Source: Paenibacillus swuensis (GTDB lineage Bacteria; Bacillota; Bacilli; Paenibacillales; DY6). Taken from it: 64,000 nucleotides of DNA. A program made the position numbers and the translations under genes. The stretch's first letter is position 1, and the number at the start of each line of letters is the position of its first letter. Below, one piece after another: positions 1-64,000 of the stretch. Below the pieces are notes generated by a model that did not search any database, was not told the DNA's origin, and saw only the letters and a list, made by a program, of their open reading frames with translations. The DNA lies in NCBI RefSeq assembly GCF_001644605.1, contig NZ_CP011388.1:2279001-2343000 (forward strand), in the 5' to 3' direction.

Positions 1-147
1 TTGCTGCGTTTGAAAGGTGAATTTTCGGTCGATTGGCCAAGATTCTTCGCGGCGATGGTGATGATCATGATTCCGATCATTGTCGTTTTCGCGTTCCTGC
101 AACGTCAATTTATTAAAGGGCTCACAAGCGGAGCCGTGAAGGGATGA
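1..147 (+). CDS. C-terminal end of a sugar ABC transporter permease (partial)
   Basis: The reading frame is open from the first base and ends at TGA 145-147, giving 48 visible residues. A hydrophobic segment (AAMVMIMIPIIVVFAFLQ) is followed by QRQFIKGLTSGAVKG. That ending is typical of the last membrane segment and tail of MalG/UgpE-type inner permeases of the carbohydrate uptake family. The gene starts outside the window. Its stop overlaps the next start by ATGA, so the two are probably translationally coupled, and the following oxidoreductase may act on the imported compound. Confidence 0.75.
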   Translation: MLRLKGEFSVDWPRFFAAMVMIMIPIIVVFAFLQRQFIKGLTSGAVKG

Positions 148-1523
148 TAATCGTGGATAAATTGCATACAAGCCCCATGCTATCCGTGCCGCAAATGGAT
201 GTGCCGGTATATGCCGAAGTGGATGTGGTGGTGGCGGGAGGCGGTCCGGCAGGAGTCGGCGCTGCACTGGCGGCGGCGCGTAACGGCGCTTCCGTATTGC
301 TGATCGAACAACGCGGATACCTGGGCGGGATGGCGACGGTGTCCCTGGTGCCGGCCTACTGTCCTTTCACCGACGAGGTGAAACCGGTAATCCGGGGGAT
401 CGGCCTCGAAATTCTGCTGGAGATGAAGAGCCGGATGGAACCGGCATTCCAGGAGGAATGGAAAGACAATCTGGACTGGGTGCCGATTGATGCGGAACAT
501 CTGAAGCGATTGCTGGATGAGAAGATGGCCGAAGCGGGCGTGCAGCTGCTGTACCATACCTTTGTGAGCCGGACCTTGCAGACGGACGGAAAGGTGGAGG
601 CGGTGCTGATTCAGAACAAGTCGGGCACACAGGCGGTCAAAGGCAAGATCTACATCGATTGTACAAGCGATGCGGATATCGTACATGCGGCCGGAGGCGT
701 CTTGACCCAAGGCGGGGACGAAGGCGAACTGCAGCCGGGGACGATGTGCTTCCAGTTGGGCAATCTGGATCGATTGAAGTTTGCCGAACACACGGCTGAT
801 ATCGGACTTGATCTGAAACACGCTATTCGGAGGGGGATCGCAAGCGGAGAACTTCGCGTCGTCCGGGATTGGGCAGGCATCTCTTGGCATAACAACAACA
901 CGGCAGGCTTCAATTTCGGGCATATCTTCGGCATCGACGGATCCAAAGCCGAGGATTTGACCCGCGGGGCGGTGGAAGGACGCGCGTTAGTCCATCATAT
1001 CGTAGATTGGTTACAACGCACCGTTCCGGGCTTTGAACAGGCGGTGTTAATGGCTACGGGCGAGCAGATCGGAATCCGGGAAAGCCGCAGAATTGTAGGG
1101 GATTACGTGGTTACCGCCGAGGACTTCCTCAACTGTGTATCCTTCCCGGATGACATCGCCCGCAACGCCTATTTCATCGATATCCATATGGCGAAGCCAA
1201 CCAGCGATATGACGATGGTGCATTTGCCGCCGGGGCAATCCCACGGCATCCCGTACCGTGCGCTGTTGCCTGTCGGCATCGAGAATGTGATTACCGCGGG
1301 ACGCGCGATCTCGACCGACCGCGCTACGCAAGGCTCCACGCGGGTGATGCCGAATTGCTTCGCGATGGGAGAGGCAGCCGGAACGGCCGCGGCTATGCTG
1401 ACGAAGGAAGGAAAGTCGGCTTCCCGCGAGATAAACGTATACGACTTGCAAAGACAGCTAGTGTCACAAGGTGCTTGGCTGGGTGAACAATGGGAAGAGA
1501 AAAACTTATATTTGATAGATTAA
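144..1523 (+). CDS. FAD-dependent oxidoreductase (FAD_oxidored family)
   Basis: The protein has 459 residues. A dinucleotide-binding motif near residues 28-60 (VVVAGGGPAGVGAALAA, then an acidic residue in LLIEQRG and GGMAT) marks a Rossmann-type FAD site. A second FAD contact near the C-terminus is seen in NVITAGRAISTDRATQGSTRVMPNC followed by GEAAGTAAAM. This is the layout of the FAD-dependent oxidoreductases that often accompany sugar or polyol ABC transporters in Paenibacillus. The ATG overlaps the upstream permease stop (ATGA). A GTG at 153, nine bases after AAGGG, is an equally good start. The substrate is unknown; oxidation of an imported sugar derivative is inferred from context only. 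Confidence 0.8.
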   Translation: MIIVDKLHTSPMLSVPQMDVPVYAEVDVVVAGGGPAGVGAALAAARNGASVLLIEQRGYLGGMATVSLVPAYCPFTDEVKPVIRGIGLEILLEMKSRMEPAFQEEWKDNLDWVPIDAEHLKRLLDEKMAEAGVQLLYHTFVSRTLQTDGKVEAVLIQNKSGTQAVKGKIYIDCTSDADIVHAAGGVLTQGGDEGELQPGTMCFQLGNLDRLKFAEHTADIGLDLKHAIRRGIASGELRVVRDWAGISWHNNNTAGFNFGHIFGIDGSKAEDLTRGAVEGRALVHHIVDWLQRTVPGFEQAVLMATGEQIGIRESRRIVGDYVVTAEDFLNCVSFPDDIARNAYFIDIHMAKPTSDMTMVHLPPGQSHGIPYRALLPVGIENVITAGRAISTDRATQGSTRVMPNCFAMGEAAGTAAAMLTKEGKSASREINVYDLQRQLVSQGAWLGEQWEEKNLYLID

Positions 1524-1598
1524 CGCTGGTTCATTATGTTATTATTTGGATATGATTTAACTGAGAAAGGCTGAGAAGAGAAAGGTGAGATGAGGAGC

Positions 1599-1988
1599 AT
1601 GGCTCAAGTGAAAATTTTCGGTTCTAGGGAACATTTGAACCCTATTAAAGAAAGATTATCTGAGGTAATCCATTCTTGTGTGGTCGAGGCATTCAAACTG
1701 CCCCCAGACAAAAAATTCCACCGTTTTTTTCCGATGGATAAAGAAGATTTTCTATTCGCACCTGGACGTACCGAAGCTTACACCGTCATCGAACTCAGCA
1801 TTTTTGAAGGGCGTTCGGTGGAATCGAAAAAACAGTTCATTCATTTGCTCTTTGAACGCATTCAAATAGAACTACAAATTTTTCCTCAAGATATCGAAAT
1901 AACGATTTTTGAAACGCCCAAATCCAATTGGGGAATTAGGGGATTCCCTGGCGACGAGCTCCGGTTGAATTACAATGTGAATGTGTAA
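1599..1988 (+). CDS. Tautomerase-family protein without the N-terminal proline
   Basis: About 129 residues, beginning MAQVKIFGS from ATG 1599; an in-frame ATG at 1590 lies only two bases after AAAGGTG, so 1599 is preferred. The strand-helix-strand pattern, the central RTEAYTVIELSIFEGRSVESKK and the ending ETPKSNWGIRGFPGDELRLNY match tautomerase-like proteins of the 4-oxalocrotonate tautomerase superfamily (Tautomerase_2 type). Family enzymes use a processed Pro1 as catalytic base. Here the residue after Met is Ala (or Arg from the upstream ATG), so either the catalytic base is different or the protein is not a classical tautomerase. It is monocistronic; the next gene has its own promoter. Confidence 0.65.
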   Translation: MAQVKIFGSREHLNPIKERLSEVIHSCVVEAFKLPPDKKFHRFFPMDKEDFLFAPGRTEAYTVIELSIFEGRSVESKKQFIHLLFERIQIELQIFPQDIEITIFETPKSNWGIRGFPGDELRLNYNVNV

Positions 1989-1990
1989 GC

Positions 1991-2019
1991 TTGACAAAAA
2001 GGAAGAAGCATCTTATTAT
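1991..2019 (+). promoter_or_regulatory. SigA-type promoter for the TetR/SDR locus
   Basis: TTGACA (1991-1996) and TATTAT (2014-2019) are separated by exactly 17 bases, close to consensus for the vegetative sigma factor. The -10 box runs into the palindromic operator described next, as expected for autorepression. Confidence 0.75.
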
Positions 2020-2039
2020 TTATTTACCAATAAATAAAT
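2018..2039 (+). promoter_or_regulatory. Operator 1 of the TetR regulator
   Basis: Perfect inverted repeat of ATTTATTTA (2018-2026) and TAAATAAAT (2031-2039) with a CCAA spacer. It overlaps the -10 box of the regulator gene. The same arms and the same 4-base spacing recur at 2603-2624 in front of the next gene, which identifies both as binding sites of one dimeric repressor, most simply the TetR protein encoded between them. Confidence 0.75.
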
Positions 2040-2055
2040 AAATAAAGAGGCGAAG

Positions 2056-2568
2056 ATGATTAAAATCGACAAGAGAGAACTTATTATCGAGCAGGCGGTG
2101 GCCCTGTTTGGAGAGTTGGGATACTATAAGACCACGACGGCTCAAGTCGCAAGAGCGGCTGGCGTCACACAACCTTATATATTTCACTTTTTCGCAAATA
2201 AGGAGGAGTTGTTTAAAGCCGTACTCGATCGGGCGGTGATGAGGCTTGCGGAAGCTTTTTCGCAAGTCGATGGGTCCGCTGATTTAATTATTCAGAATAT
2301 GGGGCGTTCTTTCCAAGCAATTATGGAAAGTCACCGTAATGAAATCTTAATGGTCATGCAGGCGCACGCGATTGCGGAGGAGCAAATCCGCGATTACATG
2401 AGTACTATATATCGAAACATTCACCGAACGATTTCCGCCAAATTTCAAGATGCTGGCATCTCTCGGCCAGAGGAAGAGGCGACGCGCTTTATGGCTAAGG
2501 GGCAATTCCATGTGGTGGCGGAAGTGTTGCATCTTGACGAGCTAATGGTTCACACAAAAAAAGACTAG
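2056..2568 (+). CDS. TetR/AcrR family transcriptional repressor
   Basis: The protein has 170 residues. The N-terminal helix-turn-helix is clear at about residues 8-55: EQAVALFGELGYYKTTTAQVARAAGVTQPYIFHFFANKEELF. The C-terminal ligand domain is helical and rather short. The start follows AGAGG at a 6-base distance. The gene sits downstream of a strong promoter whose -10 box overlaps a palindrome, and the same palindrome lies before the downstream SDR gene, so it very likely represses itself and that enzyme. The inducer is unknown; a lipophilic aldehyde, ketone or antimicrobial compound would fit the enzyme partner, but this is inference. Confidence 0.88.
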   Translation: MIKIDKRELIIEQAVALFGELGYYKTTTAQVARAAGVTQPYIFHFFANKEELFKAVLDRAVMRLAEAFSQVDGSADLIIQNMGRSFQAIMESHRNEILMVMQAHAIAEEQIRDYMSTIYRNIHRTISAKFQDAGISRPEEEATRFMAKGQFHVVAEVLHLDELMVHTKKD

Positions 2569-2602
2569 TTGCTTCCTAAGCAGCCCTTTTTTTTCATCAA
2601 TA

Positions 2603-2624
2603 ATTTATTTATTGATAAATAAAA
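2603..2624 (+). promoter_or_regulatory. Operator 2 of the TetR regulator, before the SDR gene
   Basis: ATTTATTTA (2603-2611), spacer TTGA, then TAAATAAAA (2616-2624), matching 8 of 9 arm positions of the operator at 2018-2039. It lies about 20 bases before the ribosome binding site AAGGAGG of the SDR gene, so the enzyme is probably controlled separately by the same repressor. Confidence 0.7.
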
Positions 2625-2644
2625 TATAATAAGGAGGTTTTTTT

Positions 2645-3694
2645 ATGAAAGCTTTTGTTACGGGATCCACGGGACTATTAGGAGGAAATTTGGTTCGACT
2701 CTTGCTTGAAATGGGGTATGAAGTACGTGCATTAGCCCGTTCAGCTCACAAGGCGGAAAGATTTCTTGAAGGCTTATCGGTAGAAATCGTTGTAGGGGAT
2801 ATGATGGATGTAGATTCCTGGGCGAATCAAATGGAAGGTTGCGATCTTTTATTTCATACGGCCGCTTATTTCCGTGAAACGTTCCGTAGGGGAGACCATT
2901 GGACAAATCTCGAGAAAGTAAATGCGACCAACACCTTGCGACTCTTCAAACTTGCAGAGCATTACGGGATAAAGAAAATCGTACATACGAGTACGAATGC
3001 AGTTATTCGTAAACGTAAGGACGGAACTGTTAGCGATGAGGAGGATCTGTTAGCGCCGGAAGAAGCGTTAAATCTTTACGGCAAAAGCAAGATTGTTGCG
3101 GATCGTGCGATTGAGTCATTTTCAAAAACACATGACATTCCTATCATAACGGTACTTCCGGCGTGGATGTTCGGACCGGGGGACGCGGCTCCGACGGGGA
3201 GCGGTCAGTTAACTTTGAATTTCTTGCACCGAAAGGTCCCGGGAACGTTCCGTTCGGGAATCGACGTTGTCGACGCCCGCGACGTAGCACTTGCCATGCT
3301 GAGGGCTGCCGAAAAAAGTCGCGGGGGAGAACGGTACATTATCTCGGGCCATTACACAAGTTTGGAAGAATTGTTCGGAATCATGAATAGTGTGTCCGGC
3401 ATTCCCTCTCCTCGGCGCTTTCCTATCCCCATGGTCTTCTTCTCAACATATTTGAACGAAAGGATGGCTTCTCTTTTCGGCAAGGAAACCGATGTATCTA
3501 TGGATGAGCTTCGAGTTATGACCGAGATGAAGAGAACAAGTAACGCGAAAGCCGTGCGGGAATTAGGACTCACGTTTCGACCACTTCGACAGACGATCCA
3601 TGATACCGTACAATGGTACTTGAATAACAACTACCTTACAATACCGCTGGAGCTCTCCAAAGGTTCACAGGATGGAATGCCCCGGGGCCTTTGA
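2645..3694 (+). CDS. NAD(P)-dependent epimerase/dehydratase-type extended SDR
   Basis: The protein has 349 residues. The N-terminal MKAFVTGSTGLLGGNLVRLL holds the TGxxGxxG cofactor motif of extended short-chain dehydrogenases. The catalytic YxxxK is in LYGKSKIVADRA near residue 146, preceded by a Ser/Thr-rich strand (KIVHTSTNAV). The fold resembles dihydroflavonol 4-reductase or aldehyde-reductase-like SDRs more than sugar epimerases. An AAGGAGG ribosome binding site precedes the ATG. The upstream operator ties expression to the adjacent TetR regulator, suggesting an inducible reductase for a toxic or aromatic carbonyl compound. The substrate cannot be read from the sequence. Confidence 0.82.
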   Translation: MKAFVTGSTGLLGGNLVRLLLEMGYEVRALARSAHKAERFLEGLSVEIVVGDMMDVDSWANQMEGCDLLFHTAAYFRETFRRGDHWTNLEKVNATNTLRLFKLAEHYGIKKIVHTSTNAVIRKRKDGTVSDEEDLLAPEEALNLYGKSKIVADRAIESFSKTHDIPIITVLPAWMFGPGDAAPTGSGQLTLNFLHRKVPGTFRSGIDVVDARDVALAMLRAAEKSRGGERYIISGHYTSLEELFGIMNSVSGIPSPRRFPIPMVFFSTYLNERMASLFGKETDVSMDELRVMTEMKRTSNAKAVRELGLTFRPLRQTIHDTVQWYLNNNYLTIPLELSKGSQDGMPRGL

Positions 3695-3909
3695 AGCTAT
3701 TCTCTTAGTGGTATGAACATATATGCCGGCCCCAAGACTTTTATTTCTTCTTTTACAACAAAAACAGCCAAGATTTCGCCTGATTTGACACAGTTTTGGT
3801 AACGATTAACACATAAATAGGGACGATGACGGGTTGAATAACCTTACTATGTATGGCAGAGTAATACCGTAACTAGATTTATAGTTGTACATAAAAGGAG
3901 GAAGACTTC

Positions 3910-5118
3910 ATGAATTACCACTTTTTCGTAGGAAACGATAACGGAAACAGCGAGCACGATATGATTATTGACGGCCGGTTGGTTCAACAACCGAATGTAA
4001 ATTGTACGGTGGACGAGCTTCCGTGGAGCGAAGAACAGACACCCGAGAGTTTTATCCGAAACCTGCAGGAACAATTGGTCGTGACCGTCGATTCTCCGGC
4101 AGCCCGTCCGGGTATGTATTATGTCGGTACTTTTGCATTAGAAAGCGGAGAGATTCTGGATAACTTGCAGATCGGCATTGATCTGAAATGTGATATGGAT
4201 TTACCGGTTGTGAACACCCTGGCCCAGATCGCGGCCGTAGCGGTGCAGAAGGCATATGAGGAAGACAAGAAGGTGCCGGATCATATCGAAGTGGAAGTGG
4301 ACATGGCGACAGCGTTGCCTGTAACCCAACACACGGACGAAACTTCGGCGAAATTCGAGAAGCGGTTCACGTCCGGCACACATCATGTGACGGTACACCT
4401 CGGCATCCATCGGGTAGCGGTGAAGATTGTATTCCCGTTTGCCAAAGTGGTGCCGGAAGCGACTCCTGTGATCTTTGCATTACAGAAAGATACCGCAGGT
4501 CATTGGAGAGAAGGCGAAATCTTTAAGGAGTTCGCGGAACAGTACGGGTTGGACAAGAAGTTTAACGGTAACTACTTCAAGGACAAGCGCATTCTGCATG
4601 TGGATATCGGCGACGGCTCGACAGAGTATCCGATTACGGAAGGCAATAAATTCCTGCGTCAATTCGTGCACGGCAGCCACCACGGGGCAGGTTACGCGAT
4701 TGAAGAAGCGCTGGGTGATTTCAACCGTTTGATCCATCTGCCGGACAGCCCGCGCCAGTTCTTCAGCGATGTCATCAAGAATCCGAAGCACAAGTACAAC
4801 GCGCGCGCGTTAAAGACGTTGAAGAGACCGATGGAAAGCCAATCCCGGCAAATTGTGCAAAATGTGAAACGTCAGCTCACCAAAGCCCGCAACGAGATCG
4901 ATCTGATCTGCGTTTACGGCGGCGGCAGCATCCTCATGCGGTCCATGTTGTATCCGCAGCTGGAAGAGCTTTGTGTGGAGCGCGAGATCCAATTGCTCTA
5001 CATTCCGGCCGATTACGCGGTGCAATTGAATGCGTTGGGGCTGGACTCCTTCGTCCGCGGCAAGATCTATGAAGCATTGAAAAATAAAGCGACGCTGCCG
5101 CAGCCCGTTCAAGCGTAA
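3910..5118 (+). CDS. ParM/StbA-type actin-like ATPase
   Basis: The protein has 402 residues. Actin-fold nucleotide motifs are visible: phosphate-1 VGNDNGNSEHD at residues 7-17, phosphate-2 LHVDIGDGSTEYPIT near residue 230, and an adenosine motif CVYGGGSILMR near residue 335. This pattern matches plasmid-segregation actins (ParM, Alp family) rather than MreB or FtsA. The ribosome binding site AAAGGAGG is strong. A small ParR-like gene follows 41 bases later, so the pair has the order of a type II partition cassette. Family members form dynamic filaments that push or pull DNA bound by the adaptor. What DNA would be moved here is unknown. At about 400 residues it is longer than R1 ParM (about 320). 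Confidence 0.85.
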   Translation: MNYHFFVGNDNGNSEHDMIIDGRLVQQPNVNCTVDELPWSEEQTPESFIRNLQEQLVVTVDSPAARPGMYYVGTFALESGEILDNLQIGIDLKCDMDLPVVNTLAQIAAVAVQKAYEEDKKVPDHIEVEVDMATALPVTQHTDETSAKFEKRFTSGTHHVTVHLGIHRVAVKIVFPFAKVVPEATPVIFALQKDTAGHWREGEIFKEFAEQYGLDKKFNGNYFKDKRILHVDIGDGSTEYPITEGNKFLRQFVHGSHHGAGYAIEEALGDFNRLIHLPDSPRQFFSDVIKNPKHKYNARALKTLKRPMESQSRQIVQNVKRQLTKARNEIDLICVYGGGSILMRSMLYPQLEELCVEREIQLLYIPADYAVQLNALGLDSFVRGKIYEALKNKATLPQPVQA

Positions 5119-5159
5119 CCGAAAGCGGCTGAGCAGGCGGAAACCGGAAGGTGACACGC

Positions 5160-5543
5160 GTGAAGAAACAGAAGCAACCCGGCGATAACATTTCTTTGAA
5201 GACGAAGAAAACCGAAGATCCCGCGGTCATGAGTTGGATCAATGCGCAGACGAACCTGATGGATTCGCTGCGTTATCTGATCGAGATCGAAGTCGTGCAG
5301 AATGGTGTCCGAAATCTGCAGACGTGTATTCCGATGGAACGAAATATTCTCAGTATGCAAGCTGCCGATCAAGAGCTTCGATCCGCTCGTGAAGAGGTTG
5401 CGGCGGGACAAGCTTCGGCAGCATCCGGAGGTGTCGACGCAGACGCATCTTCTGAGGATTTAGCCGAAGTTGAACAGGCAGCAACGCCCGAATTGGCGCC
5501 TGAAGACGATATTGACGAAGATGATATCGACTCATGGATCTAG
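5160..5543 (+). CDS. ParR-like small adaptor candidate, partner of the actin-like ATPase
   Basis: About 127 residues from GTG 5160, six bases after AAGGTG; a GTG at 5151 overlaps that site and is less likely. The N-terminus is basic. The segment MSWINAQTNLMDSLRYLIEIEV, then QNGVRNLQTCIP (about residues 23-57), looks like the ribbon-helix-helix region of plasmid ParR/AlfB-type proteins, where a strand is followed by a helix holding SLRYLIE. The rest is a low-complexity Ala/Glu/Asp tail ending DDIDEDDIDSWI; in ParR proteins the C-terminal tail binds the filament end. It lies directly downstream of the ATPase, and a hairpin terminator closes the unit at 5704. The functional call rests on context and motif similarity. 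Confidence 0.6.
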   Translation: MKKQKQPGDNISLKTKKTEDPAVMSWINAQTNLMDSLRYLIEIEVVQNGVRNLQTCIPMERNILSMQAADQELRSAREEVAAGQASAASGGVDADASSEDLAEVEQAATPELAPEDDIDEDDIDSWI

Positions 5544-5569
5544 CCAAGTCCTTGCGTGGTAAGGGTTTT

Positions 5570-5650
5570 AAGTGATTGCATCACTTGGTAATACTTTGTA
5601 TTTCTTTGTCATATTAAAAGTAATGTTATAAAGAATGATGAAGTATTACC
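5570..5650. repeat. AT-rich palindrome cluster after the parMR-like pair
   Basis: AAGTGAT/ATCACTT forms a perfect 7-base-arm palindrome at 5570-5586. Directly after it, GGTAATACTT (5587-5596) is matched by its exact complement AAGTATTACC at 5641-5650, 44 bases away. GTAATAC also occurs upstream of the ATPase gene near 3863. The tract is noncoding and could be the DNA target (centromere or operator) of the small adaptor. This is inference. Confidence 0.4.
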
Positions 5651-5673
5651 TAGTAATTTAATGGTTTATTATG

Positions 5674-5704
5674 GGAAGTTTGCGAATAGCAGACTTCCTT
5701 TTTT
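5674..5704 (+). terminator. Rho-independent terminator of the parMR-like operon
   Basis: A 10-base-pair stem GGAAGTTTGC/GCAGACTTCC with one G-T pair, loop GAATA, followed by six T. Confidence 0.85.
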
Positions 5705-5800
5705 ACATGTAGGAGGGTTGATTTTCTTTCCCTTTTATCAAGAAATATGTGGTAAACTTTGGGTCGTATGAGATCAGAAATCTAGAGGAGGTCTGTGAAA

Positions 5801-6235
5801 GTGAGCGGACAAGAGAAGGGAAAATTTTTAAGATTTGACAGCAGATATCATTTTGTAACCGTACCTTTAACGATCATCGTGTCCGTGTTCTCGGTTATAC
5901 AGTTGGTTGATGCCATCGGAGATGAGAAACCGTTGAGACTGCCTTTGTTGATTTTGGGAATCAGTATATGTCTGGTTTTCGCGGTAGGGCTGATTCGTTA
6001 TTACGCCACGAAAACACAAGACCGGATTATCCGGATCGAGGAGCAGTTCCGTCATTACCGTTTAACGGGGAAAGAATTGAATCCAAAGCTAACGAAATCA
6101 CAGATCATCGCCCTGCGTAATGCCGGAGATTCGGAATTCCCGTCTCTGTGCGTACGCGCGGTAACGGAACAATTGGATCCGAAAGCGATTCGCGAAGCCA
6201 TCCGGCAATGGCGGGAAGATCAGATGAGAATTTAA
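5801..6235 (+). CDS. DUF6526-like membrane protein
   Basis: About 144 residues. GTG 5801 lies nine bases after the strong AGAGGAGGT, whereas GTG 5795 is only three bases away, so 5801 is preferred. Two membrane segments are visible (about residues 20-40 and 50-70), followed by a basic cytoplasmic helical tail with IRIEEQFRHYRLTGKELNPKL and FPSLCVRAV. This matches a widespread Bacillota protein family of unknown function (DUF6526 by my recollection). It is flanked by terminators on both sides and so is transcribed alone. No catalytic motif is visible. Confidence 0.7.
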   Translation: MSGQEKGKFLRFDSRYHFVTVPLTIIVSVFSVIQLVDAIGDEKPLRLPLLILGISICLVFAVGLIRYYATKTQDRIIRIEEQFRHYRLTGKELNPKLTKSQIIALRNAGDSEFPSLCVRAVTEQLDPKAIREAIRQWREDQMRI

Positions 6236-6255
6236 CTTTATACCGCTGTAGAACA

Positions 6256-6281
6256 GGCTCTCCGCTTAGGGGAGTCTTTTT
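6256..6281 (+). terminator. Rho-independent terminator
   Basis: GGCTCTCC, loop GCTTA, GGGGAGTC, then five T. The eight-pair stem includes two G-T pairs. It follows the DUF6526-like gene. Confidence 0.75.
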
Positions 6282-6391
6282 GTTTCTCAAAGGTTATTCA
6301 GATTCACTTCAGTAAATAATGGGTAGAATATGTAGCTAAAGCAACTTAGGAGAGAAGTTCATTCTAATCACTAGTAAACGAGGTGCGCAAG

Positions 6392-7501
6392 TTGATCCAA
6401 TTCAAGAATGTTACAAAAAAATATAACGACGGATCCACCGCCCTGAAGGGAATTAATCTGGAGATTAAAGAGGGAGAGCTTGTGACCCTGATCGGACCCA
6501 GCGGATGCGGGAAAACGACTACGATGAAGATGATAAACCGGCTTGTTGAACCTTCATCAGGACAAATTTTAGTGGATGGCAAGGATATTTCCACCATCAA
6601 TCCGGTTGAATTGCGCCGAAGCATCGGCTATGTCATTCAACAGATCGGATTGTTTCCGCATATGACGATTAAGGACAATGTAGCGATCGTGCCCAAGCTG
6701 AAGGGTATGAGCAAGCAGGATTACGAACAACGCATTGATGAATTGATGTCGATGGTCGGATTGGATCCGGACATATACCGCGACCGCTATCCTGCGGAGT
6801 TAAGCGGGGGGCAGCAGCAACGGATCGGCGTTATCCGGGCGATGGCGGCGGAGCCGTCGATTATACTGATGGACGAGCCGTTCAGCGCGCTGGACCCGAT
6901 CAGCCGTGAGCAGCTTCAGGATGAACTCATCCGGCTGCAGGAAGAAGTGAAGAAAACGATTGTGTTTGTCTCTCATGATATGGATGAGGCTCTTAAAATC
7001 GCGGACCGCATTATTCTCATGAAAGACGGTGAAATTGTTCAGGCGGATACGCCTGACCGTATTTTGCGCAGACCGAAGAATGAATTCGTTCGCTCTTTTA
7101 TCGGGGAAGGAAGATTGCATGATTCCGAGGTTCTCCATGTGGAGGACGTGATGATCACGAATCCGGTGACGGTATTCTTGTCGCGGGGACTTGCCCACGG
7201 GGCTAAGGTGATGAAGCAGAACCGCGTAAACAGTCTGATGGTCACGGACAAGAACCGTGTGCTCAAGGGAATTGTGACGAAGGAGATGCTCGAAGAGCAG
7301 TATCGCAACGAAGACTTGTCCGTTCAGGAAATTATGCGGGCTGATATTCAGACGGTCCCGGTGGGAAGCGGCGTAACAGAGGCCGTCGAGATGATGAAGC
7401 AATACGGTTTAAGCAATATGCCTGTAGTTAACCCTGAAGGACAATTGGTCGGATTGGTAACAAATTCAAGCTTAGTGGACGCATTGTTGAAGCAGATGTA
7501 A
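6392..7501 (+). CDS. opuBA: Osmoprotectant ABC transporter ATPase with two CBS domains (OpuB/OpuC-type)
   Basis: About 369 residues starting at TTG 6392, six bases after GAGGTG; a GTG at 6383 would overlap that site. It has Walker A GPSGCGKTT near residue 36, the signature LSGGQQQR, Walker B IILMDEP and the switch histidine VSHD. The C-terminal 120 residues form a CBS pair (VEDVMITNPVTVF and VQEIMRADIQTV), which in OpuA/OpuC-type ATPases senses ionic strength or nucleotides. It powers import of glycine betaine, choline or carnitine. The permease/binding-protein gene follows immediately, so this is a two-gene operon. The OpuB versus OpuC label is a family-level assignment. Confidence 0.88.
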   Translation: MIQFKNVTKKYNDGSTALKGINLEIKEGELVTLIGPSGCGKTTTMKMINRLVEPSSGQILVDGKDISTINPVELRRSIGYVIQQIGLFPHMTIKDNVAIVPKLKGMSKQDYEQRIDELMSMVGLDPDIYRDRYPAELSGGQQQRIGVIRAMAAEPSIILMDEPFSALDPISREQLQDELIRLQEEVKKTIVFVSHDMDEALKIADRIILMKDGEIVQADTPDRILRRPKNEFVRSFIGEGRLHDSEVLHVEDVMITNPVTVFLSRGLAHGAKVMKQNRVNSLMVTDKNRVLKGIVTKEMLEEQYRNEDLSVQEIMRADIQTVPVGSGVTEAVEMMKQYGLSNMPVVNPEGQLVGLVTNSSLVDALLKQM

Positions 7502-7513
7502 TTGGAGGTCATC

Positions 7514-9082
7514 ATGAATCTTTGGGAAGTCATTGTAGGTAGACAAGATGAGATTATTCAAGCTACCTTGGAACATATTCAAATTTCATTTATCGCCTTG
7601 CTGATCGCGATAGTAATTTCGATTCCGCTTGGCCTTTTATTGACGCGGGCGCCTAGATTGGCAGGTCCGGTCATCGGGGTAACTTCGTTATTCCAAACCA
7701 TTCCAAGCTTGGCTTTGCTGGGTTTTATGATCCCGATACTGGGCATCGGTATGGCTCCTGCGATTGTGGCGCTTACCGTGTATGCGCTGTTACCGATTCT
7801 GAGAAACACGTATACGGGAATTATGAACGTGGACAAGCCGATTAAAGAAGCGGGAACCGGTATGGGGATGACGAGCTTGCAAGTCATGTTTAAAGTGGAG
7901 CTTCCGCTGGCGTTAAACGTCATTATGGCGGGCATCCGAACGGCTACCGTCATGCTGATCGGCGTCGCTACGCTTGCTTCGCTGGTAGGGGCCGGAGGCT
8001 TAGGGGATCTGATTTTCCGCGGAATCTCCACCGTTAATACGGAGCTGATCCTGGCGGGTACGATTCCGGCGGCCCTGCTTGCGATCGTATTCGATTATAT
8101 GCTGGCCCGGATGGAGCAAGCGGTCACGCCTAAAGGCATTCGTAAAGGCACGAAGCCTTCCTCGAAATTCCGCAGAGGCGTTGAGCTGGCTTTTATGGCT
8201 GTGTTGGGCGTGCTGTTGGTGTTCAGTTTAGCCAAGGGGCTAGTCGGAAGCGGCGGTTCCGGAGAAAATTCGGTTGTCGTTGCAGGCAAAAACTTCTCTG
8301 AGCAAGACATTCTGACGCATCTCATGGCATCCCTCATCGAAGAGAAGACCGACCTGGACGTCGTGCGGAAGCCGTTTCTCGGCGGTTCTTCCGTAACCCA
8401 TGACGCCATTGTAAGAGGCGATGTGGATGTGTATGCGGAGTACACAGGTACAGGATGGACCTCTGTTCTCCAGAAGAAGCCGATTATGGGACCTCCGGAG
8501 AAGACATACGATGCGGTAAAATCCGCATATGAGAAAGAATTCGGGGTTACATGGCTGAAGCCGTTAGGGTTCAATAATACCTTTGCGATGGCAATGGGAG
8601 AGGAACGAGCCAAGGAGCTGGGAATCGAAACCTTCACGGATTTGGCGAAGGCTGCACCGCAGCTGGTGTTCGGAGGTACACCCGAGTTTCTGGAGCGTTC
8701 CGACGGTTTCCAGGGCTTAAAGAAAGTTTACGATATGAACTTCAAGGCAATCAAGGGGCTGGATATCGGTCTCACCTTCAGCGCTGTTTCAGAAGGGACG
8801 ACGGATGTGCTAAGCGCGAATTCCACCGACGGGCGTATTGCGAAGTTTAATTTAAAAGTTCTGAAGGATGATAAGCAGTTCTTCCCTCCATACTTTGTGG
8901 CTCCGATTATTCGTCAGGATACACTTGAGAAACATCCCGAATTGGCGGAGGTTCTTGATCTGTTGGCGAATAAGATCGATGACCGGACCATGGCGGAGTT
9001 GAACGGAAAAGTGGATCTGGATGGTCAGGATGCGCGGAAAGTAGCTGAGGATTGGTTGAAAAAAGCAGGCTTGATCTCCTAG
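7514..9082 (+). CDS. opuBC: Osmoprotectant permease fused to its substrate-binding domain
   Basis: About 522 residues from ATG 7514, five bases after GGAGG. Residues 1-215 form a BPD-type permease with the EAA-like loop IKEAGTGMGMTSLQVMFKVELPLAL. A further membrane segment (about 225-245) tethers an OpuAC-type binding domain that starts near SVVVAGKNFSEQDILTHLMASLIE and contains YAEYTGTGWTSVL, a typical quaternary-amine binding motif. B. subtilis encodes the parts separately, whereas Listeria BilE and streptococcal OpuC-type systems use the fused form. With the upstream ATPase this makes a complete minimal importer for compatible solutes. Confidence 0.88.
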   Translation: MNLWEVIVGRQDEIIQATLEHIQISFIALLIAIVISIPLGLLLTRAPRLAGPVIGVTSLFQTIPSLALLGFMIPILGIGMAPAIVALTVYALLPILRNTYTGIMNVDKPIKEAGTGMGMTSLQVMFKVELPLALNVIMAGIRTATVMLIGVATLASLVGAGGLGDLIFRGISTVNTELILAGTIPAALLAIVFDYMLARMEQAVTPKGIRKGTKPSSKFRRGVELAFMAVLGVLLVFSLAKGLVGSGGSGENSVVVAGKNFSEQDILTHLMASLIEEKTDLDVVRKPFLGGSSVTHDAIVRGDVDVYAEYTGTGWTSVLQKKPIMGPPEKTYDAVKSAYEKEFGVTWLKPLGFNNTFAMAMGEERAKELGIETFTDLAKAAPQLVFGGTPEFLERSDGFQGLKKVYDMNFKAIKGLDIGLTFSAVSEGTTDVLSANSTDGRIAKFNLKVLKDDKQFFPPYFVAPIIRQDTLEKHPELAEVLDLLANKIDDRTMAELNGKVDLDGQDARKVAEDWLKKAGLIS

Positions 9083-9096
9083 GAGACGGCCTGCTT
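9063..9096. terminator. Terminator between the opuB operon and the convergent membrane-protein gene
   Basis: AAGCAGGC (9063-9070) pairs with GCCTGCTT (9089-9096). The loop holds a second palindrome, TCTCCTAGGAGA. T-rich sequence follows on the plus strand. It overlaps the 3' end of the minus-strand gene. Confidence 0.7.
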
Positions 9097-9627
9097 CTTT
9101 TCTTTACGAGGAAACAAGGTATAGCTGAAGCTGATGAAGAAATCAATGGCCAAGATGAAGGCCCATCGCTGGGAAGTGACGCCTAACGCTTCCGTGCGTT
9201 CCGCGTCGCCGACAAACCAGATCATCAGCAGGAGTAAAGCGCTGCCGATCGTCCAGGCCGCCAAGTGGCGGTACCAGCTGCTGCGCGCATGGCTCGCATG
9301 TTCCTTGCCGTGCTTCGGCGGCTTGACCGGAGGCGGACCTCCCACGAACCGATGAGCGAAGCGCTGGTCGGCCCAGGTAATCATCCGGTGTCCGTAGGCA
9401 ACGGAAACACCGATATAGATGGCGGCTACCCCGTGCATAATATCCGCGGTAGCACCGTTCTTTAGATGAATGACCGTGGCGATCAACAGCACCAGGTCGA
9501 CCAGCGGGGTACAATACAACAAGGCCGTTCCCAGCTTGCGGTATTGAAGTATATAACGGCAGAACAGACCTGCCAGAACGAACACCCAGAACCCGATCTC
9601 ACAGGCGATAATGACGGCGGCAATCAT
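9079..9627 (-). CDS. ymcC: Integral membrane protein, YmcC-like
   Basis: The protein has 182 residues and about five membrane segments (residues 2-25, 36-55, 63-80, 118-140, 145-168), with a hydrophilic loop GGPPPVKPPKHGKEHASHARSS in the middle. The ATG follows AGGAGCT. It is divergent from a PksA-like TetR gene. In B. subtilis, ymcC lies next to pksA, and that synteny is the main reason for the symbol. Two copies of ACAGTTGTATT in the intergenic region suggest the regulator controls this gene. No catalytic motif is visible and the function is unknown. Confidence 0.6.
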   Translation of the reverse strand: MIAAVIIACEIGFWVFVLAGLFCRYILQYRKLGTALLYCTPLVDLVLLIATVIHLKNGATADIMHGVAAIYIGVSVAYGHRMITWADQRFAHRFVGGPPPVKPPKHGKEHASHARSSWYRHLAAWTIGSALLLLMIWFVGDAERTEALGVTSQRWAFILAIDFFISFSYTLFPRKEKKQAVS

Positions 9628-9650
9628 AACCGATTTCAGCTCCTTTTAAT

Positions 9651-9694
9651 AACACAGTTGTATTAGAACAAATTTATTATAATACAGTTGTATT
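9651..9694. promoter_or_regulatory. Paired operator candidates between ymcC-like and pksA-like genes
   Basis: ACAGTTGTATT occurs at 9654-9664 and again at 9684-9694, exactly 30 bases apart, about three helical turns. Each copy with its flank (AATACAGTTGTATT) is an imperfect palindrome. The position between two divergent genes fits binding by the TetR protein. Confidence 0.55.
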
Positions 9695-9722
9695 GAAAAA
9701 ACAACTATGGTAGGATGATTTT

Positions 9723-10325
9723 ATGCCAAAAATCGTAGATCATGAACAACGTAAAATTGAATTAGCCCACGCCGCATGGCGAGTTATCCAACGAGAGGGA
9801 CTTGAGGGAGTTACCGTGCGAAGTGTCGCTACCGAGGCGGGTATTTCCTTGGGTTCCCTGCGTCACTATTTCGATTCGCAGTCTGCGCTTCTTTCTTATT
9901 CCATGAATCAAGTATCCGAGCGGGTAAGAGGGAGAGTGGAAGCTTTACCGTTTACCGGGGACCCTAGGCAAGATATGCAGCAATTGTTGGAGGAAATGCT
10001 TCCGATGGATGAAGAGCGTTACCAGGAAACGAAGGTGTGGTTTGCCTTTTACGCCAAGACTATGGTAGATCCCGAACTATCCAGGCTGGGAGATGAGCTG
10101 CACAACGAGCTGTACAGTAACCTGTATGAATCCTTACAAAAGATAAAACGGGGACTCGGCCAAAGCGCGCCTTGGGATCCGGAAGCGGAAGCGCGTCGAT
10201 TGCATGCCTTGCTCGACGGCCTGGCGATGCACGGTATTCGCCTTACCCAACCGCTCGAAGCGAATATGATGCGAAAGATTGTTCATCGGCACCTCGATGA
10301 AATGTTTAGAATGAATGATGCATAA
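9723..10325 (+). CDS. pksA: TetR family regulator, PksA-like
   Basis: The protein has 200 residues. The N-terminal DNA-binding domain reads RKIELAHAAWRVIQREGLEG, then TVRSVATEAGISLGSLRHYF, of the BetI/PksA subtype. The helical C-terminal domain (about 80-195) includes ETKVWFAFYAKTMVDPEL and HALLDGLAMHG, also typical of that subtype. The ribosome binding site is weak (TAGGATG). It is divergent from the YmcC-like membrane protein gene and probably controls it through the duplicated ACAGTTGTATT sites. The symbol rests on gene order and domain subtype rather than on a sequence comparison. Confidence 0.7.
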   Translation: MPKIVDHEQRKIELAHAAWRVIQREGLEGVTVRSVATEAGISLGSLRHYFDSQSALLSYSMNQVSERVRGRVEALPFTGDPRQDMQQLLEEMLPMDEERYQETKVWFAFYAKTMVDPELSRLGDELHNELYSNLYESLQKIKRGLGQSAPWDPEAEARRLHALLDGLAMHGIRLTQPLEANMMRKIVHRHLDEMFRMNDA

Positions 10326-10363
10326 AACAAGGCGCGCCTTCCCAAATTAAGACAGTTCATCAA

Positions 10364-10654
10364 TTGAAGGAGGCGTTCGTCATATCACCGCATGATACCA
10401 GTCTGCAAGATCAGAATCGCGTTTCGCAAGCCCAGAATGCTGTACAGTCGGCGCACAATGCGATTAAACAGGCTCAATCCCATCCGTCCGAACAGATGAT
10501 CGAGCAAGCGGAGAACGCGTTACAGTCCGCTGACAATGCCATTCATCAAGCGAGCGGCCAACCTTACATGGAACCGATCGAGCGTGCATCCGAGCTGTTG
10601 GAAGATGACCGTGAGTCATTGCACTCGTTAACGCCCATGGAAGAACAGAATTAA
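10364..10654 (+). CDS. Small tandem-repeat protein; start codon unclear
   Basis: Up to 96 residues from TTG 10364. A perfect ribosome binding site, AAGGAGG (10367-10373), lies inside that frame; the codon eight bases after it is ATA (10382), with no ATG, GTG or TTG there, so translation may begin at ATA and give 90 residues. The body contains two similar blocks of about 26 residues, beginning VSQAQNAVQSAHNAIKQA and IEQAENALQSADNAIHQA, which predict a helical hairpin or coiled coil. The protein is hydrophilic with an acidic tail. A terminator follows directly. I do not recognise the family; small proteins of this kind occur widely in Bacillales. Confidence 0.6.
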   Translation: MKEAFVISPHDTSLQDQNRVSQAQNAVQSAHNAIKQAQSHPSEQMIEQAENALQSADNAIHQASGQPYMEPIERASELLEDDRESLHSLTPMEEQN

Positions 10655-10667
10655 TTGTGAGACAGCA

Positions 10668-10689
10668 GCCGGCGATTGCCGGCTTTTTT
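10668..10689 (+). terminator. Rho-independent terminator
   Basis: GCCGGC, loop GATT, GCCGGC, then six T, directly after the small repeat-protein gene. Confidence 0.88.
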
Positions 10690-10774
10690 GATATGATAGA
10701 AAGTATTTAAAATTAGGGTGTTAACTAGGGATTGAAATGCATTAGGGGGTGTTCATTATTCTTATTTGAACTGG

Positions 10775-10955
10775 AATGCTGGGTTATCCCTAAAGCTCAG
10801 TTTTATGATAGAAAAAGGCAATGAAGTGATTTTTTTGTTTTGGTAAAGTATTTTTTTGAAAAGAACGGATATCATTTTCACCTGATTCTTGGGGATAACC
10901 CAGCATTGAAACGAAAATAATGTTCACCTGATTCTTCGGGATAACCCCAGCATTG
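10775..10955. repeat. Inverted and direct copies of the GGTTATCCC...CTCAG repeat
   Basis: AATGCTGGGTTATCCC (10775-10790) is matched in inverted orientation by GGGATAACCCAGCATT (10892-10907) and by a copy with one extra C at 10938-10954. The two inverted copies each follow CACCTGATTCTT and are direct repeats of about 30 bases (10879-10908, 10925-10955). The core continues into TAAAGCTCAG or AAGAATCAG, which links them to the dispersed family found elsewhere in the window. Confidence 0.75.
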
Positions 10956-11024
10956 TCGCTAAAATGGATTTAATACGTGGCAGTTGATCAAGCAACATAA
11001 TCCAGCCTCGCGCCCACCCCGCGC

Positions 11025-11211
11025 GCTAACGAATCCTGGTAACGCTATTTGGCTCAAAACACACTAGTTTATTTTCTAAGGAATCCACATCACTCTATTT
11101 ACCGATTTCTAACTTATATTTGTTCATTATGGTTACATTAGCGTTACCAGGATTCCTTACATATCCAAAGAGGGTGATTATGCGACTTTAGCGTTATGGG
11201 GATTCGTTAGA
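11025..11211. repeat. Three copies of a TAGCGTTACCAGGATTCGTTA repeat
   Basis: A 23-base sequence at 11025-11047 reads, on the minus strand, TAGCGTTACCAGGATTC plus GTTAGC. The plus strand carries TAGCGTTACCAGGATTCCTTA at 11139-11159 and TAGCGTTATGGGGATTCGTT at 11189-11208. The first copy is inverted relative to the other two, so a large hairpin could form in the downstream region of pucR. Confidence 0.7.
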
Positions 11212-11304
11212 GCGATTTGCCCTTGCATCCCGCACCTCGCCCCCCGCCCCCCTGCTGCTCTGCCCTACAATCTTGATAGCAAGCCCCTCTGCTTCGACTA
11301 AAGC

Positions 11305-12981
11305 CTATGAAGGCTTCACCTTGATCAACGGCTCCAAAGTGAACGCGATTCGGAACCGCAAGCTCTCCATCGGATCCTTCAACCGGCGTCCTGTAAGCTT
11401 CTCGCATTTCTCCAGCCTGTAAATCACCGTGTTCCGATGCACATACAATTGCTTCGCCGTCTCCGCCAAAGCGCAGTGATTCTCATAGTAAACGCAGAGT
11501 GTGCGCAAGAGCTCGCTGTTCTCCCCATCATGGGAAGAGACTAATTCCCTGAACGTTTCCATATAAAATTGCTTCAGTTCATCATACGGAATCATGCGCA
11601 ACAGCCGGCTGACCTCATGAATCTGATAGGAATGCACGAAACGGCCTTTGTTCATCCGCACTCCCGTTTGCAAGGCTTTCACGGCTTCCTTGTATGACAG
11701 CTCCAAATCCAGCACATTTGTCACCGGATTCCCGATGCCCATGGAGAAGTTAAGCCCGGAATCCGCGTGCATCTGCTCGGTCATGTCTTCCAGGCGTTGC
11801 AGCAAACCTTGTTCCTCCCATGCCGGATCCTTCAGAAACGTCAAGATCACGAACACATCATTCTTATTGAACATGACAAAAGGAAGCCCCAGTGCCGAGA
11901 ATGCCCTCTTGATCATCTCGTAATGCGCATCACGCTCCGAATAAAGACGGTCTTCAGCCAGAGAAGCCCCCAGACGGTGCCGCATCCCCGACGCATCCGG
12001 TTCCGCATACTCATCTTGTTTGCATACCAGGATAATCGAGGTATCTTGGTTGTTTAGTCCGTACTTTTTGCCCCGATGAAGCGCTTCTTGCTCCGAAGTA
12101 ATGTACCCCTCCACCAAATCCAGGAAAAACTCGTTCTTATAGCGGCGCGAGCGCTCCTTTACAGCCTGGCGTTTCGTTAACTCCAAACCGATGACATTAG
12201 CGGCTTGTTCCATGGCGAGCAGGGATAGCTTGGAGTCATTCTGCTCCGTGTGATAAGCGATGATATAACCTTCATGACGGTACGTGTGAATAGGGAAGAG
12301 CTCCACATGGCGGTTATTCCCAACACCTTCCTGCAGGAGGCACAGCGAAAGCGGCGCAGCAGGTTCAGAGAATAATGTCGGCAAGGTGGACAGGGTGGCA
12401 GCTATGAGCGCTTGCATGTCCGGATGATGAAAGTGCTGCGAACGCCCCGTCACCTGAAGCTTGGAATTGACCAGAAGTACCGGCACTGAAACCAGCTGGG
12501 TCAGCATGTCGATGATCTCGGAGATGCCCTTGCCGTGCATGATCATGGCCGAGAATTGCTTATGAATGGTCAGGGCGTAGTGGAGCTCGTGGCTTTTATT
12601 TTCCAAAATGGTGCTTGTGGACTGTTGAAAGATTTCACCCAGCGAATGCGTAACGGCGGAAAGTTCAATAATGGGAAACTGAAGGCGGTCGGCTTCGTCC
12701 AACACATGCCGGGGAATGTCCAGCGAAAAGCGCTTGGTCTTGATGGCAAGACCGGTGCAGCCCATGGCATGCATGTCGGTCATTAGCGTAATGAGCGCGT
12801 CCGGGCGATCTTTGACGAAGTATCCGTTCGTGAGCAACAGCTCGTCCTTCTTCAGATAGTTGATAATATCGGGAGCATCCATAATATTGACGGAACCCGC
12901 ATTCCGGCGGAGCCCATGTTGGCCTGCGAGCACCTCGGCATGCTTAAATATCGGGATCCTCAACAGTTGTTCCAATAGCAT
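11305..12981 (-). CDS. pucR: PucR family transcriptional regulator
   Basis: The protein has 558 residues. The N-terminal 120 residues match the PucR purine-catabolism domain (LAGQHGLRRNAGSVNIMDAPDI and HVLDEADRLQFPIIEL). A GGDEF-like central region follows (about 290-430). The C-terminal HTH_30 domain is clear in ALAETAKQLYVHRNTVIYRL, followed by EKCEKLTGRRLKDP. PucR-type proteins activate nitrogen-compound catabolic genes when the substrate is present. Here the gene is divergent from an amidohydrolase/Liv-transporter operon separated by 208 bases with paired dyads, so that operon is the likely target. It may not be the orthologue of B. subtilis pucR; the symbol marks the family. Confidence 0.82.
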   Translation of the reverse strand: MLLEQLLRIPIFKHAEVLAGQHGLRRNAGSVNIMDAPDIINYLKKDELLLTNGYFVKDRPDALITLMTDMHAMGCTGLAIKTKRFSLDIPRHVLDEADRLQFPIIELSAVTHSLGEIFQQSTSTILENKSHELHYALTIHKQFSAMIMHGKGISEIIDMLTQLVSVPVLLVNSKLQVTGRSQHFHHPDMQALIAATLSTLPTLFSEPAAPLSLCLLQEGVGNNRHVELFPIHTYRHEGYIIAYHTEQNDSKLSLLAMEQAANVIGLELTKRQAVKERSRRYKNEFFLDLVEGYITSEQEALHRGKKYGLNNQDTSIILVCKQDEYAEPDASGMRHRLGASLAEDRLYSERDAHYEMIKRAFSALGLPFVMFNKNDVFVILTFLKDPAWEEQGLLQRLEDMTEQMHADSGLNFSMGIGNPVTNVLDLELSYKEAVKALQTGVRMNKGRFVHSYQIHEVSRLLRMIPYDELKQFYMETFRELVSSHDGENSELLRTLCVYYENHCALAETAKQLYVHRNTVIYRLEKCEKLTGRRLKDPMESLRFRIAFTLEPLIKVKPS

Positions 12982-13049
12982 GTCATCACATCCCGTCTTC
13001 GTTATATGTAAAAGAAGCTAACATAACCAGAAGAACCTGTAAAGAAACT

Positions 13050-13102
13050 TTGTGTAATTCGTACAAATGAACTGCGATCTTATTGTATAAATCGTACAAT
13101 GA
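13050..13102. promoter_or_regulatory. Direct repeats between pucR and the amidohydrolase operon
   Basis: TTGTGTAATTCGTACAAATG (13050-13069) and TTGTATAAATCGTACAATG (13083-13101) are imperfect direct repeats about 33 bases apart. The second contains the dyad TTGTA-N7-TACAA. They lie between divergent genes and are good candidates for the PucR-type regulator's sites. Confidence 0.5.
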
Positions 13103-13189
13103 CATTCACATAGCTTGAAATTACAATGAGGGTGACTACAAACAACAATGTCAGGTAAACTAACGCATTAAACGCTTGAGGGGGGTCCT

Positions 13190-14470
13190 ATGCTCCAACT
13201 GCTGATTCGCAACTGTGTCATGCAAGGAAAAGTAATGCCCGTGGATGTAGGCGTACAGGGGGGACGCGTGGAATGGATTCTGCCCTCCGGACAGGTTGCA
13301 GACGCTCCGGCGGAGAGGACGGTTCACGCGAATGGTCAGTTACTGCTACCCGGGTTCGTTGAGCCGCATATTCACTTGGAAAAGGCGCATTTGTTAGAGC
13401 GAATGCAGGCGGAGCCGGCATCGTTGCAGGAAGCCATTCGAATCACGGGGGAGATGAAGCGGCAGTTTACGAAGGAGGATATGCGGGAGCGCAGTATGCG
13501 TGTATTGAAGCGGGACGTGGTGAACGGTGTAACACACTTAAGGTGTCATGCCGAGATCGACCCCGTCCTGAAGCTGACTGCCGTCGAAGTCATCCTGGAA
13601 CTGAAGGAGCAGATGGCGGACGTTCTGGACATTCAGATCGTCGCTTTCCCGCAGGAAGGCATCTTTCAGCAGCCGGGCACCGCGGCGTGGATGGAAGAGG
13701 CTTTGCGCATGGGCGTAGATGCGGTCGGAGGCATTCCCTATAACGACAGGGACGCGGAAGAGCATTTGGCTTATGTGTTCGGACTGGCAGAAAAGTATGG
13801 TAAACCGTTAGATTTCCATGTCGATTTCTCTGATAATCCGGATGATCGCAACATTGTGCGTATAGCGGACATGACCATAGAGCGGGGACTCCAAGGAAGG
13901 GTGTGCGCGGGGCATGTAACCTCGCTTGGCTCGGTAATGTCAAGCGAATTGCCTGCTATAGCGGACCGTATTTCCGAAGCGGGGATCCATATTATCGCGT
14001 TACCCGCCACGGACTTGTACCTAGGCGGGAGAGGCGACATGGAAAGGCCCCGCAGAGGGCTGGCACCGGTTAAAACGCTTCTGGAACGGGGGGTGAACGT
14101 CATCTTCGGAACGAATAACATCCGGAACGCGTTTACGCCCTTCGGGACGGGAGACCCGCTGGATATGGCGTGGCTGCTGGCCCAGACGGCATACATGGGC
14201 ACCGGGCAGGAAGCGGAGCAGTTGATTCGCATGGCCACCTATGGCGCGGCTTCGGCGCTGGGCCTGTCCGATTACGGACTTACGCCCGGTTGTCCGGCCG
14301 ATATGGCCTTGTATCCCGTACGGAACGTGAGGGAAGTGTTACTGGACCGGCCGGAGCGTACGCAGGTTTGGAAGCGGGGAAAGTTGACGGCAGAGACGAG
14401 TAAGCGGGAACAGATCTATTGGGATCGTGAACATATCGATTGTGTAACCCATACCAAGGAGGTTAGATGA
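13190..14470 (+). CDS. Amidohydrolase of the CodA/AtzC-like group, with Asn at the catalytic Asp position
   Basis: The protein has 426 residues. Metal-ligand positions of the cytosine deaminase/AtzC branch are visible as H60 and H62 (FVEPHIHLEKAH), H210 (LDFHVDFSD) and H242 (AGHVTS). The fifth ligand position, normally Asp in GTDN or GHDD, reads GTNN (N309). The residue three after H210 is Phe, not the Glu used by cytosine deaminase, so that substrate is unlikely. It begins a five- or six-gene operon; its stop overlaps the next start by ATGA. A G-rich ribosome binding site precedes the ATG. The likely job is deamination or amide hydrolysis of the compound imported by the downstream transporter. 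Confidence 0.75.
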   Translation: MLQLLIRNCVMQGKVMPVDVGVQGGRVEWILPSGQVADAPAERTVHANGQLLLPGFVEPHIHLEKAHLLERMQAEPASLQEAIRITGEMKRQFTKEDMRERSMRVLKRDVVNGVTHLRCHAEIDPVLKLTAVEVILELKEQMADVLDIQIVAFPQEGIFQQPGTAAWMEEALRMGVDAVGGIPYNDRDAEEHLAYVFGLAEKYGKPLDFHVDFSDNPDDRNIVRIADMTIERGLQGRVCAGHVTSLGSVMSSELPAIADRISEAGIHIIALPATDLYLGGRGDMERPRRGLAPVKTLLERGVNVIFGTNNIRNAFTPFGTGDPLDMAWLLAQTAYMGTGQEAEQLIRMATYGAASALGLSDYGLTPGCPADMALYPVRNVREVLLDRPERTQVWKRGKLTAETSKREQIYWDREHIDCVTHTKEVR

Positions 14471-15693
14471 AGATGAGATTATGGAATCAGAAGTGGAGCG
14501 TATTGGTGCTGTCGTTGGTTGTCGGAGCAGGGGTATTGACCGGATGCGGAAAAGAGAATGAGGCGAATACGGTGGCCAAAGCCGAAGCCGAGGCAACATC
14601 GCCAATCCTTATCGGAATGTCCACGGAAGCGACGGGGTCCAATGCAGAGACGGCGGAGAACATCTACAAGGGCGCGCAAATTGCTGTTGATTTCGTGAAT
14701 GAAGGCGGCGGAATTAACGGGCGTCCGGTGGAGCTGGTCGTAAGGGATACGGAGGAGAATCCAACCCGGGGTGTCAGTATCGTACGTGATTTCGGGCAAA
14801 AAGAGAAGGTGCTCGCGGCACTGGGCGGCTTTAACAGCACGGTGATGCTCGCGCAATCGCCGATCGTGAAGGAAGAAGGATTCCCCTTCATGATCCTGAC
14901 ATCCAACGTGCCCGCTTCCGTATTGAACGGATTACCGTGGACGTTCGGCGTGCGAATGAACGCGCAGATTACGGCGAAATACGCGTTGGGCTTTATTGAG
15001 AAGCATTTTGGCACGAAGAAGATTGCAATTCTCCACGAGAGCGGCGGTTACGGTAAAGGCGCCGTGGATGCCATGACGAAAGCGCTGGACGAAGCAGGCG
15101 CGAAGCCGGTGGCGACGGAATCCTTCAACCTGAAGGATCAGGATATGACGGCACAGGTTGCTCGCGCCAAGGAAGCGGGAGCCGAAGTCATCTATTTGTT
15201 CGGGATGGGCGCGTCCAACGGCTATGTTCTGAAAGCGATGGAGAAAGCTTCTTGGAAAGTGCCTGTCGTAGGGGAGAACGGGATGGTGTCAAAAGGCATC
15301 CTGGAAGTAGGCGGGCCGCTAACCGACGGTACATTCGCCATTCAGACCGCGAATTTCAACGTAGACCAGACCCGAGAACCCGCGAAGAAGTTTATTGAAG
15401 CGTTCAAGACGAAGTTTGGCGGGATCCCAACGACTTTTGCCTCCGCGGCTCAAGGCTTTGACGGCGCGATGATTCTCTTCGACGCGATAGGGAAGACCGA
15501 ACTGACCGGTGACCTGAAGAAAGATCGCGATGCTCTGCGGGAAACGCTGGAGACGGATGCGGGACCTTACAGCGGTGTCATCAAGGACTGGGACACGGTC
15601 TATACGAAAGATAATCACGATGCGATTGATGTGAACTCTTATCTGATGAACATGTGGAAAGACGGCTTGTTGGTGCCTTCGGACAAACAATAG
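14467..15693 (+). CDS. Liv-type ABC transporter substrate-binding lipoprotein
   Basis: The protein has 408 residues. The signal peptide ends in the lipobox LTGC, with the lipidated Cys at residue 27. The mature part has the periplasmic-binding fold of branched-chain amino-acid receptors (Peripla_BP_6): PILIGMSTEATGSNAETAENIYKG at the start of the first lobe, NEGGGINGRPVELVVRDTE, and LHESGGYGKGAVDAM in the hinge region. Proteins of this family carry amino acids, amides, urea or aromatic compounds. It is coupled to the upstream amidohydrolase by an ATGA overlap, and AAGGAGGT precedes it. The ligand is probably the N-containing substrate of the flanking hydrolases; this is inference. Confidence 0.88.
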   Translation: MKMRLWNQKWSVLVLSLVVGAGVLTGCGKENEANTVAKAEAEATSPILIGMSTEATGSNAETAENIYKGAQIAVDFVNEGGGINGRPVELVVRDTEENPTRGVSIVRDFGQKEKVLAALGGFNSTVMLAQSPIVKEEGFPFMILTSNVPASVLNGLPWTFGVRMNAQITAKYALGFIEKHFGTKKIAILHESGGYGKGAVDAMTKALDEAGAKPVATESFNLKDQDMTAQVARAKEAGAEVIYLFGMGASNGYVLKAMEKASWKVPVVGENGMVSKGILEVGGPLTDGTFAIQTANFNVDQTREPAKKFIEAFKTKFGGIPTTFASAAQGFDGAMILFDAIGKTELTGDLKKDRDALRETLETDAGPYSGVIKDWDTVYTKDNHDAIDVNSYLMNMWKDGLLVPSDKQ

Positions 15694-15711
15694 GAAAGAG
15701 GGGCGCAGCGA

Positions 15712-16587
15712 ATGTCAGACTTCATTCAATTATTGCTTAGCGGTACGGCGATCGGGAGTTTGTACGCCTTAATCGCGCTTGGATACAGCCTTACCTATGT
15801 GGTGAACGGCACACTCAACATGTCGCAAGGCCAGCTTGTCATGCTGGGCGGGATGCTGATGTACAGCTTCACGTCCGGCGGCATGCCGTTCATCGCGGCG
15901 TTGCTGCTCGCAGGTGCAATTGTCGGTGTCGTTGGAATCGCCATGGAACGTCTTGCGATTCGCAAGTTTGCCAAGGATCCTTCCTCGGTAGGCTGGGTGT
16001 TAAGCACCATCGCGGCCGGTATTATCATTCAGGATGTAGCGCAATACTTCTGGGGACCCGATGAACGGGTTGTCGCTTCCCCGGCGGGAGAGAACATGGT
16101 GCGGATCATGGGCGCCGGCGTGTATTGGAAAGAACTCATCTTCATACCGCTGGCGGCATTATTCTTCGCGGGTTTGGCTTATTTCTACAAGTACTCCCAC
16201 TGGGGACTGTGGCTGAGGGCCACGGCGGACAACCGCACCGCGGCGGAGCTGATGGGCGTGGGCACTCACCGTGTGGTGGCGGTAGCCTACGTGCTGAGCG
16301 GGATGCTTGCCGGTTGGGGCGGCGCGATGATGTCGACCAACTACGCCGTGTCGGTGTCTATCGGCCTCGCGCTCGGGCTGAAAGCAATCTCCGTCGCCAT
16401 TCTCGCCGGATTAAACAACGCCAAAGGCATTGTCATTGCCGGTTTAGTGCTTGGGTTGGCCGAGGTGGCGGTCGCACAATATATTTCCACCGATTTCAGA
16501 GAAATCATTATTTACCTGGTCGTTATTCTGGTACTCTACCTCAAACCGACCGGACTGTTTGGTACCCGAATGCCGGTGAAGGTATGA
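15712..16587 (+). CDS. livH: LivH-type ABC permease
   Basis: The protein has 291 residues with about eight membrane segments. The N-terminal IQLLLSGTAIGSLYALIALGYSLTYVVNGTLNMSQG and the loop RATADNRTAAELMGVGTHRV are classic LivH signatures. The start follows AGAGGGG. It lies between the binding-protein gene and the LivM-LivG fusion in the order binding protein-H-MG-F. It should form a heterodimeric channel with the membrane half of the fusion. The symbol denotes the family; the substrate need not be a branched-chain amino acid. Confidence 0.88.
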   Translation: MSDFIQLLLSGTAIGSLYALIALGYSLTYVVNGTLNMSQGQLVMLGGMLMYSFTSGGMPFIAALLLAGAIVGVVGIAMERLAIRKFAKDPSSVGWVLSTIAAGIIIQDVAQYFWGPDERVVASPAGENMVRIMGAGVYWKELIFIPLAALFFAGLAYFYKYSHWGLWLRATADNRTAAELMGVGTHRVVAVAYVLSGMLAGWGGAMMSTNYAVSVSIGLALGLKAISVAILAGLNNAKGIVIAGLVLGLAEVAVAQYISTDFREIIIYLVVILVLYLKPTGLFGTRMPVKV

Positions 16588-16611
16588 CTACCCAGAAAGG
16601 AGTGAAATAAT

Positions 16612-18519
16612 ATGGAATCGGAAGCGGCATTAACCCGGGGAAAGACATTCGGGTTCGGCAAACTCTCCTTATCCGTCTCCTTACTTGTGCCCGTCCTGAG
16701 TCTGTTGGCGGTCGCGCCGCTGTTTCTAAGCAGCTATTACACCAATATTCTCTATATGATTGGGATTTATGTCATGATCGCGGCAGGTATGAACATTCTG
16801 ATCGGCTACTGCGGCATTGTCTCCATCGGTCATGCGGGACTGATGGCCGTGGGCGCCTATGTATCCGCCTATTTCAGCAATACCTACGGCTTAAGCTTCT
16901 GGGTAACGGGTCTCATCGGCGTGGCGGCGGCGCTGCTGACCGGGACGCTGTTCGCCATCCCCACACTGAGGGCGGGCGGGGTGTATCTCTCCATGGTGAC
17001 CATCGCCTTCGGGATCGTCATTAACGAGATTCTGATTCGTTGGGACGGATTCTCCGGCGGTCCGCTGGGGATTTCCGGCATAGCCAAACCCTCCGCGTTG
17101 GGCTACACCTTTACGTTAACCTCCATGTATGAACTGGTGTTGGTTGGCGCTCTGACGGCGCTGTTCATCTTGCGCAACGTGAGGAGGTCGGCTTGGGGCC
17201 GGGCGATGATCGCGGTAAAGGAGAATGAAATTGCCGCAACTTCGGTGGGCATCAAGCCGTTCCGGGTTCAATACATCGCCTTTGCGCTCAGTTCCGTACT
17301 GGCCGGGTTGGCCGGGGCCATCTATGCGCATGCAAACAGTTTCATCAGCCCCGACACATTCGGCTTTCATATGTCGGTTCAACTGGTTCTCATCGTGATT
17401 CTGGGCGGCGCCGGCACGCTTCTGGGGCCGGTCATCGGTGCCTTGATTATCGTCATGCTGCCGGAGGTGCTGGAGCTGGAGAAGCTCCGGTTAGCCCTAT
17501 ACGGCAGCATTATGTTTCTGGTTTTGTATCTTTTGCCCAAAGGTATTGCAGGGACTGGAGGCGCATGGGTGAAGCGTTGGGTGCCCCTCAATCGCCGGCT
17601 TGCCCGAACAGAAGAGTTGCGGGGTCCTATAACGGCGACAACTACGTTGCCAGAGACAATAATACCGAAATCAACACGAACGCAAACACCGCGGTTGTCT
17701 TTAGACCGTTTGTTACCGGCGTTGCAAGCTAATGCTGTGACGGGGAAGGAAGCCGTGCTGCAAGTACGGGGGCTGAATAAAAGCTTCGGCGGACTGCATG
17801 TCGTCAAGGATGTGAGCTTTGATGTCGCCACAGGCACAGTTCACACCTTGGTGGGGCCGAACGGCGCGGGCAAGACGACGGTGCTCAACATGATCTCCGG
17901 CTTCTACCCGTGCGACGCCGGCGCCGTCACGCTCCAAGCCCGGCCGCTGTCCGGCCTGTCGCTCCAGCAGATCGCCGCCGCGGGCATCTCCCGCACATTC
18001 CAGCACACCCGCCTCTTCGGCGAGTTGTCCGTGCTGGAGAATGTCATGGCGGCGATGGCCGACAGCTTCCGGCCGGGACTGCTCGCGGCGCTGGCCCGTA
18101 CCGGCGCCGCCCGGGCACACGAAGCCGACCTGGCGGTCCGCGCTCACGCGTATCTCGACCTGGTCGGCTATGCCGGCGATCGCTCGGAGCCCGCGACGGC
18201 GTTGCCGTACGGCCACCAGCGCATGGTCGAGATCGCAAGAGCGCTCGCGGTGCAGCCGCGGCTGCTCTTGCTGGATGAGCCCGCCGCGGGCATGACGGCG
18301 GGCGAGATCGAGCATCTGGAGAATGTCATAAGCAAGCTGAAGTCAGCCGGCTTGTCCATTCTCCTGATTGAGCACCACATGGATTTTGTCGCCCGAGTCT
18401 CGGACCGGGTGACGGTACTGGACTACGGCAGCATCATTGCCGAAGGGACGCCTGAAGAAATATGCCGGAACCCGCGCGTCATTCAGGCTTATCTCGGCGA
18501 GGAGGATGACGATGCTTAA
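16612..18519 (+). CDS. livMG: LivM-LivG fusion: permease and ATPase in one chain
   Basis: The protein has 635 residues. Residues 1-320 are a LivM-type permease (GMNILIGYCGIVSIGHAGLMAVGAY, the loop KENEIAATSVGIKPFRVQY, GGAGTLLGPVIGA). A polar Thr/Pro-rich linker (about 330-375) leads into a complete LivG ATPase: Walker A GPNGAGKTT near 416-424, the LivG-type signature LPYGHQRMVEIARAL, Walker B LLLLDEPAAGM and the switch LIEHHMD. No frameshift separates the halves. Bases 17850-18320 are markedly richer in G and C than the rest of the operon. The stop overlaps the start of livF by eight bases. Fused LivMG proteins are known in other bacteria, but separate genes are commoner. Confidence 0.88.
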   Translation: MESEAALTRGKTFGFGKLSLSVSLLVPVLSLLAVAPLFLSSYYTNILYMIGIYVMIAAGMNILIGYCGIVSIGHAGLMAVGAYVSAYFSNTYGLSFWVTGLIGVAAALLTGTLFAIPTLRAGGVYLSMVTIAFGIVINEILIRWDGFSGGPLGISGIAKPSALGYTFTLTSMYELVLVGALTALFILRNVRRSAWGRAMIAVKENEIAATSVGIKPFRVQYIAFALSSVLAGLAGAIYAHANSFISPDTFGFHMSVQLVLIVILGGAGTLLGPVIGALIIVMLPEVLELEKLRLALYGSIMFLVLYLLPKGIAGTGGAWVKRWVPLNRRLARTEELRGPITATTTLPETIIPKSTRTQTPRLSLDRLLPALQANAVTGKEAVLQVRGLNKSFGGLHVVKDVSFDVATGTVHTLVGPNGAGKTTVLNMISGFYPCDAGAVTLQARPLSGLSLQQIAAAGISRTFQHTRLFGELSVLENVMAAMADSFRPGLLAALARTGAARAHEADLAVRAHAYLDLVGYAGDRSEPATALPYGHQRMVEIARALAVQPRLLLLDEPAAGMTAGEIEHLENVISKLKSAGLSILLIEHHMDFVARVSDRVTVLDYGSIIAEGTPEEICRNPRVIQAYLGEEDDDA

Positions 18520-19315
18520 AATCAACGATCTGCACGTCCGCTATGGCGCGGTGCAAGCGTTACGCGGCGTCTCCATGAACGTGGGCGAAGGAGAAATTGT
18601 AGCCGTCATCGGCGCGAACGGCGCGGGGAAGTCCTCCTTAATGAACGCGATTATCGGATTGGTAAAACCCGCGTCGGGCTCCGTTCTCCTGGAAGGAAAG
18701 GAAATCTCTGCTCTGCCCGCCCACCGCACATCGGCGCTGGGTGTGGCCTTGGTGCCCGAACGCAGGGAAACCTTCGGCGCGCTGACGGTAATGGAGAACT
18801 TACGGATGGGGTTAAGCATACACCCGGGGAAGATGCGCAAATCCGATCTCAGCCAAGAGCTGGAGCCGCTCTTCCTGCGGTTTCCCCGGTTGAAAGAGCG
18901 GCTGAACCAGACGGCGGGAACGCTCAGCGGCGGGGAGCAACAGATGCTGACGTTGTCGCGGGCTTTAATCCGCAAGCCGAAGCTGCTCTTGCTGGATGAG
19001 CCTTCGCTCGGATTGGCGCCGATCATCGTAAACGAGATATTCCGCATCATCCGCGGGCTTAAAGCCGACGGCGTCACCATCGTGCTTGTGGAGCAACTGG
19101 CTCGCAAGGCGTTGTCCGTGGCGGATCGCGCTTATGTGCTGGAGAACGGCTCCTTCGTCATGGAAGGCACGGCCGCGGATCTTCTGCGAGATGCCGACAT
19201 TACGAAAGCATACCTGGGCGGAGCAACCGGTGGAACCGCAGCATCCGGAGCAACTGAATCTATTGGAGGACGAGAACATGAATATGATCATCAAGCAGGT
19301 GCGCGTAGACCGTGA
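18512..19315 (+). CDS. livF: LivF-type ABC transporter ATPase
   Basis: About 267 residues from ATG 18512, which follows GAGGAGG and overlaps the end of the fusion gene in ATGCTTAA. Upstream in-frame starts lie inside the previous gene. Walker A GANGAGKSS, signature LSGGEQQMLTLSRAL and Walker B LLLLDEPSLGL are intact, and the typical LivF LVPERRETFGALTVMENLRMG is present. The C-terminal tail (from AYLGG) is about 25 residues longer than usual and overlaps the next gene by 38 bases. It pairs with the ATPase half of LivMG. Confidence 0.9.
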   Translation: MLKINDLHVRYGAVQALRGVSMNVGEGEIVAVIGANGAGKSSLMNAIIGLVKPASGSVLLEGKEISALPAHRTSALGVALVPERRETFGALTVMENLRMGLSIHPGKMRKSDLSQELEPLFLRFPRLKERLNQTAGTLSGGEQQMLTLSRALIRKPKLLLLDEPSLGLAPIIVNEIFRIIRGLKADGVTIVLVEQLARKALSVADRAYVLENGSFVMEGTAADLLRDADITKAYLGGATGGTAASGATESIGGREHEYDHQAGARRP

Positions 19316-20480
19316 ATTGAAGGATCTGGTGCTGGAGCACGGAAAGATCAAGGAAATTGCGCCAAGCGGTACCGTTATGGACCAGAGTTTCACCAGTTGG
19401 GATGCAAAAGGATTGCTGTACCTACCGGCTCTGACAGACATGCATTGTCATCTGGATAAGCATTTTCTGGGCGAAGATTGGAGGCCGCTGCAACCGTTTG
19501 TGACGCTGGAGAAACAATTAAAATTCGAGAAAGAGATGCTCGCAAGCTTGCGCCATCCGGTGCAAGAAAGAGCGATGTTGCTCGCGCAGCTCCTGTTGAG
19601 TCAAGGCACGACCCGCATCCGGACGCATGTGGACGTCGATCCCGACATCGGATTAAGTCATCTCGAAGCGGTACTAGAGGTTAAGGAGCAATTGAAGGAC
19701 CGAATGGATATCGAGATTGTGGCGTTCCCCCAACAAGGCTTGCTTCGTTCCGGCTCCGTCGGCGTCATGAAGGAAGCGTTGCGCCGCGGTGCTCAGTACG
19801 TGGGGGGCGTGGATCCGGCAGGTTTGGACCTAAGAGTGGAGGCCAGCCTGCAAGCCATGTTCGAGCTTAGCGCCGAATTTAACGCGGGGGTGGATCTCCA
19901 TCTGCATGATGCAGGGCATCTCGGCTTATATACAATTGATCTTGTAGCGGATTATACAGCTCAAGGAAATAAACAAGGGAGAGTCGCGGTCAGTCACGCT
20001 TATTGCCTGGGGATGGTCTCTGAGCAGGAGGCGGCTTCTACTTTGGACGCGGTCAGAGAAGCGGGTGTAACCATCCTGTCCAGTGTACCGACAGACCGTC
20101 CGATGCCGAGTGCGGACGCCTTGGCTCGCGCGGGGGTGACCTTCCGACTGGGCACCGACAATATCAATGACGCATGGTCGCCTTACGGCAACGGAGACAT
20201 GCTGCAACGCGCTTCGCGATTGGCGGAGAAGAGCGGGTGGGTAACTGATGAGCAATTGATTTCAACCTATGCGCTGGCGACGGAACGCTCCTTGACACCT
20301 TTGGTCGGTGAAGAAGCAAGTTTTATGCTGGTGGATGCGCTCAATGTACAGCATGCCATGGCTTCGGCCCCGCGCAGGGAAGCCGTCTTTTCCAAAGGGC
20401 ATCTGGTTTATCAGCCCATGTCGCACACCCCCTCGACATCCCGCCTGTCTGCCGCAAGCACTCAGGAAATGGCCCGTTAA
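19278..20480 (+). CDS. Second amidohydrolase of the CodA/AtzC-like group
   Basis: About 400 residues from ATG 19278, seven bases after GGAGGA; the frame is open further upstream but lies in livF. Metal ligands are complete: H56 and H58 (TDMHCHLDKH), H208 or H210 (VDLHLHDAGH), H240 (VSHAYCLG) and D294 (RLGTDNINDAWSPYGNGD). Unlike the first hydrolase of the operon it keeps the catalytic Asp. The two proteins share the stretches LEVKEQ and DIEIVAFPQ-G with the first enzyme and are clearly paralogous. They may act on successive intermediates, one being the active hydrolase and the other with a changed centre. The substrate is unknown. Confidence 0.8.
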   Translation: MNMIIKQVRVDRELKDLVLEHGKIKEIAPSGTVMDQSFTSWDAKGLLYLPALTDMHCHLDKHFLGEDWRPLQPFVTLEKQLKFEKEMLASLRHPVQERAMLLAQLLLSQGTTRIRTHVDVDPDIGLSHLEAVLEVKEQLKDRMDIEIVAFPQQGLLRSGSVGVMKEALRRGAQYVGGVDPAGLDLRVEASLQAMFELSAEFNAGVDLHLHDAGHLGLYTIDLVADYTAQGNKQGRVAVSHAYCLGMVSEQEAASTLDAVREAGVTILSSVPTDRPMPSADALARAGVTFRLGTDNINDAWSPYGNGDMLQRASRLAEKSGWVTDEQLISTYALATERSLTPLVGEEASFMLVDALNVQHAMASAPRREAVFSKGHLVYQPMSHTPSTSRLSAASTQEMAR

Positions 20481-20494
20481 ATACTGAAATTCGG

Positions 20495-20526
20495 AAACCT
20501 TATGTCATCGGACATAGGGTTTCTTT
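20495..20526 (+). terminator. Probable terminator of the amidohydrolase/Liv operon
   Basis: AAACCTTATGTC (20495-20506) pairs with GACATAGGGTTT (20511-20522) through 12 pairs, one of them G-T, with the loop ATCG. The T-run is short (CTTT), so termination may be partial. Confidence 0.6.
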
Positions 20527-20700
20527 GCGGAATGACGTATTTTTCAAAAAGTGGACTAGTATACTAGCAAAGGCGGAGGGTTTATTTTGCGGGAAGAATG
20601 AGGATGATGTTGGGTAGGGACCAAATGTTTGTTGAGAGTTCGTAAAGCGGCCTTATCTTGAGGTCCGGCGAGCTATAATAGGTATATAGGCGGTGGTTAA

Positions 20701-21660
20701 ATGCGATCAGTCCCGGTAAAAAAGGTGCTGCTTCTGACGCTGAAAGCGCTCCTGGCCGTACTCGTCCTTTATTATGTCATCCGCAGTATTCCTTTGGAGC
20801 CGGCCCAGGTCTCGAATTATTTGCGTCATAGCGGCATGTATTTCTATGCTTCGTTAGGGGTGTTTACGCTTTTCCTTGTTTTGCAGGCGGCGATCTGGGT
20901 CACGATCCTGAATGACGGGCAGCGCAGACTTCCTTACGGGCTTGGATTAAGAATTTATATCAACTCCCAATTCGCCAAGTATATTCCCGGCGGGTTCTGG
21001 AATTATGCGGGACGCGTGGCGCTCACAAGCCGCGAAGGGGTGAAGCTGGATGTGCAGATGACCACGATCCTCTACGAGAATGTATTGATTGTGCTTGCGG
21101 CTCTAGTTTATTCCCTGGGGTTGGCCATCAGTCTTCATCTGTTGCCCGCGGCGGTATTATTACCGGTAGGACTGTTCCTGTTGCTGGTCTATTTATATTA
21201 TGAAAAAGGCACCGCCTGGCTTCGCAGGGGATCGGTCCGATGGATGCGGATGCGCCCGTTTCGCCGCTTTGCGGAGCGGTTGTCGCCCGGCAGCGCGTTT
21301 CACCTGAGCCGGGAAAAGTTCTTCCTCTATCTGGCCTACTTTCTCGGCAGCCATCTTGTGATGGGCGCGGCGTTCTGGCTGCTGTTGCGCAGCTTTCCCA
21401 CCGAGGAAATCGGCATCGGCTACGCGGCCGGCACGTTCGCATCCTCTTGGCTCCTCGGACTGCTCAGTCCGTTGCCCGGGGGGCTTGGCGTACGGGAAGG
21501 ATTTCTTGTCTACTTTCTATCTTTTCGGATGGACAAGGAGACCGCCGTACAAATTTCCGTCATTGCGCGGCTGTGGAATGTGATGAGCGAAATTCTGTTT
21601 TTTGCCTTGATGAACGGGGTTCATATTTTGAGAAAAAGGATGAGATTACATGGTTCGTAA
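20701..21660 (+). CDS. Flippase-like membrane protein (LPG synthase TM/UPF0104 family)
   Basis: The protein has 319 residues with about eight membrane segments. RIYINSQFAKYIPGGFWNYAGRV and ASSWLLGLLSPLPGGLGVREG are hallmark motifs of the lysylphosphatidylglycerol-synthase TM-domain family, whose members also include proteins proposed to move lipid-linked glycans. The synthetase half of MprF is absent. A -10-like TATAAT lies at 20674-20679 and AGGCGGTGG precedes the ATG. Its last 11 bases overlap the glycosyltransferase gene. The pair probably builds and handles a glycolipid or envelope glycan at the membrane. Confidence 0.78.
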   Translation: MRSVPVKKVLLLTLKALLAVLVLYYVIRSIPLEPAQVSNYLRHSGMYFYASLGVFTLFLVLQAAIWVTILNDGQRRLPYGLGLRIYINSQFAKYIPGGFWNYAGRVALTSREGVKLDVQMTTILYENVLIVLAALVYSLGLAISLHLLPAAVLLPVGLFLLLVYLYYEKGTAWLRRGSVRWMRMRPFRRFAERLSPGSAFHLSREKFFLYLAYFLGSHLVMGAAFWLLLRSFPTEEIGIGYAAGTFASSWLLGLLSPLPGGLGVREGFLVYFLSFRMDKETAVQISVIARLWNVMSEILFFALMNGVHILRKRMRLHGS

Positions 21661-22852
21661 AAAGGTTCTTCTGGTTACGGGCGTGTTTCCACCCGGCGTC
21701 GGCGGCATGCAGCAATATTATCATCACTTGTCCAGGCAATCGGGTCATGATGTCACGGTATTGGCGCCCAAGTATGCGGGAGACGAAGAATTCGACGCCT
21801 TGCAGCCTTATAAGATTATTCGGGGTCCTTTTATTCAAAATGAAGGGATTGACTTCACCTCCTGGTTTCGGCTGTTTCGCTATGTGCGCCATGCGATTCG
21901 ACGGGAGAGGGCGGACGTTACGATCTATGGCTTCGTGCTGATCGGCATTATCGGGTATGTGCTGAAGCTGTTTATGGGGCATAAATATATGATTTCAACG
22001 CACGGGATGGATATGCTCATGTTTCGGCGGTTCGTCGGATTGAATTATGTGATTAAGTTGATTTTGCGCAATGCGGACGGCGTGTTGACGAACAGTCATT
22101 TCACGAAGCGGTATGTGGAAGAATACGGGGTCGATCCCGCGCGGATCGAGCTTGTGTATCCCGGTGTGGAGGACGTGTACGAGAAGCAGGGGAAGAATGC
22201 GGAGTTGATACGTAAGCATGGGCTTGAGGGCAAATACGTCATGCTGTCGGTTAGCCGGTTGGTGCTGCGCAAAGGGCATGACCGCGTGATTGAGTCGATG
22301 CCGGAGGTGATCCGGTTGATCCCGAACGCTGTGTATCTGATTATCGGTGACGGGCCGGAGCGCGGGCGGTTGGAGCAGTTGGCCCAGCAGCACGGGGTGG
22401 CGGACCGGGTCCAGTTCCTCGGCAACGTTCATGACAGCAAACTGTTGAATGCGTATTACAACACATGCGATCAGTTTCTGATGGTATGCCGTCAGCTCAG
22501 TAACCGGGATGCCGAAGGCTTTGGCATCGTGTATATGGAAGCCGCTTCAGCGGGCATTCCGGTGATCGCCGGGCGCTCCGGCGGCGCGGGGGAAGCGGTG
22601 CTGGACGGCGAGACCGGCTTGCTCGTGGACCCGAACTCGCCTGCGGACATCGCCGCCGCGGTGCACAGGTTGCGCGATGATACAGCACTGCGCGAGAAGC
22701 TGACCCGGCAAGGGTATGCGCGCGCGAAAGGGAAGTTCCGCTACGTGTTTCTGGCGGAAACGTTCGATCGCTATGTCGGCTACGTTTGCGCCGGCAAGCC
22801 GCATGTGAAGGTGAAGAAGAAACGCAAAGAGATTCGCAACGCGAATATATAG
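21650..22852 (+). CDS. Glycosyltransferase family 4 (GT-B fold)
   Basis: The protein has 400 residues. The N-terminal lobe starts VLLVTGVFPPGVGGMQQYYHHL, a GT4 acceptor-side signature. The C-terminal lobe has SVSRLVLRKGHDRVIES and the donor-binding EX7E motif in AEGFGIVYMEAASAGIPVIAG. Gly-rich RSGGAGEAV and PNSPADIAAAV follow, as in the family. The tail is strongly basic (KVKKKRKEIR), suggesting membrane association. It overlaps the flippase-like gene by 11 bases, so the two should be made together. Donor and acceptor sugars are not identifiable. Confidence 0.88.
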   Translation: MVRKKVLLVTGVFPPGVGGMQQYYHHLSRQSGHDVTVLAPKYAGDEEFDALQPYKIIRGPFIQNEGIDFTSWFRLFRYVRHAIRRERADVTIYGFVLIGIIGYVLKLFMGHKYMISTHGMDMLMFRRFVGLNYVIKLILRNADGVLTNSHFTKRYVEEYGVDPARIELVYPGVEDVYEKQGKNAELIRKHGLEGKYVMLSVSRLVLRKGHDRVIESMPEVIRLIPNAVYLIIGDGPERGRLEQLAQQHGVADRVQFLGNVHDSKLLNAYYNTCDQFLMVCRQLSNRDAEGFGIVYMEAASAGIPVIAGRSGGAGEAVLDGETGLLVDPNSPADIAAAVHRLRDDTALREKLTRQGYARAKGKFRYVFLAETFDRYVGYVCAGKPHVKVKKKRKEIRNANI

Positions 22853-22865
22853 GGGCCGCGGCAGG

Positions 22866-22890
22866 GCAAGGCAAGGCAATGCAATGCAAT
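22866..22890 (+). repeat. Five tandem GCAAG/GCAAT pentamers
   Basis: GCAAG twice, then GCAAT three times, immediately after the glycosyltransferase stop and before its terminator. Such a short tandem repeat can change copy number by slippage, but here it lies outside any coding region. Confidence 0.8.
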
Positions 22891-22907
22891 GCGCCCCAAG
22901 AAAAAGG

Positions 22908-22929
22908 GCCGATCCGCGGATCGGCTCTT
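22908..22929 (+). terminator. Rho-independent terminator
   Basis: A perfect palindrome, GCCGATCC-GC-GGATCGGC (22908-22925), extended by AG/CT pairs and followed by TTT. It ends the flippase/glycosyltransferase operon. Confidence 0.7.
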
Positions 22930-23006
22930 TGCTATGTTTACATCCTACGCCTAATGGGTAAATTGACTTCTGTCGGGAAAAAGGATAGTGTATAGCTTAA
23001 AGGTTT

Positions 23007-23029
23007 TATACAATTAAATCATACACAAT
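23007..23029 (+). promoter_or_regulatory. MarR/OhrR-like operator candidate before the flavin oxidoreductase
   Basis: TATACAATTAAATCATA (23007-23023), continued by CACAATTG, resembles half of the B. subtilis OhrR operator as I remember it (TACAATT/AATTGTA type). A TTGACT box at 22963-22968 lies upstream. It is placed just before the ribosome binding site. Confidence 0.35.
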
Positions 23030-23047
23030 TGAGGAGACGGAGAAGAG

Positions 23048-24175
23048 ATGAATATGAATTCGAAATTTCAGCCTTTATTTGAGAAGTTAACGTTGCGCAA
23101 TGGGCGCGAATTGAAGAATAGAGTGGTTATGGCGCCCATGACCAATTTTGCCTCCCATGAGGACGGGACAGTTTCGCAAGATGAGCTGAAGTATTACGCC
23201 CGCCGCTCAGGCGGAGCAGGCATGGTAATCACCGCTTGCACGTACGTGACGCCTAACGGCAAAGGGTTCCCGGGGGAATTCGGAGGTCACAGCGACGAGA
23301 TGATCGAAAGCCTGCGGAGCTTGGCTGCGACGATTAAAGAGCAAGGCGCCGCAGCCGTGCTCCAGATCTTCCACGGCGGACGCAGCTGTCCCGCCAACCT
23401 CGTCCCGGACGGCGATGTGGTCAGCGCCAGCGCCATTCCGGCGGAAGCGGAAGGCGCGGTAACGCCGCGCGAGTTAACCGAAGCGGAAGTGGACGAGATC
23501 ATTAAGGCTTTCGGCGACACAACACGACGCGCCATCCAGGCGGGCTTTGACGGTGTGGAAATCCACGGCGCGAACGGCTACCTGGTCCAACAGTTCTTCT
23601 CCCCGCATTCCAACCGCCGTACAGACCGATTCGGCGGGAGCTTGGAGAAGCGCATGACCTTCCCGCTGGCGATTGTGGAAGAGGTGAAAAAGGTGGTCGC
23701 GGCCGAAGCCGATCCATCCTTCATCGTGGGTTACCGGTTCTCGCCGGAAGAGCCGGAAACGCCGGGAATCACGATGGAAGATACAGCGGCGCTGGTGAAC
23801 GCGTTAGCGGAACAACAACTGGATTATCTCCATATCTCCCTGATGGAGATCGATTCGAAAGCACGTCGCGGTGCGGATCCTTCCCGCACACGTCTCGAGC
23901 TCGTGCTAGAAACGATTGCGGGCCGGACCCCGCTCATCGGCGTTGGCTCCATTCATACGCCGGACGAAGCGGTTGCGGCGCTGGAGTCAGGCTCGGCGAT
24001 GGTAGCTTTGGGCCGTGAACTCATTATGGAACCCGACTGGGTGGAGAAAGTGCAACAAGGCCGCGAGGCGGAGATCCGAACGACCGTAAGCAAGGATGAT
24101 CAAGCTGAGCTGGTTGTGCCGGATGCGCTGTGGGCAGCCATTATCAACTCACCAGGTTGGTTTCCGGTGAAATAA
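23048..24175 (+). CDS. NADH-dependent flavin oxidoreductase, old-yellow-enzyme family (YqiG-like)
   Basis: The protein has 375 residues with a TIM-barrel FMN enzyme pattern: LKNRVVMAPMTNFAS at the start, the YARRSGGAGMVITACTYV strand, the H-GGRS segment (LQIFHGGRSC), the catalytic HGANGYLVQQFFSPHSNRRTD and the phosphate-binding end LIGVGSIHTPDEAV with MVALGRELI. This matches the NADH:flavin oxidoreductase/NADH oxidase family, close to B. subtilis YqiG. Such enzymes reduce electrophilic enones or nitro compounds. An operator-like element of the thiol-stress type precedes it, consistent with a role in electrophile defence. It is a single-gene unit with a strong terminator. Confidence 0.88.
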   Translation: MNMNSKFQPLFEKLTLRNGRELKNRVVMAPMTNFASHEDGTVSQDELKYYARRSGGAGMVITACTYVTPNGKGFPGEFGGHSDEMIESLRSLAATIKEQGAAAVLQIFHGGRSCPANLVPDGDVVSASAIPAEAEGAVTPRELTEAEVDEIIKAFGDTTRRAIQAGFDGVEIHGANGYLVQQFFSPHSNRRTDRFGGSLEKRMTFPLAIVEEVKKVVAAEADPSFIVGYRFSPEEPETPGITMEDTAALVNALAEQQLDYLHISLMEIDSKARRGADPSRTRLELVLETIAGRTPLIGVGSIHTPDEAVAALESGSAMVALGRELIMEPDWVEKVQQGREAEIRTTVSKDDQAELVVPDALWAAIINSPGWFPVK

Positions 24176-24180
24176 ACAGT

Positions 24181-24216
24181 AGAAGACATGACCCTTGGGC
24201 CATGTCTTCTTTATTT
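24181..24216. terminator. Bidirectional terminator
   Basis: AGAAGACATG (24181-24190) and CATGTCTTCT (24201-24210) form a perfect 10-pair stem, extended inward by CCC/GGG-type pairing. T-rich sequence follows on the plus strand. It separates two convergent genes. Confidence 0.85.
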
Positions 24217-24229
24217 TGCACATATTCAA

Positions 24230-24691
24230 TTACTCCACAGGCACATTCACAGCAATAATCCCATATTTCTGCGGTTGATCCGTAGTCGCGCCGAACCACA
24301 CTTCGCCGAGCCCCGCCATCACCCCTTGTTCATTGGCAAAAAGAGACTCCGGTGTCCCGGCCGTAATAACCCCCTTCATTTTGTCCGAAAACACTTGCTT
24401 ATATTGGGCCACTAAGGCTTCTTTGTCGCTGATTTCCGTGACCGCGCCGCCGTTTACTCTCATCGGGTAGAGAATGTGTCTCGCGAGCTTCTCCGCATCA
24501 TCCGCTGCAACCGCGACTTGCACCTCCGCCACCATTTGCATAAATGCCTGTTGATCCCGGATGCCCGCGACTTCATAGGCAGTGTTTTTTTGACGTGCGG
24601 CTTTCTCATGTGCTGTTTCCGCGTTTCCGCAACCTGATGCTATAACCAAAGTGAATGCCAAAACGGCAAGTCTCAACAAATATGTTCTCAT
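24230..24691 (-). CDS. Small lipoprotein of unknown function
   Basis: About 153 residues beginning MRTYLLRLAVLAFTLVIASGC, a lipoprotein signal with the lipid-anchored Cys at residue 21. An AGAGGA site precedes this ATG; a longer frame reaching TTG 24799 lacks one. The mature domain starts with a helical stretch (AHEKAARQKNTAYEVAGIRDQQAF) and contains AVAADDAEKLARHILYPMRVN and VAQYKQVFSDKMKGVI, reminiscent of NTF2-like small alpha+beta domains. It ends with VWFGATTDQPQKYGIIAVNVP. It is probably exposed on the outer membrane-facing surface. No partner gene is evident. Confidence 0.65.
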   Translation of the reverse strand: MRTYLLRLAVLAFTLVIASGCGNAETAHEKAARQKNTAYEVAGIRDQQAFMQMVAEVQVAVAADDAEKLARHILYPMRVNGGAVTEISDKEALVAQYKQVFSDKMKGVITAGTPESLFANEQGVMAGLGEVWFGATTDQPQKYGIIAVNVPVE

Positions 24692-24906
24692 GATAATGAT
24701 GTTCCTCTTTTCTGAATAAGGATGTAATAGTAAACGCCGCGCCGACTCGTAATGTTGCATGTAATTAATGGAAGGAAAGCTTACATAGCCTATTGACAAC
24801 CCTTTTACACGCCGCTAACATAAATTGTTAAATACGTATAAGACTTGCTGCGATGTGGTGGATCCGATTCATGATGAGTGGATGTGACAAAGAGGAGGAA
24901 GCTGGC

Positions 24907-25950
24907 ATGCAAGAAGAACGGATCAAGGATTGGATTCACGAGATGCCGAAGGTGGATTTACACCTTCATCTGGATGGCAGCCTGAAGCCGGAGACCGTGT
25001 TGGAACTGGCCGGGGAGCAGGGGTTAGCACTGCCAGCGCGGGATGTGGAGGGCCTGATACCTTATATGCGGGTAACGGATGCGTGCAGCTCCTTGCGGGA
25101 GTATTTGTTAAAGTTCGAATTTACAACGCGGTTCATGCAAACGGGTAAAGCGCTGGAAAGGCTCGCCTACGAGGCGGTTGAAGAAGCGGCTGGGCACAAG
25201 TGCGTGTACGTGGAAGTCCGGTTTGCGCCGCAATTGCATCGAGCCGGCGGGTTGTCCGCGGAGGATGCGATTGGTCATGTCATCGCCGGGCTGCGACGGG
25301 GGGAGCGGGATTATGGGGTCAAAGCCCGGGCCATTGCGATCTGCATGCGGCACCATACCGGCAAGATGAACATGGAAGTGGTGGAGGCGGCTGCTGCTTT
25401 TATCGGGCATGGGCTGGTCGCGGTGGATTTAGCGGGAGATGAGGAGGCTTATCCGGCCTCGGGCTTTCGCGAATTGTTCGCTGCGGCGGATAAAAGGGCT
25501 TTGCCGGTCACCATTCATGCCGGGGAAGCTGCGGGAGCGGATAACATCAGGGAAGCGGTGTCCAATTTGGGCGCGACGCGTATTGGTCACGGCGTAAGGA
25601 TGAACGAAGACCCGCGGGTTTTGGCGTTGGTAGCGAAGCGAGGCATTCCGCTGGAAATGTGCCCGGTGAGCAACATCCAGACGAAGGCGGTCGCGGGCTG
25701 GAGCGCCTATCCGATACGAGAATATATGGAGCAAGGCGTCAAAGTGACGATCAATACCGATAATCCCAGTGTGTCGGGCACGAATCTGACCAGGGAGTTT
25801 CTCATGTTGAGGGAGAAGTTGGACTTTTCAATTCGTGAGATGACAGCCTTGGTGCTGAACGGGCTGGACGCGGCTTACCTCGAAGATAGTGAGAAGAAGG
25901 CGTTGAAGCGGGAAGTGCGGGCGCGTCTGAGCGCGATGGGAGTGTTGTAG
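24907..25950 (+). CDS. add: Adenosine deaminase
   Basis: About 347 residues from ATG 24907, which follows GAGGAGG; the frame extends upstream but without a better start. Zinc ligands and catalytic residues are visible: H19 and H21 (KVDLHLHLDGSL), HAGEAAGADNIREAV with the catalytic Glu, the IGHGVRM histidine, and VTINTDNPSVSGTNLTREF with the paired aspartates. It converts adenosine or deoxyadenosine to the inosine form in purine salvage. It is transcribed alone, so no link to the pucR-controlled locus is seen. Confidence 0.9.
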   Translation: MQEERIKDWIHEMPKVDLHLHLDGSLKPETVLELAGEQGLALPARDVEGLIPYMRVTDACSSLREYLLKFEFTTRFMQTGKALERLAYEAVEEAAGHKCVYVEVRFAPQLHRAGGLSAEDAIGHVIAGLRRGERDYGVKARAIAICMRHHTGKMNMEVVEAAAAFIGHGLVAVDLAGDEEAYPASGFRELFAAADKRALPVTIHAGEAAGADNIREAVSNLGATRIGHGVRMNEDPRVLALVAKRGIPLEMCPVSNIQTKAVAGWSAYPIREYMEQGVKVTINTDNPSVSGTNLTREFLMLREKLDFSIREMTALVLNGLDAAYLEDSEKKALKREVRARLSAMGVL

Positions 25951-26543
25951 GGCGATGTCATAACAGATGCCAAAAATAGCCCCTCCGTGAATTACGCGGC
26001 GGGGTTTGTTGTGTAAACAGATCAAAGCGATAATTCTAGAACATGTTTTTGGGCTAGTATGCACCCAGTTATGCACTCAGGTATGGACCAGTTATGAACT
26101 CAAGTATGCACCAGTTATGAACTTAAGTATGGACCCGGTTGTGCACTCAAGTATGCACCCAGATTGGGTAAATTGATGAACATGAATTAATGGGCTCTCC
26201 CGTAGAGTCAGTTTGGGGGCGAATAAGTTGGTGCTATGGTGGGCGGACGGCTATTTTTGGGGACGAATAAGTTGGTGCGGGGTGGGTGGCTATTCCTTTT
26301 TGGAGCCACGTGTTGGGGTCTCCCGTTGACTCAGTTTTGGGGTGGGGGCATAAAAAAGAACTTTGGAGTAGCTAAATACATAAATAATGGAATTAATTTG
26401 TGTCAGTCACATGATTTGAAAATCTACCTCATAGTTCTTTCAGTCCAGTAATCAGCAAAGGCCAGTAATTTCAGCAATTGAAGAGTGTACGTTACAGCAA
26501 TCTACAAATAACGAAAAAACTGTCCAGGTAAACAATAAACACA
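25951..26543. other. Intergenic region with tandem and dispersed repeats
   Basis: About 590 bases without a convincing gene. A weak GC-rich hairpin (CCCCTCCG...CGGCGGGG, about 25979-26010) may end the add transcript. Then come the 23-24-base tandem repeat at 26056-26163 and two copies of the dispersed TCTCCC-N3-GACTCAG motif (26195, 26318) embedded in G-rich DNA that twice contains GAATAAGTTGGTGC. Confidence 0.6.
26056..26163 (+). repeat. Tandem repeat, about 4.5 copies of 23-24 bases
   Basis: Units begin AGTATGCACCCAGTTATG, GGTATGGACCAGTTATG, AGTATGCACCAGTTATG, AGTATGGACCCGGTTGTG and AGTATGCACCCAG, each ending in (A/C)ACT(C/T)A. The unit length is not a multiple of three throughout and the tract has no reading frame support. 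Confidence 0.85.
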
Positions 26544-27458
26544 TTATGCAGCCGAAACATGCGCTATGGTTGGTGCAGCAGAAGCGATGAGCTGCTTGTA
26601 TGTAATCGTGGGTGTAGAAATGAACAATCTAAATAATCGGCTAACTGCGCGGTTAGGTCGCAGAGAATGATTCAAACGGAAACTGGTTTCATCCAGATAA
26701 GCTTGAAGGTGTTTCCCGCTCACCCCAAAGTATCGCTGATTAATTCGTTGGGTCACGGAGTCGCTGATCATGTTCAAGGTATCACTGGCTTTGTGGTGAT
26801 TAAATTGATTATGTACAAAAGGGAACTTCACTGTCGAATGAACGTGTTCATGGAGAAAATGAGCAAAGTCAGAGTGATCCATGGCTCTGTTACGGTGTTG
26901 AGGCGAAGTATAAACTTGTTTAAACTTCACATAACTGACGCCGCCATAAAAGCCCGCTCCAACAATAACAGGGTGCTGATGCTTCTTAGGCTTACGCTCC
27001 GTCCATCTAAAGAAAGAGTCACGAGGATTATAAACAGAGGATATGACTTCAACAAGTCCCGTAAGGAGTTTAGTTGCGTCTCCATGTCGAATAGCATGAC
27101 GGAGTTTGTGCAGAATGAGCCAGGCTGTCTTGTAAGTGACCGAGATTAATTTAGATAGTTGTACGGCATTAATGGAGCATGTAGGACTTCCAATCAGAAA
27201 AAGAGCTTGAAACCATTTATGTAATGAAGTTCGGCTGCCTTCTATCACCGTACCGCGCAGGAGCGATGACTGATACTTGCAACCTCTGCATTCGTAAAGA
27301 GGTAAACGCCGAGTCGTAATTACAGTTACGTGTCGGCAGGCGCAACGGGGGCATTGAAAGCCGTTAGGCCATTTCGCGGCATGCAGCACAGAAACACAAA
27401 CAGACTCACAGTGATATTTTTTCTTAAACTGTTCAAAAGTGATTTCCGCGTCCGGCAT
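26544..27458 (-). CDS. IS1595-like transposase homologue without recognisable catalytic aspartates
   Basis: About 304 residues from the ATG at 27458, which follows AGGGGGT. The N-terminal zinc ribbon is intact (QCPRCACRHV and YECRGCKYQ). The helical stretch CSINAVQLSKLISVTYKTAWLILHKLRHAIR is typical of IS1595/ISXO2 transposases. Where active enzymes have VEVDETYVGG this one reads VEVISSVYNPRDS, and the second catalytic Asp segment is replaced by KFPFVHNQFNHHK. Only the C-terminal YLDETSFRLNHSL resembles the third block. The frame is uninterrupted, so this is either a domesticated protein or an inactive but recently intact copy. A promoter with LexA-like boxes precedes it. Confidence 0.75.
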   Translation of the reverse strand: MPDAEITFEQFKKKYHCESVCVSVLHAAKWPNGFQCPRCACRHVTVITTRRLPLYECRGCKYQSSLLRGTVIEGSRTSLHKWFQALFLIGSPTCSINAVQLSKLISVTYKTAWLILHKLRHAIRHGDATKLLTGLVEVISSVYNPRDSFFRWTERKPKKHQHPVIVGAGFYGGVSYVKFKQVYTSPQHRNRAMDHSDFAHFLHEHVHSTVKFPFVHNQFNHHKASDTLNMISDSVTQRINQRYFGVSGKHLQAYLDETSFRLNHSLRPNRAVSRLFRLFISTPTITYKQLIASAAPTIAHVSAA

Positions 27459-27480
27459 GTGCAACCCCCTAACAAAAGTA

Positions 27481-27534
27481 AGAACACCTGTTCTGACATA
27501 AGAAAATATTACCAAACAAGTGTTCTTAATGCAA
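27481..27534 (-). promoter_or_regulatory. Promoter of the transposase-like gene with two LexA-like boxes
   Basis: On the minus strand TTGCAT and TAATAT are separated by 17 bases (plus-strand 27529-27534 and 27506-27511). AGAACACCTGTTCT (27481-27494) lies downstream and AAACAAGTGTTC (27514-27525) inside the spacer. Both have the GAAC-N4-GTTC form of the Bacillus LexA site (CGAAC-N4-GTTYG), each with deviations. An alternative view is one inverted repeat TAAGAACAC/GTGTTCTTA bound by another repressor. Confidence 0.45.
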
Positions 27535-27755
27535 GTCTTATTTTGCCAAATGATCATAAAATTTAAAAAATCCGCAGGGAGTCAGGAAACTGAGTCTTCG
27601 GGAGATCCCAACACGTGAGGCTAAAAACGATGTTTGTATTGAGTTATCCCGAGCATATGTACGCTGCACAAAGGGAATCCCAAGCCGCCCGTTGAAACCA
27701 TAGAGACGGCTTCGGCGTCAGTTGGGTATAAAGATACAATGGGGAGGCGGTAGTC

Positions 27756-28751
27756 ATGACGAAATGTAAACGGATGGTCATCTTAACCGCGCAAGGCAGG
27801 AATACCTTCACGGAAGAGCAAGCGCTGCGGCTGGAAGCGGCGGGTGACGTGAGCTTTGTCACGGCTACCTACGCGTTACCAGACACCGAGCTCGTCCAGA
27901 TGCTCGGCGACGCCGAGATCGCCGGATTAACGCCGCGCTCGGTGCCGGTCATCGGCGCGTCGTGGCTGGACCGCGCGCCGCGGCTCCAAGGCATCGCCGT
28001 CTTCGCCACCGGTGTCGATTACATCGACACCGAGCTGCTTCGCGCACGCGGCATCGCGCTCAGCCACCTGCCCGACTACTCCACCGTGTCCGTGGCCGAG
28101 CACACCATGGGGATGCTTCTCACCATGTCGAGGCGTATCCACCTGAGCCAGGACCGCGTCCGCGGCCGGGTGCCCGCATCCACGTCCGTGCAAGGCTGGG
28201 AGCTACGCGTCAAGACGCTCGGTATCGTCGGCCTCGGCCGCATCGGAAGCTACGTCGCGAAGCTCGCTTCCGCATTTGAGATGCGCGTGCTGGCCTATGA
28301 CCCGGCACCGCGCACAAGCGAGTACGCACAGCTTGTGACGAAGGAGGAGCTTCTGAGCTCCTCCGACATCGTTTCGCTGCACTACCCGAGCTACTGGCAA
28401 GCGCCGCCGGATTTCGGCGCGGCCGAACTGAGCCGCTTCAAGAGCGGGGCATGGCTGCTGAACGCGTCCCGCTGGGCGCTGGTCGATTCAGAAGCCGTTA
28501 TTGCCGCGATTGAAGCGGGACAACTGAGAGGATACGCGCTAGATGAGATCTTCCCGTTGCCGGACAGGGCGGCAAAGCTGATCGAGGAGGGGCGTATCCT
28601 GCAAACGGGTCACACGGCGTGGTATTCAGCCGAAGTGATTGCCCGGGGCTACGAAACCTGGGTGGATAACCTGGTGGGTCTTGCCACGGGGGAGCCCAGG
28701 AACCTCACACAGCCGGTCGGCACAGAGGGCAAAGGAGGACACCGCTTATGA
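27756..28751 (+). CDS. D-2-hydroxyacid dehydrogenase family protein
   Basis: The protein has 331 residues. The NAD-binding motif GIVGLGRIGSYVAKLASAF is near residue 155. Catalytic positions can be placed: Arg in LLNASRWALVD, the acidic residue in ALDEIFPLPD and His in LQTGHTAWYSAE. The substrate-side VFATGVDYIDTELL and LPDYSTVSVAEHTMGMLL also match phosphoglycerate-dehydrogenase-like enzymes. An ACT domain is absent, so it is not a classical SerA. The stop overlaps the next start by ATGA, coupling it to a membrane protein of unknown role. The true substrate is unknown. The 5' half is markedly GC-rich. Confidence 0.82.
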   Translation: MTKCKRMVILTAQGRNTFTEEQALRLEAAGDVSFVTATYALPDTELVQMLGDAEIAGLTPRSVPVIGASWLDRAPRLQGIAVFATGVDYIDTELLRARGIALSHLPDYSTVSVAEHTMGMLLTMSRRIHLSQDRVRGRVPASTSVQGWELRVKTLGIVGLGRIGSYVAKLASAFEMRVLAYDPAPRTSEYAQLVTKEELLSSSDIVSLHYPSYWQAPPDFGAAELSRFKSGAWLLNASRWALVDSEAVIAAIEAGQLRGYALDEIFPLPDRAAKLIEEGRILQTGHTAWYSAEVIARGYETWVDNLVGLATGEPRNLTQPVGTEGKGGHRL

Positions 28752-29431
28752 GCGAACATCTGTATTCCCGGTTCCGCCGGGTGGAACAGCTGTGGATCGG
28801 CGGTTTGTTCGGCTTCAGCGCCTTGTTCATCCTTGGACTCATCATCGGCAAATGGCCGCGCTACTGGGCCTATATCGCCTCAGAGATGACCCCGATGACC
28901 TGGTGGGAAAGCGTGGTCTTGTTCACGTGTTTCACTGTCACCTTACTTTGCGCCGCCCTCACCTATATCGCTAAAGGTTGGGGACGCGGCACAGTCGTCT
29001 ATGCCATCCTCTCGGGCGCTTTCCTATTCCTAACGTTGGATGAACGCTTTGCGCTGCATGAGCGGATCCGCGACGGATATCTGGCGCCGCAGAATATCAA
29101 GCCCTTGCCCTGGGTAGGCGCCGGCGATTTTCTGGTCATGCTGTACGCTGCCCTGGGCCTCCTGTTTCTGCGTTATGTATGGCGGGAGCTTCAACTCCGC
29201 CGCGGCGCGCAGAAGTGGCTGCTCGCAGGTATCGTGCTTTCCATCGCCGCCGTCGGCGCGGACTCGTTCGATGTGTCCCGCATGACACTGGACGCCGAGC
29301 GGTTAGAGCAGACGATCGAGGAGATCCTCGAAACCGGCGCGATGCTGTGCTTCTTGGCGGCTTTCTCGCTGGCGGCTTCCGCCATCGGGCAGAAACTGAT
29401 TATAATGAAACTTGCAGAGTTTAAGCAGTAA
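28748..29431 (+). CDS. Six-helix membrane protein with LDERFALHERIRD motif
   Basis: The protein has 227 residues with about six membrane segments (15-33, 50-72, 80-97, 122-141, 156-173, 195-213). Between the third and fourth lies LDERFALHERIRDGY, an acidic/His motif that recurs in several bacterial multi-pass membrane families and could be a metal or substrate site. AAAGGAGG precedes the start, which overlaps the dehydrogenase stop. The C-terminus is amphipathic. I do not recognise a named family; the tight coupling suggests it works with the 2-hydroxyacid dehydrogenase. Confidence 0.65.
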   Translation: MSEHLYSRFRRVEQLWIGGLFGFSALFILGLIIGKWPRYWAYIASEMTPMTWWESVVLFTCFTVTLLCAALTYIAKGWGRGTVVYAILSGAFLFLTLDERFALHERIRDGYLAPQNIKPLPWVGAGDFLVMLYAALGLLFLRYVWRELQLRRGAQKWLLAGIVLSIAAVGADSFDVSRMTLDAERLEQTIEEILETGAMLCFLAAFSLAASAIGQKLIIMKLAEFKQ

Positions 29432-29452
29432 CCTATGAGAGGAATGAAGCGC

Positions 29453-30442
29453 ATGTCTACTCCAATACAGCCCGTTGTTCTTCGGAGATTTGGAAACTCC
29501 GAGCTGCAATGGTCGCCGCTGGGACTGGGATGCTGGCAATTCAGCAAAGGCCGTGGGATGGTCGGAGGATTCTGGCCGAACCTGGACAGCAAGATCATCC
29601 AGGATATTGTCCGCACCAGCATCACAGGAGGCATCAACTGGTTTGATACAGCTGAGGTTTACGGCAAGGGAGAGTCGGAACAAGCGCTTGCCGCTGCCTT
29701 AAACGCCCTCCATGCTTCGGAAAAGGAAGCCCATATTGCCACGAAATGGTGGCCGGCCTTCCGTACCGCCGGGAACATCCCCGCCACCATTGAGCAGAGA
29801 ATCCAGGCACTAAGCGGCCGGACTATAGATTTGTATCAAATTCATCAGCCGTTTTCCTTCTCCACCGTCAGCGCGGAGATGCGCGAAATGGCCAAACTGG
29901 CTCAGGCCGGCAAGATTCGCCATGTCGGCGTCAGCAACTTCAACGCGAAACAGATGATTCAAGCGGACAGGACATTGAAGGAATTCGGTCTTCGCCTTGT
30001 GTCCAACCAAGTCAAATACAGCATGCTGGACCGCAGAATTGAGCGCAACGGCGTCATGGATGCGGCCAAGGAGTTGGGCGTGGCCATTATCGCCTATTCA
30101 CCGCTTGAACAAGGCATCCTGAGCGGTAAATTCCATAAAGATCCTTCCTTGGTGAAGAATATTGTCGGGCCCCGCAAGTGGTTCTCGGGCTTTAAGGCGG
30201 AGCGCATGCAACAGACACGTCCGCTGATTGATCGTCTGGATGAACTGGCGAGCACCTACAACGCTTCGGTCAGCCAGGTCGCGCTCAACTGGACCGTGCA
30301 CGCCCACGGCGAAACGGTATTCGCGATTCCCGGCGCATCTAAAGTGTCCCATGCGGAAGATAACGTAAAGGCGATGCGTTTCCGGCTGACCCGTGAAGAA
30401 ATCCAGGAATTAAACGAGATGTCCCTCTCTTACGGAAAATAG
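29453..30442 (+). CDS. Aldo/keto reductase
   Basis: About 330 residues from ATG 29453, placed eight or so bases after AGAGGAA; ATGs at 29435 and 29444 overlap that site. The catalytic tetrad is visible as Asp and Tyr in NWFDTAEVYGKGESE, Lys in HIATKWWPAF and His in LYQIHQPFSF. NADPH-side motifs GVSNFNAKQM, SNQVKYSMLD, IIAYSPLEQGILSG and AIPGASKVSHAEDN complete the barrel. It resembles the YhdN/YccK group of general stress reductases. It follows the membrane-protein gene by 21 bases and may share its transcript. The substrate is not defined. Confidence 0.9.
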   Translation: MSTPIQPVVLRRFGNSELQWSPLGLGCWQFSKGRGMVGGFWPNLDSKIIQDIVRTSITGGINWFDTAEVYGKGESEQALAAALNALHASEKEAHIATKWWPAFRTAGNIPATIEQRIQALSGRTIDLYQIHQPFSFSTVSAEMREMAKLAQAGKIRHVGVSNFNAKQMIQADRTLKEFGLRLVSNQVKYSMLDRRIERNGVMDAAKELGVAIIAYSPLEQGILSGKFHKDPSLVKNIVGPRKWFSGFKAERMQQTRPLIDRLDELASTYNASVSQVALNWTVHAHGETVFAIPGASKVSHAEDNVKAMRFRLTREEIQELNEMSLSYGK

Positions 30443-30494
30443 CAATCTAAATCACAACCCCAATCTCATTCTGTAACTCAATCATTTTGTACCA

Positions 30495-30530
30495 ACTACA
30501 ACAGCCGCGGTCATCCGCGGTTTTGTTGTG
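30495..30530 (+). terminator. Rho-independent terminator
   Basis: CCGCGG, loop TCAT, CCGCGG, extended by AACA/TGTT-type pairing (CAACAG...TTTTGTTG). It follows the aldo/keto reductase gene. Confidence 0.7.
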
Positions 30531-30618
30531 TCTTGCCCGGTTTATTTATACAATAGAAGAAGGCGGAGACCAGATCATCCAGGACCGAATTCAATCTCAA
30601 AGAAACGGGTGTAAATCG

Positions 30619-32070
30619 ATGACGCTTTGGAACCAATTGTCCACCTATCTACCGATTATCAATATCGTGTTTGCGGTCCCCATCATCTTCCTGGAACGCC
30701 GGAATGCCGCGGTTACCTGGGCGTGGTTAATGGTGTTGTTCTTTATTCCGTTCTTTGGGTTTATCCTGTATCTACTGTTCGGTCAGAACCTCAGCCGCCG
30801 CAAAATCTACAGAATCAAGAAGCTGCAACGCCTCCTTATCGAGAATTCCGTAGAGCATCAGAAGGTGTCGATCAAGAGCGGAGAAGCCGAATACAACGAT
30901 CCCGCCATGCAGGATTACAGCGACATGATGTACATGAATCTGGTGAAAAGCCAGGCCATCTATTCCCAGAATAATGAGGTTGAAGTGTTTGTGGACGGGA
31001 AGACGAAGTTTAGCGCCCTGTTCAGAGACATGGAGGCCGCGACGGATCATATTCACATCATTTATTATATTATTCAAAATGACGACCTCGGACGCAAGCT
31101 GACCCGCGCCCTGGAGCAGAAAGCCCGAGAGGGCGTGGAAGTGCGTCTGATGTATGACGCCATCGGAAGTCTCAGCCTGCCGAAACATTTCTTCGACGAT
31201 CTGAAAGCCGCGGGCGGACAAGTTGCCGCCTTCTTCCCATCGAAAATCCCTTATTTCAATCTTAGATTAAACTATCGGAATCATCGTAAAATCGCTATTT
31301 TTGACGGAATAACTGGTTATATCGGAGGTTTTAACGTCGGGAATGAGTATCTCGGCAAGGATGAATACTTCGGATTTTGGCGGGATACGCATCTGCGCGT
31401 GCAAGGGGGGGCGGTGCATCAGCTGCAGACCTTGTTTCTTATGGACTGGAATTTAGCGACACCCGGTATGAACAGCTTGGAGAGTCGATATTTCCCGGCC
31501 GTGGATGTGGACTCGGAAGGAACAACAGGTATGCAGATCGTTTCCAGCGGGCCGCACTCCGAAACCGAGCAAATCAAGAACGCGTATATCAAGATGATCC
31601 ACTCGGCGAAGAAGAGCATTTATTTGCAGACGCCTTATTTTATACCCGATGAGAGTTTGATTACCGCGCTTAACATAGCCGCCGCCTCGGGTGTCGATGT
31701 GAAGATTATGCTGCCGAGTCAGCCGGACCACAAGTTGGTTTATTGGGCTTCGTTCTCATATTTGGGGGAGTTGCTCAACGCGGGGGTGCGGTGTTTCCTG
31801 TATGAAAAAGGCTTCCTTCACGCCAAAACGATGGTCGTAGACGGCAAAATCGCCTCCGTCGGAACCGCGAATATCGATATTCGCAGCTTTAAGTTAAATT
31901 TCGAGGTGAACGCGTTGGTGTATGACACGGAAATCGCGGGGAATTTGAAGGCGATCTTCGAAGAGGACATGACGCATTCCGTGGAACTGTCCGCTGAAGC
32001 TTACGGAAATCGTTCACACGGGGCGAAGATTAAAGAATCCTTCGTCCGGTTGCTGTCTCCGATCCTATAA
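30619..32070 (+). CDS. cls: Cardiolipin synthase
   Basis: About 483 residues from ATG 30619, which matches the length of bacillary ClsA proteins; the upstream in-frame stretch overlaps the previous terminator and is not expected to be coding. Two N-terminal membrane segments (about 8-28 and 38-58) precede two phospholipase-D motifs, HRKIAIFDGITGYIGGFN and HAKTMVVDGKIASVGTANID. The enzyme condenses two phosphatidylglycerol molecules to cardiolipin at the cytoplasmic membrane. The ribosome binding site is weak (ACGGGTG). The ABC exporter gene follows after 23 bases and is probably cotranscribed. Confidence 0.9.
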   Translation: MTLWNQLSTYLPIINIVFAVPIIFLERRNAAVTWAWLMVLFFIPFFGFILYLLFGQNLSRRKIYRIKKLQRLLIENSVEHQKVSIKSGEAEYNDPAMQDYSDMMYMNLVKSQAIYSQNNEVEVFVDGKTKFSALFRDMEAATDHIHIIYYIIQNDDLGRKLTRALEQKAREGVEVRLMYDAIGSLSLPKHFFDDLKAAGGQVAAFFPSKIPYFNLRLNYRNHRKIAIFDGITGYIGGFNVGNEYLGKDEYFGFWRDTHLRVQGGAVHQLQTLFLMDWNLATPGMNSLESRYFPAVDVDSEGTTGMQIVSSGPHSETEQIKNAYIKMIHSAKKSIYLQTPYFIPDESLITALNIAAASGVDVKIMLPSQPDHKLVYWASFSYLGELLNAGVRCFLYEKGFLHAKTMVVDGKIASVGTANIDIRSFKLNFEVNALVYDTEIAGNLKAIFEEDMTHSVELSAEAYGNRSHGAKIKESFVRLLSPIL

Positions 32071-32093
32071 TCATGAAAATAAGGTGATTCTAC

Positions 32094-33881
32094 ATGCAAG
32101 ACGATAATCAACAGCTCGAGCAGATGCCGAAAGGAGCGACCGGCCGATTTATCCGCTTGGTCCGGCAGGCCAAGCCTTCAGGCTGGCTGATCGCCGCCGC
32201 GGCGACATTAAGTCTGGCGGGAACGGTCGCCAGCTTGTTCGTGCCGATGTTCACGAAGGATCTGATTGACGGTTTCTCGATGGACTCCATCAACCGGACA
32301 CAGGTCATCATCCTGGTTTCCGCCGCATTGGCCCAAGCGCTGGCGGCGGGTTTCTCCATCTACCTGCTCAACCGGCTAGGTCAACATGTCGTGGCGAACA
32401 TTCGCGACCGGCTGTGGAAGAAGCTGCTGGTGCTGCCGATTCCCTACTATGACAATCATCAGACCGGCGATACGATCTCGCGAATGACGAATGATACCGC
32501 AGTTGTCAAAGGGCTCGTGTCCGATCATACGGCTTCGTTCCTGACCGGAATCATCTCTATCCTCGGTTCCGTAACGATTCTGCTGTTTCTCGACTGGCGC
32601 ATGACGCTAGTGCTGTTAGCGGCCGTTCCGCTCACGATCGGCATCATGGTGCCCCTCGGCCGCCGCATGGTGAAGATTGCCCGCAGTACACAGCACGAAA
32701 CCGCAAGTTTTACCGCGGTGCTCAGTCAGGTGCTGTCAGAAATCCGGCTGGTGAAATCGTCCGGGGCGGAGGATATTGAGTATCGGCGCGGTCATGAAGG
32801 GATATCGAAGCTGTTCGGGTACGGTGTGCGCGAAGGCAGGGTGCAAGCGATGGTAGCGCCCCTCATGTCGTTCGTGATCATGATGCTACTGGTCGTCATT
32901 ATCGGCTACGGCGGCGTGCGCGTCGCTTCCGGCGCTTTAACGGCGGGTGAGCTGGTGGCGTTCCTGTTGTACTTGTTTCAGATTATCTTCCCGATCAGTC
33001 AGGTGAGCACCTTCTTCACCCAGTTGCAAAAAACCGTAGGCGCGACCGAACGCATCATCGCGACGCTGGAAGTGCCCGAAGAGGATCCCCATGCCGGGAA
33101 AGAAGTGTTGGATGCCTCGCAGCCGATCCGTGTGGAGGGACTCTCGTTCCGATACGCCGAAGAAGGCGAGCCGATTGTGAGCGACCTCACATTCACCATT
33201 CCGACAGGGAAAGTGACCGCGATTGTCGGTCCGAGCGGCGGCGGGAAAACGACGTTGTTCTCGTTGCTCGAGAGGTACTACACGCCGACGCAGGGAGTGA
33301 TTCGACTCGGTGCGGACGCGATCGACACCTTCTCCCTGAAATCCTGGCGTTCGCAGATCGGGTATGTGTCGCAGGAGAGTCCGATTCTGGCCGGAACGAT
33401 TCGTTATAATATCGCTTATGGCTTGGAGCGCGAGGTTAGTGAAGAGGAGCTGCGGAGAGCGGCCGAAATGGCTTACGCGGACCTGTTTATCCGCGAGTTG
33501 CCGGAAGGCTACGAGACCGAAGTGGGCGAACGGGGCATCAAACTGTCCGGCGGGCAGCGCCAACGGATCGGGATCGCGCGGGCGTTGTTGCGGAACCCCA
33601 ACATCTTAATGTTGGACGAGGCTACATCCGCGCTGGACAGCCAATCCGAAGGCGTGGTGCAGCAGGCGCTAAGCAATTTGATGGCGGGCCGGACGACGTT
33701 GGTCATCGCGCACCGATTGTCGACGGTCGTGGATGCGGACCAGATCATCTTCATCGAAAAAGGACGGATTACCGGTTCCGGCACCCATGAGCAATTGTTG
33801 GAGTCGCATGACTTGTACCGGGAATTTGCAACTCAGCAGCTACGGCTGAATGAGATTGGCAATGAAGCGGATAGCCAATGA
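32094..33881 (+). CDS. BmrA/LmrA-like ABC exporter (half transporter)
   Basis: The protein has 595 residues. Six membrane helices (about 30-310) are followed by an ATPase domain with Walker A GPSGGGKTT, signature LSGGQRQRIGIARAL, Walker B ILMLDEATSALD and the switch IAHRLST. Length and domain order match homodimeric multidrug exporters such as B. subtilis BmrA. The coupling-helix region IPYYDNHQTGDTISRMTNDT is typical. The last codons are part of a 16-base tandem repeat that runs through the stop codon. Exported compounds cannot be inferred; the adjacent cardiolipin synthase hints at membrane-lipid adaptation. Confidence 0.88.
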   Translation: MQDDNQQLEQMPKGATGRFIRLVRQAKPSGWLIAAAATLSLAGTVASLFVPMFTKDLIDGFSMDSINRTQVIILVSAALAQALAAGFSIYLLNRLGQHVVANIRDRLWKKLLVLPIPYYDNHQTGDTISRMTNDTAVVKGLVSDHTASFLTGIISILGSVTILLFLDWRMTLVLLAAVPLTIGIMVPLGRRMVKIARSTQHETASFTAVLSQVLSEIRLVKSSGAEDIEYRRGHEGISKLFGYGVREGRVQAMVAPLMSFVIMMLLVVIIGYGGVRVASGALTAGELVAFLLYLFQIIFPISQVSTFFTQLQKTVGATERIIATLEVPEEDPHAGKEVLDASQPIRVEGLSFRYAEEGEPIVSDLTFTIPTGKVTAIVGPSGGGKTTLFSLLERYYTPTQGVIRLGADAIDTFSLKSWRSQIGYVSQESPILAGTIRYNIAYGLEREVSEEELRRAAEMAYADLFIRELPEGYETEVGERGIKLSGGQRQRIGIARALLRNPNILMLDEATSALDSQSEGVVQQALSNLMAGRTTLVIAHRLSTVVDADQIIFIEKGRITGSGTHEQLLESHDLYREFATQQLRLNEIGNEADSQ

Positions 33882-33908
33882 AGTGGATAGCCAATGATGC
33901 GGCTAGCC
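33861..33908 (+). repeat. Three tandem 16-base repeats across the stop codon of the ABC exporter gene
   Basis: AATGAAGCGGATAGCC, AATGAAGTGGATAGCC and AATGATGCGGCTAGCC lie head to tail. The stop TGA (33879-33881) is inside the second unit, so unit gain or loss would change the protein tail. Confidence 0.85.
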
Positions 33909-33921
33909 ATGAGGGCAGCTG

Positions 33922-33955
33922 AAAAAGGACCTGGGAAGATTCCCGGTCCTTTTTG
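33922..33955. terminator. Bidirectional terminator
   Basis: AAAAAGGACC-T-GGGAA, short loop, TTCCC-G-GGTCCTTTTT-type stem. It ends the exporter transcript on the plus strand and, in reverse, the histidine kinase on the minus strand. Confidence 0.85.
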
Positions 33956-33981
33956 TATTTAAGCTTCCGCTTTTAAAGTTA

Positions 33982-35202
33982 TCATGCAAGTACAGGAACG
34001 TGTACGCGTATGGAGAAGGTGAACTCCGTCCCTGGGCCGACCTTTTCCTGAAGCTGGATTGAGCCGGACATACGCTCTACGAGTCGTTTGCAGATGGCTA
34101 GTCCGAGGCCGGTTCCTCCATAATCCGCTTGCGAATGAAATTGCGCGAACGGTTCAAATAATCGGGGCATGGCGGACGGCGGGATTCCGATACCCGTATC
34201 AGACACGGAAATTAACAGCTGATTCTCGTTTTCATTCCGTTGCCAACTCACCGAAACCCTAATTTCGCCGTTCTCCGTAAACTTGACAGCGTTGCCCAGG
34301 AGATTCGTGAGAATCTGTCTTAGCTTATTCACATCCGCAGTAAGAACGTCCGGCATGTCCGGCGCAACCGTGCAGTTCAGATGAATTCCCTTACGCTGCG
34401 CCTCCTTGGCAAATAGCTGCATTAACTCGTTCAATTCAACGCGAATATTCAGCTCAATCAAGTCAAGTTCCATTTCCGAAGCGTCTATTCGGGAGTAATT
34501 CAACAGATCGTTCATGACGGACAGCAGTGAATCGCCGCTCTTCAGTAAAAGCTTCGTATACTCGCTTTGCTCTTCATTTAGTTCCGTATCGTTCAACAGA
34601 GCAGCCATTCCCATGATCCCGTTCATCGGATTCCGGATCTCGTGGCCCATGAAAGCTAGTAAATTGGCCTTTTCTTGTAAAGTGCGGCTTGCTTCCGCTT
34701 CCGCTTTCTGAAGCTGAACAATTTGATTATCCATATCCACCGCATAGCTGAAATACACGGCAAGGGAACCCAGAAGCTCAAGATCCTCTGAAGAGAATGG
34801 GTAATGATTGTGGTCAAAAGCACATAACGTGCCGAATACTTGACCTTCTTTATTCACAATAGGAACGCCAACGAAAGATAAGCTCCCTATGGCTTGCGTT
34901 ACGTTCATGTCTTTCGTATAAGGATGCAGAAAATTGTCTTCGATATGGAGAATGCCTTTTTTCTTTTCGATGACCAGATGACAATAGGCTTCATTATATG
35001 GAAGTACAGCGCCCTCATCGATAATCGATACATCCCGATTAAACGACTTGAACACATGACTGAAAATGGTATCATTGCTGGCTACACAAAACGTATTTGC
35101 TCTAATCAGCCTGCTCGCGGTTGTCAAAATCCGTTCAGCCGCTTCAAATATCGTTTCGGAATTTTTCATAATGTCCGTGTGTATATTAGCGTTCATGTTC
35201 AA
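33982..35202 (-). CDS. GAF-domain sensor histidine kinase, orphan
   Basis: The protein has 406 residues without membrane segments, so it is cytoplasmic. A GAF domain spans about 20-155 (GVPIVNKEGQVFGTLCAFD). The dimerisation/H-box is FMGHEIRNPMNGIMGMAALL with His187. ATPase boxes follow: N-box LGNAVKFTENG, G1 DTGIGIPPSAM, F-box and G2 GGTGLGLAICKRLVERMSGSI. No receiver domain or adjacent response regulator is present on this strand. It is divergent from the PerR-like gene. The GAF domain probably senses a small ligand or redox state; the partner regulator is unknown. Confidence 0.87.
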   Translation of the reverse strand: MNMNANIHTDIMKNSETIFEAAERILTTASRLIRANTFCVASNDTIFSHVFKSFNRDVSIIDEGAVLPYNEAYCHLVIEKKKGILHIEDNFLHPYTKDMNVTQAIGSLSFVGVPIVNKEGQVFGTLCAFDHNHYPFSSEDLELLGSLAVYFSYAVDMDNQIVQLQKAEAEASRTLQEKANLLAFMGHEIRNPMNGIMGMAALLNDTELNEEQSEYTKLLLKSGDSLLSVMNDLLNYSRIDASEMELDLIELNIRVELNELMQLFAKEAQRKGIHLNCTVAPDMPDVLTADVNKLRQILTNLLGNAVKFTENGEIRVSVSWQRNENENQLLISVSDTGIGIPPSAMPRLFEPFAQFHSQADYGGTGLGLAICKRLVERMSGSIQLQEKVGPGTEFTFSIRVHVPVLA

Positions 35203-35342
35203 TTACACTCCATTTCATAAGGATACGATCGAACAACTACTTACAAGTATAAACTAATTCAGGTGTCAATGCTGCTTTAGTTATATTTTCTATACGAATT
35301 GTGCATAAGAAAAGTGTCAATAAGATACCAACTAGCAGGAAA

Positions 35343-35381
35343 TTGACTTCAAACTCTACAACATTTATACTTAGTCTAAAT
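35343..35381 (+). promoter_or_regulatory. Promoter with an overlapping 7-1-7 Fur-family box
   Basis: TTGACT (35343-35348) and TATACT (35366-35371) are 17 bases apart. The palindrome ATTTATACTTAGTCTAAAT (35363-35381) covers the -10 box. Its core TTATACT-T-AGTCTAA has the 7-1-7 form of Fur/PerR/Zur operators, closest to the PerR consensus TTATAAT-N-ATTATAA. It most likely serves autorepression of the downstream gene. Confidence 0.65.
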
Positions 35382-35408
35382 ACTATGAGTTCAAAGGATG
35401 ATTCCTTT

Positions 35409-35801
35409 ATGACCAAAATCAATCTTACCAGCCAACGCAAAGCAATCCTAGAAGTCATTCAGACCCGTCACGATCATCCTACCGCGGCTGATATCATTGA
35501 GGGTTTGCGGGAGCGCGGGTTTAATTTTGCATATGGCACCATTTATAATTCGCTCCGTTACCTGACGGACACAGGCTTGATCCGGGAACTGAAGCTGGGC
35601 GAAGCGGTCAGCCGCTATGACGGACGGACGGAAGACCACCACCACATCGTGTGCAGCAGCTGTGGACGGGTGGATGAAGTGTTGTGTGAACCGCCGGCCG
35701 CTTGGCTTAAGGCGGTATCTGCCGAAACGTCGTATCAAGTGCGCGAAGCGCAAGTGGTGTTCGAGGGGGTGTGCGAACCATGTTCCAAGACGAAGCAATG
35801 A
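35409..35801 (+). CDS. perR: PerR-like Fur family repressor
   Basis: About 130 residues from ATG 35409, ten bases after AAGGA; upstream ATG 35385 has no site. Winged-helix region: RKAILEVIQTRHDHPTAADIIEGL and AYGTIYNSLRYLTDTGLI. Structural zinc ligands are two CxxC pairs (VCSSCGRVDEV and GVCEPCSKT). The regulatory site of PerR appears conserved as the Asp in SRYDGRTE, the histidines in EDHHHIVC and His in RHDHPTA. PerR senses peroxide by metal-catalysed His oxidation. The gene's own promoter carries a 7-1-7 box. A Fur or Zur paralogue is the main alternative. Its end overlaps the next gene. Confidence 0.75.
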   Translation: MTKINLTSQRKAILEVIQTRHDHPTAADIIEGLRERGFNFAYGTIYNSLRYLTDTGLIRELKLGEAVSRYDGRTEDHHHIVCSSCGRVDEVLCEPPAAWLKAVSAETSYQVREAQVVFEGVCEPCSKTKQ

Positions 35802-36610
35802 ACGATGATGCAATGAATGATGTTACGGCACCAGCGGCAGAAGCTCCGTTTGCGCAGGGAGCCGTGTGTGTGCAGACGAGCCGTATCGTTGTCGTGACGC
35901 CGTTTCCCGAGCGATTGCAGCCCCTGATCGCCGCGTTATCCGCGAGTTGTTATGATGTGCTGCTGTTTCATCGATTTGAGGCCTCCGTGTTATCGGATTT
36001 TCCGGTGGACGGATTCATCCTGGATTTTACCGCTCCTGAAGCGGCGGAGGGGATGATGAAGCTGCAGGCTATGGCGCCGGACGCGAACAGGACGGCACGC
36101 ACATTGATGCTGGTGAACGGGGAGCTGAATGAGGAAGCCAGCCGGTCCCTGGCCGCATGGGGTGAGCTTAACCTGTGGCCTTCCGGCATAGACGAGATGA
36201 TGGGGCAAGTGCTGCGTAGAATTGGGGCCGGAAGGAGTGACGGCGGCGACGGACGCGAACAACAACGCAAGGGCACCGTTACGGTGAATCCAGCGACAGT
36301 TGCCACGGAATCCGTTAGGATTTTCAAAGACATCGAGCTCGACCCGAAGAAAATGGCCGTCTATCTGCAAGGCAAGCGTATCGACCTGACAAAGACCGAG
36401 TATGAGCTGCTTTTGCTGTTCTTGGAGTCGGAGGGAGCGGTACTTTCAAGGGAAGATGTCATGGTGCGGCTATGGGGCGATCAGTTTTTCGGCGGCAGTA
36501 ACGTAGTCGATGTTCATGTGAAGAGTTTACGCAAAAAGCTGGGGGATTCCCCCTCATCGCCAACCTATATCGTCACGGTGCGCGGAGTCGGGTATCGTTT
36601 GGCGGATTAA
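35780..36610 (+). CDS. OmpR/PhoB-type winged-helix regulator with a degenerate receiver
   Basis: About 276 residues from ATG 35780, which follows GAGGGGG; ATG 35798 overlapping the perR stop (ATGA) is possible too. The C-terminal DNA-binding domain is intact: KRIDLTKTEYELLLLFLESEGAVLSREDV, NVVDVHVKSLRKKLGD and IVTVRGVGYRL. The N-terminal part (about 30-145) looks like a receiver but lacks the acidic pair (VVVTPFPE in place of VDD) and the switch Lys (WPSG in place of KP). An Asp remains in GFILDFTAPEA. It is translationally coupled to the PerR-like gene. It may bind DNA without phosphorylation. Confidence 0.75.
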   Translation: MFQDEAMNDDAMNDVTAPAAEAPFAQGAVCVQTSRIVVVTPFPERLQPLIAALSASCYDVLLFHRFEASVLSDFPVDGFILDFTAPEAAEGMMKLQAMAPDANRTARTLMLVNGELNEEASRSLAAWGELNLWPSGIDEMMGQVLRRIGAGRSDGGDGREQQRKGTVTVNPATVATESVRIFKDIELDPKKMAVYLQGKRIDLTKTEYELLLLFLESEGAVLSREDVMVRLWGDQFFGGSNVVDVHVKSLRKKLGDSPSSPTYIVTVRGVGYRLAD

Positions 36611-36615
36611 AGAAG

Positions 36616-36650
36616 AAGCCGAGTTCCCATGTGGGAATCCGGCTTTTTTT
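36616..36650 (+). terminator. Rho-independent terminator
   Basis: AAGCCG-A-GTTCCC, loop ATGT, GGGAAT-CCGGCTT, then seven T, after the winged-helix regulator gene. Confidence 0.85.
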
Positions 36651-36674
36651 AGCTAGAACAGGTTAAACAGTAGT

Positions 36675-37172
36675 TTACACAGTCGTTTTTAACCCCAACA
36701 GTTTTTGCAGATGGGCTTCGATCTGTTCCGGTGTATCGGTGGGTTTGAAACGCTTCACAATGGTGCCGTTGCGATCCACAAGGAACTTGGTGAAGTTCCA
36801 CTTGATGGACTTGGAGCCGAGAAAACCGCGCTTTTGGCTCGTCAAGTATTGGTAGAGCGGGTGCGCGCCGGGGCCGTTCACATCAATTTTGGCAAAAAGG
36901 GGAAACGTAACGCCATGATTCAATTCGCACGCTTGCGCCACTTGAGCATCATCGCCGGGCTCTTGCTTCATGAATTGATTGCTTGGGAAGCCCAATACGG
37001 CAAGCCCTTGGTCTTTGTAAGTTTTGTGGAGCTTCTCCAACCCCTTGAACTGGGGAGCAAAGCCGCACTTGGTAGCCGTATTCACAATCAGCATCACTTT
37101 ACCTTGATAGTCGGACATGGGCTTGGCTTCGCCTCGAATCGTCCTGACGTTAAAATCGTATAAAGATGGCAT
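36675..37172 (-). CDS. bsaA: Glutathione-peroxidase-family thiol peroxidase
   Basis: The protein has 165 residues. The peroxidatic residue is Cys36 in VNTATKCGFAPQF (Cys rather than selenocysteine). Gln66 in GFPSNQF and Trp125/Asn126 in IKWNFTKF complete the catalytic set. The family motif LEKLHKTYKDQGLAVLGFP is present. Bacillota enzymes of this type use thioredoxin or bacillithiol systems more than glutathione. It is divergent from ohrR, and the space between holds a sequence like the OhrR operator, so organic peroxide probably induces it. The symbol follows the B. subtilis homologue. Confidence 0.9.
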   Translation of the reverse strand: MPSLYDFNVRTIRGEAKPMSDYQGKVMLIVNTATKCGFAPQFKGLEKLHKTYKDQGLAVLGFPSNQFMKQEPGDDAQVAQACELNHGVTFPLFAKIDVNGPGAHPLYQYLTSQKRGFLGSKSIKWNFTKFLVDRNGTIVKRFKPTDTPEQIEAHLQKLLGLKTTV

Positions 37173-37218
37173 CGGGGTGCTCCTTTCAGCATTTTAACTT
37201 CTCGTTAACTTAGTTATG

Positions 37219-37239
37219 TTAAATTTAATTTTATACAAT
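37219..37239. promoter_or_regulatory. OhrR operator candidate between gpx and ohrR
   Basis: On the minus strand ATTGTATAAAATTAAATTTA matches, at about 18 of 21 positions, the half of the B. subtilis ohrA operator that I recall as ATTGTATACAATTAAATTGT. It lies 47 bases before the peroxidase start and upstream of ohrR. Confidence 0.5.
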
Positions 37240-37373
37240 AGAGTTGGTGACGTCAATATATAGTAGTGTAACCGCAAACCTTTTGACATAAAACAGGGTG
37301 GATGATATACTTAGCGGACGAATTGCATGCAATTGAATTGTGCGGATTAATTATAAGAGGGGGGATGAAGAGG

Positions 37374-37817
37374 GTGGAGGACGATGTGCTGAAGTTGGAG
37401 AACCAGCTTTGTTTCTCGGTGTATGCTTGCTCGCGTGAGATTATTAAGCTGTATCGGCCGATTCTGGATGAGTTGGGCTTGACCTATACGCAGTATGTCA
37501 CGATGTTGGCGCTGTGGGAACGCGATGGTGTGACGGTGAAAGAGCTGGGTCAGCAGTTATATTTGGATTCGGGGACGTTGACACCGCTGCTTAAGAAGCT
37601 GGAAGGCATGGGCCTCGTTACCCGTACTCGGGAGAAGGCGGATGAGCGGAATGTGAACATCGGGTTGACCGAGAAAGGCGCGGCCTTGAAAGCACAAGCG
37701 CAGGAAGTGCCTGACAAGCTGTTTGGGATCGCGGGGATTGAACTTAAAGAAGCGCTTGAGGTGCAGGCTAAGGTGAAGAGCATGCTGAAGAAGATGCAGG
37801 ATTTTCAAGGAAAATGA
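37374..37817 (+). CDS. ohrR: OhrR-type MarR repressor, organic hydroperoxide sensor
   Basis: About 147 residues from GTG 37374; ATG 37365 directly abuts the G-rich site AAGAGGGGGG and GTG 37386 follows GGAGG, so the exact start is open. LENQLCFSVYACSREIIKLY contains the conserved reactive Cys (residue 13 here, Cys15 in B. subtilis) and the two Tyr that sense peroxide. The winged helix is VTVKELGQQLYLDSGTLTPLLKKLEGMGLVTR and the wing REKADERNVNIGLTEKG. A second Cys six residues on could be the partner thiol. The divergent peroxidase is the likely target, replacing the usual ohrA. Confidence 0.87.
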   Translation: MEDDVLKLENQLCFSVYACSREIIKLYRPILDELGLTYTQYVTMLALWERDGVTVKELGQQLYLDSGTLTPLLKKLEGMGLVTRTREKADERNVNIGLTEKGAALKAQAQEVPDKLFGIAGIELKEALEVQAKVKSMLKKMQDFQGK

Positions 37818-37831
37818 TCGGCTGAATAGGA

Positions 37832-37874
37832 AAGCCCCTCGCTGAATGAAAAGTGTCATTCTGAAGGGGCTTAT
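37832..37874. terminator. Bidirectional terminator
   Basis: AAGCCCCT (37832-37839) pairs with AGGGGCTT (37865-37872), with an inner GAATGA/TCATTC stem. It lies between the convergent ohrR and VOC-protein genes. Confidence 0.8.
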
Positions 37875-37879
37875 TTATA

Positions 37880-38269
37880 TTAACCCTTCACAACCTCGCC
37901 CCGCAGAGCCTGGAGATTGCCGTCCGGGTCCTTGAAGAACGCCAGCCACACTTCCACGGACCCCAAATCCCCCACCTTATGCGGCGCGCCGACCACAGAC
38001 ACATCCTGCGAACGAAGCCCCTCGAACGACGCCTGAATGTCACTCACATTGAAATAAAGCGTAGACCCCGCACCTTCATGCTCTTCATTCTCCGGCAAGC
38101 TGAGAAGCAGATGAATCCCGCCGCAGTCCAGAATCGCCATATTATGTTGAGCCATAAGCACAGGCAAACCCAGCACATCCCGATAGAATCCGAGCGAAGC
38201 CTCCAAGTTACGAACAGGAACGGAAACTTGGCCGATGCCTTGAATCAAAATCTGGTTGGTCATAGTCAT
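37880..38269 (-). CDS. VOC-superfamily protein (glyoxalase/bleomycin resistance fold)
   Basis: The protein has 129 residues with two beta-alpha-beta-beta-beta modules: GQVSVPVRNLEASLGFYRDVLGLPVLMAQHN, then AILDCGGIHLLLSLPENEE, and in the second half STLYFNVSDIQASFEGLRSQD and VEVWLAFFKDPDGNLQALRG. Candidate metal ligands are His and Glu residues at the end of each module (IHLLLS and the final DGNLQAL, where the usual Glu is Gln). Substrate and function are undefined; members include dioxygenases, glyoxalases and antibiotic-binding proteins. It stands alone, with AAGGAGTTG before the start. Confidence 0.8.
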   Translation of the reverse strand: MTMTNQILIQGIGQVSVPVRNLEASLGFYRDVLGLPVLMAQHNMAILDCGGIHLLLSLPENEEHEGAGSTLYFNVSDIQASFEGLRSQDVSVVGAPHKVGDLGSVEVWLAFFKDPDGNLQALRGEVVKG

Positions 38270-38361
38270 CAGAGAACAACTCCTTCAATTTTTGTATAAA
38301 GTATCCATTCGGCAGACAGAGATTACATACCTTTTTTTGCAAAATATTCACAATTACGCCG

Positions 38362-38405
38362 TTGACGCTCCGCCGTGCCCGCTGGTATAGTTCACCTATA
38401 GAACT
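38362..38405 (+). promoter_or_regulatory. Promoter and likely MarR operator of the exporter operon
   Basis: TTGACG (38362-38367) and TATAGT (38386-38391) are 18 bases apart. TAGTTC (38388-38393) is matched by GAACT(A) at 38401-38405, and TAGAACT is repeated directly at about 38399 and 38415. Inverted repeats at and after the -10 box fit repression by the MarR protein encoded next. Confidence 0.5.
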
Positions 38406-38475
38406 GTTTTAGAGTAGAACTAACTCGTCCGTTTGGAATCGCAACACTTTACATATTAGATAAGGAGCGCCACCT

Positions 38476-38937
38476 ATGGATACCCACTTGCTCAACCAGA
38501 TCATCGACCGGTATTTCACATCCACGTTCACGGTGAACCGGATTATGAACTCCCTGATTACGGACCGGATGCCCCAGAATCTGACCGCAGACCAATACTG
38601 CATCCTGAAATATATTGGGGAGCAGCAGAACTGCACATCATCAGAGCTGTCCGAGGTCTTTCTCGTAGGCAAAAGTTCCATCACCGCCATGGTGAACCGG
38701 CTCAAGGACAAAAATTTGCTGACTCGCACTCCCGATGAGAAAGACCGCCGCGTAATCTATCTGTCGCTGACGCCCGAGGGTGAACGGCTGGCGGTAGGGC
38801 TTAAGGAAACGATCGAAGATTTGCTTCGCAAGTATATGGTGCATTTTGAAGAGGGGGAGGCGCTGGCTTTCATTAAAACGTTCGAGAAGCTGGAGCGCTT
38901 GCTGTCCGAAGATGAGGGAGGAACGAATACAAGATGA
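38476..38937 (+). CDS. MarR family repressor of the MMPL exporter operon
   Basis: The protein has 153 residues. The winged-helix core is LTADQYCILKYIGEQQNCTSSELSEVF, then KSSITAMVNRLKDKNLLTRT with the DEKDRRVIYLSLTPEG wing. No conserved sensing Cys is seen at the OhrR position, so a ligand-responsive mechanism is likelier. The stop overlaps the start of the MMPL gene by ATGA. The gene order matches the B. subtilis ydgG-ydgH pair. It very probably represses the operon from the dyads around 38388-38405. Confidence 0.87.
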   Translation: MDTHLLNQIIDRYFTSTFTVNRIMNSLITDRMPQNLTADQYCILKYIGEQQNCTSSELSEVFLVGKSSITAMVNRLKDKNLLTRTPDEKDRRVIYLSLTPEGERLAVGLKETIEDLLRKYMVHFEEGEALAFIKTFEKLERLLSEDEGGTNTR

Positions 38938-41900
38938 GAATGATCATTAAGTTAAGATGGCTGATGTTGGTGTTGTGGATCGCCGCGGCGGCGGGCCTCA
39001 TGATGTCCGCGCCGAATATGGAAGAACTGGTGCGGGACAAAGGGCAGATTACCGTGCCGGACGGCTACTCTTCTTCTGTAGCGAATGAATTGCTTCAGAG
39101 CAATAAAGAGGTAAGCAATGCTAAGGAGGGCGCGGAGGAGGAGGCTTCCGCCGTGTTGGTGTTCCACCGGGACGGGAAGCTCACAGAGGCCGACCAAGCC
39201 GAGATGAAACGAGGCATTGAAGCGCTGAAGGGGAGCGCTGAGATTGGGTCGGTGACGAACCATTTTGACACGAAAGAGTTGGAAGATCAGCTCGTATCCA
39301 AAGACGGCACAACCGTGCTGGCGCTGGTGAATGTGAAAGGGGAGGGCCGCACGCCTGCCGAAATGCGCGATGTGCTCTACAGTAAGCTGGATGGCATCAA
39401 GGTGGATCATTATTACACGGGCGAATGGCTCATTAACGAGGACGTCATCCAGAGCTCGCAAGAGGGATTGAAGAAAACGGAGTTTATTACGGTCGGCTTT
39501 ATTCTCGTCATTCTGTTGATCGTGTTCCGGTCGATTGTGGCGCCTCTGATTCCTTTGCTGGCGGTCGGTTTGAGCTATGTGGTGTCCCAGTCGGTGGTGG
39601 CGATTCTGGTCGATCAGGTCAACTTCCCGCTATCCAACTTCACACAAATTTTCATGGTGGCGGTGATGTTCGGGATCGGGACGGACTACTGTATTCTGCT
39701 GATCAGCAGGTACAAAGAGGAGCTGGCGAAGACGAGCGACCGTACGGAAGCGATCATCAACACCTATCGGACAGCCGGAGGGACCGTTCTGTTCTCGGGG
39801 CTGGCGGTTCTGGTGGGCTTCAGCTCGATCGGATTCTCGGAATTTTCCCTGTATCGCTCCGCGGTGGCGGTGGCTGTCGGGGTCGGCGTGCTGCTGCTGG
39901 CGTTGATCACGTTGGTGCCGTTCTTTATGGCGGTGTTGGGGAGGGCATTGTTTTGGCCGGCTAAAGGGGAGCTCAAGCACGGATCCAGCGGTCTTTGGGG
40001 CGCGATGGGCAGCTTTTCCTTAAAACGTCCGGTCTGGGCGATCGCGCTGATGGCTGTGCTGATCGTTCCGTTCCTGACAGCCTACAAAGGCGCGGTGTCG
40101 TTCAACTCGCTCGAGGAAATCGGCGATAAATACGATTCCGTGCGCGCGTTCAACTACATCGCGGACGGCTTCGGGCCGGGCGAGTCCATGCCGTCGAAGG
40201 TCGTTGTTCAAGCGGAGCAACCGCTCGATACGCCGGAGGGACTGGCGGCGATCGAACAAGTGACGCGCGAACTCGCCGGAGTCGACGGCGTGGACGCGGT
40301 GCGGAGCGGCACAAGGCCTACGGGCGTGCCGCAGGAGGGTTTTGCCGTGGCCGAGCAGGCGGATAAGCTCGGGCAAGGCTTGGGTGAAGGCGGCGACGCG
40401 ATTGGGAAGATCGGCGCCGGTTTAGCCGAGGCGAGCGCCTCGCTCAGCGAGAGTGAGCCGAAGCTGCAAGAGGCCGCAGCGGGCGCGGGCGAGCTCGCCA
40501 AAGGCACAACCGCGCTGAAAGCGGGCGTTGTGCAGCTGGGCGAGGGGCTGGCGCGCATCGAGCGCGGCTTACGCGACGGCTCTGCCGGAGCGAAGGAGCT
40601 GAGCGCGGGGCTGCGCCAGGCTCAGGCGAGCGCGAAGCAGCTGGCGGCGGGCGCGTGGAAGCTGCTCGGCTCGTATGAGCAGCTGGGCGGCGGGCTGGCG
40701 CAGCTTGCGCGCGGCTACAGCGCGTCGGCGGCGGATGCGGCGGCGCTGGCGGACGGCATCGGCGGCGTGGGCGAGAGCTTGCGCGGCTTGGCCGCCAAGT
40801 ATCCGGAGCTGGCCGCCGACGCCGAGTTCCAGCGCGCGCAGGACGCCGCGTCGCAGCTGGGCACGGACGCGGGCGCACTCTCGCGCGGCCTCGCCGAGCT
40901 GAAAGGCAGCCTGACCGGAGTATCCGGCGGGCTGGCGCAAGCGAACGCGGGCCTGAAGCAGGCCGCGCAAGGGCAAGCCGCGCTCGCTGGCGGGCTGTCG
41001 TCGATTGCCGCGGGCATCGACAAGCTGCAGGCGGGCATCGCGAGTGCGGCCGGCGGCCAAGGGCAGATCGTGGATAAGCTGCCGTCCGTGACGGCGGGCT
41101 TTGATCAGCTGGCCGCGGGCCAAAAAGAGCTGCAAAACGGCTTCGCGCAGCTAAACGGACAGCTCGGGGAGCTGACGGACGGTTTGGCGCAAAGCGCGGA
41201 CGGGCTGAAGCAAGTGAACGGCGGCTTGGCTTCCGCGGGTACGTACCTGGAAGGCTTGTCGGCGGGGCCGAACAAGCAGCTGACCGGCTGGTATGCACCG
41301 GCGGAAACGCTGGAGAACGCGGAGTTCCAACAAGCGCTCGACATTTACCTGTCGGAAGACGGGAAGACCGCAACGTTTGATGTGGTGTTCCAAGGCAATC
41401 CGTATGACGTCGCCACTTTGGCCAAAGTCGATGAGCTGAACGCGGCGGTGGAACGCGCGGTTCAAGGCACGCCGATGGAAGGCGCGAAGTACGCTGTCAG
41501 CGGGATCACCAGTATCAACAATGATTTGAACACCGTGTCCGCCGGGGATTATGCGCGTACGGTCATGTTCATGCTGATCGGCATAGGGCTGATCTTGATG
41601 GTTCGTTTCCGTTCCATCGTCATCCCGATTTATATTTTAATCTCACTTTTGTTGACCTACTACTCTTCGCTCGCGATCGCCGAAGTCATCTTTGTTCGTA
41701 TCTTGGGTTATTCCGGGATTTCATGGGCGGTGCCGTTCTTCGGATTCGTGCTCTTGATGGCGCTGGGCGTGGATTACAGCATCTTCCTGATGGACCGCTT
41801 CCGAGAGTATCGTCATCTGGAGCCGCGGGAAGCCATTTTGCAGGCGATGAAGCACATGGGCGGTGTTATTATTTCAGCGGCCGTAATCCTGGGCGGAACG

Positions 41901-42131
41901 TTCGCGGCGATGCTGCCTTCCGGGGTCATGTCGTTGCTGCAGATTGCCACCATTTTGCTGTGCGGGCTGTTCCTGTACGCGTTGGTCATTCTGCCGTTGT
42001 TCATCCCTGTTATGGTGCGGATGTTCGGTCCGGCCAACTGGTGGCCGTTTATGGGGGACAGGGCGGACTCCTCACCCGCCAATTCCTCTGGTAGTCGCTC
42101 GGTAGACGAGCGTCCATCGTTATCGCATTAA
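38934..42131 (+). CDS. MMPL/RND-type exporter (YdgH-like) with a long helical extracytoplasmic domain
   Basis: The protein has 1065 residues. A first membrane segment (about 8-25) and an external loop lead to helices 2-6 (about 180-380), including the RND-type FTQIFMVAVMFGIGTDYCILLISRYKEE. Residues about 470-790 form a long repetitive domain of LxxGxxxLxxG heptads (GLAEASASLSESEPKLQEAA, AGAGELAKGTTALKAGV and so on), likely a coiled helical bundle. The second membrane half (about 880-1045) has GFVLLMALGVDYSIFLMDRFRE. The paired Asp residues in the GTDY and GVDY helices are proton-relay candidates. It should expel lipids or toxic amphiphiles. The repeat domain is very GC-rich. Confidence 0.87.
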   Translation: MRMIIKLRWLMLVLWIAAAAGLMMSAPNMEELVRDKGQITVPDGYSSSVANELLQSNKEVSNAKEGAEEEASAVLVFHRDGKLTEADQAEMKRGIEALKGSAEIGSVTNHFDTKELEDQLVSKDGTTVLALVNVKGEGRTPAEMRDVLYSKLDGIKVDHYYTGEWLINEDVIQSSQEGLKKTEFITVGFILVILLIVFRSIVAPLIPLLAVGLSYVVSQSVVAILVDQVNFPLSNFTQIFMVAVMFGIGTDYCILLISRYKEELAKTSDRTEAIINTYRTAGGTVLFSGLAVLVGFSSIGFSEFSLYRSAVAVAVGVGVLLLALITLVPFFMAVLGRALFWPAKGELKHGSSGLWGAMGSFSLKRPVWAIALMAVLIVPFLTAYKGAVSFNSLEEIGDKYDSVRAFNYIADGFGPGESMPSKVVVQAEQPLDTPEGLAAIEQVTRELAGVDGVDAVRSGTRPTGVPQEGFAVAEQADKLGQGLGEGGDAIGKIGAGLAEASASLSESEPKLQEAAAGAGELAKGTTALKAGVVQLGEGLARIERGLRDGSAGAKELSAGLRQAQASAKQLAAGAWKLLGSYEQLGGGLAQLARGYSASAADAAALADGIGGVGESLRGLAAKYPELAADAEFQRAQDAASQLGTDAGALSRGLAELKGSLTGVSGGLAQANAGLKQAAQGQAALAGGLSSIAAGIDKLQAGIASAAGGQGQIVDKLPSVTAGFDQLAAGQKELQNGFAQLNGQLGELTDGLAQSADGLKQVNGGLASAGTYLEGLSAGPNKQLTGWYAPAETLENAEFQQALDIYLSEDGKTATFDVVFQGNPYDVATLAKVDELNAAVERAVQGTPMEGAKYAVSGITSINNDLNTVSAGDYARTVMFMLIGIGLILMVRFRSIVIPIYILISLLLTYYSSLAIAEVIFVRILGYSGISWAVPFFGFVLLMALGVDYSIFLMDRFREYRHLEPREAILQAMKHMGGVIISAAVILGGTFAAMLPSGVMSLLQIATILLCGLFLYALVILPLFIPVMVRMFGPANWWPFMGDRADSSPANSSGSRSVDERPSLSH

Positions 42132-42203
42132 TATATGAAACGAATCCTTCTCCACACCGTATAACGGATATTACTAAAAAACGCAATTATTAGGAGGACG
42201 AAC

Positions 42204-42581
42204 ATGGGATTTTTGGACGGATTAATGGGGAACGCGTCAGAGTTGAGGGTGGAAGAGGTCAATAAGGAGTTCGGGCATCTGCTGGCAACGGGCGAGCGAG
42301 TAGAAAAGGCGTACCAAATGATTCGGGACATGTTCATCTTCACGGACAAAAGGTTCATTCTAGTCGACAAACAAGGCATCACGGGGCGCAAGCTGGAAAT
42401 CAAGTCGGTTCCCTACAAGAGCATCACCCATTTCTCGATCGAAACCGCCGGTTCGTTTGACTTGGATGCGGAGCTGAACATTTGGATTTCCGGTGTGAGT
42501 CTGCCGATTCAGAAGAAGTTCAACAAGAGCTTGAACATCTACGAGTTGCAGAGTGTGTTGGCGGGGTACGTGGCGAGATAA
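42204..42581 (+). CDS. Bacterial PH-domain protein
   Basis: The protein has 125 residues. MGFLDGLMGNASELRVEEVNKEF opens the protein, followed by a beta-rich region with AYQMIRDMFIFTDKRFILVDKQG and YKSITHFSIETAGSFDLDAELNIWISG, characteristic of the small bacterial PH-domain family (bPH_1, similar to B. subtilis YvbH-type proteins). No membrane segment or signal is visible, so it is cytoplasmic. AGGAGGA precedes the ATG. The family forms oligomeric rings in structures, but its role is unknown. It ends with a strong terminator. Confidence 0.85.
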   Translation: MGFLDGLMGNASELRVEEVNKEFGHLLATGERVEKAYQMIRDMFIFTDKRFILVDKQGITGRKLEIKSVPYKSITHFSIETAGSFDLDAELNIWISGVSLPIQKKFNKSLNIYELQSVLAGYVAR

Positions 42582-42604
42582 ACGGTTCATGGCAAAATCA
42601 TACG

Positions 42605-42634
42605 AAAACCGCAACCATCAGGCTGCGGTTTTTA
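42605..42634 (+). terminator. Rho-independent terminator
   Basis: AAAACCGCA-A-CC, loop ATCA, GG-C-TGCGGTTTTT after the PH-domain gene. Confidence 0.88.
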
Positions 42635-42684
42635 TTTTGAGCTAGAGCAGAGGTGATTATACCTCTAAAACCAGCAAAAGGGCG

Positions 42685-42701
42685 ATATCCCATTGACTCA
42701 G
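42685..42701 (+). repeat. Copy of the dispersed TATCCC-N3-GACTCAG motif
   Basis: ATATCCCATTGACTCAG in the region between the PH-domain and MFS genes. It belongs to the family also seen at 10784, 10882, 10928, 26195, 26318, 27590 and 44095. Confidence 0.7.
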
Positions 42702-42823
42702 CCCCCGAAGCATGGATATCCATCTCAGGTTATTCGCCAATCCGCCCCCGGAAGGATGACACCTCCTAAGGATTCCTATATTGTACTATGTAGATGTCAT
42801 TATATAAATTCCGGAGGAACCTC

Positions 42824-44128
42824 ATGCAACAGCTATTCCGCAATCCCACCTTCACCAGGCTGTTCCTGGCCACTTTCGCTTCCCAATTGGGCTCAACGAT
42901 AGGCAGCATGGCTTTCGCGTTCTACATGCTCGACCGTTTCTCCACCCAACCCGTTTACGCCACGGTGGCTGAGTTGATGTACTCGCTGCCCACGTTAGCC
43001 GTGTTCTTTATTGTGGGGGTGTGCGCCGATCGGTTCGATCGCCAACGTATTGCGGAGTACACCGGATGGATTCGCTTGGCGCTGTCGGTCCTGTTGTTAG
43101 GTGTCATAGAGTTGGACTGGGTGCCCGTCATGTTCGCGATTTTGTTCACCCGGAGCGCGGTAACGAAGTTCTATTGGCCAGCGGAATCGTCGATGCTGCA
43201 AGGGGTGTTGGACAAAGAGCAATATATCCGCTCCTCAGGTCTGAATCAGATGATTATGGGTGTATTTATGCTTTTTGGGATGAGTCTGGGCGCGATCGCT
43301 TATAACTTTCTTGGCATACAAGGAGCAATTATGCTGGATGCTTGCGGGTTCCTGGTTTCGGCGCTGCTGATTCGTTCCTGCCGTATTGCGCTTGAGGTTC
43401 GCCAGCCTAACGGCTACTCCCGTGTTCGAGACTTGAAGCTTGGACATGTATTGCATGATTTTCGGGATGGGATTGGCTATATTTTGAACCATAAATTGTT
43501 GTTAACCATCATTGCGGGCTATGCGATCTTCGGCTTAATCGACGGTGCCTTCATTATGCTCCCGATGTTCACGATGAAATATAAACTCGCGCCCGATGCG
43601 TATGAGTGGTTCCTTTCTATGTTCGCGGTCAGTTTAGGCTTGGGGATTCTGCTGGGAAGTGTCATTACCGGTCGTCTGGTGCAAAAGTTCAAGCCCCACC
43701 AAGTACTGCTCACGGGGCTTATGATGTCAGGACTGCTGATTCTGGGATTAGCTTGGGTGGAGCATCCTTGGGTGTATGTGTCGCTCGTGTTCGTTACAGG
43801 CATGGTGCTCACGCCCATTAACATTGTGTTAGGCGGCTGGATGCCGGAGTTGGTGGAGCCGACCAAGATGGGCCGTGTTATGGCGTGGATTGATCCGGTG
43901 ATGATGGCGGGGCAGTCTTTGACCCTGGGATGTATTGCGCTGTTCTATCCGTCCGTGATTTCCCTCTTTATGCTATATGTGTTTACCGGCGTGCTCCTGC
44001 TGGGGGTATTCACGATTTATGGATTGACGTTACCCCGGTTGATCAGACAAGGGAAGGGGGAGGAGGGTGTACCTGCAATTGGTCCAAAAGAGCGTTATCC
44101 CTTTGACTCAGCTCCGAACAACTTATAA
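42824..44128 (+). CDS. Major facilitator superfamily transporter
   Basis: About 434 residues from ATG 42824, which follows CGGAGGA; a longer in-frame start at 42794 has no site. Roughly eleven or twelve membrane segments can be traced. N-terminal LFRNPTFTRLFLATFASQLGSTIGSMAFAFYMLD and the loop GVCADRFDRQRIAEYTG match the MFS_3/enterobactin-exporter-like branch common in Bacillota. The substrate is unknown. The last six codons run through a copy of the dispersed TATCCC...GACTCAG repeat, and the 3' end overlaps a small convergent gene by 34 bases, so the natural C-terminus may have been altered by that repeat. Confidence 0.85.
   Translation: MQQLFRNPTFTRLFLATFASQLGSTIGSMAFAFYMLDRFSTQPVYATVAELMYSLPTLAVFFIVGVCADRFDRQRIAEYTGWIRLALSVLLLGVIELDWVPVMFAILFTRSAVTKFYWPAESSMLQGVLDKEQYIRSSGLNQMIMGVFMLFGMSLGAIAYNFLGIQGAIMLDACGFLVSALLIRSCRIALEVRQPNGYSRVRDLKLGHVLHDFRDGIGYILNHKLLLTIIAGYAIFGLIDGAFIMLPMFTMKYKLAPDAYEWFLSMFAVSLGLGILLGSVITGRLVQKFKPHQVLLTGLMMSGLLILGLAWVEHPWVYVSLVFVTGMVLTPINIVLGGWMPELVEPTKMGRVMAWIDPVMMAGQSLTLGCIALFYPSVISLFMLYVFTGVLLLGVFTIYGLTLPRLIRQGKGEEGVPAIGPKERYPFDSAPNNL
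44095..44111 (+). repeat. Copy of the dispersed motif inside the 3' end of the MFS gene
   Basis: TTATCCCTTTGACTCAG, encoding part of the terminal RYPFDSAP of the transporter and overlapping the end of the minus-strand small gene. Confidence 0.7.
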
Positions 44129-44295
44129 ACCGTATAAGTCGCCATGACGGCTGTCAAGATCGCAATCGAAATGACGATGTATTTCAGAGTACCTGTTTGT
44201 AAGCTGCCGATCAAAAGTAAAGCCGTTATGGCCAGCGCTTCTATCGTGATCGTGAGAATGATGTTGAACCATTTATATTTGAGTAAGCTTTTCAT
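44095..44295 (-). CDS. Two-helix small membrane protein
   Basis: About 66 residues from ATG 44295, five bases after AGGTGA; a GTG at 44304 lies inside that site. Two membrane segments (about 10-28 and 36-54) are separated by a short SLQTGTLK loop, and charged ends KSLLKYK and KLFGAESKG suggest both termini are cytoplasmic. It is convergent with, and overlaps, the MFS gene. No family recognised; it might be a short regulatory or stress membrane peptide. Confidence 0.5.
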   Translation of the reverse strand: MKSLLKYKWFNIILTITIEALAITALLLIGSLQTGTLKYIVISIAILTAVMATYTVYKLFGAESKG

Positions 44296-44484
44296 CGTCG
44301 TCACCTGTTCTCGGGATTATTTTGGCGGCAAAAACCTAAATCGCAATGAAAAATACATTGATAGCATTCCATAGGGAATGAAAATAGATCGAGGATCTCA
44401 ACGTCCCTGTGATGTACAGCAACAGCGAACTAAATACACTCATAAAAAGCAAAGAAGAAGGCGTCATGGTTCATGCATGCAAGT

Positions 44485-45291
44485 TCAGTCTACATTCCTG
44501 CCCAAAATATGCACAGCCGTGTTCGCCCCAGCCTCTGCGCCTACTTCGTTGTAAGCCTGTTGCACGTAGTGGAATGCGTCCTTCATAAGCCCTCTGGCCG
44601 CCATGTCCGCAAACTTGGTTGAGACAAGCGCCGCATGCTGGTATGTAATGCATAGTTCGATCTGAGCCTCGGCGATAGGACGGAATTTATCCGGATCATC
44701 GCGATGGCGGCCGATGCCTACGATATAGCAGGTTTCCATGCCGGCGCAGATCATAGCATCCATGACGGAGGTGAGTTTGGTCGTGTACTCCGCAGGGGAC
44801 ATGCCGTTCTCCGCATCCGTCTCGCCTTGGCACCACACCATGAATGCATGCCGGACGGTACAGCCATTCGCGCCAAGCCAGTCGCTGGCTGCCTGAAACC
44901 GGTCAATCGCATCGTTCAAAAAAGCCCCGCCAGGCAGCCACAAGTTGATGGAGGAACCGCCTTTGGAGCACGAAACGGCTACAACAGGCGTGCCTGTAGT
45001 TCGCTCATATTCAATGACAAAAGAGGATACCATGGACCCCGTTTTGTTGGACTCCGCAACACCGCTTATCACGTTATTTTCTTCTACCCCAAAAGGCTCA
45101 ACGATCGGATACAGCCTTGTGGGGGCCGAGATCGCTTTAAACTCATATCCCGTTCCCTCAGCCACTACAGGCGCTTCAGCCGCCGAACCTCGACCCGCCA
45201 TATTGGACTGTCCTGCAAACAGGACGAGGTCTACTTCTTTTTTATCTTTTTTGGCCGGGAAATGGTTGTTATCGCTGTTAGAATGGGTCAT
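44485..45291 (-). CDS. SASA-domain carbohydrate esterase (CE6/sialate-O-acetylesterase-like)
   Basis: The protein has 268 residues and no signal peptide. The nucleophile motif GQSNMAGRG is at residues 27-35 with Ser29. The family blocks GGSSINLWLPGG, FMVWCQGETDAE and the C-terminal catalytic DAFHYVQQAYNEVG follow, as in the SASA family (acetylxylan and sialate esterases). It should remove acetyl groups from imported oligosaccharides in the cytoplasm. GGGAGG precedes the start. It is divergent from the secreted GH5 gene, so it belongs to the polysaccharide-use region. The exact substrate, acetyl-xylan or acetyl-mannan type, is open. Confidence 0.82.
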   Translation of the reverse strand: MTHSNSDNNHFPAKKDKKEVDLVLFAGQSNMAGRGSAAEAPVVAEGTGYEFKAISAPTRLYPIVEPFGVEENNVISGVAESNKTGSMVSSFVIEYERTTGTPVVAVSCSKGGSSINLWLPGGAFLNDAIDRFQAASDWLGANGCTVRHAFMVWCQGETDAENGMSPAEYTTKLTSVMDAMICAGMETCYIVGIGRHRDDPDKFRPIAEAQIELCITYQHAALVSTKFADMAARGLMKDAFHYVQQAYNEVGAEAGANTAVHILGRNVD

Positions 45292-45421
45292 CCTTGGCCT
45301 CCCTGAGCTATTGTTTTAAACCGAATCACGTGTATCTAAAGACCGTTTTCACCTGTTAGCAGTAGATCTCTCCTATATAATGATAAAGCAAGCAATCCAA
45401 ATCATAAAGGGGATGACTTTA

Positions 45422-46885
45422 ATGAGAAAGCGAAGCAGTTGGAAAGGGGTAGCGGTTTATGTATTACTTTTGGCGTTGATGTTTGGGACGGTTAATTTTG
45501 CAAGCGTTACCACAACGGAGGCAGCCGGGGACAGCTATACGGTATCGGGAACGAAGATCATGAAAAACGGGACGGAATTTATTCTCAACGGGACGAATGT
45601 GAACGGTCCGCAGTGGTGCTGGGGCTCCAATACGGTAAATGACGCGAATCTGATCGTAAACAAATGGAAGTTCAACTCGATCCGGGTAAATACACATATT
45701 CTTGCAAAAGGCTGCGATTTTCAACCCACGCTGCAACAGATTGTGGACACCTACACGCCGCTGGGCGCGGTAGTGATGATTGAGGCGCATGAGGATGCGC
45801 GCATCGGCAACTACTACACATCAACTACATCGCCTACGCTGACAGAGTTAAAAAACTATTGGATTAACCTAGCCAATCAGTTCAAAAACAACAGCAACGT
45901 CTGGTTTAATATTGCGAATGAGCCGGGAGACTGGAATCTGGACGCGCAGTGGAAGACGATGCACAAGACGGTCATTGAGGCGATCCGCGGTACGGGTGCG
46001 ACGAATATCATCGTTGTGGACGGCGGCACATTCGGTCAAGATTGCGGGTATTCGCAAGCCGGGAATGTGGTGGACGGAGACAGTGCGGTGATCAGCTGGG
46101 GGCAGGAAGTGAAGTCGTATGACACGACGGGCAATACGATCTTCAGCGTGCACAACTACGGCTGCTGGGATTGGAGCGAATCGAAACTGACCGATTACGT
46201 AAATCGTGTGCATGCGAAGAATCTGGCTTTGGTATTCGGCGAGTGGGGAGCCCAAACCGGCGGTGAGCACCAAACCGCGGCGCAGAACACGGTGAATGTG
46301 TCCCAGGCGAAGAAGGTCGGCAAGATGGTTTGGCATTGGGACGGCGGCGACGCGTTCGATCTGACCAACACCGGCGGGGGCTGGGGCGGCGACATTAACC
46401 GTACGGACGGTACCAAACCGACCAACCTGACTTGGCTGGGTTCGAAGGTATGGGACGCGAACCGTTACACAGGCAGTGTTGCGGCGAAGCTTTCGGGTAC
46501 GTTATATGGAACCACGCCTGCTTTTAATGGGACGGATACTTTTCATAAAGCAATGGACGGCAATACGGGGACGTTCTTCGATTACGCCAATTCGGACGGA
46601 GGATATGTAGGACTGGATCTGGGTGCGAGCGTAACGAAGCAAATTACAAAGGTTCGTTTATATCCCCGTTCAGGCATGGCTTACCGTATGGACGGCGGTA
46701 AAATTCAAGGCTCCAACACAAGCAGCACTTCTGGATTTACCGATCTAGGAACGGTTTCATCAGCACAGAATGCCGTTTGGCATGAAGTAACGGTAACGAA
46801 TACAACCAAGTATCGGTATGTCCGATATTTGTCTCCAAGCGGAAGTCACTGTAACGTGGCCGAATTGGAGTTCTGGGGCAAATAA
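45422..46885 (+). CDS. Secreted glycoside hydrolase family 5 with a C-terminal F5/8C-type domain
   Basis: About 487 residues from ATG 45422, nine bases after GGGG. A signal peptide covers residues 1-35 (ending TTTEAAG). The GH5 barrel spans about 38-335: acid/base Glu167 in WFNIANEPGDW and nucleophile Glu274 in ALVFGEWGAQ, with the conserved SIRVN, AHEDAR and HWDGGD segments. The rest (about 345-487) is a discoidin/F5-8C-like module (TFHKAMDGNTGTFFDYAN, VRYLSPSGSHCNVAELEFWG), likely a glycan-binding CBM32-like domain. It closely resembles the GH5 core of the large enzyme encoded at 54037. Substrate mannan or beta-glucan is not decided. Confidence 0.88.
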   Translation: MRKRSSWKGVAVYVLLLALMFGTVNFASVTTTEAAGDSYTVSGTKIMKNGTEFILNGTNVNGPQWCWGSNTVNDANLIVNKWKFNSIRVNTHILAKGCDFQPTLQQIVDTYTPLGAVVMIEAHEDARIGNYYTSTTSPTLTELKNYWINLANQFKNNSNVWFNIANEPGDWNLDAQWKTMHKTVIEAIRGTGATNIIVVDGGTFGQDCGYSQAGNVVDGDSAVISWGQEVKSYDTTGNTIFSVHNYGCWDWSESKLTDYVNRVHAKNLALVFGEWGAQTGGEHQTAAQNTVNVSQAKKVGKMVWHWDGGDAFDLTNTGGGWGGDINRTDGTKPTNLTWLGSKVWDANRYTGSVAAKLSGTLYGTTPAFNGTDTFHKAMDGNTGTFFDYANSDGGYVGLDLGASVTKQITKVRLYPRSGMAYRMDGGKIQGSNTSSTSGFTDLGTVSSAQNAVWHEVTVTNTTKYRYVRYLSPSGSHCNVAELEFWGK

Positions 46886-46905
46886 GGCAGTAAGACAGTA
46901 AGAAC

Positions 46906-46958
46906 AAAGGGCCGAGCGCTTATTCCGTCAGTTGCGGAGGGGCGTTTGGCCTTCTTTT
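46906..46958 (+). terminator. Probable terminator after the GH5 gene
   Basis: AAGGGCC-GA-GCGC pairs imperfectly with GCGTTTGGCCTT across a loop of about 26 bases, followed by CTTTT. Confidence 0.5.
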
Positions 46959-47042
46959 GCCAGTTAAAGGGACAGTTAAGGGTTATGTCGAAATAAGTCG
47001 TATAATGAACATATAAGCATGCGAATGAAAGGAAGTACGGAT

Positions 47043-48815
47043 GTGCTCAACACATGGAAGCGGTGGATGTGGCCCAGCTCGCTGAAGGCCAGGTTGACGA
47101 TTGTGATTCTGCTGAGCTCGGCGATCCCGTTGCTGCTGATCGGCATCATCTCCAGCTACGCGATAGATAATGTGGAATCGAACGTCCGCGACGGGGTCAT
47201 CAGCACGCTGAAGCAGGTGCGCATCGATACGGAGAAGACGCTTGAAATGTTGGATTTCGCGTCAAGGCAGTTTGTCACCATTAACGGCACGGTAGGCGGG
47301 GGACTGCGGGAACTGTTCGAGGCGGAGCGGAATAATACGTATTTTGAGTTTTTTCGGGAAACGAATAAAGTGCGGGAGCGCTTTACGCTGGTCGGTTTCA
47401 CCAATCCGAATGTCGGCGTGATGTTCTACCATATGCCCGATCAGGACAAAATCATGTTCGAAAACCGCACTATCGGCACCGATTTCCAACCGGACCGCAT
47501 GCCGATGTTAACGGATCGCAAGGTGTATCAGAACTTCGGTCCGCATCCGACAGTAAGCCAGGGTCAGGACGCGCTGGTGCTCTCCATCTACCGGGAAGTG
47601 GAGCAGATTGACAGCAAGCCTGTGTATATCTATATTGAGACGCATCTGGATCTATTGAAAGAACTGTTTCGGCGGGATAAATACGGAGTGGATACGATTC
47701 ATATCCTCACGGACGCCGCCGGACAGGTCATGTACAGCGACGACAGGGAAAGGTATCCTACGGGATCGCTTCAGCCCCGTTTCTTGAAGGAAGCCGCATC
47801 GGATGACCACTACGATTTCTATTACGAGAAGAGCCGTCAGGGCTGGCAAGTCATTGCCGGTGTGCATAAAGCGGGCTTCAACCAAGCCAAGACCGGTTGG
47901 ACGATCCGCTACGCGTTGGTAGGCATATTCACCTTGGCGGTCAGCCTCTTACTGGGATGGGCGATCTGGCGCACGGTGTACCGGCCGCTGATTCAATTCA
48001 GCCGCGAAATTAAGGCGATGGGCACCAATATTCATCATGAATTGAGCGATCAGGATCGGATGGCGGAATTCAATGTATTGTTTGTGCAATTCGACCAAAT
48101 GCGGCGTCAGGTGCTGGAGCTGTTCCTTGAGGTAGAGCGGAAAGAACGTCGCAAGCAGGAGCTTGAAGTCGAGAAGCTGCTGGTGCAGATTAACCCGCAT
48201 TTCCTGCATAATACGTTGAATACGATTCAATGGCTGGCCCGTATGCAGGGCAATGACGATATCGATAAACTAGTTTCCGTGTTCACCCGCGTGCTGCATT
48301 ACAACCTGGGCAAAGAAGGCGGCATCGTGAAAATCAAGGAAGAAGTGCAGGCGCTGGAAGACTATGTTTCGTTGCAGCGAATCCGCTATGATTATGAATT
48401 CGACGTCCGCATTATCGTCACGGCGGAAACGCTGGAGGTGCCGATTCCGAGATTTGTGCTGCAGCCTCTGGTGGAGAATGCCCTGTACCACGGGTTAAGG
48501 GATGAAGGCGGCATGATCGAGGTTCATATCCGGCACAGCCGGAACGACATGGTGGAAGTGACCGTGAGGGATAACGGCGCGGGGATGAGCGAAGAGACCA
48601 AGGCCAGGCTGTTGCTGCCCGATACAGGGGAACGCCGCAAGAGCGGGCTGGGCATCGGACTGCGGTTTGTGGACCGCATGATGAAGATGCATTATGGCGA
48701 AGCCTTCGGATTGCAAGTGGAGAGCGAGCTTGGCGAAGGAACGACGATGAGGCTGCGCATTCCGACAGGAGAAGGGAAGCTTGAACAACCGCAAGGAGGG
48801 GAACAACATGATTAG
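47043..48815 (+). CDS. YesM-like sensor histidine kinase
   Basis: About 590 residues from GTG 47043, eight bases after AAAGGA; an upstream ATG at 47019 lacks a site. Two membrane segments (about 15-38 and 285-305) flank an extracellular sensor domain. HAMP follows (RTVYRPLIQFSREIKAMG). The His_kinase motif KLLVQINPHFLHNTLNTIQWLARM holds the phosphorylated His, and the ATPase region has VLQPLVENALYHGLRD and DNGAGMSEETK. This is the LytS/YesM group that controls polysaccharide-use loci in Paenibacillus and Bacillus. The next gene, its AraC-type response regulator, overlaps by eight bases. Confidence 0.88.
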   Translation: MLNTWKRWMWPSSLKARLTIVILLSSAIPLLLIGIISSYAIDNVESNVRDGVISTLKQVRIDTEKTLEMLDFASRQFVTINGTVGGGLRELFEAERNNTYFEFFRETNKVRERFTLVGFTNPNVGVMFYHMPDQDKIMFENRTIGTDFQPDRMPMLTDRKVYQNFGPHPTVSQGQDALVLSIYREVEQIDSKPVYIYIETHLDLLKELFRRDKYGVDTIHILTDAAGQVMYSDDRERYPTGSLQPRFLKEAASDDHYDFYYEKSRQGWQVIAGVHKAGFNQAKTGWTIRYALVGIFTLAVSLLLGWAIWRTVYRPLIQFSREIKAMGTNIHHELSDQDRMAEFNVLFVQFDQMRRQVLELFLEVERKERRKQELEVEKLLVQINPHFLHNTLNTIQWLARMQGNDDIDKLVSVFTRVLHYNLGKEGGIVKIKEEVQALEDYVSLQRIRYDYEFDVRIIVTAETLEVPIPRFVLQPLVENALYHGLRDEGGMIEVHIRHSRNDMVEVTVRDNGAGMSEETKARLLLPDTGERRKSGLGIGLRFVDRMMKMHYGEAFGLQVESELGEGTTMRLRIPTGEGKLEQPQGGEQHD

Positions 48816-50232
48816 AGCCATCATCGTGGATGATGAAAAGCTGGTGCGCAAAGGGCTGATCAGTATGATGCCTTGGCAAGCGTTCGGCATCGACATTATT
48901 GCGGATGCGCCAAGCGTCGCCAAGGCGTTAGAACTGTTACAGCAACAGGAAGCCGACCTGCTGATTACCGACTTGACGATGCCCTCCATGAGCGGCTTCG
49001 AGTTGATGCGGGAAGTCAGGCAGCACTATCCGCATATGCGTGTCGTTGTGCTGACATGTCACCAGGACTTTGATTATATTCAGGAAGCGCTGCGTTTAGG
49101 CGCCATCGATTATATAGTGAAAACCCAGCTGGAGAAGGAGAAGACAGAGGATGTGCTGGGCCGCATCGTGAACCGGATGTGTGAAGAGAACACCAGAGAT
49201 CCGAAACTTCCGGCTACGGCTGTGATGCAGGCGGAAGCGAAGTCCGAACGCGGCTTTCTCCTGTGCGGCACCGGCAAATCAACCAAAGTTGCCGATTTGT
49301 ACGCCATTCCTTGGGTGAGGACAGGTTCCTTGTACGAGGTGGAGCAGGGCACCTGGCTGGTACCCCGACCTTCGGATGCGGTTGTTGCATCGGATATACA
49401 GGCTTTTTTGGATGCGGACGTGCCCGAATGGATTTTGGTTGAAGTGGAAGGCATGCGTGGGCTGCCGATCGGGGAAGTTTGCCGGTTATTGAAGGAATAT
49501 AAACAAGGGGAATTGTTCTACGAATGGCAGAGGGACACAAGGGTTTACAACGTATCCGCTTCGGCCATTGAGAAGGAGCATGCCGATCAAGAGGACACGC
49601 AAATCAGCCGGATCAAAGAACGCTGGTCCATGCCCAACTGGGTGTTGGATGATAAGCTGTACGGCGAATTATTGGCGGATATCGAGCTTCAGCGGTTACC
49701 GTCGATTCATGTGAAGCGGTCTTTTTATGCCGCGATGGCGTTATGGGAGGTATGGTTTAAGGACCGGAAGCAGCTTAACCAGTGGAATGATCAGGTGGAG
49801 GATCTGCTCTATTGGGAAGACTGGAGTGAGTGGCTGGACAGTACCCGCAAACATTTACGCACGGTGCTCGGCGCGGTACCGCATTCGGAGGAAGTCGTTC
49901 GCAGCATCTACAAAGCGGTGGAATATATGAAAACCCACGTCGGTAAAGAAGTGAACCAGCGGGAAGTAGCTAAAGCGGTGAATATGAGCCGAAGCTACTT
50001 CAGTCAGTGCTTCAAGGATATTACGGGGCTGGCGTTTGGCGAGATGCTCAGGGATGCTCGGATTGAATCGGCCAAGACGCAGCTGCTTCAGACGCAGCAA
50101 CCGATTTACTGGATTGCCGAACAATCGGGCTTTCAAGACGAGAAATATTTCCGGCGCATCTTTAAAGAACAGACAGGGATGACGCCTACCGAATATCGCG
50201 CCACCTCCATGAGGGGGAGTTCGGTTCGTTAA
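48808..50232 (+). CDS. YesN-like response regulator with AraC-type DNA-binding domain
   Basis: About 474 residues from ATG 48808 after AAGGAGGGG. The receiver (1-120) has the acidic VDDEK, the phosphoacceptor Asp in LLITDLTMPSMSGFEL and the switch Lys in DYIVKTQ. A long middle region of unknown fold (about 130-370) follows. The AraC/XylS domain is at the C-terminus: VNQREVAKAVNMSRSYFSQCFKDITGLAFGEML and IYWIAEQSGFQDEKYFRRIFKEQTGMTPTEYR. It should activate the adjacent importer and hydrolase genes when the kinase senses extracellular oligosaccharide. Confidence 0.9.
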   Translation: MIRAIIVDDEKLVRKGLISMMPWQAFGIDIIADAPSVAKALELLQQQEADLLITDLTMPSMSGFELMREVRQHYPHMRVVVLTCHQDFDYIQEALRLGAIDYIVKTQLEKEKTEDVLGRIVNRMCEENTRDPKLPATAVMQAEAKSERGFLLCGTGKSTKVADLYAIPWVRTGSLYEVEQGTWLVPRPSDAVVASDIQAFLDADVPEWILVEVEGMRGLPIGEVCRLLKEYKQGELFYEWQRDTRVYNVSASAIEKEHADQEDTQISRIKERWSMPNWVLDDKLYGELLADIELQRLPSIHVKRSFYAAMALWEVWFKDRKQLNQWNDQVEDLLYWEDWSEWLDSTRKHLRTVLGAVPHSEEVVRSIYKAVEYMKTHVGKEVNQREVAKAVNMSRSYFSQCFKDITGLAFGEMLRDARIESAKTQLLQTQQPIYWIAEQSGFQDEKYFRRIFKEQTGMTPTEYRATSMRGSSVR

Positions 50233-50274
50233 ACGGGTGAAAAAGGTTCACTGCACAGCAACCATACAGGATGC

Positions 50275-50328
50275 CAAAACCCCCCTATCGTCCGACCGTA
50301 TTGAGTCCTTTCGGGGGCTTTTTTCTTT
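50275..50328 (+). terminator. Possible terminator/attenuator before the importer operon
   Basis: AAAACCCCCC is complementary to GGGGGCTTTTTT across a loop of about 30 bases (50276-50324), followed by CTTTG. A TATAAT at 50330-50335 lies directly after it. Confidence 0.55.
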
Positions 50329-50376
50329 GTATAATAACAGTGTAGTTAACAAGCTGAGTAAAGGGGATATCACAAT

Positions 50377-52092
50377 ATGACGCATGCCACATGGAACAAG
50401 AGCTGGATCGCAGGTTTGCTGGTCCTGATGATGCTGGTGATTACAGCTTGCAGCGGCAACGGAAACACAGAGAACGCCGCGCAAGGGAACGGAAAGAATA
50501 ACGGAAATCAGGCGGAGACGCCAACGGAACCCGCTGAAGTGCCGGAACCGTTCGGGATGTACAAAGAACCGGTTGAACTAAAGATCGGTAAATCCACGAT
50601 CGCCGAACCGAAATTCCCGGAAGGCGAAACATGGGCGGATAACGAGTATTACCGCCACCTGCAGAAGACGTTGAACATCTCCGTCAAGCATGCGTGGGAA
50701 GCGGACGGCAGTTCTTCCGCTTACAAGGATAAAGTAAACCTGTCGATCGCAAGTAACGATCTGCCGGACGCGTTCTCTCTGGTAAACCGTGATCAATTGG
50801 CGGAGCTTGTGAAGAACGACATGATCGAAGATTTAACGGAAGTGTATGAGAAATATGTTTCTCCGGAATACAAGGCTGTCATTGATTCCACGAACGGTCA
50901 AGCGATTGCGGAAGTGACTGTGGACGGCAAGATGTTCGCCATCCCAACTGCGCGTGAAGTAACACCGAATCTGGTGTGGGTTCGCCAGGACTGGTTGGAT
51001 ACGCTGAAGCTGCAAGCTCCGAAATCCGTAGATGATGTGCTTGCTGTTGCCAAAGCTTTCAAGGCGGCTGACCTGGACAAAACAGGAAAAGCTGTAGGCC
51101 TTACGGGCGTAGAGAAATTCGTTTCTGACGGTAACGAGATGCACGGATACGAGCTGCTGTTCAACGCATATGAGCTGTATCCGATGCAGTGGACGAAAGG
51201 ACAAGACGGTACGATCGCTTACGGCGGTATTCAACCCGGCGTGAAAGACGTGCTGGCGAAGCTGGCCCAAGCGTTCAAGGACGGATTAATCGACCGTGAG
51301 TTCGCGACGAAAGACGCGGGTAAAGCGAACGAAGTGCTGACAAGCGGTCAAGGCGGCATCGCGGTATTACCTTGGTGGGCACCGGGCTGGCCTCTGCAAG
51401 ACTCGGTGAAGAACAGCGGCGGCAAAGCGGTATGGAAAGCATATCCGATCATCGGCGCTAACGGGAAATATAACGGTGAGCAGAACGGTATTCTGAACTC
51501 CATGTATGTAGTGCGTAAAGGCTATGAGCATCCCGAAGCTTTAGTGAAGCTTGTAAACTGGGAGTTCAAGCTGAAACAACGCGGCTATCCAGAATTGAAC
51601 GAGCTGATGGACAACGGCATCTACAAAGAAATCAAGCGCCGCGGCACGCCGTTTGAAGTAAACGCGGCGCGCATGGATGAAATCCAATTCCTCGCGGGTG
51701 TAATCCAGCAAGGTGTGAAAGGTGAAATTACGAAAGAAGAAGCGGCGAAGCTGCATCCGGAAGCTTGGGATAAAGTGGAGCGCATTCAGAAATACCGCGC
51801 GAATCCGGACCCGATGGCAGATACGGCTTTATGGGCGGATGATACGCAATGGACGATCGGCGCGCCTGCCTTGGTTGCGGCTGAACAGAATGTTCACTTC
51901 AACGTATTCACAGGCATTACCAAAGGAATGGAGAACAAGAAATCCATTCTGGACGATCTTCTGATTCAATCTTACCTGAAAATTATTTACGGTGAAGAAA
52001 GCGTAGATTACTTTGACACCTTCGTGGAGCAATGGAAATCGCAAGGCGGAGATGAAATTACTAAAGAAGTTCAGGAACAAGTCGCTAAGTAA
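50377..52092 (+). CDS. Extracellular solute-binding lipoprotein of a carbohydrate ABC importer (LplA-like)
   Basis: The protein has 571 residues. The signal peptide ends in VITAC, with lipidated Cys25. A Gly/Asn/Gln-rich spacer follows, then the binding domain (VELKIGKSTIAEPKFPEG, NISVKHAWEADG, DLPDAFSLVNRDQLAELVKNDMIEDLT, RQDWLDTLKLQAPKSVDDVLAVAKAF). This is the large LplA-type receptor found with YesMN-type two-component systems. AAGGGG precedes the ATG. It begins a three-gene operon with two permeases; no ATPase gene is nearby, so a shared MsmX-type ATPase is expected. The ligand is probably an oligosaccharide released by the GH5 enzymes. Confidence 0.9.
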   Translation: MTHATWNKSWIAGLLVLMMLVITACSGNGNTENAAQGNGKNNGNQAETPTEPAEVPEPFGMYKEPVELKIGKSTIAEPKFPEGETWADNEYYRHLQKTLNISVKHAWEADGSSSAYKDKVNLSIASNDLPDAFSLVNRDQLAELVKNDMIEDLTEVYEKYVSPEYKAVIDSTNGQAIAEVTVDGKMFAIPTAREVTPNLVWVRQDWLDTLKLQAPKSVDDVLAVAKAFKAADLDKTGKAVGLTGVEKFVSDGNEMHGYELLFNAYELYPMQWTKGQDGTIAYGGIQPGVKDVLAKLAQAFKDGLIDREFATKDAGKANEVLTSGQGGIAVLPWWAPGWPLQDSVKNSGGKAVWKAYPIIGANGKYNGEQNGILNSMYVVRKGYEHPEALVKLVNWEFKLKQRGYPELNELMDNGIYKEIKRRGTPFEVNAARMDEIQFLAGVIQQGVKGEITKEEAAKLHPEAWDKVERIQKYRANPDPMADTALWADDTQWTIGAPALVAAEQNVHFNVFTGITKGMENKKSILDDLLIQSYLKIIYGEESVDYFDTFVEQWKSQGGDEITKEVQEQVAK

Positions 52093-52108
52093 TTGAAGCA
52101 ATTGTGAG

Positions 52109-52136
52109 AGGGCGGTGGGTCCTATTCCGCCGCCCT
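52109..52136 (+). promoter_or_regulatory. Intercistronic stem-loop between binding-protein and permease genes
   Basis: AGGGCGGTGG and CCGCCGCCCT form a GC-rich stem with a seven-base loop and no long T-run. Such structures often protect the upstream mRNA so that the binding protein is made in excess over the permeases. Confidence 0.6.
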
Positions 52137-52171
52137 TATCATTTTGGAACCGTAAGAAAGGAAGAAGCAGC

Positions 52172-53062
52172 ATGAAGAATAACGGATTTTCGACGATATA
52201 TCATCTGATGCTGTTGCCTGGGATCATCCTCCTGCTGATCTTCTCCATCTATCCGATGCACGGCATTCTCATGGCGTTTCAGGATTTCAACCCCGCCAAG
52301 GGTGTGTGGGAGTCCGAGTTGATCGGGTTGGATAATTTCAAGTACATGTTCACCCTGCCGGATGCCAAGGATGTATTCGTCAACACCATTACCATCTCCG
52401 CCATGAAACTGACCGCCAATCTCTTGTTCGCACTTGTATTCGCGTTAATGCTGAACGAGATCCGGCAGCGTTTTGTGAAGAAATCGATTCAAACCGTCGT
52501 CTACCTGCCTCACTTTCTCTCCTGGGTGCTGGTTGCGGGGATCTTTAAGGACATGTTCTCGCTGGACGGCTTCATCAACCAGATCGTCTCCTTCCTGGGC
52601 TTTCAGGAAATTATGTTTTTCAGCAGCAACACCTGGTTTCCCGCGATTCTGGTAGGTTCCGAGGTATGGAAAGAGTTCGGCTTCGGCGCGATTGTGTTTC
52701 TGGCGGCGTTGACCGGCATTTCACCGTCCTTGTATGAAGCAGCCGCCATTGACGGGGCATCCCGGACCAGACAGCTGTGGCATATCACGTTACCAAGTAT
52801 CGCATCTGTCATTGTGTTGCTGGCGGTCTTGTCGCTGCGAAGCGTGCTGGATGCGGGGTTCGACCAAGTATTCAACATGTACAATAAGCTCGTTTACCCT
52901 TCTGGGGATATCATTGATACCTATGTATACCGGATCGGTCTGGTGAAATTGCAATTCGAGCTAGCCACGGCGGTGGGGTTACTGAAGTCTGTAGTCAGCT
53001 TTATTCTCATTATCATATCGTATCAACTGGCTTACCGGTTTGCGAATTACCGTATTTTCTAG
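52172..53062 (+). CDS. Carbohydrate ABC importer permease 1 (LplB-like)
   Basis: About 296 residues from ATG 52172 after AAAGGAAG. Six membrane segments can be traced. The N-terminal YHLMLLPGIILLLIFSIYPMHGILMAFQDFNPAKG is characteristic of LplB/YtcP-partner permeases, and the EAA loop is YEAAAIDGASRTRQLWHITLPSI. It follows the binding-protein gene with a stem-loop in between and precedes permease 2 by 18 bases. It forms the channel with that protein and needs a cytoplasmic ATPase encoded elsewhere. Confidence 0.9.
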   Translation: MKNNGFSTIYHLMLLPGIILLLIFSIYPMHGILMAFQDFNPAKGVWESELIGLDNFKYMFTLPDAKDVFVNTITISAMKLTANLLFALVFALMLNEIRQRFVKKSIQTVVYLPHFLSWVLVAGIFKDMFSLDGFINQIVSFLGFQEIMFFSSNTWFPAILVGSEVWKEFGFGAIVFLAALTGISPSLYEAAAIDGASRTRQLWHITLPSIASVIVLLAVLSLRSVLDAGFDQVFNMYNKLVYPSGDIIDTYVYRIGLVKLQFELATAVGLLKSVVSFILIIISYQLAYRFANYRIF

Positions 53063-53080
53063 GACAGGAGTGACAGCACC

Positions 53081-53968
53081 ATGGTCGTTTCCAGAACGGC
53101 AGGATCCAAAATCGCGGACGGAATCATCCTGATCGCATTGCTCCTTATGGCTTTTCTATGTATTGCCCCCTTGTTGCACGTCGCTGCAATTTCTCTGAGT
53201 GACTCGGCTAAAGTAAGCGCGGGACTGGTTTCCTTCCTTCCTCTGGGCATTAATTTCGATTCTTATATCAAAATCATGAATGACAGCCGCTTTTACGAAG
53301 CTTTCGGCATTTCGGTTCAGCGTGTGCTCCTGGGCGGATTGATTAACTTCGTGCTCTGCGTCCTCATGGCGTACCCTTTGTCGAGAGAGAAGTCGGAGTT
53401 TAAACCGCGGAATCTATATATGTGGTTCCTGATCTTCACGATGATGTTTAGTGCGGGTCTGGTGCCTACCTATATTACGATCAAAAGCTTGCATCTCATG
53501 GATACGATCTGGGCGCTCGTTCTACCCGGCGCGGTGCCGGTGTTTAACCTGATCCTGCTCGTGAATTTCTTCCGAAATTTGCCGAAGGAGCTTGATGAGG
53601 CCGCCTATATGGACGGCGCGGGTCCGCTCTATCTGTTGTTTTACGTCTATATCCCGCTTTCGCTGCCGGCGATCGCGACGATTACGTTGTTCAGCATCGT
53701 CGGGCATTGGAATTCGTTCTTTGACGGGTTGATTTACATGAATTATCCCGAGAATTTCCCTTTGCAGACGTACATCTCACAGGTCGTTATCAACATTGAC
53801 CCCAACAACATTACCAATGTAAACGATGTGTCGGCGCTTGCGGCGATATCGAACCGTACGCTCAGCGCCGCGAAAATCTTCTTATCCATGCTACCGATTC
53901 TCTTGATCTACCCATTCTTACAGCGTTATTTCATTACAGGCATCACGCTCGGTTCCGTCAAAGAATAA
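53081..53968 (+). CDS. Carbohydrate ABC importer permease 2 (LplC/YtcP-like)
   Basis: The protein has 295 residues with six membrane segments. The EAA loop reads LDEAAYMDGAGPLYLLFYVYIPLSLPAIAT, and the C-terminal YPFLQRYFITGITLGSVKE is the standard ending of MalG-type permeases in this family. CAGGAGTGA precedes the start. It is the last importer gene; the multimodular GH5 gene begins 68 bases later and may be part of the same transcript. Confidence 0.9.
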   Translation: MVVSRTAGSKIADGIILIALLLMAFLCIAPLLHVAAISLSDSAKVSAGLVSFLPLGINFDSYIKIMNDSRFYEAFGISVQRVLLGGLINFVLCVLMAYPLSREKSEFKPRNLYMWFLIFTMMFSAGLVPTYITIKSLHLMDTIWALVLPGAVPVFNLILLVNFFRNLPKELDEAAYMDGAGPLYLLFYVYIPLSLPAIATITLFSIVGHWNSFFDGLIYMNYPENFPLQTYISQVVINIDPNNITNVNDVSALAAISNRTLSAAKIFLSMLPILLIYPFLQRYFITGITLGSVKE

Positions 53969-54036
53969 GACGGGGCCGCGTGCTGCGGCGTGTGATGATA
54001 CAGTTTAAATACTCATATAGAGGGATGTGATCGTTT

Positions 54037-57000
54037 ATGAAAAAGATGAGTGCAGTGCAACGTACGTTCAGCAAAATATTGGTTCTATGTCTACTGGTTA
54101 CCGCGTTTGGGCAACCGGTATTTGCCGCGGAGGGGGCGGAAGGCAATGTGGTGCCGGATCCGGGATTTGAATCCGGAACGCTTCAGGATTGGAACGATGC
54201 CGATCCGGTGAAGAATGCGGTTGTAGCCGACTCGGTATACAGCGGTGTATACTCGCTGAAACAATCGGGGACTTGGGCGGCCATATATCGGAATATTACC
54301 CTAGAACCCAATACCACTTATTCATTAAGCGGCATAGGTAAAGCGGTGAACGGGTCAGGCGTGCTTAAAGTGAAAGTGGTGAACGGCGATTGGGCAGAGG
54401 CGCCTGGAGCCGAGCTCACATTCCGGGACGCCGATTATACGGCGTTGTCCGGCGAGTTTACAACACCGGGCTCGATTGCATATGCCCAGGTGCAGATTTA
54501 TACGCCGCAGTCTGACGCGTTCTATATCGACGATATTGAAGTCAAGAAAGCGCAGCTCCCTGCAGTAGACTTGCCGACGCTTGAAGACGGCGTCTTTCAG
54601 GTGAACGGAACCGAGATTACGGGACCGGACGGGGAACCTTACGTGATTAAAGGGGTGAATGTGAACGGACCGAACTCGTGGTGGCCGCGGGAAATTACGC
54701 AGGATGCCGATCTGATCGAGAATTGGGGATTCAACTCGGTACGTGTGAATGCTTGTATACACAATTGCGGCTGGCAAAATAACAACAACACCGACCGTAT
54801 TGTAAGCGCATTCACATCAAAGCGCATGGTCGTGATGTTTGAAGCGCATGACCAGACGGGGGAATTCTTCACGGAAACATCAACGCCCTCGTTGGCAGAA
54901 TTGACGGCGTGGTGGACGGATCTCGCTAACAAGTATAAGAACAACCCGTATGTCTGGTTCAACATTATGAACGAGCCCGGTACGGATACGCTGGACCCGC
55001 AATGGTTGTCGATGCATCGGCATGTGGTGGAAGCGATTCGCGCCACGGGTGCAACCAATGTGATTATGGCGGACGGCATGACTTGGGGGCAAGACAGCGG
55101 CAAGTCCAAGGCCGGCGATGTACAGGTAGCAGACAGCGCCATTCTGTCTTACGGATCGGACTTGAAAGCAGCGGATCCGCTTGGGAATATGGTGTTCTCT
55201 ATCCATACCTACGGCGGATGGGAATACAGTAACGATAAGTTTCAGCATTTCGTAGAGGCTGTTCACGCCAAGGGTCTTGCGTTGATCGTCGGGGAATACG
55301 GAGCAACGACGAAAGGACAGTTCCTGGAGGGGACCAAGAATGTGTTCAAATATGGCATTCCGAACGGCATCGGCCGTATGGTCTGGTCTTGGGACGGCGG
55401 GGATGACTGGGAGCTGACGACGAACGACGCCTCGGGCGGCGGAGGCTGGGGCATCAATACGGACGGCACCGTGAAGCCGACGAACCTGACTTGGTTCGGG
55501 GAGAAGGTATGGAATGACAACCACAACATTCCGATGACGATGACGGACCGCGACGTCTCCGTGGAGCGCGTTCTGGTGTCAAAGGCCGATTTCGCGGCAG
55601 GCGATACGGTGCGCTTCCAAGCGGCGTTGCGCAATCGCGGCGACGAGCTGCTGGAAGGCGATGTTGCCGTGCGCTTTGAGGTGAACGGCGCGGCGGTGGA
55701 AGGCGGCACGACGGATGCTCCGGTTACGATTGACGGCTATGCTTCCGCGGTGTCCGGCGAGTTCACTGTGCCTGCGGATGTGGAAAATCTGGAAGTTAAG
55801 GCATGGATCGACCGGGATTCCAGCACCTATGGAAACGATGCCGTAGCTGCGAACGATGAAGAAACGGTATCGTTTCAAGGCGCATTAGAGCCTTATGAGG
55901 GCGTTGATCTGGTGGTGAGCGACATTCAGGTGAGTCCCGAGAATCTGGAATACGGCTCCCAGGCCGAATTTCAGGTGACCGTGACGAACCGCGGAACCGA
56001 AGACGCGCGCAACGATTGGATCGCGGGAGCATTCTACGTCGACGGCTTGAAGGTAACTTGGGGCGGCGAGGAGACTGCGCTTGCGGCAGGGGAAAGCGTG
56101 ACTTTAACATCGGTCGCGAAATATAAAGTGAAGGGGCCGATGCAGGTCTCGTTCCAATTGGATCCGTCGGTGCATGACATCGATACGAATCTGACGAACG
56201 AAGGGATCTTCGCGTCCATTGCTGTGAAGGAAGCCAACTACGGCAACTTGCTGCCGAACGGCCAATTCGAGACGGGTCTTGAGGATTGGACGCTGTGGGC
56301 GAATACCGAAGGATCTTCGGCGGATGCGCATACGGGTGCGCAATCGTTGAAGGTCCGCAACGGCGGAGCGGGAGGCGGCGGAAGCTATGTAGACCTGGAG
56401 CCGAATACGACTTATGTGCTCAGCGCATGGGGCCGCAATTCCGGCGCGGCAGGCGCAACGAGCGATGTCGGCTTCCAATACAAGCCGAACGTGTCATCGG
56501 AGCAGACGAAGTTTTTCCTGCATTTTGAGGAGAAGGCATGGACACACAAGCAAATCATGTTCACGACGGGACCCCAAGTGCTGGAGGGCTCGGGCAATGT
56601 ATTCGTCTGGAAGCAGGATGCGGAAGTTGAGTTCTACCTGGATGATATCGTGTTGGCGAAGGTGCCGAATCTGTTGTTAAATTCCGGCTTCGAAGCGGGA
56701 GAGGAAGATTGGATGAACTGGGCGGGACGCACGATCGACAGCGCCGCGCCGCGTACAGGCGCGAATGCATTCAAGATCGCTTCCGGCGGCGCGGGCGGAG
56801 GCGGGCAGGAGCTGACGTTGAAGCCGAACACAACTTATATGCTGAGCGCCTATGGAATGAACAGCGGAATGCCGGACGGCGGACCGACCGATATCGGTGT
56901 GAAGTATAAGGTGATGCGCGGGGGCGTGGAGAGCGTGCCGCATCATTTCATTCATTTTGACCGGGACAACAAAGGAATTTATGAATACAACCAGGTGATG

Positions 57001-57972
57001 TTCACAACACCGGGGGACTTTACGAACGCCCAATTATTTATCTGGAAGCAGACGCCGGGTGTTGAATTCTTCGCGGATGATCTCGTGTTGACTGAGGTGC
57101 CGAATCAGCTTCTAAACGCGGGGTTTGAGGAAGGCGAGACGGGATGGAGCAACTGGAGCAACCGTACAATTGCGGAAACGGGCGCACTGTCCGGGGATAA
57201 AGCGTTCAAGGTCAGCGCGGCAGGCAGCGGCGGAGGCGGGCAGGACATACAGCTCGAGCCTGAAACCACCTATGTGCTGGGGGCATGGGCCAAACATAGC
57301 GTGGCATCGAACGATGTCACCGAAATCGGGGTGCAATACAAAGACGCCGGCGCGCAGCAGATTAAGCATCTGATGACTTTTTCGGGCACAGCGTACGAGT
57401 ATAAGGAGATCCTGTTCACGACACCAAAGTATATGAACGGTACGAATGTGTTCATCTGGAAGAACGGACAGCAGGCGGAGTTGTTGGCGGATGATCTGAT
57501 CCTGACGAAGGTGCCGAGCACGCATTCGAATCCGGCGCAAGAGGCTGTTGCGGAGCCGGAGCCGGTGGCGATTGTCGTGGAGGGTATCGAGGACAACGGA
57601 CTATATAATGCGGCGAAGACGATCTCGTTCAACACAGGTACGGCTGCATTAAATGGGGAGAATTTCGTCAGCGGCACTACGGTGAGCGCAGAAGGAACGC
57701 ATACGCTGGTTGTTACAGGGAATGTCACAAAGACGGTAAAGTTCACGTTGGATTTCAAGCCGCCTATTTTGACGGGAGTACTTGAAGGGAATATGTATAA
57801 AAAATCGGTCGCACCGACCTTCAGCGAAGGTACGGCTCTGTTAGACGGTGTTGCTTATGCGAGCGGTACGCCTATTCAAACGGATGGGCTACACCGCCTT
57901 GTGTTGACGGATGCCGCGGGTAACGCGACGACCGTGAACTTCACCGTAAAGGGCAAGAAAGACAAGAAATAA
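54037..57972 (+). CDS. Multimodular secreted GH5 with N-terminal and triplicated C-terminal CBM4/9-like modules
   Basis: The protein has 1311 residues. Signal peptide 1-30; a CBM_4_9-like module about 37-172 (NVVPDPGFESGTLQDW... AFYIDDIEVKK); GH5 barrel about 185-500 with acid/base Glu313 (NIMNEPG) and nucleophile Glu420 (LIVGEYGA); two CARDB-like beta modules about 510-625 and 630-755; three tandem CBM_4_9-like modules about 760-1170, each opening NLLPNGQFETGLEDW, NLLLNSGFEAGEEDW or NQLLNAGFEEGETGW; and two similar C-terminal beta repeats about 1185-1311. No SLH anchor is visible, so it is probably released or held by sugar binding. It is a likely endo-acting mannanase or glucanase. Confidence 0.88.
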   Translation: MKKMSAVQRTFSKILVLCLLVTAFGQPVFAAEGAEGNVVPDPGFESGTLQDWNDADPVKNAVVADSVYSGVYSLKQSGTWAAIYRNITLEPNTTYSLSGIGKAVNGSGVLKVKVVNGDWAEAPGAELTFRDADYTALSGEFTTPGSIAYAQVQIYTPQSDAFYIDDIEVKKAQLPAVDLPTLEDGVFQVNGTEITGPDGEPYVIKGVNVNGPNSWWPREITQDADLIENWGFNSVRVNACIHNCGWQNNNNTDRIVSAFTSKRMVVMFEAHDQTGEFFTETSTPSLAELTAWWTDLANKYKNNPYVWFNIMNEPGTDTLDPQWLSMHRHVVEAIRATGATNVIMADGMTWGQDSGKSKAGDVQVADSAILSYGSDLKAADPLGNMVFSIHTYGGWEYSNDKFQHFVEAVHAKGLALIVGEYGATTKGQFLEGTKNVFKYGIPNGIGRMVWSWDGGDDWELTTNDASGGGGWGINTDGTVKPTNLTWFGEKVWNDNHNIPMTMTDRDVSVERVLVSKADFAAGDTVRFQAALRNRGDELLEGDVAVRFEVNGAAVEGGTTDAPVTIDGYASAVSGEFTVPADVENLEVKAWIDRDSSTYGNDAVAANDEETVSFQGALEPYEGVDLVVSDIQVSPENLEYGSQAEFQVTVTNRGTEDARNDWIAGAFYVDGLKVTWGGEETALAAGESVTLTSVAKYKVKGPMQVSFQLDPSVHDIDTNLTNEGIFASIAVKEANYGNLLPNGQFETGLEDWTLWANTEGSSADAHTGAQSLKVRNGGAGGGGSYVDLEPNTTYVLSAWGRNSGAAGATSDVGFQYKPNVSSEQTKFFLHFEEKAWTHKQIMFTTGPQVLEGSGNVFVWKQDAEVEFYLDDIVLAKVPNLLLNSGFEAGEEDWMNWAGRTIDSAAPRTGANAFKIASGGAGGGGQELTLKPNTTYMLSAYGMNSGMPDGGPTDIGVKYKVMRGGVESVPHHFIHFDRDNKGIYEYNQVMFTTPGDFTNAQLFIWKQTPGVEFFADDLVLTEVPNQLLNAGFEEGETGWSNWSNRTIAETGALSGDKAFKVSAAGSGGGGQDIQLEPETTYVLGAWAKHSVASNDVTEIGVQYKDAGAQQIKHLMTFSGTAYEYKEILFTTPKYMNGTNVFIWKNGQQAELLADDLILTKVPSTHSNPAQEAVAEPEPVAIVVEGIEDNGLYNAAKTISFNTGTAALNGENFVSGTTVSAEGTHTLVVTGNVTKTVKFTLDFKPPILTGVLEGNMYKKSVAPTFSEGTALLDGVAYASGTPIQTDGLHRLVLTDAAGNATTVNFTVKGKKDKK

Positions 57973-57990
57973 CATAAAGAACACATATAG

Positions 57991-60206
<2,216 letters not shown>

Positions 60207-60224
60207 CAACTTTTGCACAACATA

Positions 60225-60749
60225 TTAGTTCGTAAGCTTTCCCAATCCTTTTAATGCCTTAAAAATATCCTCGTTAGACCTAGGATCTTCCTGATTCTTA
60301 CCAATGACTATTTTGTAACTATGTTTACTATTAGATCCTTTTTGCCACAAAGTATAAATCACTGGAATCTCAGGGATATGTAAAGAGGAAAAAGGGGACC
60401 AGAAGGCGCCTAAATATATTCTCCGATGATTCACCACTACAACAAATGGCTTACCATTTAACGGTACATTTCCTTCTAACTCTTCCTCTAGGCTGAATCC
60501 ATCGCTTAATGTGAATTCATGTCTTATCCAATTGTAAGTTTTAATATTCTTGTCGGTTAACATTGGCATGTTTTCTAATGGAAGATCATCAAGATTTTTA
60601 CCCATGGCTTCCGTTGTAGATAAGTCTTTAACGAAATAAATTGAGATATCTTCTTCAACAACTTTTTCCTTATCGACCTGATTACATGCAACAAATAAAA
60701 GAAGAATAATATGCAAAATGATATAAAGTTTTATCTTTGATAGATTCAT
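60225..60749 (-). CDS. AT-rich lipoprotein of unknown function
   Basis: The protein has 174 residues. The signal LYIILHIILLLFVAC ends in a lipobox with Cys22. The mature part has no recognised domain: VEEDISIYFVKDLSTTEAMG, then YNWIRHEFTLSDGFSLEEEL, then PFVVVVNHRRIYLGAFWSPFSSLHIPEIPVIYTLW, a pattern of short beta strands. The segment on hindering small-molecule or ion reading cannot be judged. GGGAG precedes the ATG by six bases. Base composition is clearly more AT-rich than the flanking genes, suggesting recent acquisition or relaxed selection. Confidence 0.65.
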   Translation of the reverse strand: MNLSKIKLYIILHIILLLFVACNQVDKEKVVEEDISIYFVKDLSTTEAMGKNLDDLPLENMPMLTDKNIKTYNWIRHEFTLSDGFSLEEELEGNVPLNGKPFVVVVNHRRIYLGAFWSPFSSLHIPEIPVIYTLWQKGSNSKHSYKIVIGKNQEDPRSNEDIFKALKGLGKLTN

Positions 60750-60963
60750 AGAAAAACTCCCTTTTGACTATATGGTACTAGGAAAGGATTGGTATTTCAA
60801 CGGAAAACGATTAGGTCGCTTTAAGAGCTCTGTTTCCTTGTGCCGTCCTGCGGTGTAATCCGATTGAAAGCATAGCCAGAACCAACCCCAGCCCGCACTT
60901 GGCTCGGAATACGTTTGTAGAATATTAGGCGAGCCGCTTTATGCTGTCGAAACCATAGAAAAA

Positions 60964-61137
60964 ATGTGTGAGTGTTGTAATAATGAAATGGAGTATCTAG
61001 CTACTATTTGTAGTGAAAATTATGATTCCATTGGTTTAGTTCATGAGCGCTTTTCTTTTAACTTCGGAGAATCAAATATTTACTTTTACATCTGTAAAGA
61101 ATGCAATATTATAGAGACGGAAATGCAAAGTACTTAA
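60964..61137 (+). CDS. Tiny Cys-rich ORF (57 residues), possibly a truncated gene
   Basis: ATG 60964 to TAA 61137 encodes a protein beginning MCECCNNEMEYLATIC and containing FYICKECNIIETE. The CxCC and CxxC pairs would suit a small zinc-binding fold. No ribosome binding site precedes the ATG. The same frame stays open upstream to 60868 and reads coherently (GEPLYAVETIEK), so this may be the 3' remnant of a longer protein. The surrounding 60.75-61.18 kb is AT-rich and otherwise without genes. Confidence 0.35.
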   Translation: MCECCNNEMEYLATICSENYDSIGLVHERFSFNFGESNIYFYICKECNIIETEMQST

Positions 61138-61186
61138 ACATTTCGGGGTTTTCAACAATCTGCATGACTAAGTTGTAGAGAAAAAA

Positions 61187-61217
61187 AAGGTGCCACACTA
61201 AACGCGTGTGGCACCTT
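61187..61217 (-). terminator. Rho-independent terminator of the multicopper oxidase gene
   Basis: AAGGTGCCACAC (61187-61198) pairs perfectly with GTGTGGCACCTT (61206-61217). A run of eight A upstream on the plus strand gives the T-tract for the minus-strand transcript. Confidence 0.88.
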
Positions 61218-61223
61218 ATTATT

Positions 61224-63428
61224 TTATTCCGGATGATTGCCCGACTGTGTACCCATCGTATACGGTGTGACCACACCCTCGTACATGAGATGCATTGTCA
61301 TGCCGGCTTTGGCGTGCACCAGGTTGTGGCAGTGGTCCATCCAAATTCCCGGATTATCCGCGCGGAAAGCGACTTCATAGGTGTCGCCGGGCAGCACATC
61401 AAGCGTATCCGACCACCAGGGACTGCCGCTAATCGGTTTGCCGTTCTTGGTAAGCACCAGCAGATGATGCCCGTGCAAATGCATAGGGTGATCCACAGAA
61501 CCCCGGTTGATAATCGTCGTTTTCACCAGATCCCCTTCGCGAACCATGTACATCGGCGTGTTCGGCGCCACCTCCCCGTTCAACGTGTACAGCATATCCA
61601 AGGTGCCGTTGAAGAACCCCATTTTGTTATCCAAAATCATCGTAAAATCCCGGTCAAATGAACTATTCGCGTCAAAAGGTGTCTCTGCGGACTCGCCGTA
61701 GCTTGCAGGATCAAAAGCTTTGGTCTGCGGGATTTCTGGAATCGCTGCGTCTATTGAAAAATCTGTGGAGGCAACAGAAGCAGGTGCCGAACCTGAGTTG
61801 CTATTCAATGGTGTTATCAATATGCCCAGCTTTTTGCTGTTGTTCACGCTCATAAACACCGGGGTCTCCGGCATGATAAATGTGGCTTCCATCCTTCCGC
61901 CTGTTGTGATCTCCAGATGGGTGTCTTGGAGAAGGTCCGGTTTGTTCAGCGCCACGCCGTCAATTGTGGTTACTCGGAAATCGGTGCCGACCAAGCTGTA
62001 TTTCTGACGAACCCAGTCGTCTGTATTGATAAAACGCATCCGCACCGGTGTCCCCGGGGCAATCGATCGTTGCTGAACACCGTCATGGTTGCCAATGGCA
62101 AAACCGACATCATCCCAGACATGGGTCATCACGGTGATGTCCTCTTCTGGCACGGGGGGCGAGGAATGAACGGCAGCTAAATCAGATTTAGCGTCCGAGT
62201 TGGATTCGGGCTCCGCCGGGTCGACGATGAGCGGGCCGAACAGCCCTTTGTCCACGCCTGTTTTCGACTCCTGATGCGTGTGATACCAGAATGTACCCGT
62301 CTGTTCCGCACGGAAACGGTACGTGTGCGTCTCGCCGGGCATGACCGCGTTCTGCGTCGCCCCGGCTACGCCGTCTTCGGCATTGGGCACATCCAGCCCG
62401 TGCCAATGAATCGTAACGCCCGCCTCAATATCCTTGTTGGCGAGCGTCACTTCCACGAGGTCCCCGTGCTTCATCCGAAGCTCGGGACCGGGCCCTTCGG
62501 CATTGTAGGTCCAAGCCTGGACCTTCTTGCCGGAGGCCATCGTGAGGACGGCATCCTGCGCCGTCAACACGAACCTGCGGTCAGGCTCGCCTGTCCGCGG
62601 TCCCGTCAACTGCGTGACGGACGTCAGCGGCTCCGGGCGAGCCGCACTTACGGCGACCGCTCCGCCGTCGCCGTGGCTGTGCATGATGGCCGTGCCGCCG
62701 CCGAAATCCGGCGTCCCGGCCATCATGTTAAGCTCTGCCGGCCACCGGCTGTTCGCCAGCCCGGCAAAGATGCCGGCGCCCGCGATCACCGCCGCTGCGC
62801 CCAGCAGAGCCAGGCCCTTGAGCGCCCGCGTCGCGCGGCGCTCGGCAACCCAAGCGGGATTGCCGGCCGCTAGGCTGCGGCGTTCCTGCCGGGACCAGAG
62901 TGCCGCCCAGGCGATGCCGTACACGAGGATGGGCAAGGCCACATCCAGCGTGCGGAACGGCACCGGTGGCACGAGGGCAAAGTACAAGGCCGTCCCCGCG
63001 CCGACGGCCGCCATCTGGAACGGCACGACCAGTCCCGGGTCGGCCGCCAAACCTCGCAGCGCCGCCTCCACCGGGGTGTTGGCGGCATCCTGCATGTTCT
63101 TGGTCTTGCGGCGGATTTTCCGCAAGACCGGGAGCGCCCGCGCCCATAGCAGGGCGACGGGCAGCAGGATGAGCAGGATTAGCGCGGCGAGCCGATCCTG
63201 CCAGTAGATCGCGGCGTAATCGCGAATCAGGAACGCGACTGTGAAGCCCATGACCACCGCGGACACGGTCAACGCAAACATCCGAATGATCATCCGGCGC
63301 GAGCGTCGGTGAAGTTCCCGGCAATTTTGGCTGTAAACGAGCTGGGTTGCTTTATTTGCCGCGAATATGGAAAGAATAAGCAGGAGTAAAGTCGTGAACA
63401 ACATGGTGATTACATAGCTCTGGTACAA
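61224..63428 (-). CDS. Membrane-anchored multicopper oxidase
   Basis: The protein has 734 residues. The first 230 or so contain about six membrane segments (for example 5-25, 47-70, 78-96, 135-152, 160-178, 203-222), a domain not found in soluble laccases. The oxidase part has all four copper blocks: IHWHGLDVPN, FWYHTHQESKTGVDKGLFG, HPMHLHGHHLLVL and MDHCHNLVHAKAGMTMHLM. In the last, Cys, two His and Met fit type 1 copper. The active site would face outward. Roles in copper or manganese oxidation or in electron transfer are possible. The 5' third is very GC-rich. Confidence 0.87.
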   Translation of the reverse strand: MYQSYVITMLFTTLLLLILSIFAANKATQLVYSQNCRELHRRSRRMIIRMFALTVSAVVMGFTVAFLIRDYAAIYWQDRLAALILLILLPVALLWARALPVLRKIRRKTKNMQDAANTPVEAALRGLAADPGLVVPFQMAAVGAGTALYFALVPPVPFRTLDVALPILVYGIAWAALWSRQERRSLAAGNPAWVAERRATRALKGLALLGAAAVIAGAGIFAGLANSRWPAELNMMAGTPDFGGGTAIMHSHGDGGAVAVSAARPEPLTSVTQLTGPRTGEPDRRFVLTAQDAVLTMASGKKVQAWTYNAEGPGPELRMKHGDLVEVTLANKDIEAGVTIHWHGLDVPNAEDGVAGATQNAVMPGETHTYRFRAEQTGTFWYHTHQESKTGVDKGLFGPLIVDPAEPESNSDAKSDLAAVHSSPPVPEEDITVMTHVWDDVGFAIGNHDGVQQRSIAPGTPVRMRFINTDDWVRQKYSLVGTDFRVTTIDGVALNKPDLLQDTHLEITTGGRMEATFIMPETPVFMSVNNSKKLGILITPLNSNSGSAPASVASTDFSIDAAIPEIPQTKAFDPASYGESAETPFDANSSFDRDFTMILDNKMGFFNGTLDMLYTLNGEVAPNTPMYMVREGDLVKTTIINRGSVDHPMHLHGHHLLVLTKNGKPISGSPWWSDTLDVLPGDTYEVAFRADNPGIWMDHCHNLVHAKAGMTMHLMYEGVVTPYTMGTQSGNHPE

Positions 63429-63480
63429 AATAAATCCATCCCTTCAAAATCTCTTGCTCTTATTGTAAAGGGATGGACAA

Positions 63481-64000
63481 GCTCCCCGTAACAGGCTCAA
63501 GGTTGGATTGCGACCCCGACCTGGGACGGGGAAGCCGCGTGCGGCAACACCATATTGATTAGTTAGTTAAGCTCCCCAGTAACAGAATGCGGAAAAAGTA
63601 TCGGTGACGCTCCTAATTGGGTGTTTACTTAGTAGAGCTCCCCAGTCACAGCGTGTGAAAGAAGATGGTGGCGTTCCAAATGGGATCAAGTGGGTGTGTA
63701 AACTAACTAACCGGGAACATTTAAGTAGTGTTTCACTACTTAAATCAGCACCTTGGGCGAAATCTCAGAAATGAAGTAGTGTTTCACTACTTAATTGAGC
63801 CACTCGGCGCATTTGGGCAAGTTTTGGGGGAATTAAATAGCGATTTGCTATTTAATTCTGGGCTCCTGCCGCTCTTGAGCATATGAAGTTGTGTTTTACT
63901 ACTTATAATTACTTAGTAGAGCTCCCCAGTCACGGTGTGCAAAGGAATATCGGTGGCGCTCCAAATGGGATCAAGTGGGTGTGCAGACTAACTAACCGGG
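63481..64000 (+). repeat. About 91-base direct repeat, two full and two partial copies
   Basis: Copies at 63625-63715 and 63909-64000 both start TTACTTAGTAGAGCTCCCC, share CCAAATGGGATCAAGTGGGT and end ACTAACTAACCGGG. A diverged part-copy covers about 63557-63624 (AGTTAAGCTCCCCAGTAACAG, then CGGTGACGCTCC). A shorter piece (GCTCCCCGTAACAGGCTC) is at 63481. Spacing between the two full copies is about 284 bases. Confidence 0.85.
63719..63904. repeat. Four related hairpins between the 91-base repeats
   Basis: Hairpin 1 at 63719-63745 (12-pair arms around TTT, core AAGTAGTGTTTCACTACTT); hairpin 2 at 63774-63792 (same 19-base core); hairpin 3 at 63830-63858 (GAATTAAATAGC/GCTATTTAATTC); hairpin 4 at 63886-63904 (AAGTTGTGTTTTACTACTT, one mismatch). 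Hairpin 3 differs from 1 and 2 by paired substitutions that keep the stem. Confidence 0.85.

Follow-up and report, generated by a model that had tools for sequence, protein, structure and literature searches.

The window analysed here is a stretch of 64,000 nucleotides, corresponding to bases 2279001–2343000 of the single-contig 5.01-Mb chromosome of Paenibacillus swuensis. Towards its left end the forward strand carries two genes. The first (positions 3910–5118) is a parM-like gene encoding an actin-like ATPase of 402 amino acids, and the second (5160–5543) is a parR-like gene encoding a protein of 127 amino acids. Three iterons of 10 bp (TAACCTTACT, ATGTATGGCA and GAGTAATACC; 3839–3868, forward strand, score 18.8) are located between the preceding gene and parM. 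Downstream of the second gene there is a further iteron array (5577–5660, assigned to neither strand) comprising four units (5577–5616, score 30.5) and another two (5641–5660), after which a hairpin resembling that of an intrinsic terminator (5673–5699) passes into a T run ending at 5704 of the forward strand. An earlier note on this DNA had described a ParM/ParR-like pair followed by a palindromic AT-rich tract and a terminator, in an apparently chromosomal region. The replicon is indeed a chromosome, and the terminator is present after the tract.

The first gene has the nucleotide motifs of an actin-like ATPase, as the note had proposed. GNDNGNS, DIGDGSTE and GGGS are invariant in an alignment of 21 close orthologues of ParM, and D10, G12, N13, D232, G234 and G337–339, which belong to the actin-fold nucleotide motifs, are invariant across 18 diverse homologues. 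A profile built from these 18 sequences (A4) matches three structures in the PDB, 4xhp (4.8e-14), 5ec0 (7.2e-11) and 3js6 (1.4e-6). We take these to be BtParM of Bacillus thuringiensis, Alp7A and pSK41 ParM respectively. Homology of the ATPase with these proteins is detectable, but they come from plasmid systems and are remote in sequence. A diverse profile was needed for this comparison; a PDB search with the single sequence gave no match, and one with a profile of close orthologues gave chance matches only. The AlphaFold2 model, derived from a narrow alignment, has a mean pLDDT of 53.5, and a Foldseek search with this weak model returned pCBH ParM and Ta0583 among its matches, ranked below sugar and acid kinases. 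The single sequence matches the PHROG 'partition protein' family (3.1e-19). While its Pfam matches stay below the cut-off, membership of the ParM/StbA family is secure at the level of sequence, because of the PDB profile matches, the PHROG family and the plasmid relatives, nearly all of which are annotated as ParM or StbA among the matches listed.

The second gene lies no more than about 100 nt downstream of parM in all 40 orthologous loci and in the window. Its start is most likely the GTG at 5160 and not position 5151, because there is a plausible ribosome site (GGAAGGTG, 5145–5152) and many homologues have ATG at exactly that residue. The protein begins with a conserved section (NISLKTKK...NLMDSLRYLIE...GVRNLQ) and continues through a variable linker to an acidic tail ending D-I-x-S-W-I, which in the window is EDDIDEDDIDSWI. 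The N-terminal 60 residues are nearly fixed between orthologues, and total lengths range from 102 to 190 amino acids. Core and tail motifs are found in 41 of 41 loci, the tail ending in every case as D-[IV]-x-[AST]-W-x, which is suggestive of a tail that binds ParM. The note had also ascribed a ribbon–helix–helix (RHH)-like segment to this protein. The open reading frame and the acidic tail were borne out, but the RHH fold is unconfirmed; it is based on a strand–helix–turn–helix pattern in the sequence and on an alignment with pSK41 ParR that is co-linear and non-significant. The AlphaFold2 monomer model is poor, with one long helix (residues 21–48, pLDDT about 81–86 there) and no strand. Searches of Pfam, NCBIfam and PHROGs gave no credible match, as did profile and fold searches of the PDB, and no profile method matched the protein to known RHH proteins. 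Its position, conserved tail and adjacent iterons nevertheless support the small gene as a ParR-like adaptor, and thus the pair as ParM/ParR-like.

The palindromic AT-rich tract is not a chance feature. The window was scanned with a 10-bp weight matrix, for which scores of at least 14 were absent from five mononucleotide shuffles of the window. The iteron unit is 10 bp long with the consensus AAGTAATACY, and is common to the flanks of the 41 orthologous loci; neighbouring 10-mers that were not selected for the motif give the same consensus. The core GTAWTAC/GTAACAC was counted in the flanks of the 41 loci and in dinucleotide shuffles of them: within 250 nt downstream there are 77 occurrences against 2.8 ± 1.7 in the shuffles, and within 200 nt upstream 38 against 1.5 ± 1.1. 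The spacings between cores are multiples of 10 in 57 of 89 cases. The upstream set recurs 5′ of parM in most orthologues, and arrays at the cassette reach 15 tandem units (L065). In one genome (G070) the array is 5.2–5.4 kb away from the cassette. Judged by its sequence, the tract is a parC-like (centromere-like) array of 10-bp iterons, to which ParR is predicted to bind. The note had missed this centromere-like nature, and also the arrays located elsewhere that are described below.

Most of the 396 genomes of the order are without the cassette; 48 have a single full-length copy at 73–100% identity, and two further chromosomal copies occur in other families of the class. A separate set of ParM sequences in the genomes of the order, at 24–56% identity, is probably largely of plasmid type. 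No relatives were found in viral contigs or phage records. Relatives in 104 plasmid records are mostly <46% identical; the best is 66% identical, and one of the 104 exceeds 60%. In a tree of ParM, 43 chromosomal sequences group without plasmid members (support only 0.58), and the sister of this group is formed by pBbsI, a plasmid, together with a small contig from another genome (G733). Across 20 genomes the mean pairwise identity of ParM is 80.0%, against 81.7% for DnaA. The ParM and DnaA distances correlate weakly (Mantel r 0.35, p 0.002), which is compatible with mainly vertical descent together with some transfer or uneven rates. In seven pairs dN/dS is 0.01–0.08, while dS is saturated in more distant pairs. 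The pair is chromosomal and old, and is under strong purifying selection. In Paenibacillus sp. P25 (CP085629.1, L125) the parM frame is broken after 143 amino acids and is otherwise full-length, by decay or by sequencing error.

The genes directly beside the cassette are not conserved, and few neighbours are common across genera, so that flanking-gene conservation was rejected as a marker of vertical inheritance and distance from the origin was used instead. The cassette is located to the left (upstream) of dnaA in all 27 genomes in which both are on one contig, and in all 27 it reads away from the origin, co-directionally with replication. The distance from dnaA is 44–305 kb in 26 of these, the exception being the genome of the window itself (738 kb). 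Because both genes had to be on one contig, draft genomes are biased towards short distances; complete chromosomes are free of this bias, and in 11 of 12 of them the cassette is within 305 kb of dnaA. Conservation at the same locus, which the note had suggested as a check, thus holds for the zone left of the origin and for the orientation but not for the adjacent genes.

The note had left it between the relic of an integrated plasmid and a resident chromosomal system. A plasmid partition cassette that is a remnant or was recently inserted, and has no chromosomal role, would account for the plasmid-type architecture, the plasmid sister lineage in the tree and the variable neighbouring genes. 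One genome (G336, contig C38; L093) retains only a broken parM (79% identity over 62 residues, with internal stops), a decayed copy that is in keeping with a remnant and represents a natural loss of the system. Against this stand the chromosomal group without plasmids, weakly supported as it is, the low dN/dS and the common zone and orientation in 27 of 27 genomes. Moreover no mobile-element gene is recognised among the typed proteins on either side of the cassette in the genome of the window, in agreement with the note. We regard a remnant as very improbable, and a resident system is favoured because many species have kept the pair and purifying selection on it is strong.

The closest plasmid relative is that of pBbsI from Brevibacillus brevis NEB573, in which the ParM/StbA protein is 66% identical, a small gene follows directly 3′ and the iterons are of the same type. 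It differs in being plasmid-borne and in where its arrays lie, about 1 kb 5′ of parM and 1.7 kb 3′ of the small gene (at about 4934 and 9410 in pBbsI, L097). As this plasmid carries iterons of the chromosomal type, plasmid and chromosome might interfere. The chromosomal copy could on this basis be an incompatibility or capture device, sharing iterons with plasmids like pBbsI and either expelling incoming plasmids, by competition for their partition machinery, or helping to partition them. Hijacking of a plasmid's par system by a chromosomal island has been described for SGI1 (PMC10954446). Yet plasmid relatives this close are rare, and such a device leaves unexplained both the conservation of ParM at the level of DnaA and the clustering of additional arrays around dnaA. 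We consider it unlikely.

These additional arrays were found with a profile that uses sequence only and was trained on the arrays next to the cassette in 20 genomes; each search scores the best 109–150 first-look candidates per genome. The calibrated profile was used because a simpler two-unit pattern with two mismatches performed no better than a reversed control in the genome of the window (46 against 77 per strand). In the whole-genome search the array profile (R1) matches the downstream array of the window with E = 8e-4. Among the best 109–150 candidates per genome, arrays are present in 44 of 45 cassette-bearing genomes compared with 4 of 35 genomes without the cassette, and in 24 of the 25 cassette-bearing genomes outside the training set. 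None was found among the same number of candidates in G336, which has only the parM remnant. One cassette-less genome (G010) has a tidy array of three to four units (GAGTATTACC repeats) at 3296409 (L145), about opposite the origin.

The arrays cluster at the origin. In 12 complete chromosomes, 22 of the 23 arrays lying >8 kb from the cassette are <360 kb from dnaA, where 2.9 would be expected (best 109–150 candidates per genome); the chromosomes represent about six genera in which sister species have inherited common sites, and the 360-kb bound was chosen with the results already in view, so that the formal p of 3e-19 should not be read at face value. Fifteen of the 23 are left of dnaA. At a score of 18 or more, an unfiltered scan of one genome (G127) gave eight arrays in the 380 kb around the origin compared with one in 400 kb far away, and column-permuted matrices gave 0–2 arrays in the origin region. 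At the −43 kb site, which G127 shares with its sister species G137 by orthology of flanking genes, the array persists in both and the differences within it are compatible with the motif, whereas the sequence to one side can hardly be aligned. Lineages that have no strong downstream array adjacent to the cassette tend to be the ones with dispersed arrays (G355, G127, G137, G036, G199, G072, G062 and others). G044 has dispersed arrays and keeps a short adjacent array of four units, and many lineages have the adjacent array only (including G050, G363, G111, G725 and G570).

The first ten distal arrays inspected are intergenic, or overlap the end of an open reading frame by a few bases. Several of the eight arrays of G127 are located within open reading frames, some in apparent linker regions. 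Those at 2784070, 2821230 and 2849269 (L189, L191 and L194) are inside protein-coding frames and have counterparts in G137, and one such array of G127 falls, in a glycosyltransferase-like frame, in what looks like a linker preceding SVLIPARNEE. It might be argued that ParR is mainly a transcription regulator, that the dispersed arrays are the operators of its regulon and that ParM modulates ParR. The small conserved array 5′ of parM and the many intergenic arrays would fit such a role, but arrays of up to 15 tandem units exceed the needs of an operator, several of those in G127 lie within coding sequence, and a regulon would not be expected to cluster at the origin. A purely regulatory function therefore seems distinctly unlikely. 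Within a partition system, ParR probably also represses its own operon through the upstream arrays.

The genome of the window is the weakest case, with its cassette 738 kb from dnaA and one distal array. This is intergenic (1407375, L218; score 26.9), lies 137 kb to the right of dnaA and is the only distal candidate among the best 109–150.

The near-origin position of the cassette and the scattered sites in several species suggest that the system moves or anchors the chromosome itself. We think it rather probable, from sequence comparisons, that the cassette is a chromosome-resident system of the ParMRC kind (type II partition) whose target is the origin region of the chromosome that carries it. 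A broader proposal, for and against which we would give about equal chances, is that a plasmid-type ParMRC was domesticated as a second origin-directed machine for chromosome segregation or anchoring in Paenibacillales and neighbouring families, its centromere having multiplied into dispersed origin-proximal arrays, as an actin-based counterpart of ParB–parS and RacA–ram.

Chromosome-encoded ParMs (cParMR) have been described in Desulfitobacterium hafniense, Clostridium botulinum, Moorella and Bacillus tropicus by Ali et al. 2025 (PMC12270681); they form filaments in vitro and their role was left open. Like them, the present cassette is chromosomal, here on single-contig chromosomes, with ParM and an adjacent ParR kept across related species, and in the C. 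botulinum case there is also a palindromic cparC next to the operon. Those authors identified no conserved cparC among Clostridium strains, whereas the Paenibacillales type of array is common to many genera and is multiplied around oriC in some. Their main text, searched by terms, mentions neither Paenibacillus, Bacilli nor Cohnella, and yielded no reference to an origin-linked position or to dispersed sites, the words origin and oriC occurring only in unrelated senses. The parts are thus the same, and what is new is an order-wide chromosomal lineage, its origin-linked position and the dispersed arrays in some genera.

The nearest functional analogy is RacA, which anchors the origin in sporulation. 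In Bacillus subtilis the ram sites are dispersed, origin-proximal, centromere-like sites left of oriC that act on the origin region, and RacA is a tether having a helix–turn–helix DNA-binding motif and interacting with DivIVA (PMC9564211, PMC6593407). Here, by contrast, the presumed adaptor is ParR-like, the sites are tandem 10-bp iterons and the partner is actin-like. The system might by this analogy be a sporulation-specific origin anchor, an actin-type counterpart of RacA and ram with no role in vegetative segregation, which is a narrower form of the explanation favoured above. The tethering of the B. subtilis origin at the pole via sites left of oriC (PMC9564211) finds a parallel in the leftward location of the cassette and of 15 of the 23 distal arrays. 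However, the cassette is missing from most genomes of the order, and we give so restricted a role a slim chance. A literature search that combined RacA with the sporulation genes of Paenibacillus yielded no result.

The ParABS system (Soj/Spo0J and parS) similarly has origin-proximal chromosomal sites, but its proteins and its site are different, and it coexists with the cassette in the genome of the window. There parS is present at 1551738 and 1554081 (+6 and +9 kb of dnaA), with ParA- and ParB-like genes, recognised by sequence motifs, beside dnaA. ParMRC would thus be an additional system that is not needed as a replacement.

In the established ParMRC scheme, ParR bound to iterons binds the ends of ParM filaments, and ParM pushes the bound DNA. 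Returning to a resident system acting on the origin region, we infer iteron binding by ParR, filament formation by ParM and the chromosome as cargo. Dimers of ParR would bind the tandem 10-bp iterons beside the operon and, in several lineages, further arrays on both arms out to about 330 kb from oriC, the majority of them on the left one. The ParR tails, which are acidic and have a tryptophan next to the end, would thereby be clustered and might cap ParM filaments or nucleate them. Growth of ParM driven by ATP could push apart, position or polarly anchor the origin-proximal zone, which is the likely cargo given that the sites are chromosomal and close to oriC, and the system would work alongside ParA, ParB and parS.

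Whether an actin-type ParMRC ever segregates chromosomes has yet to be shown, and ParCMR systems have yet to be implicated in that process (PMC12270681). A conserved family, a centromere motif, a constant position left of the origin and, in some species, additional sites clustered around it make the question testable. The natural series of species, extending from a single adjacent array to many dispersed arrays, would allow a study of how a plasmid centromere becomes chromosomal.
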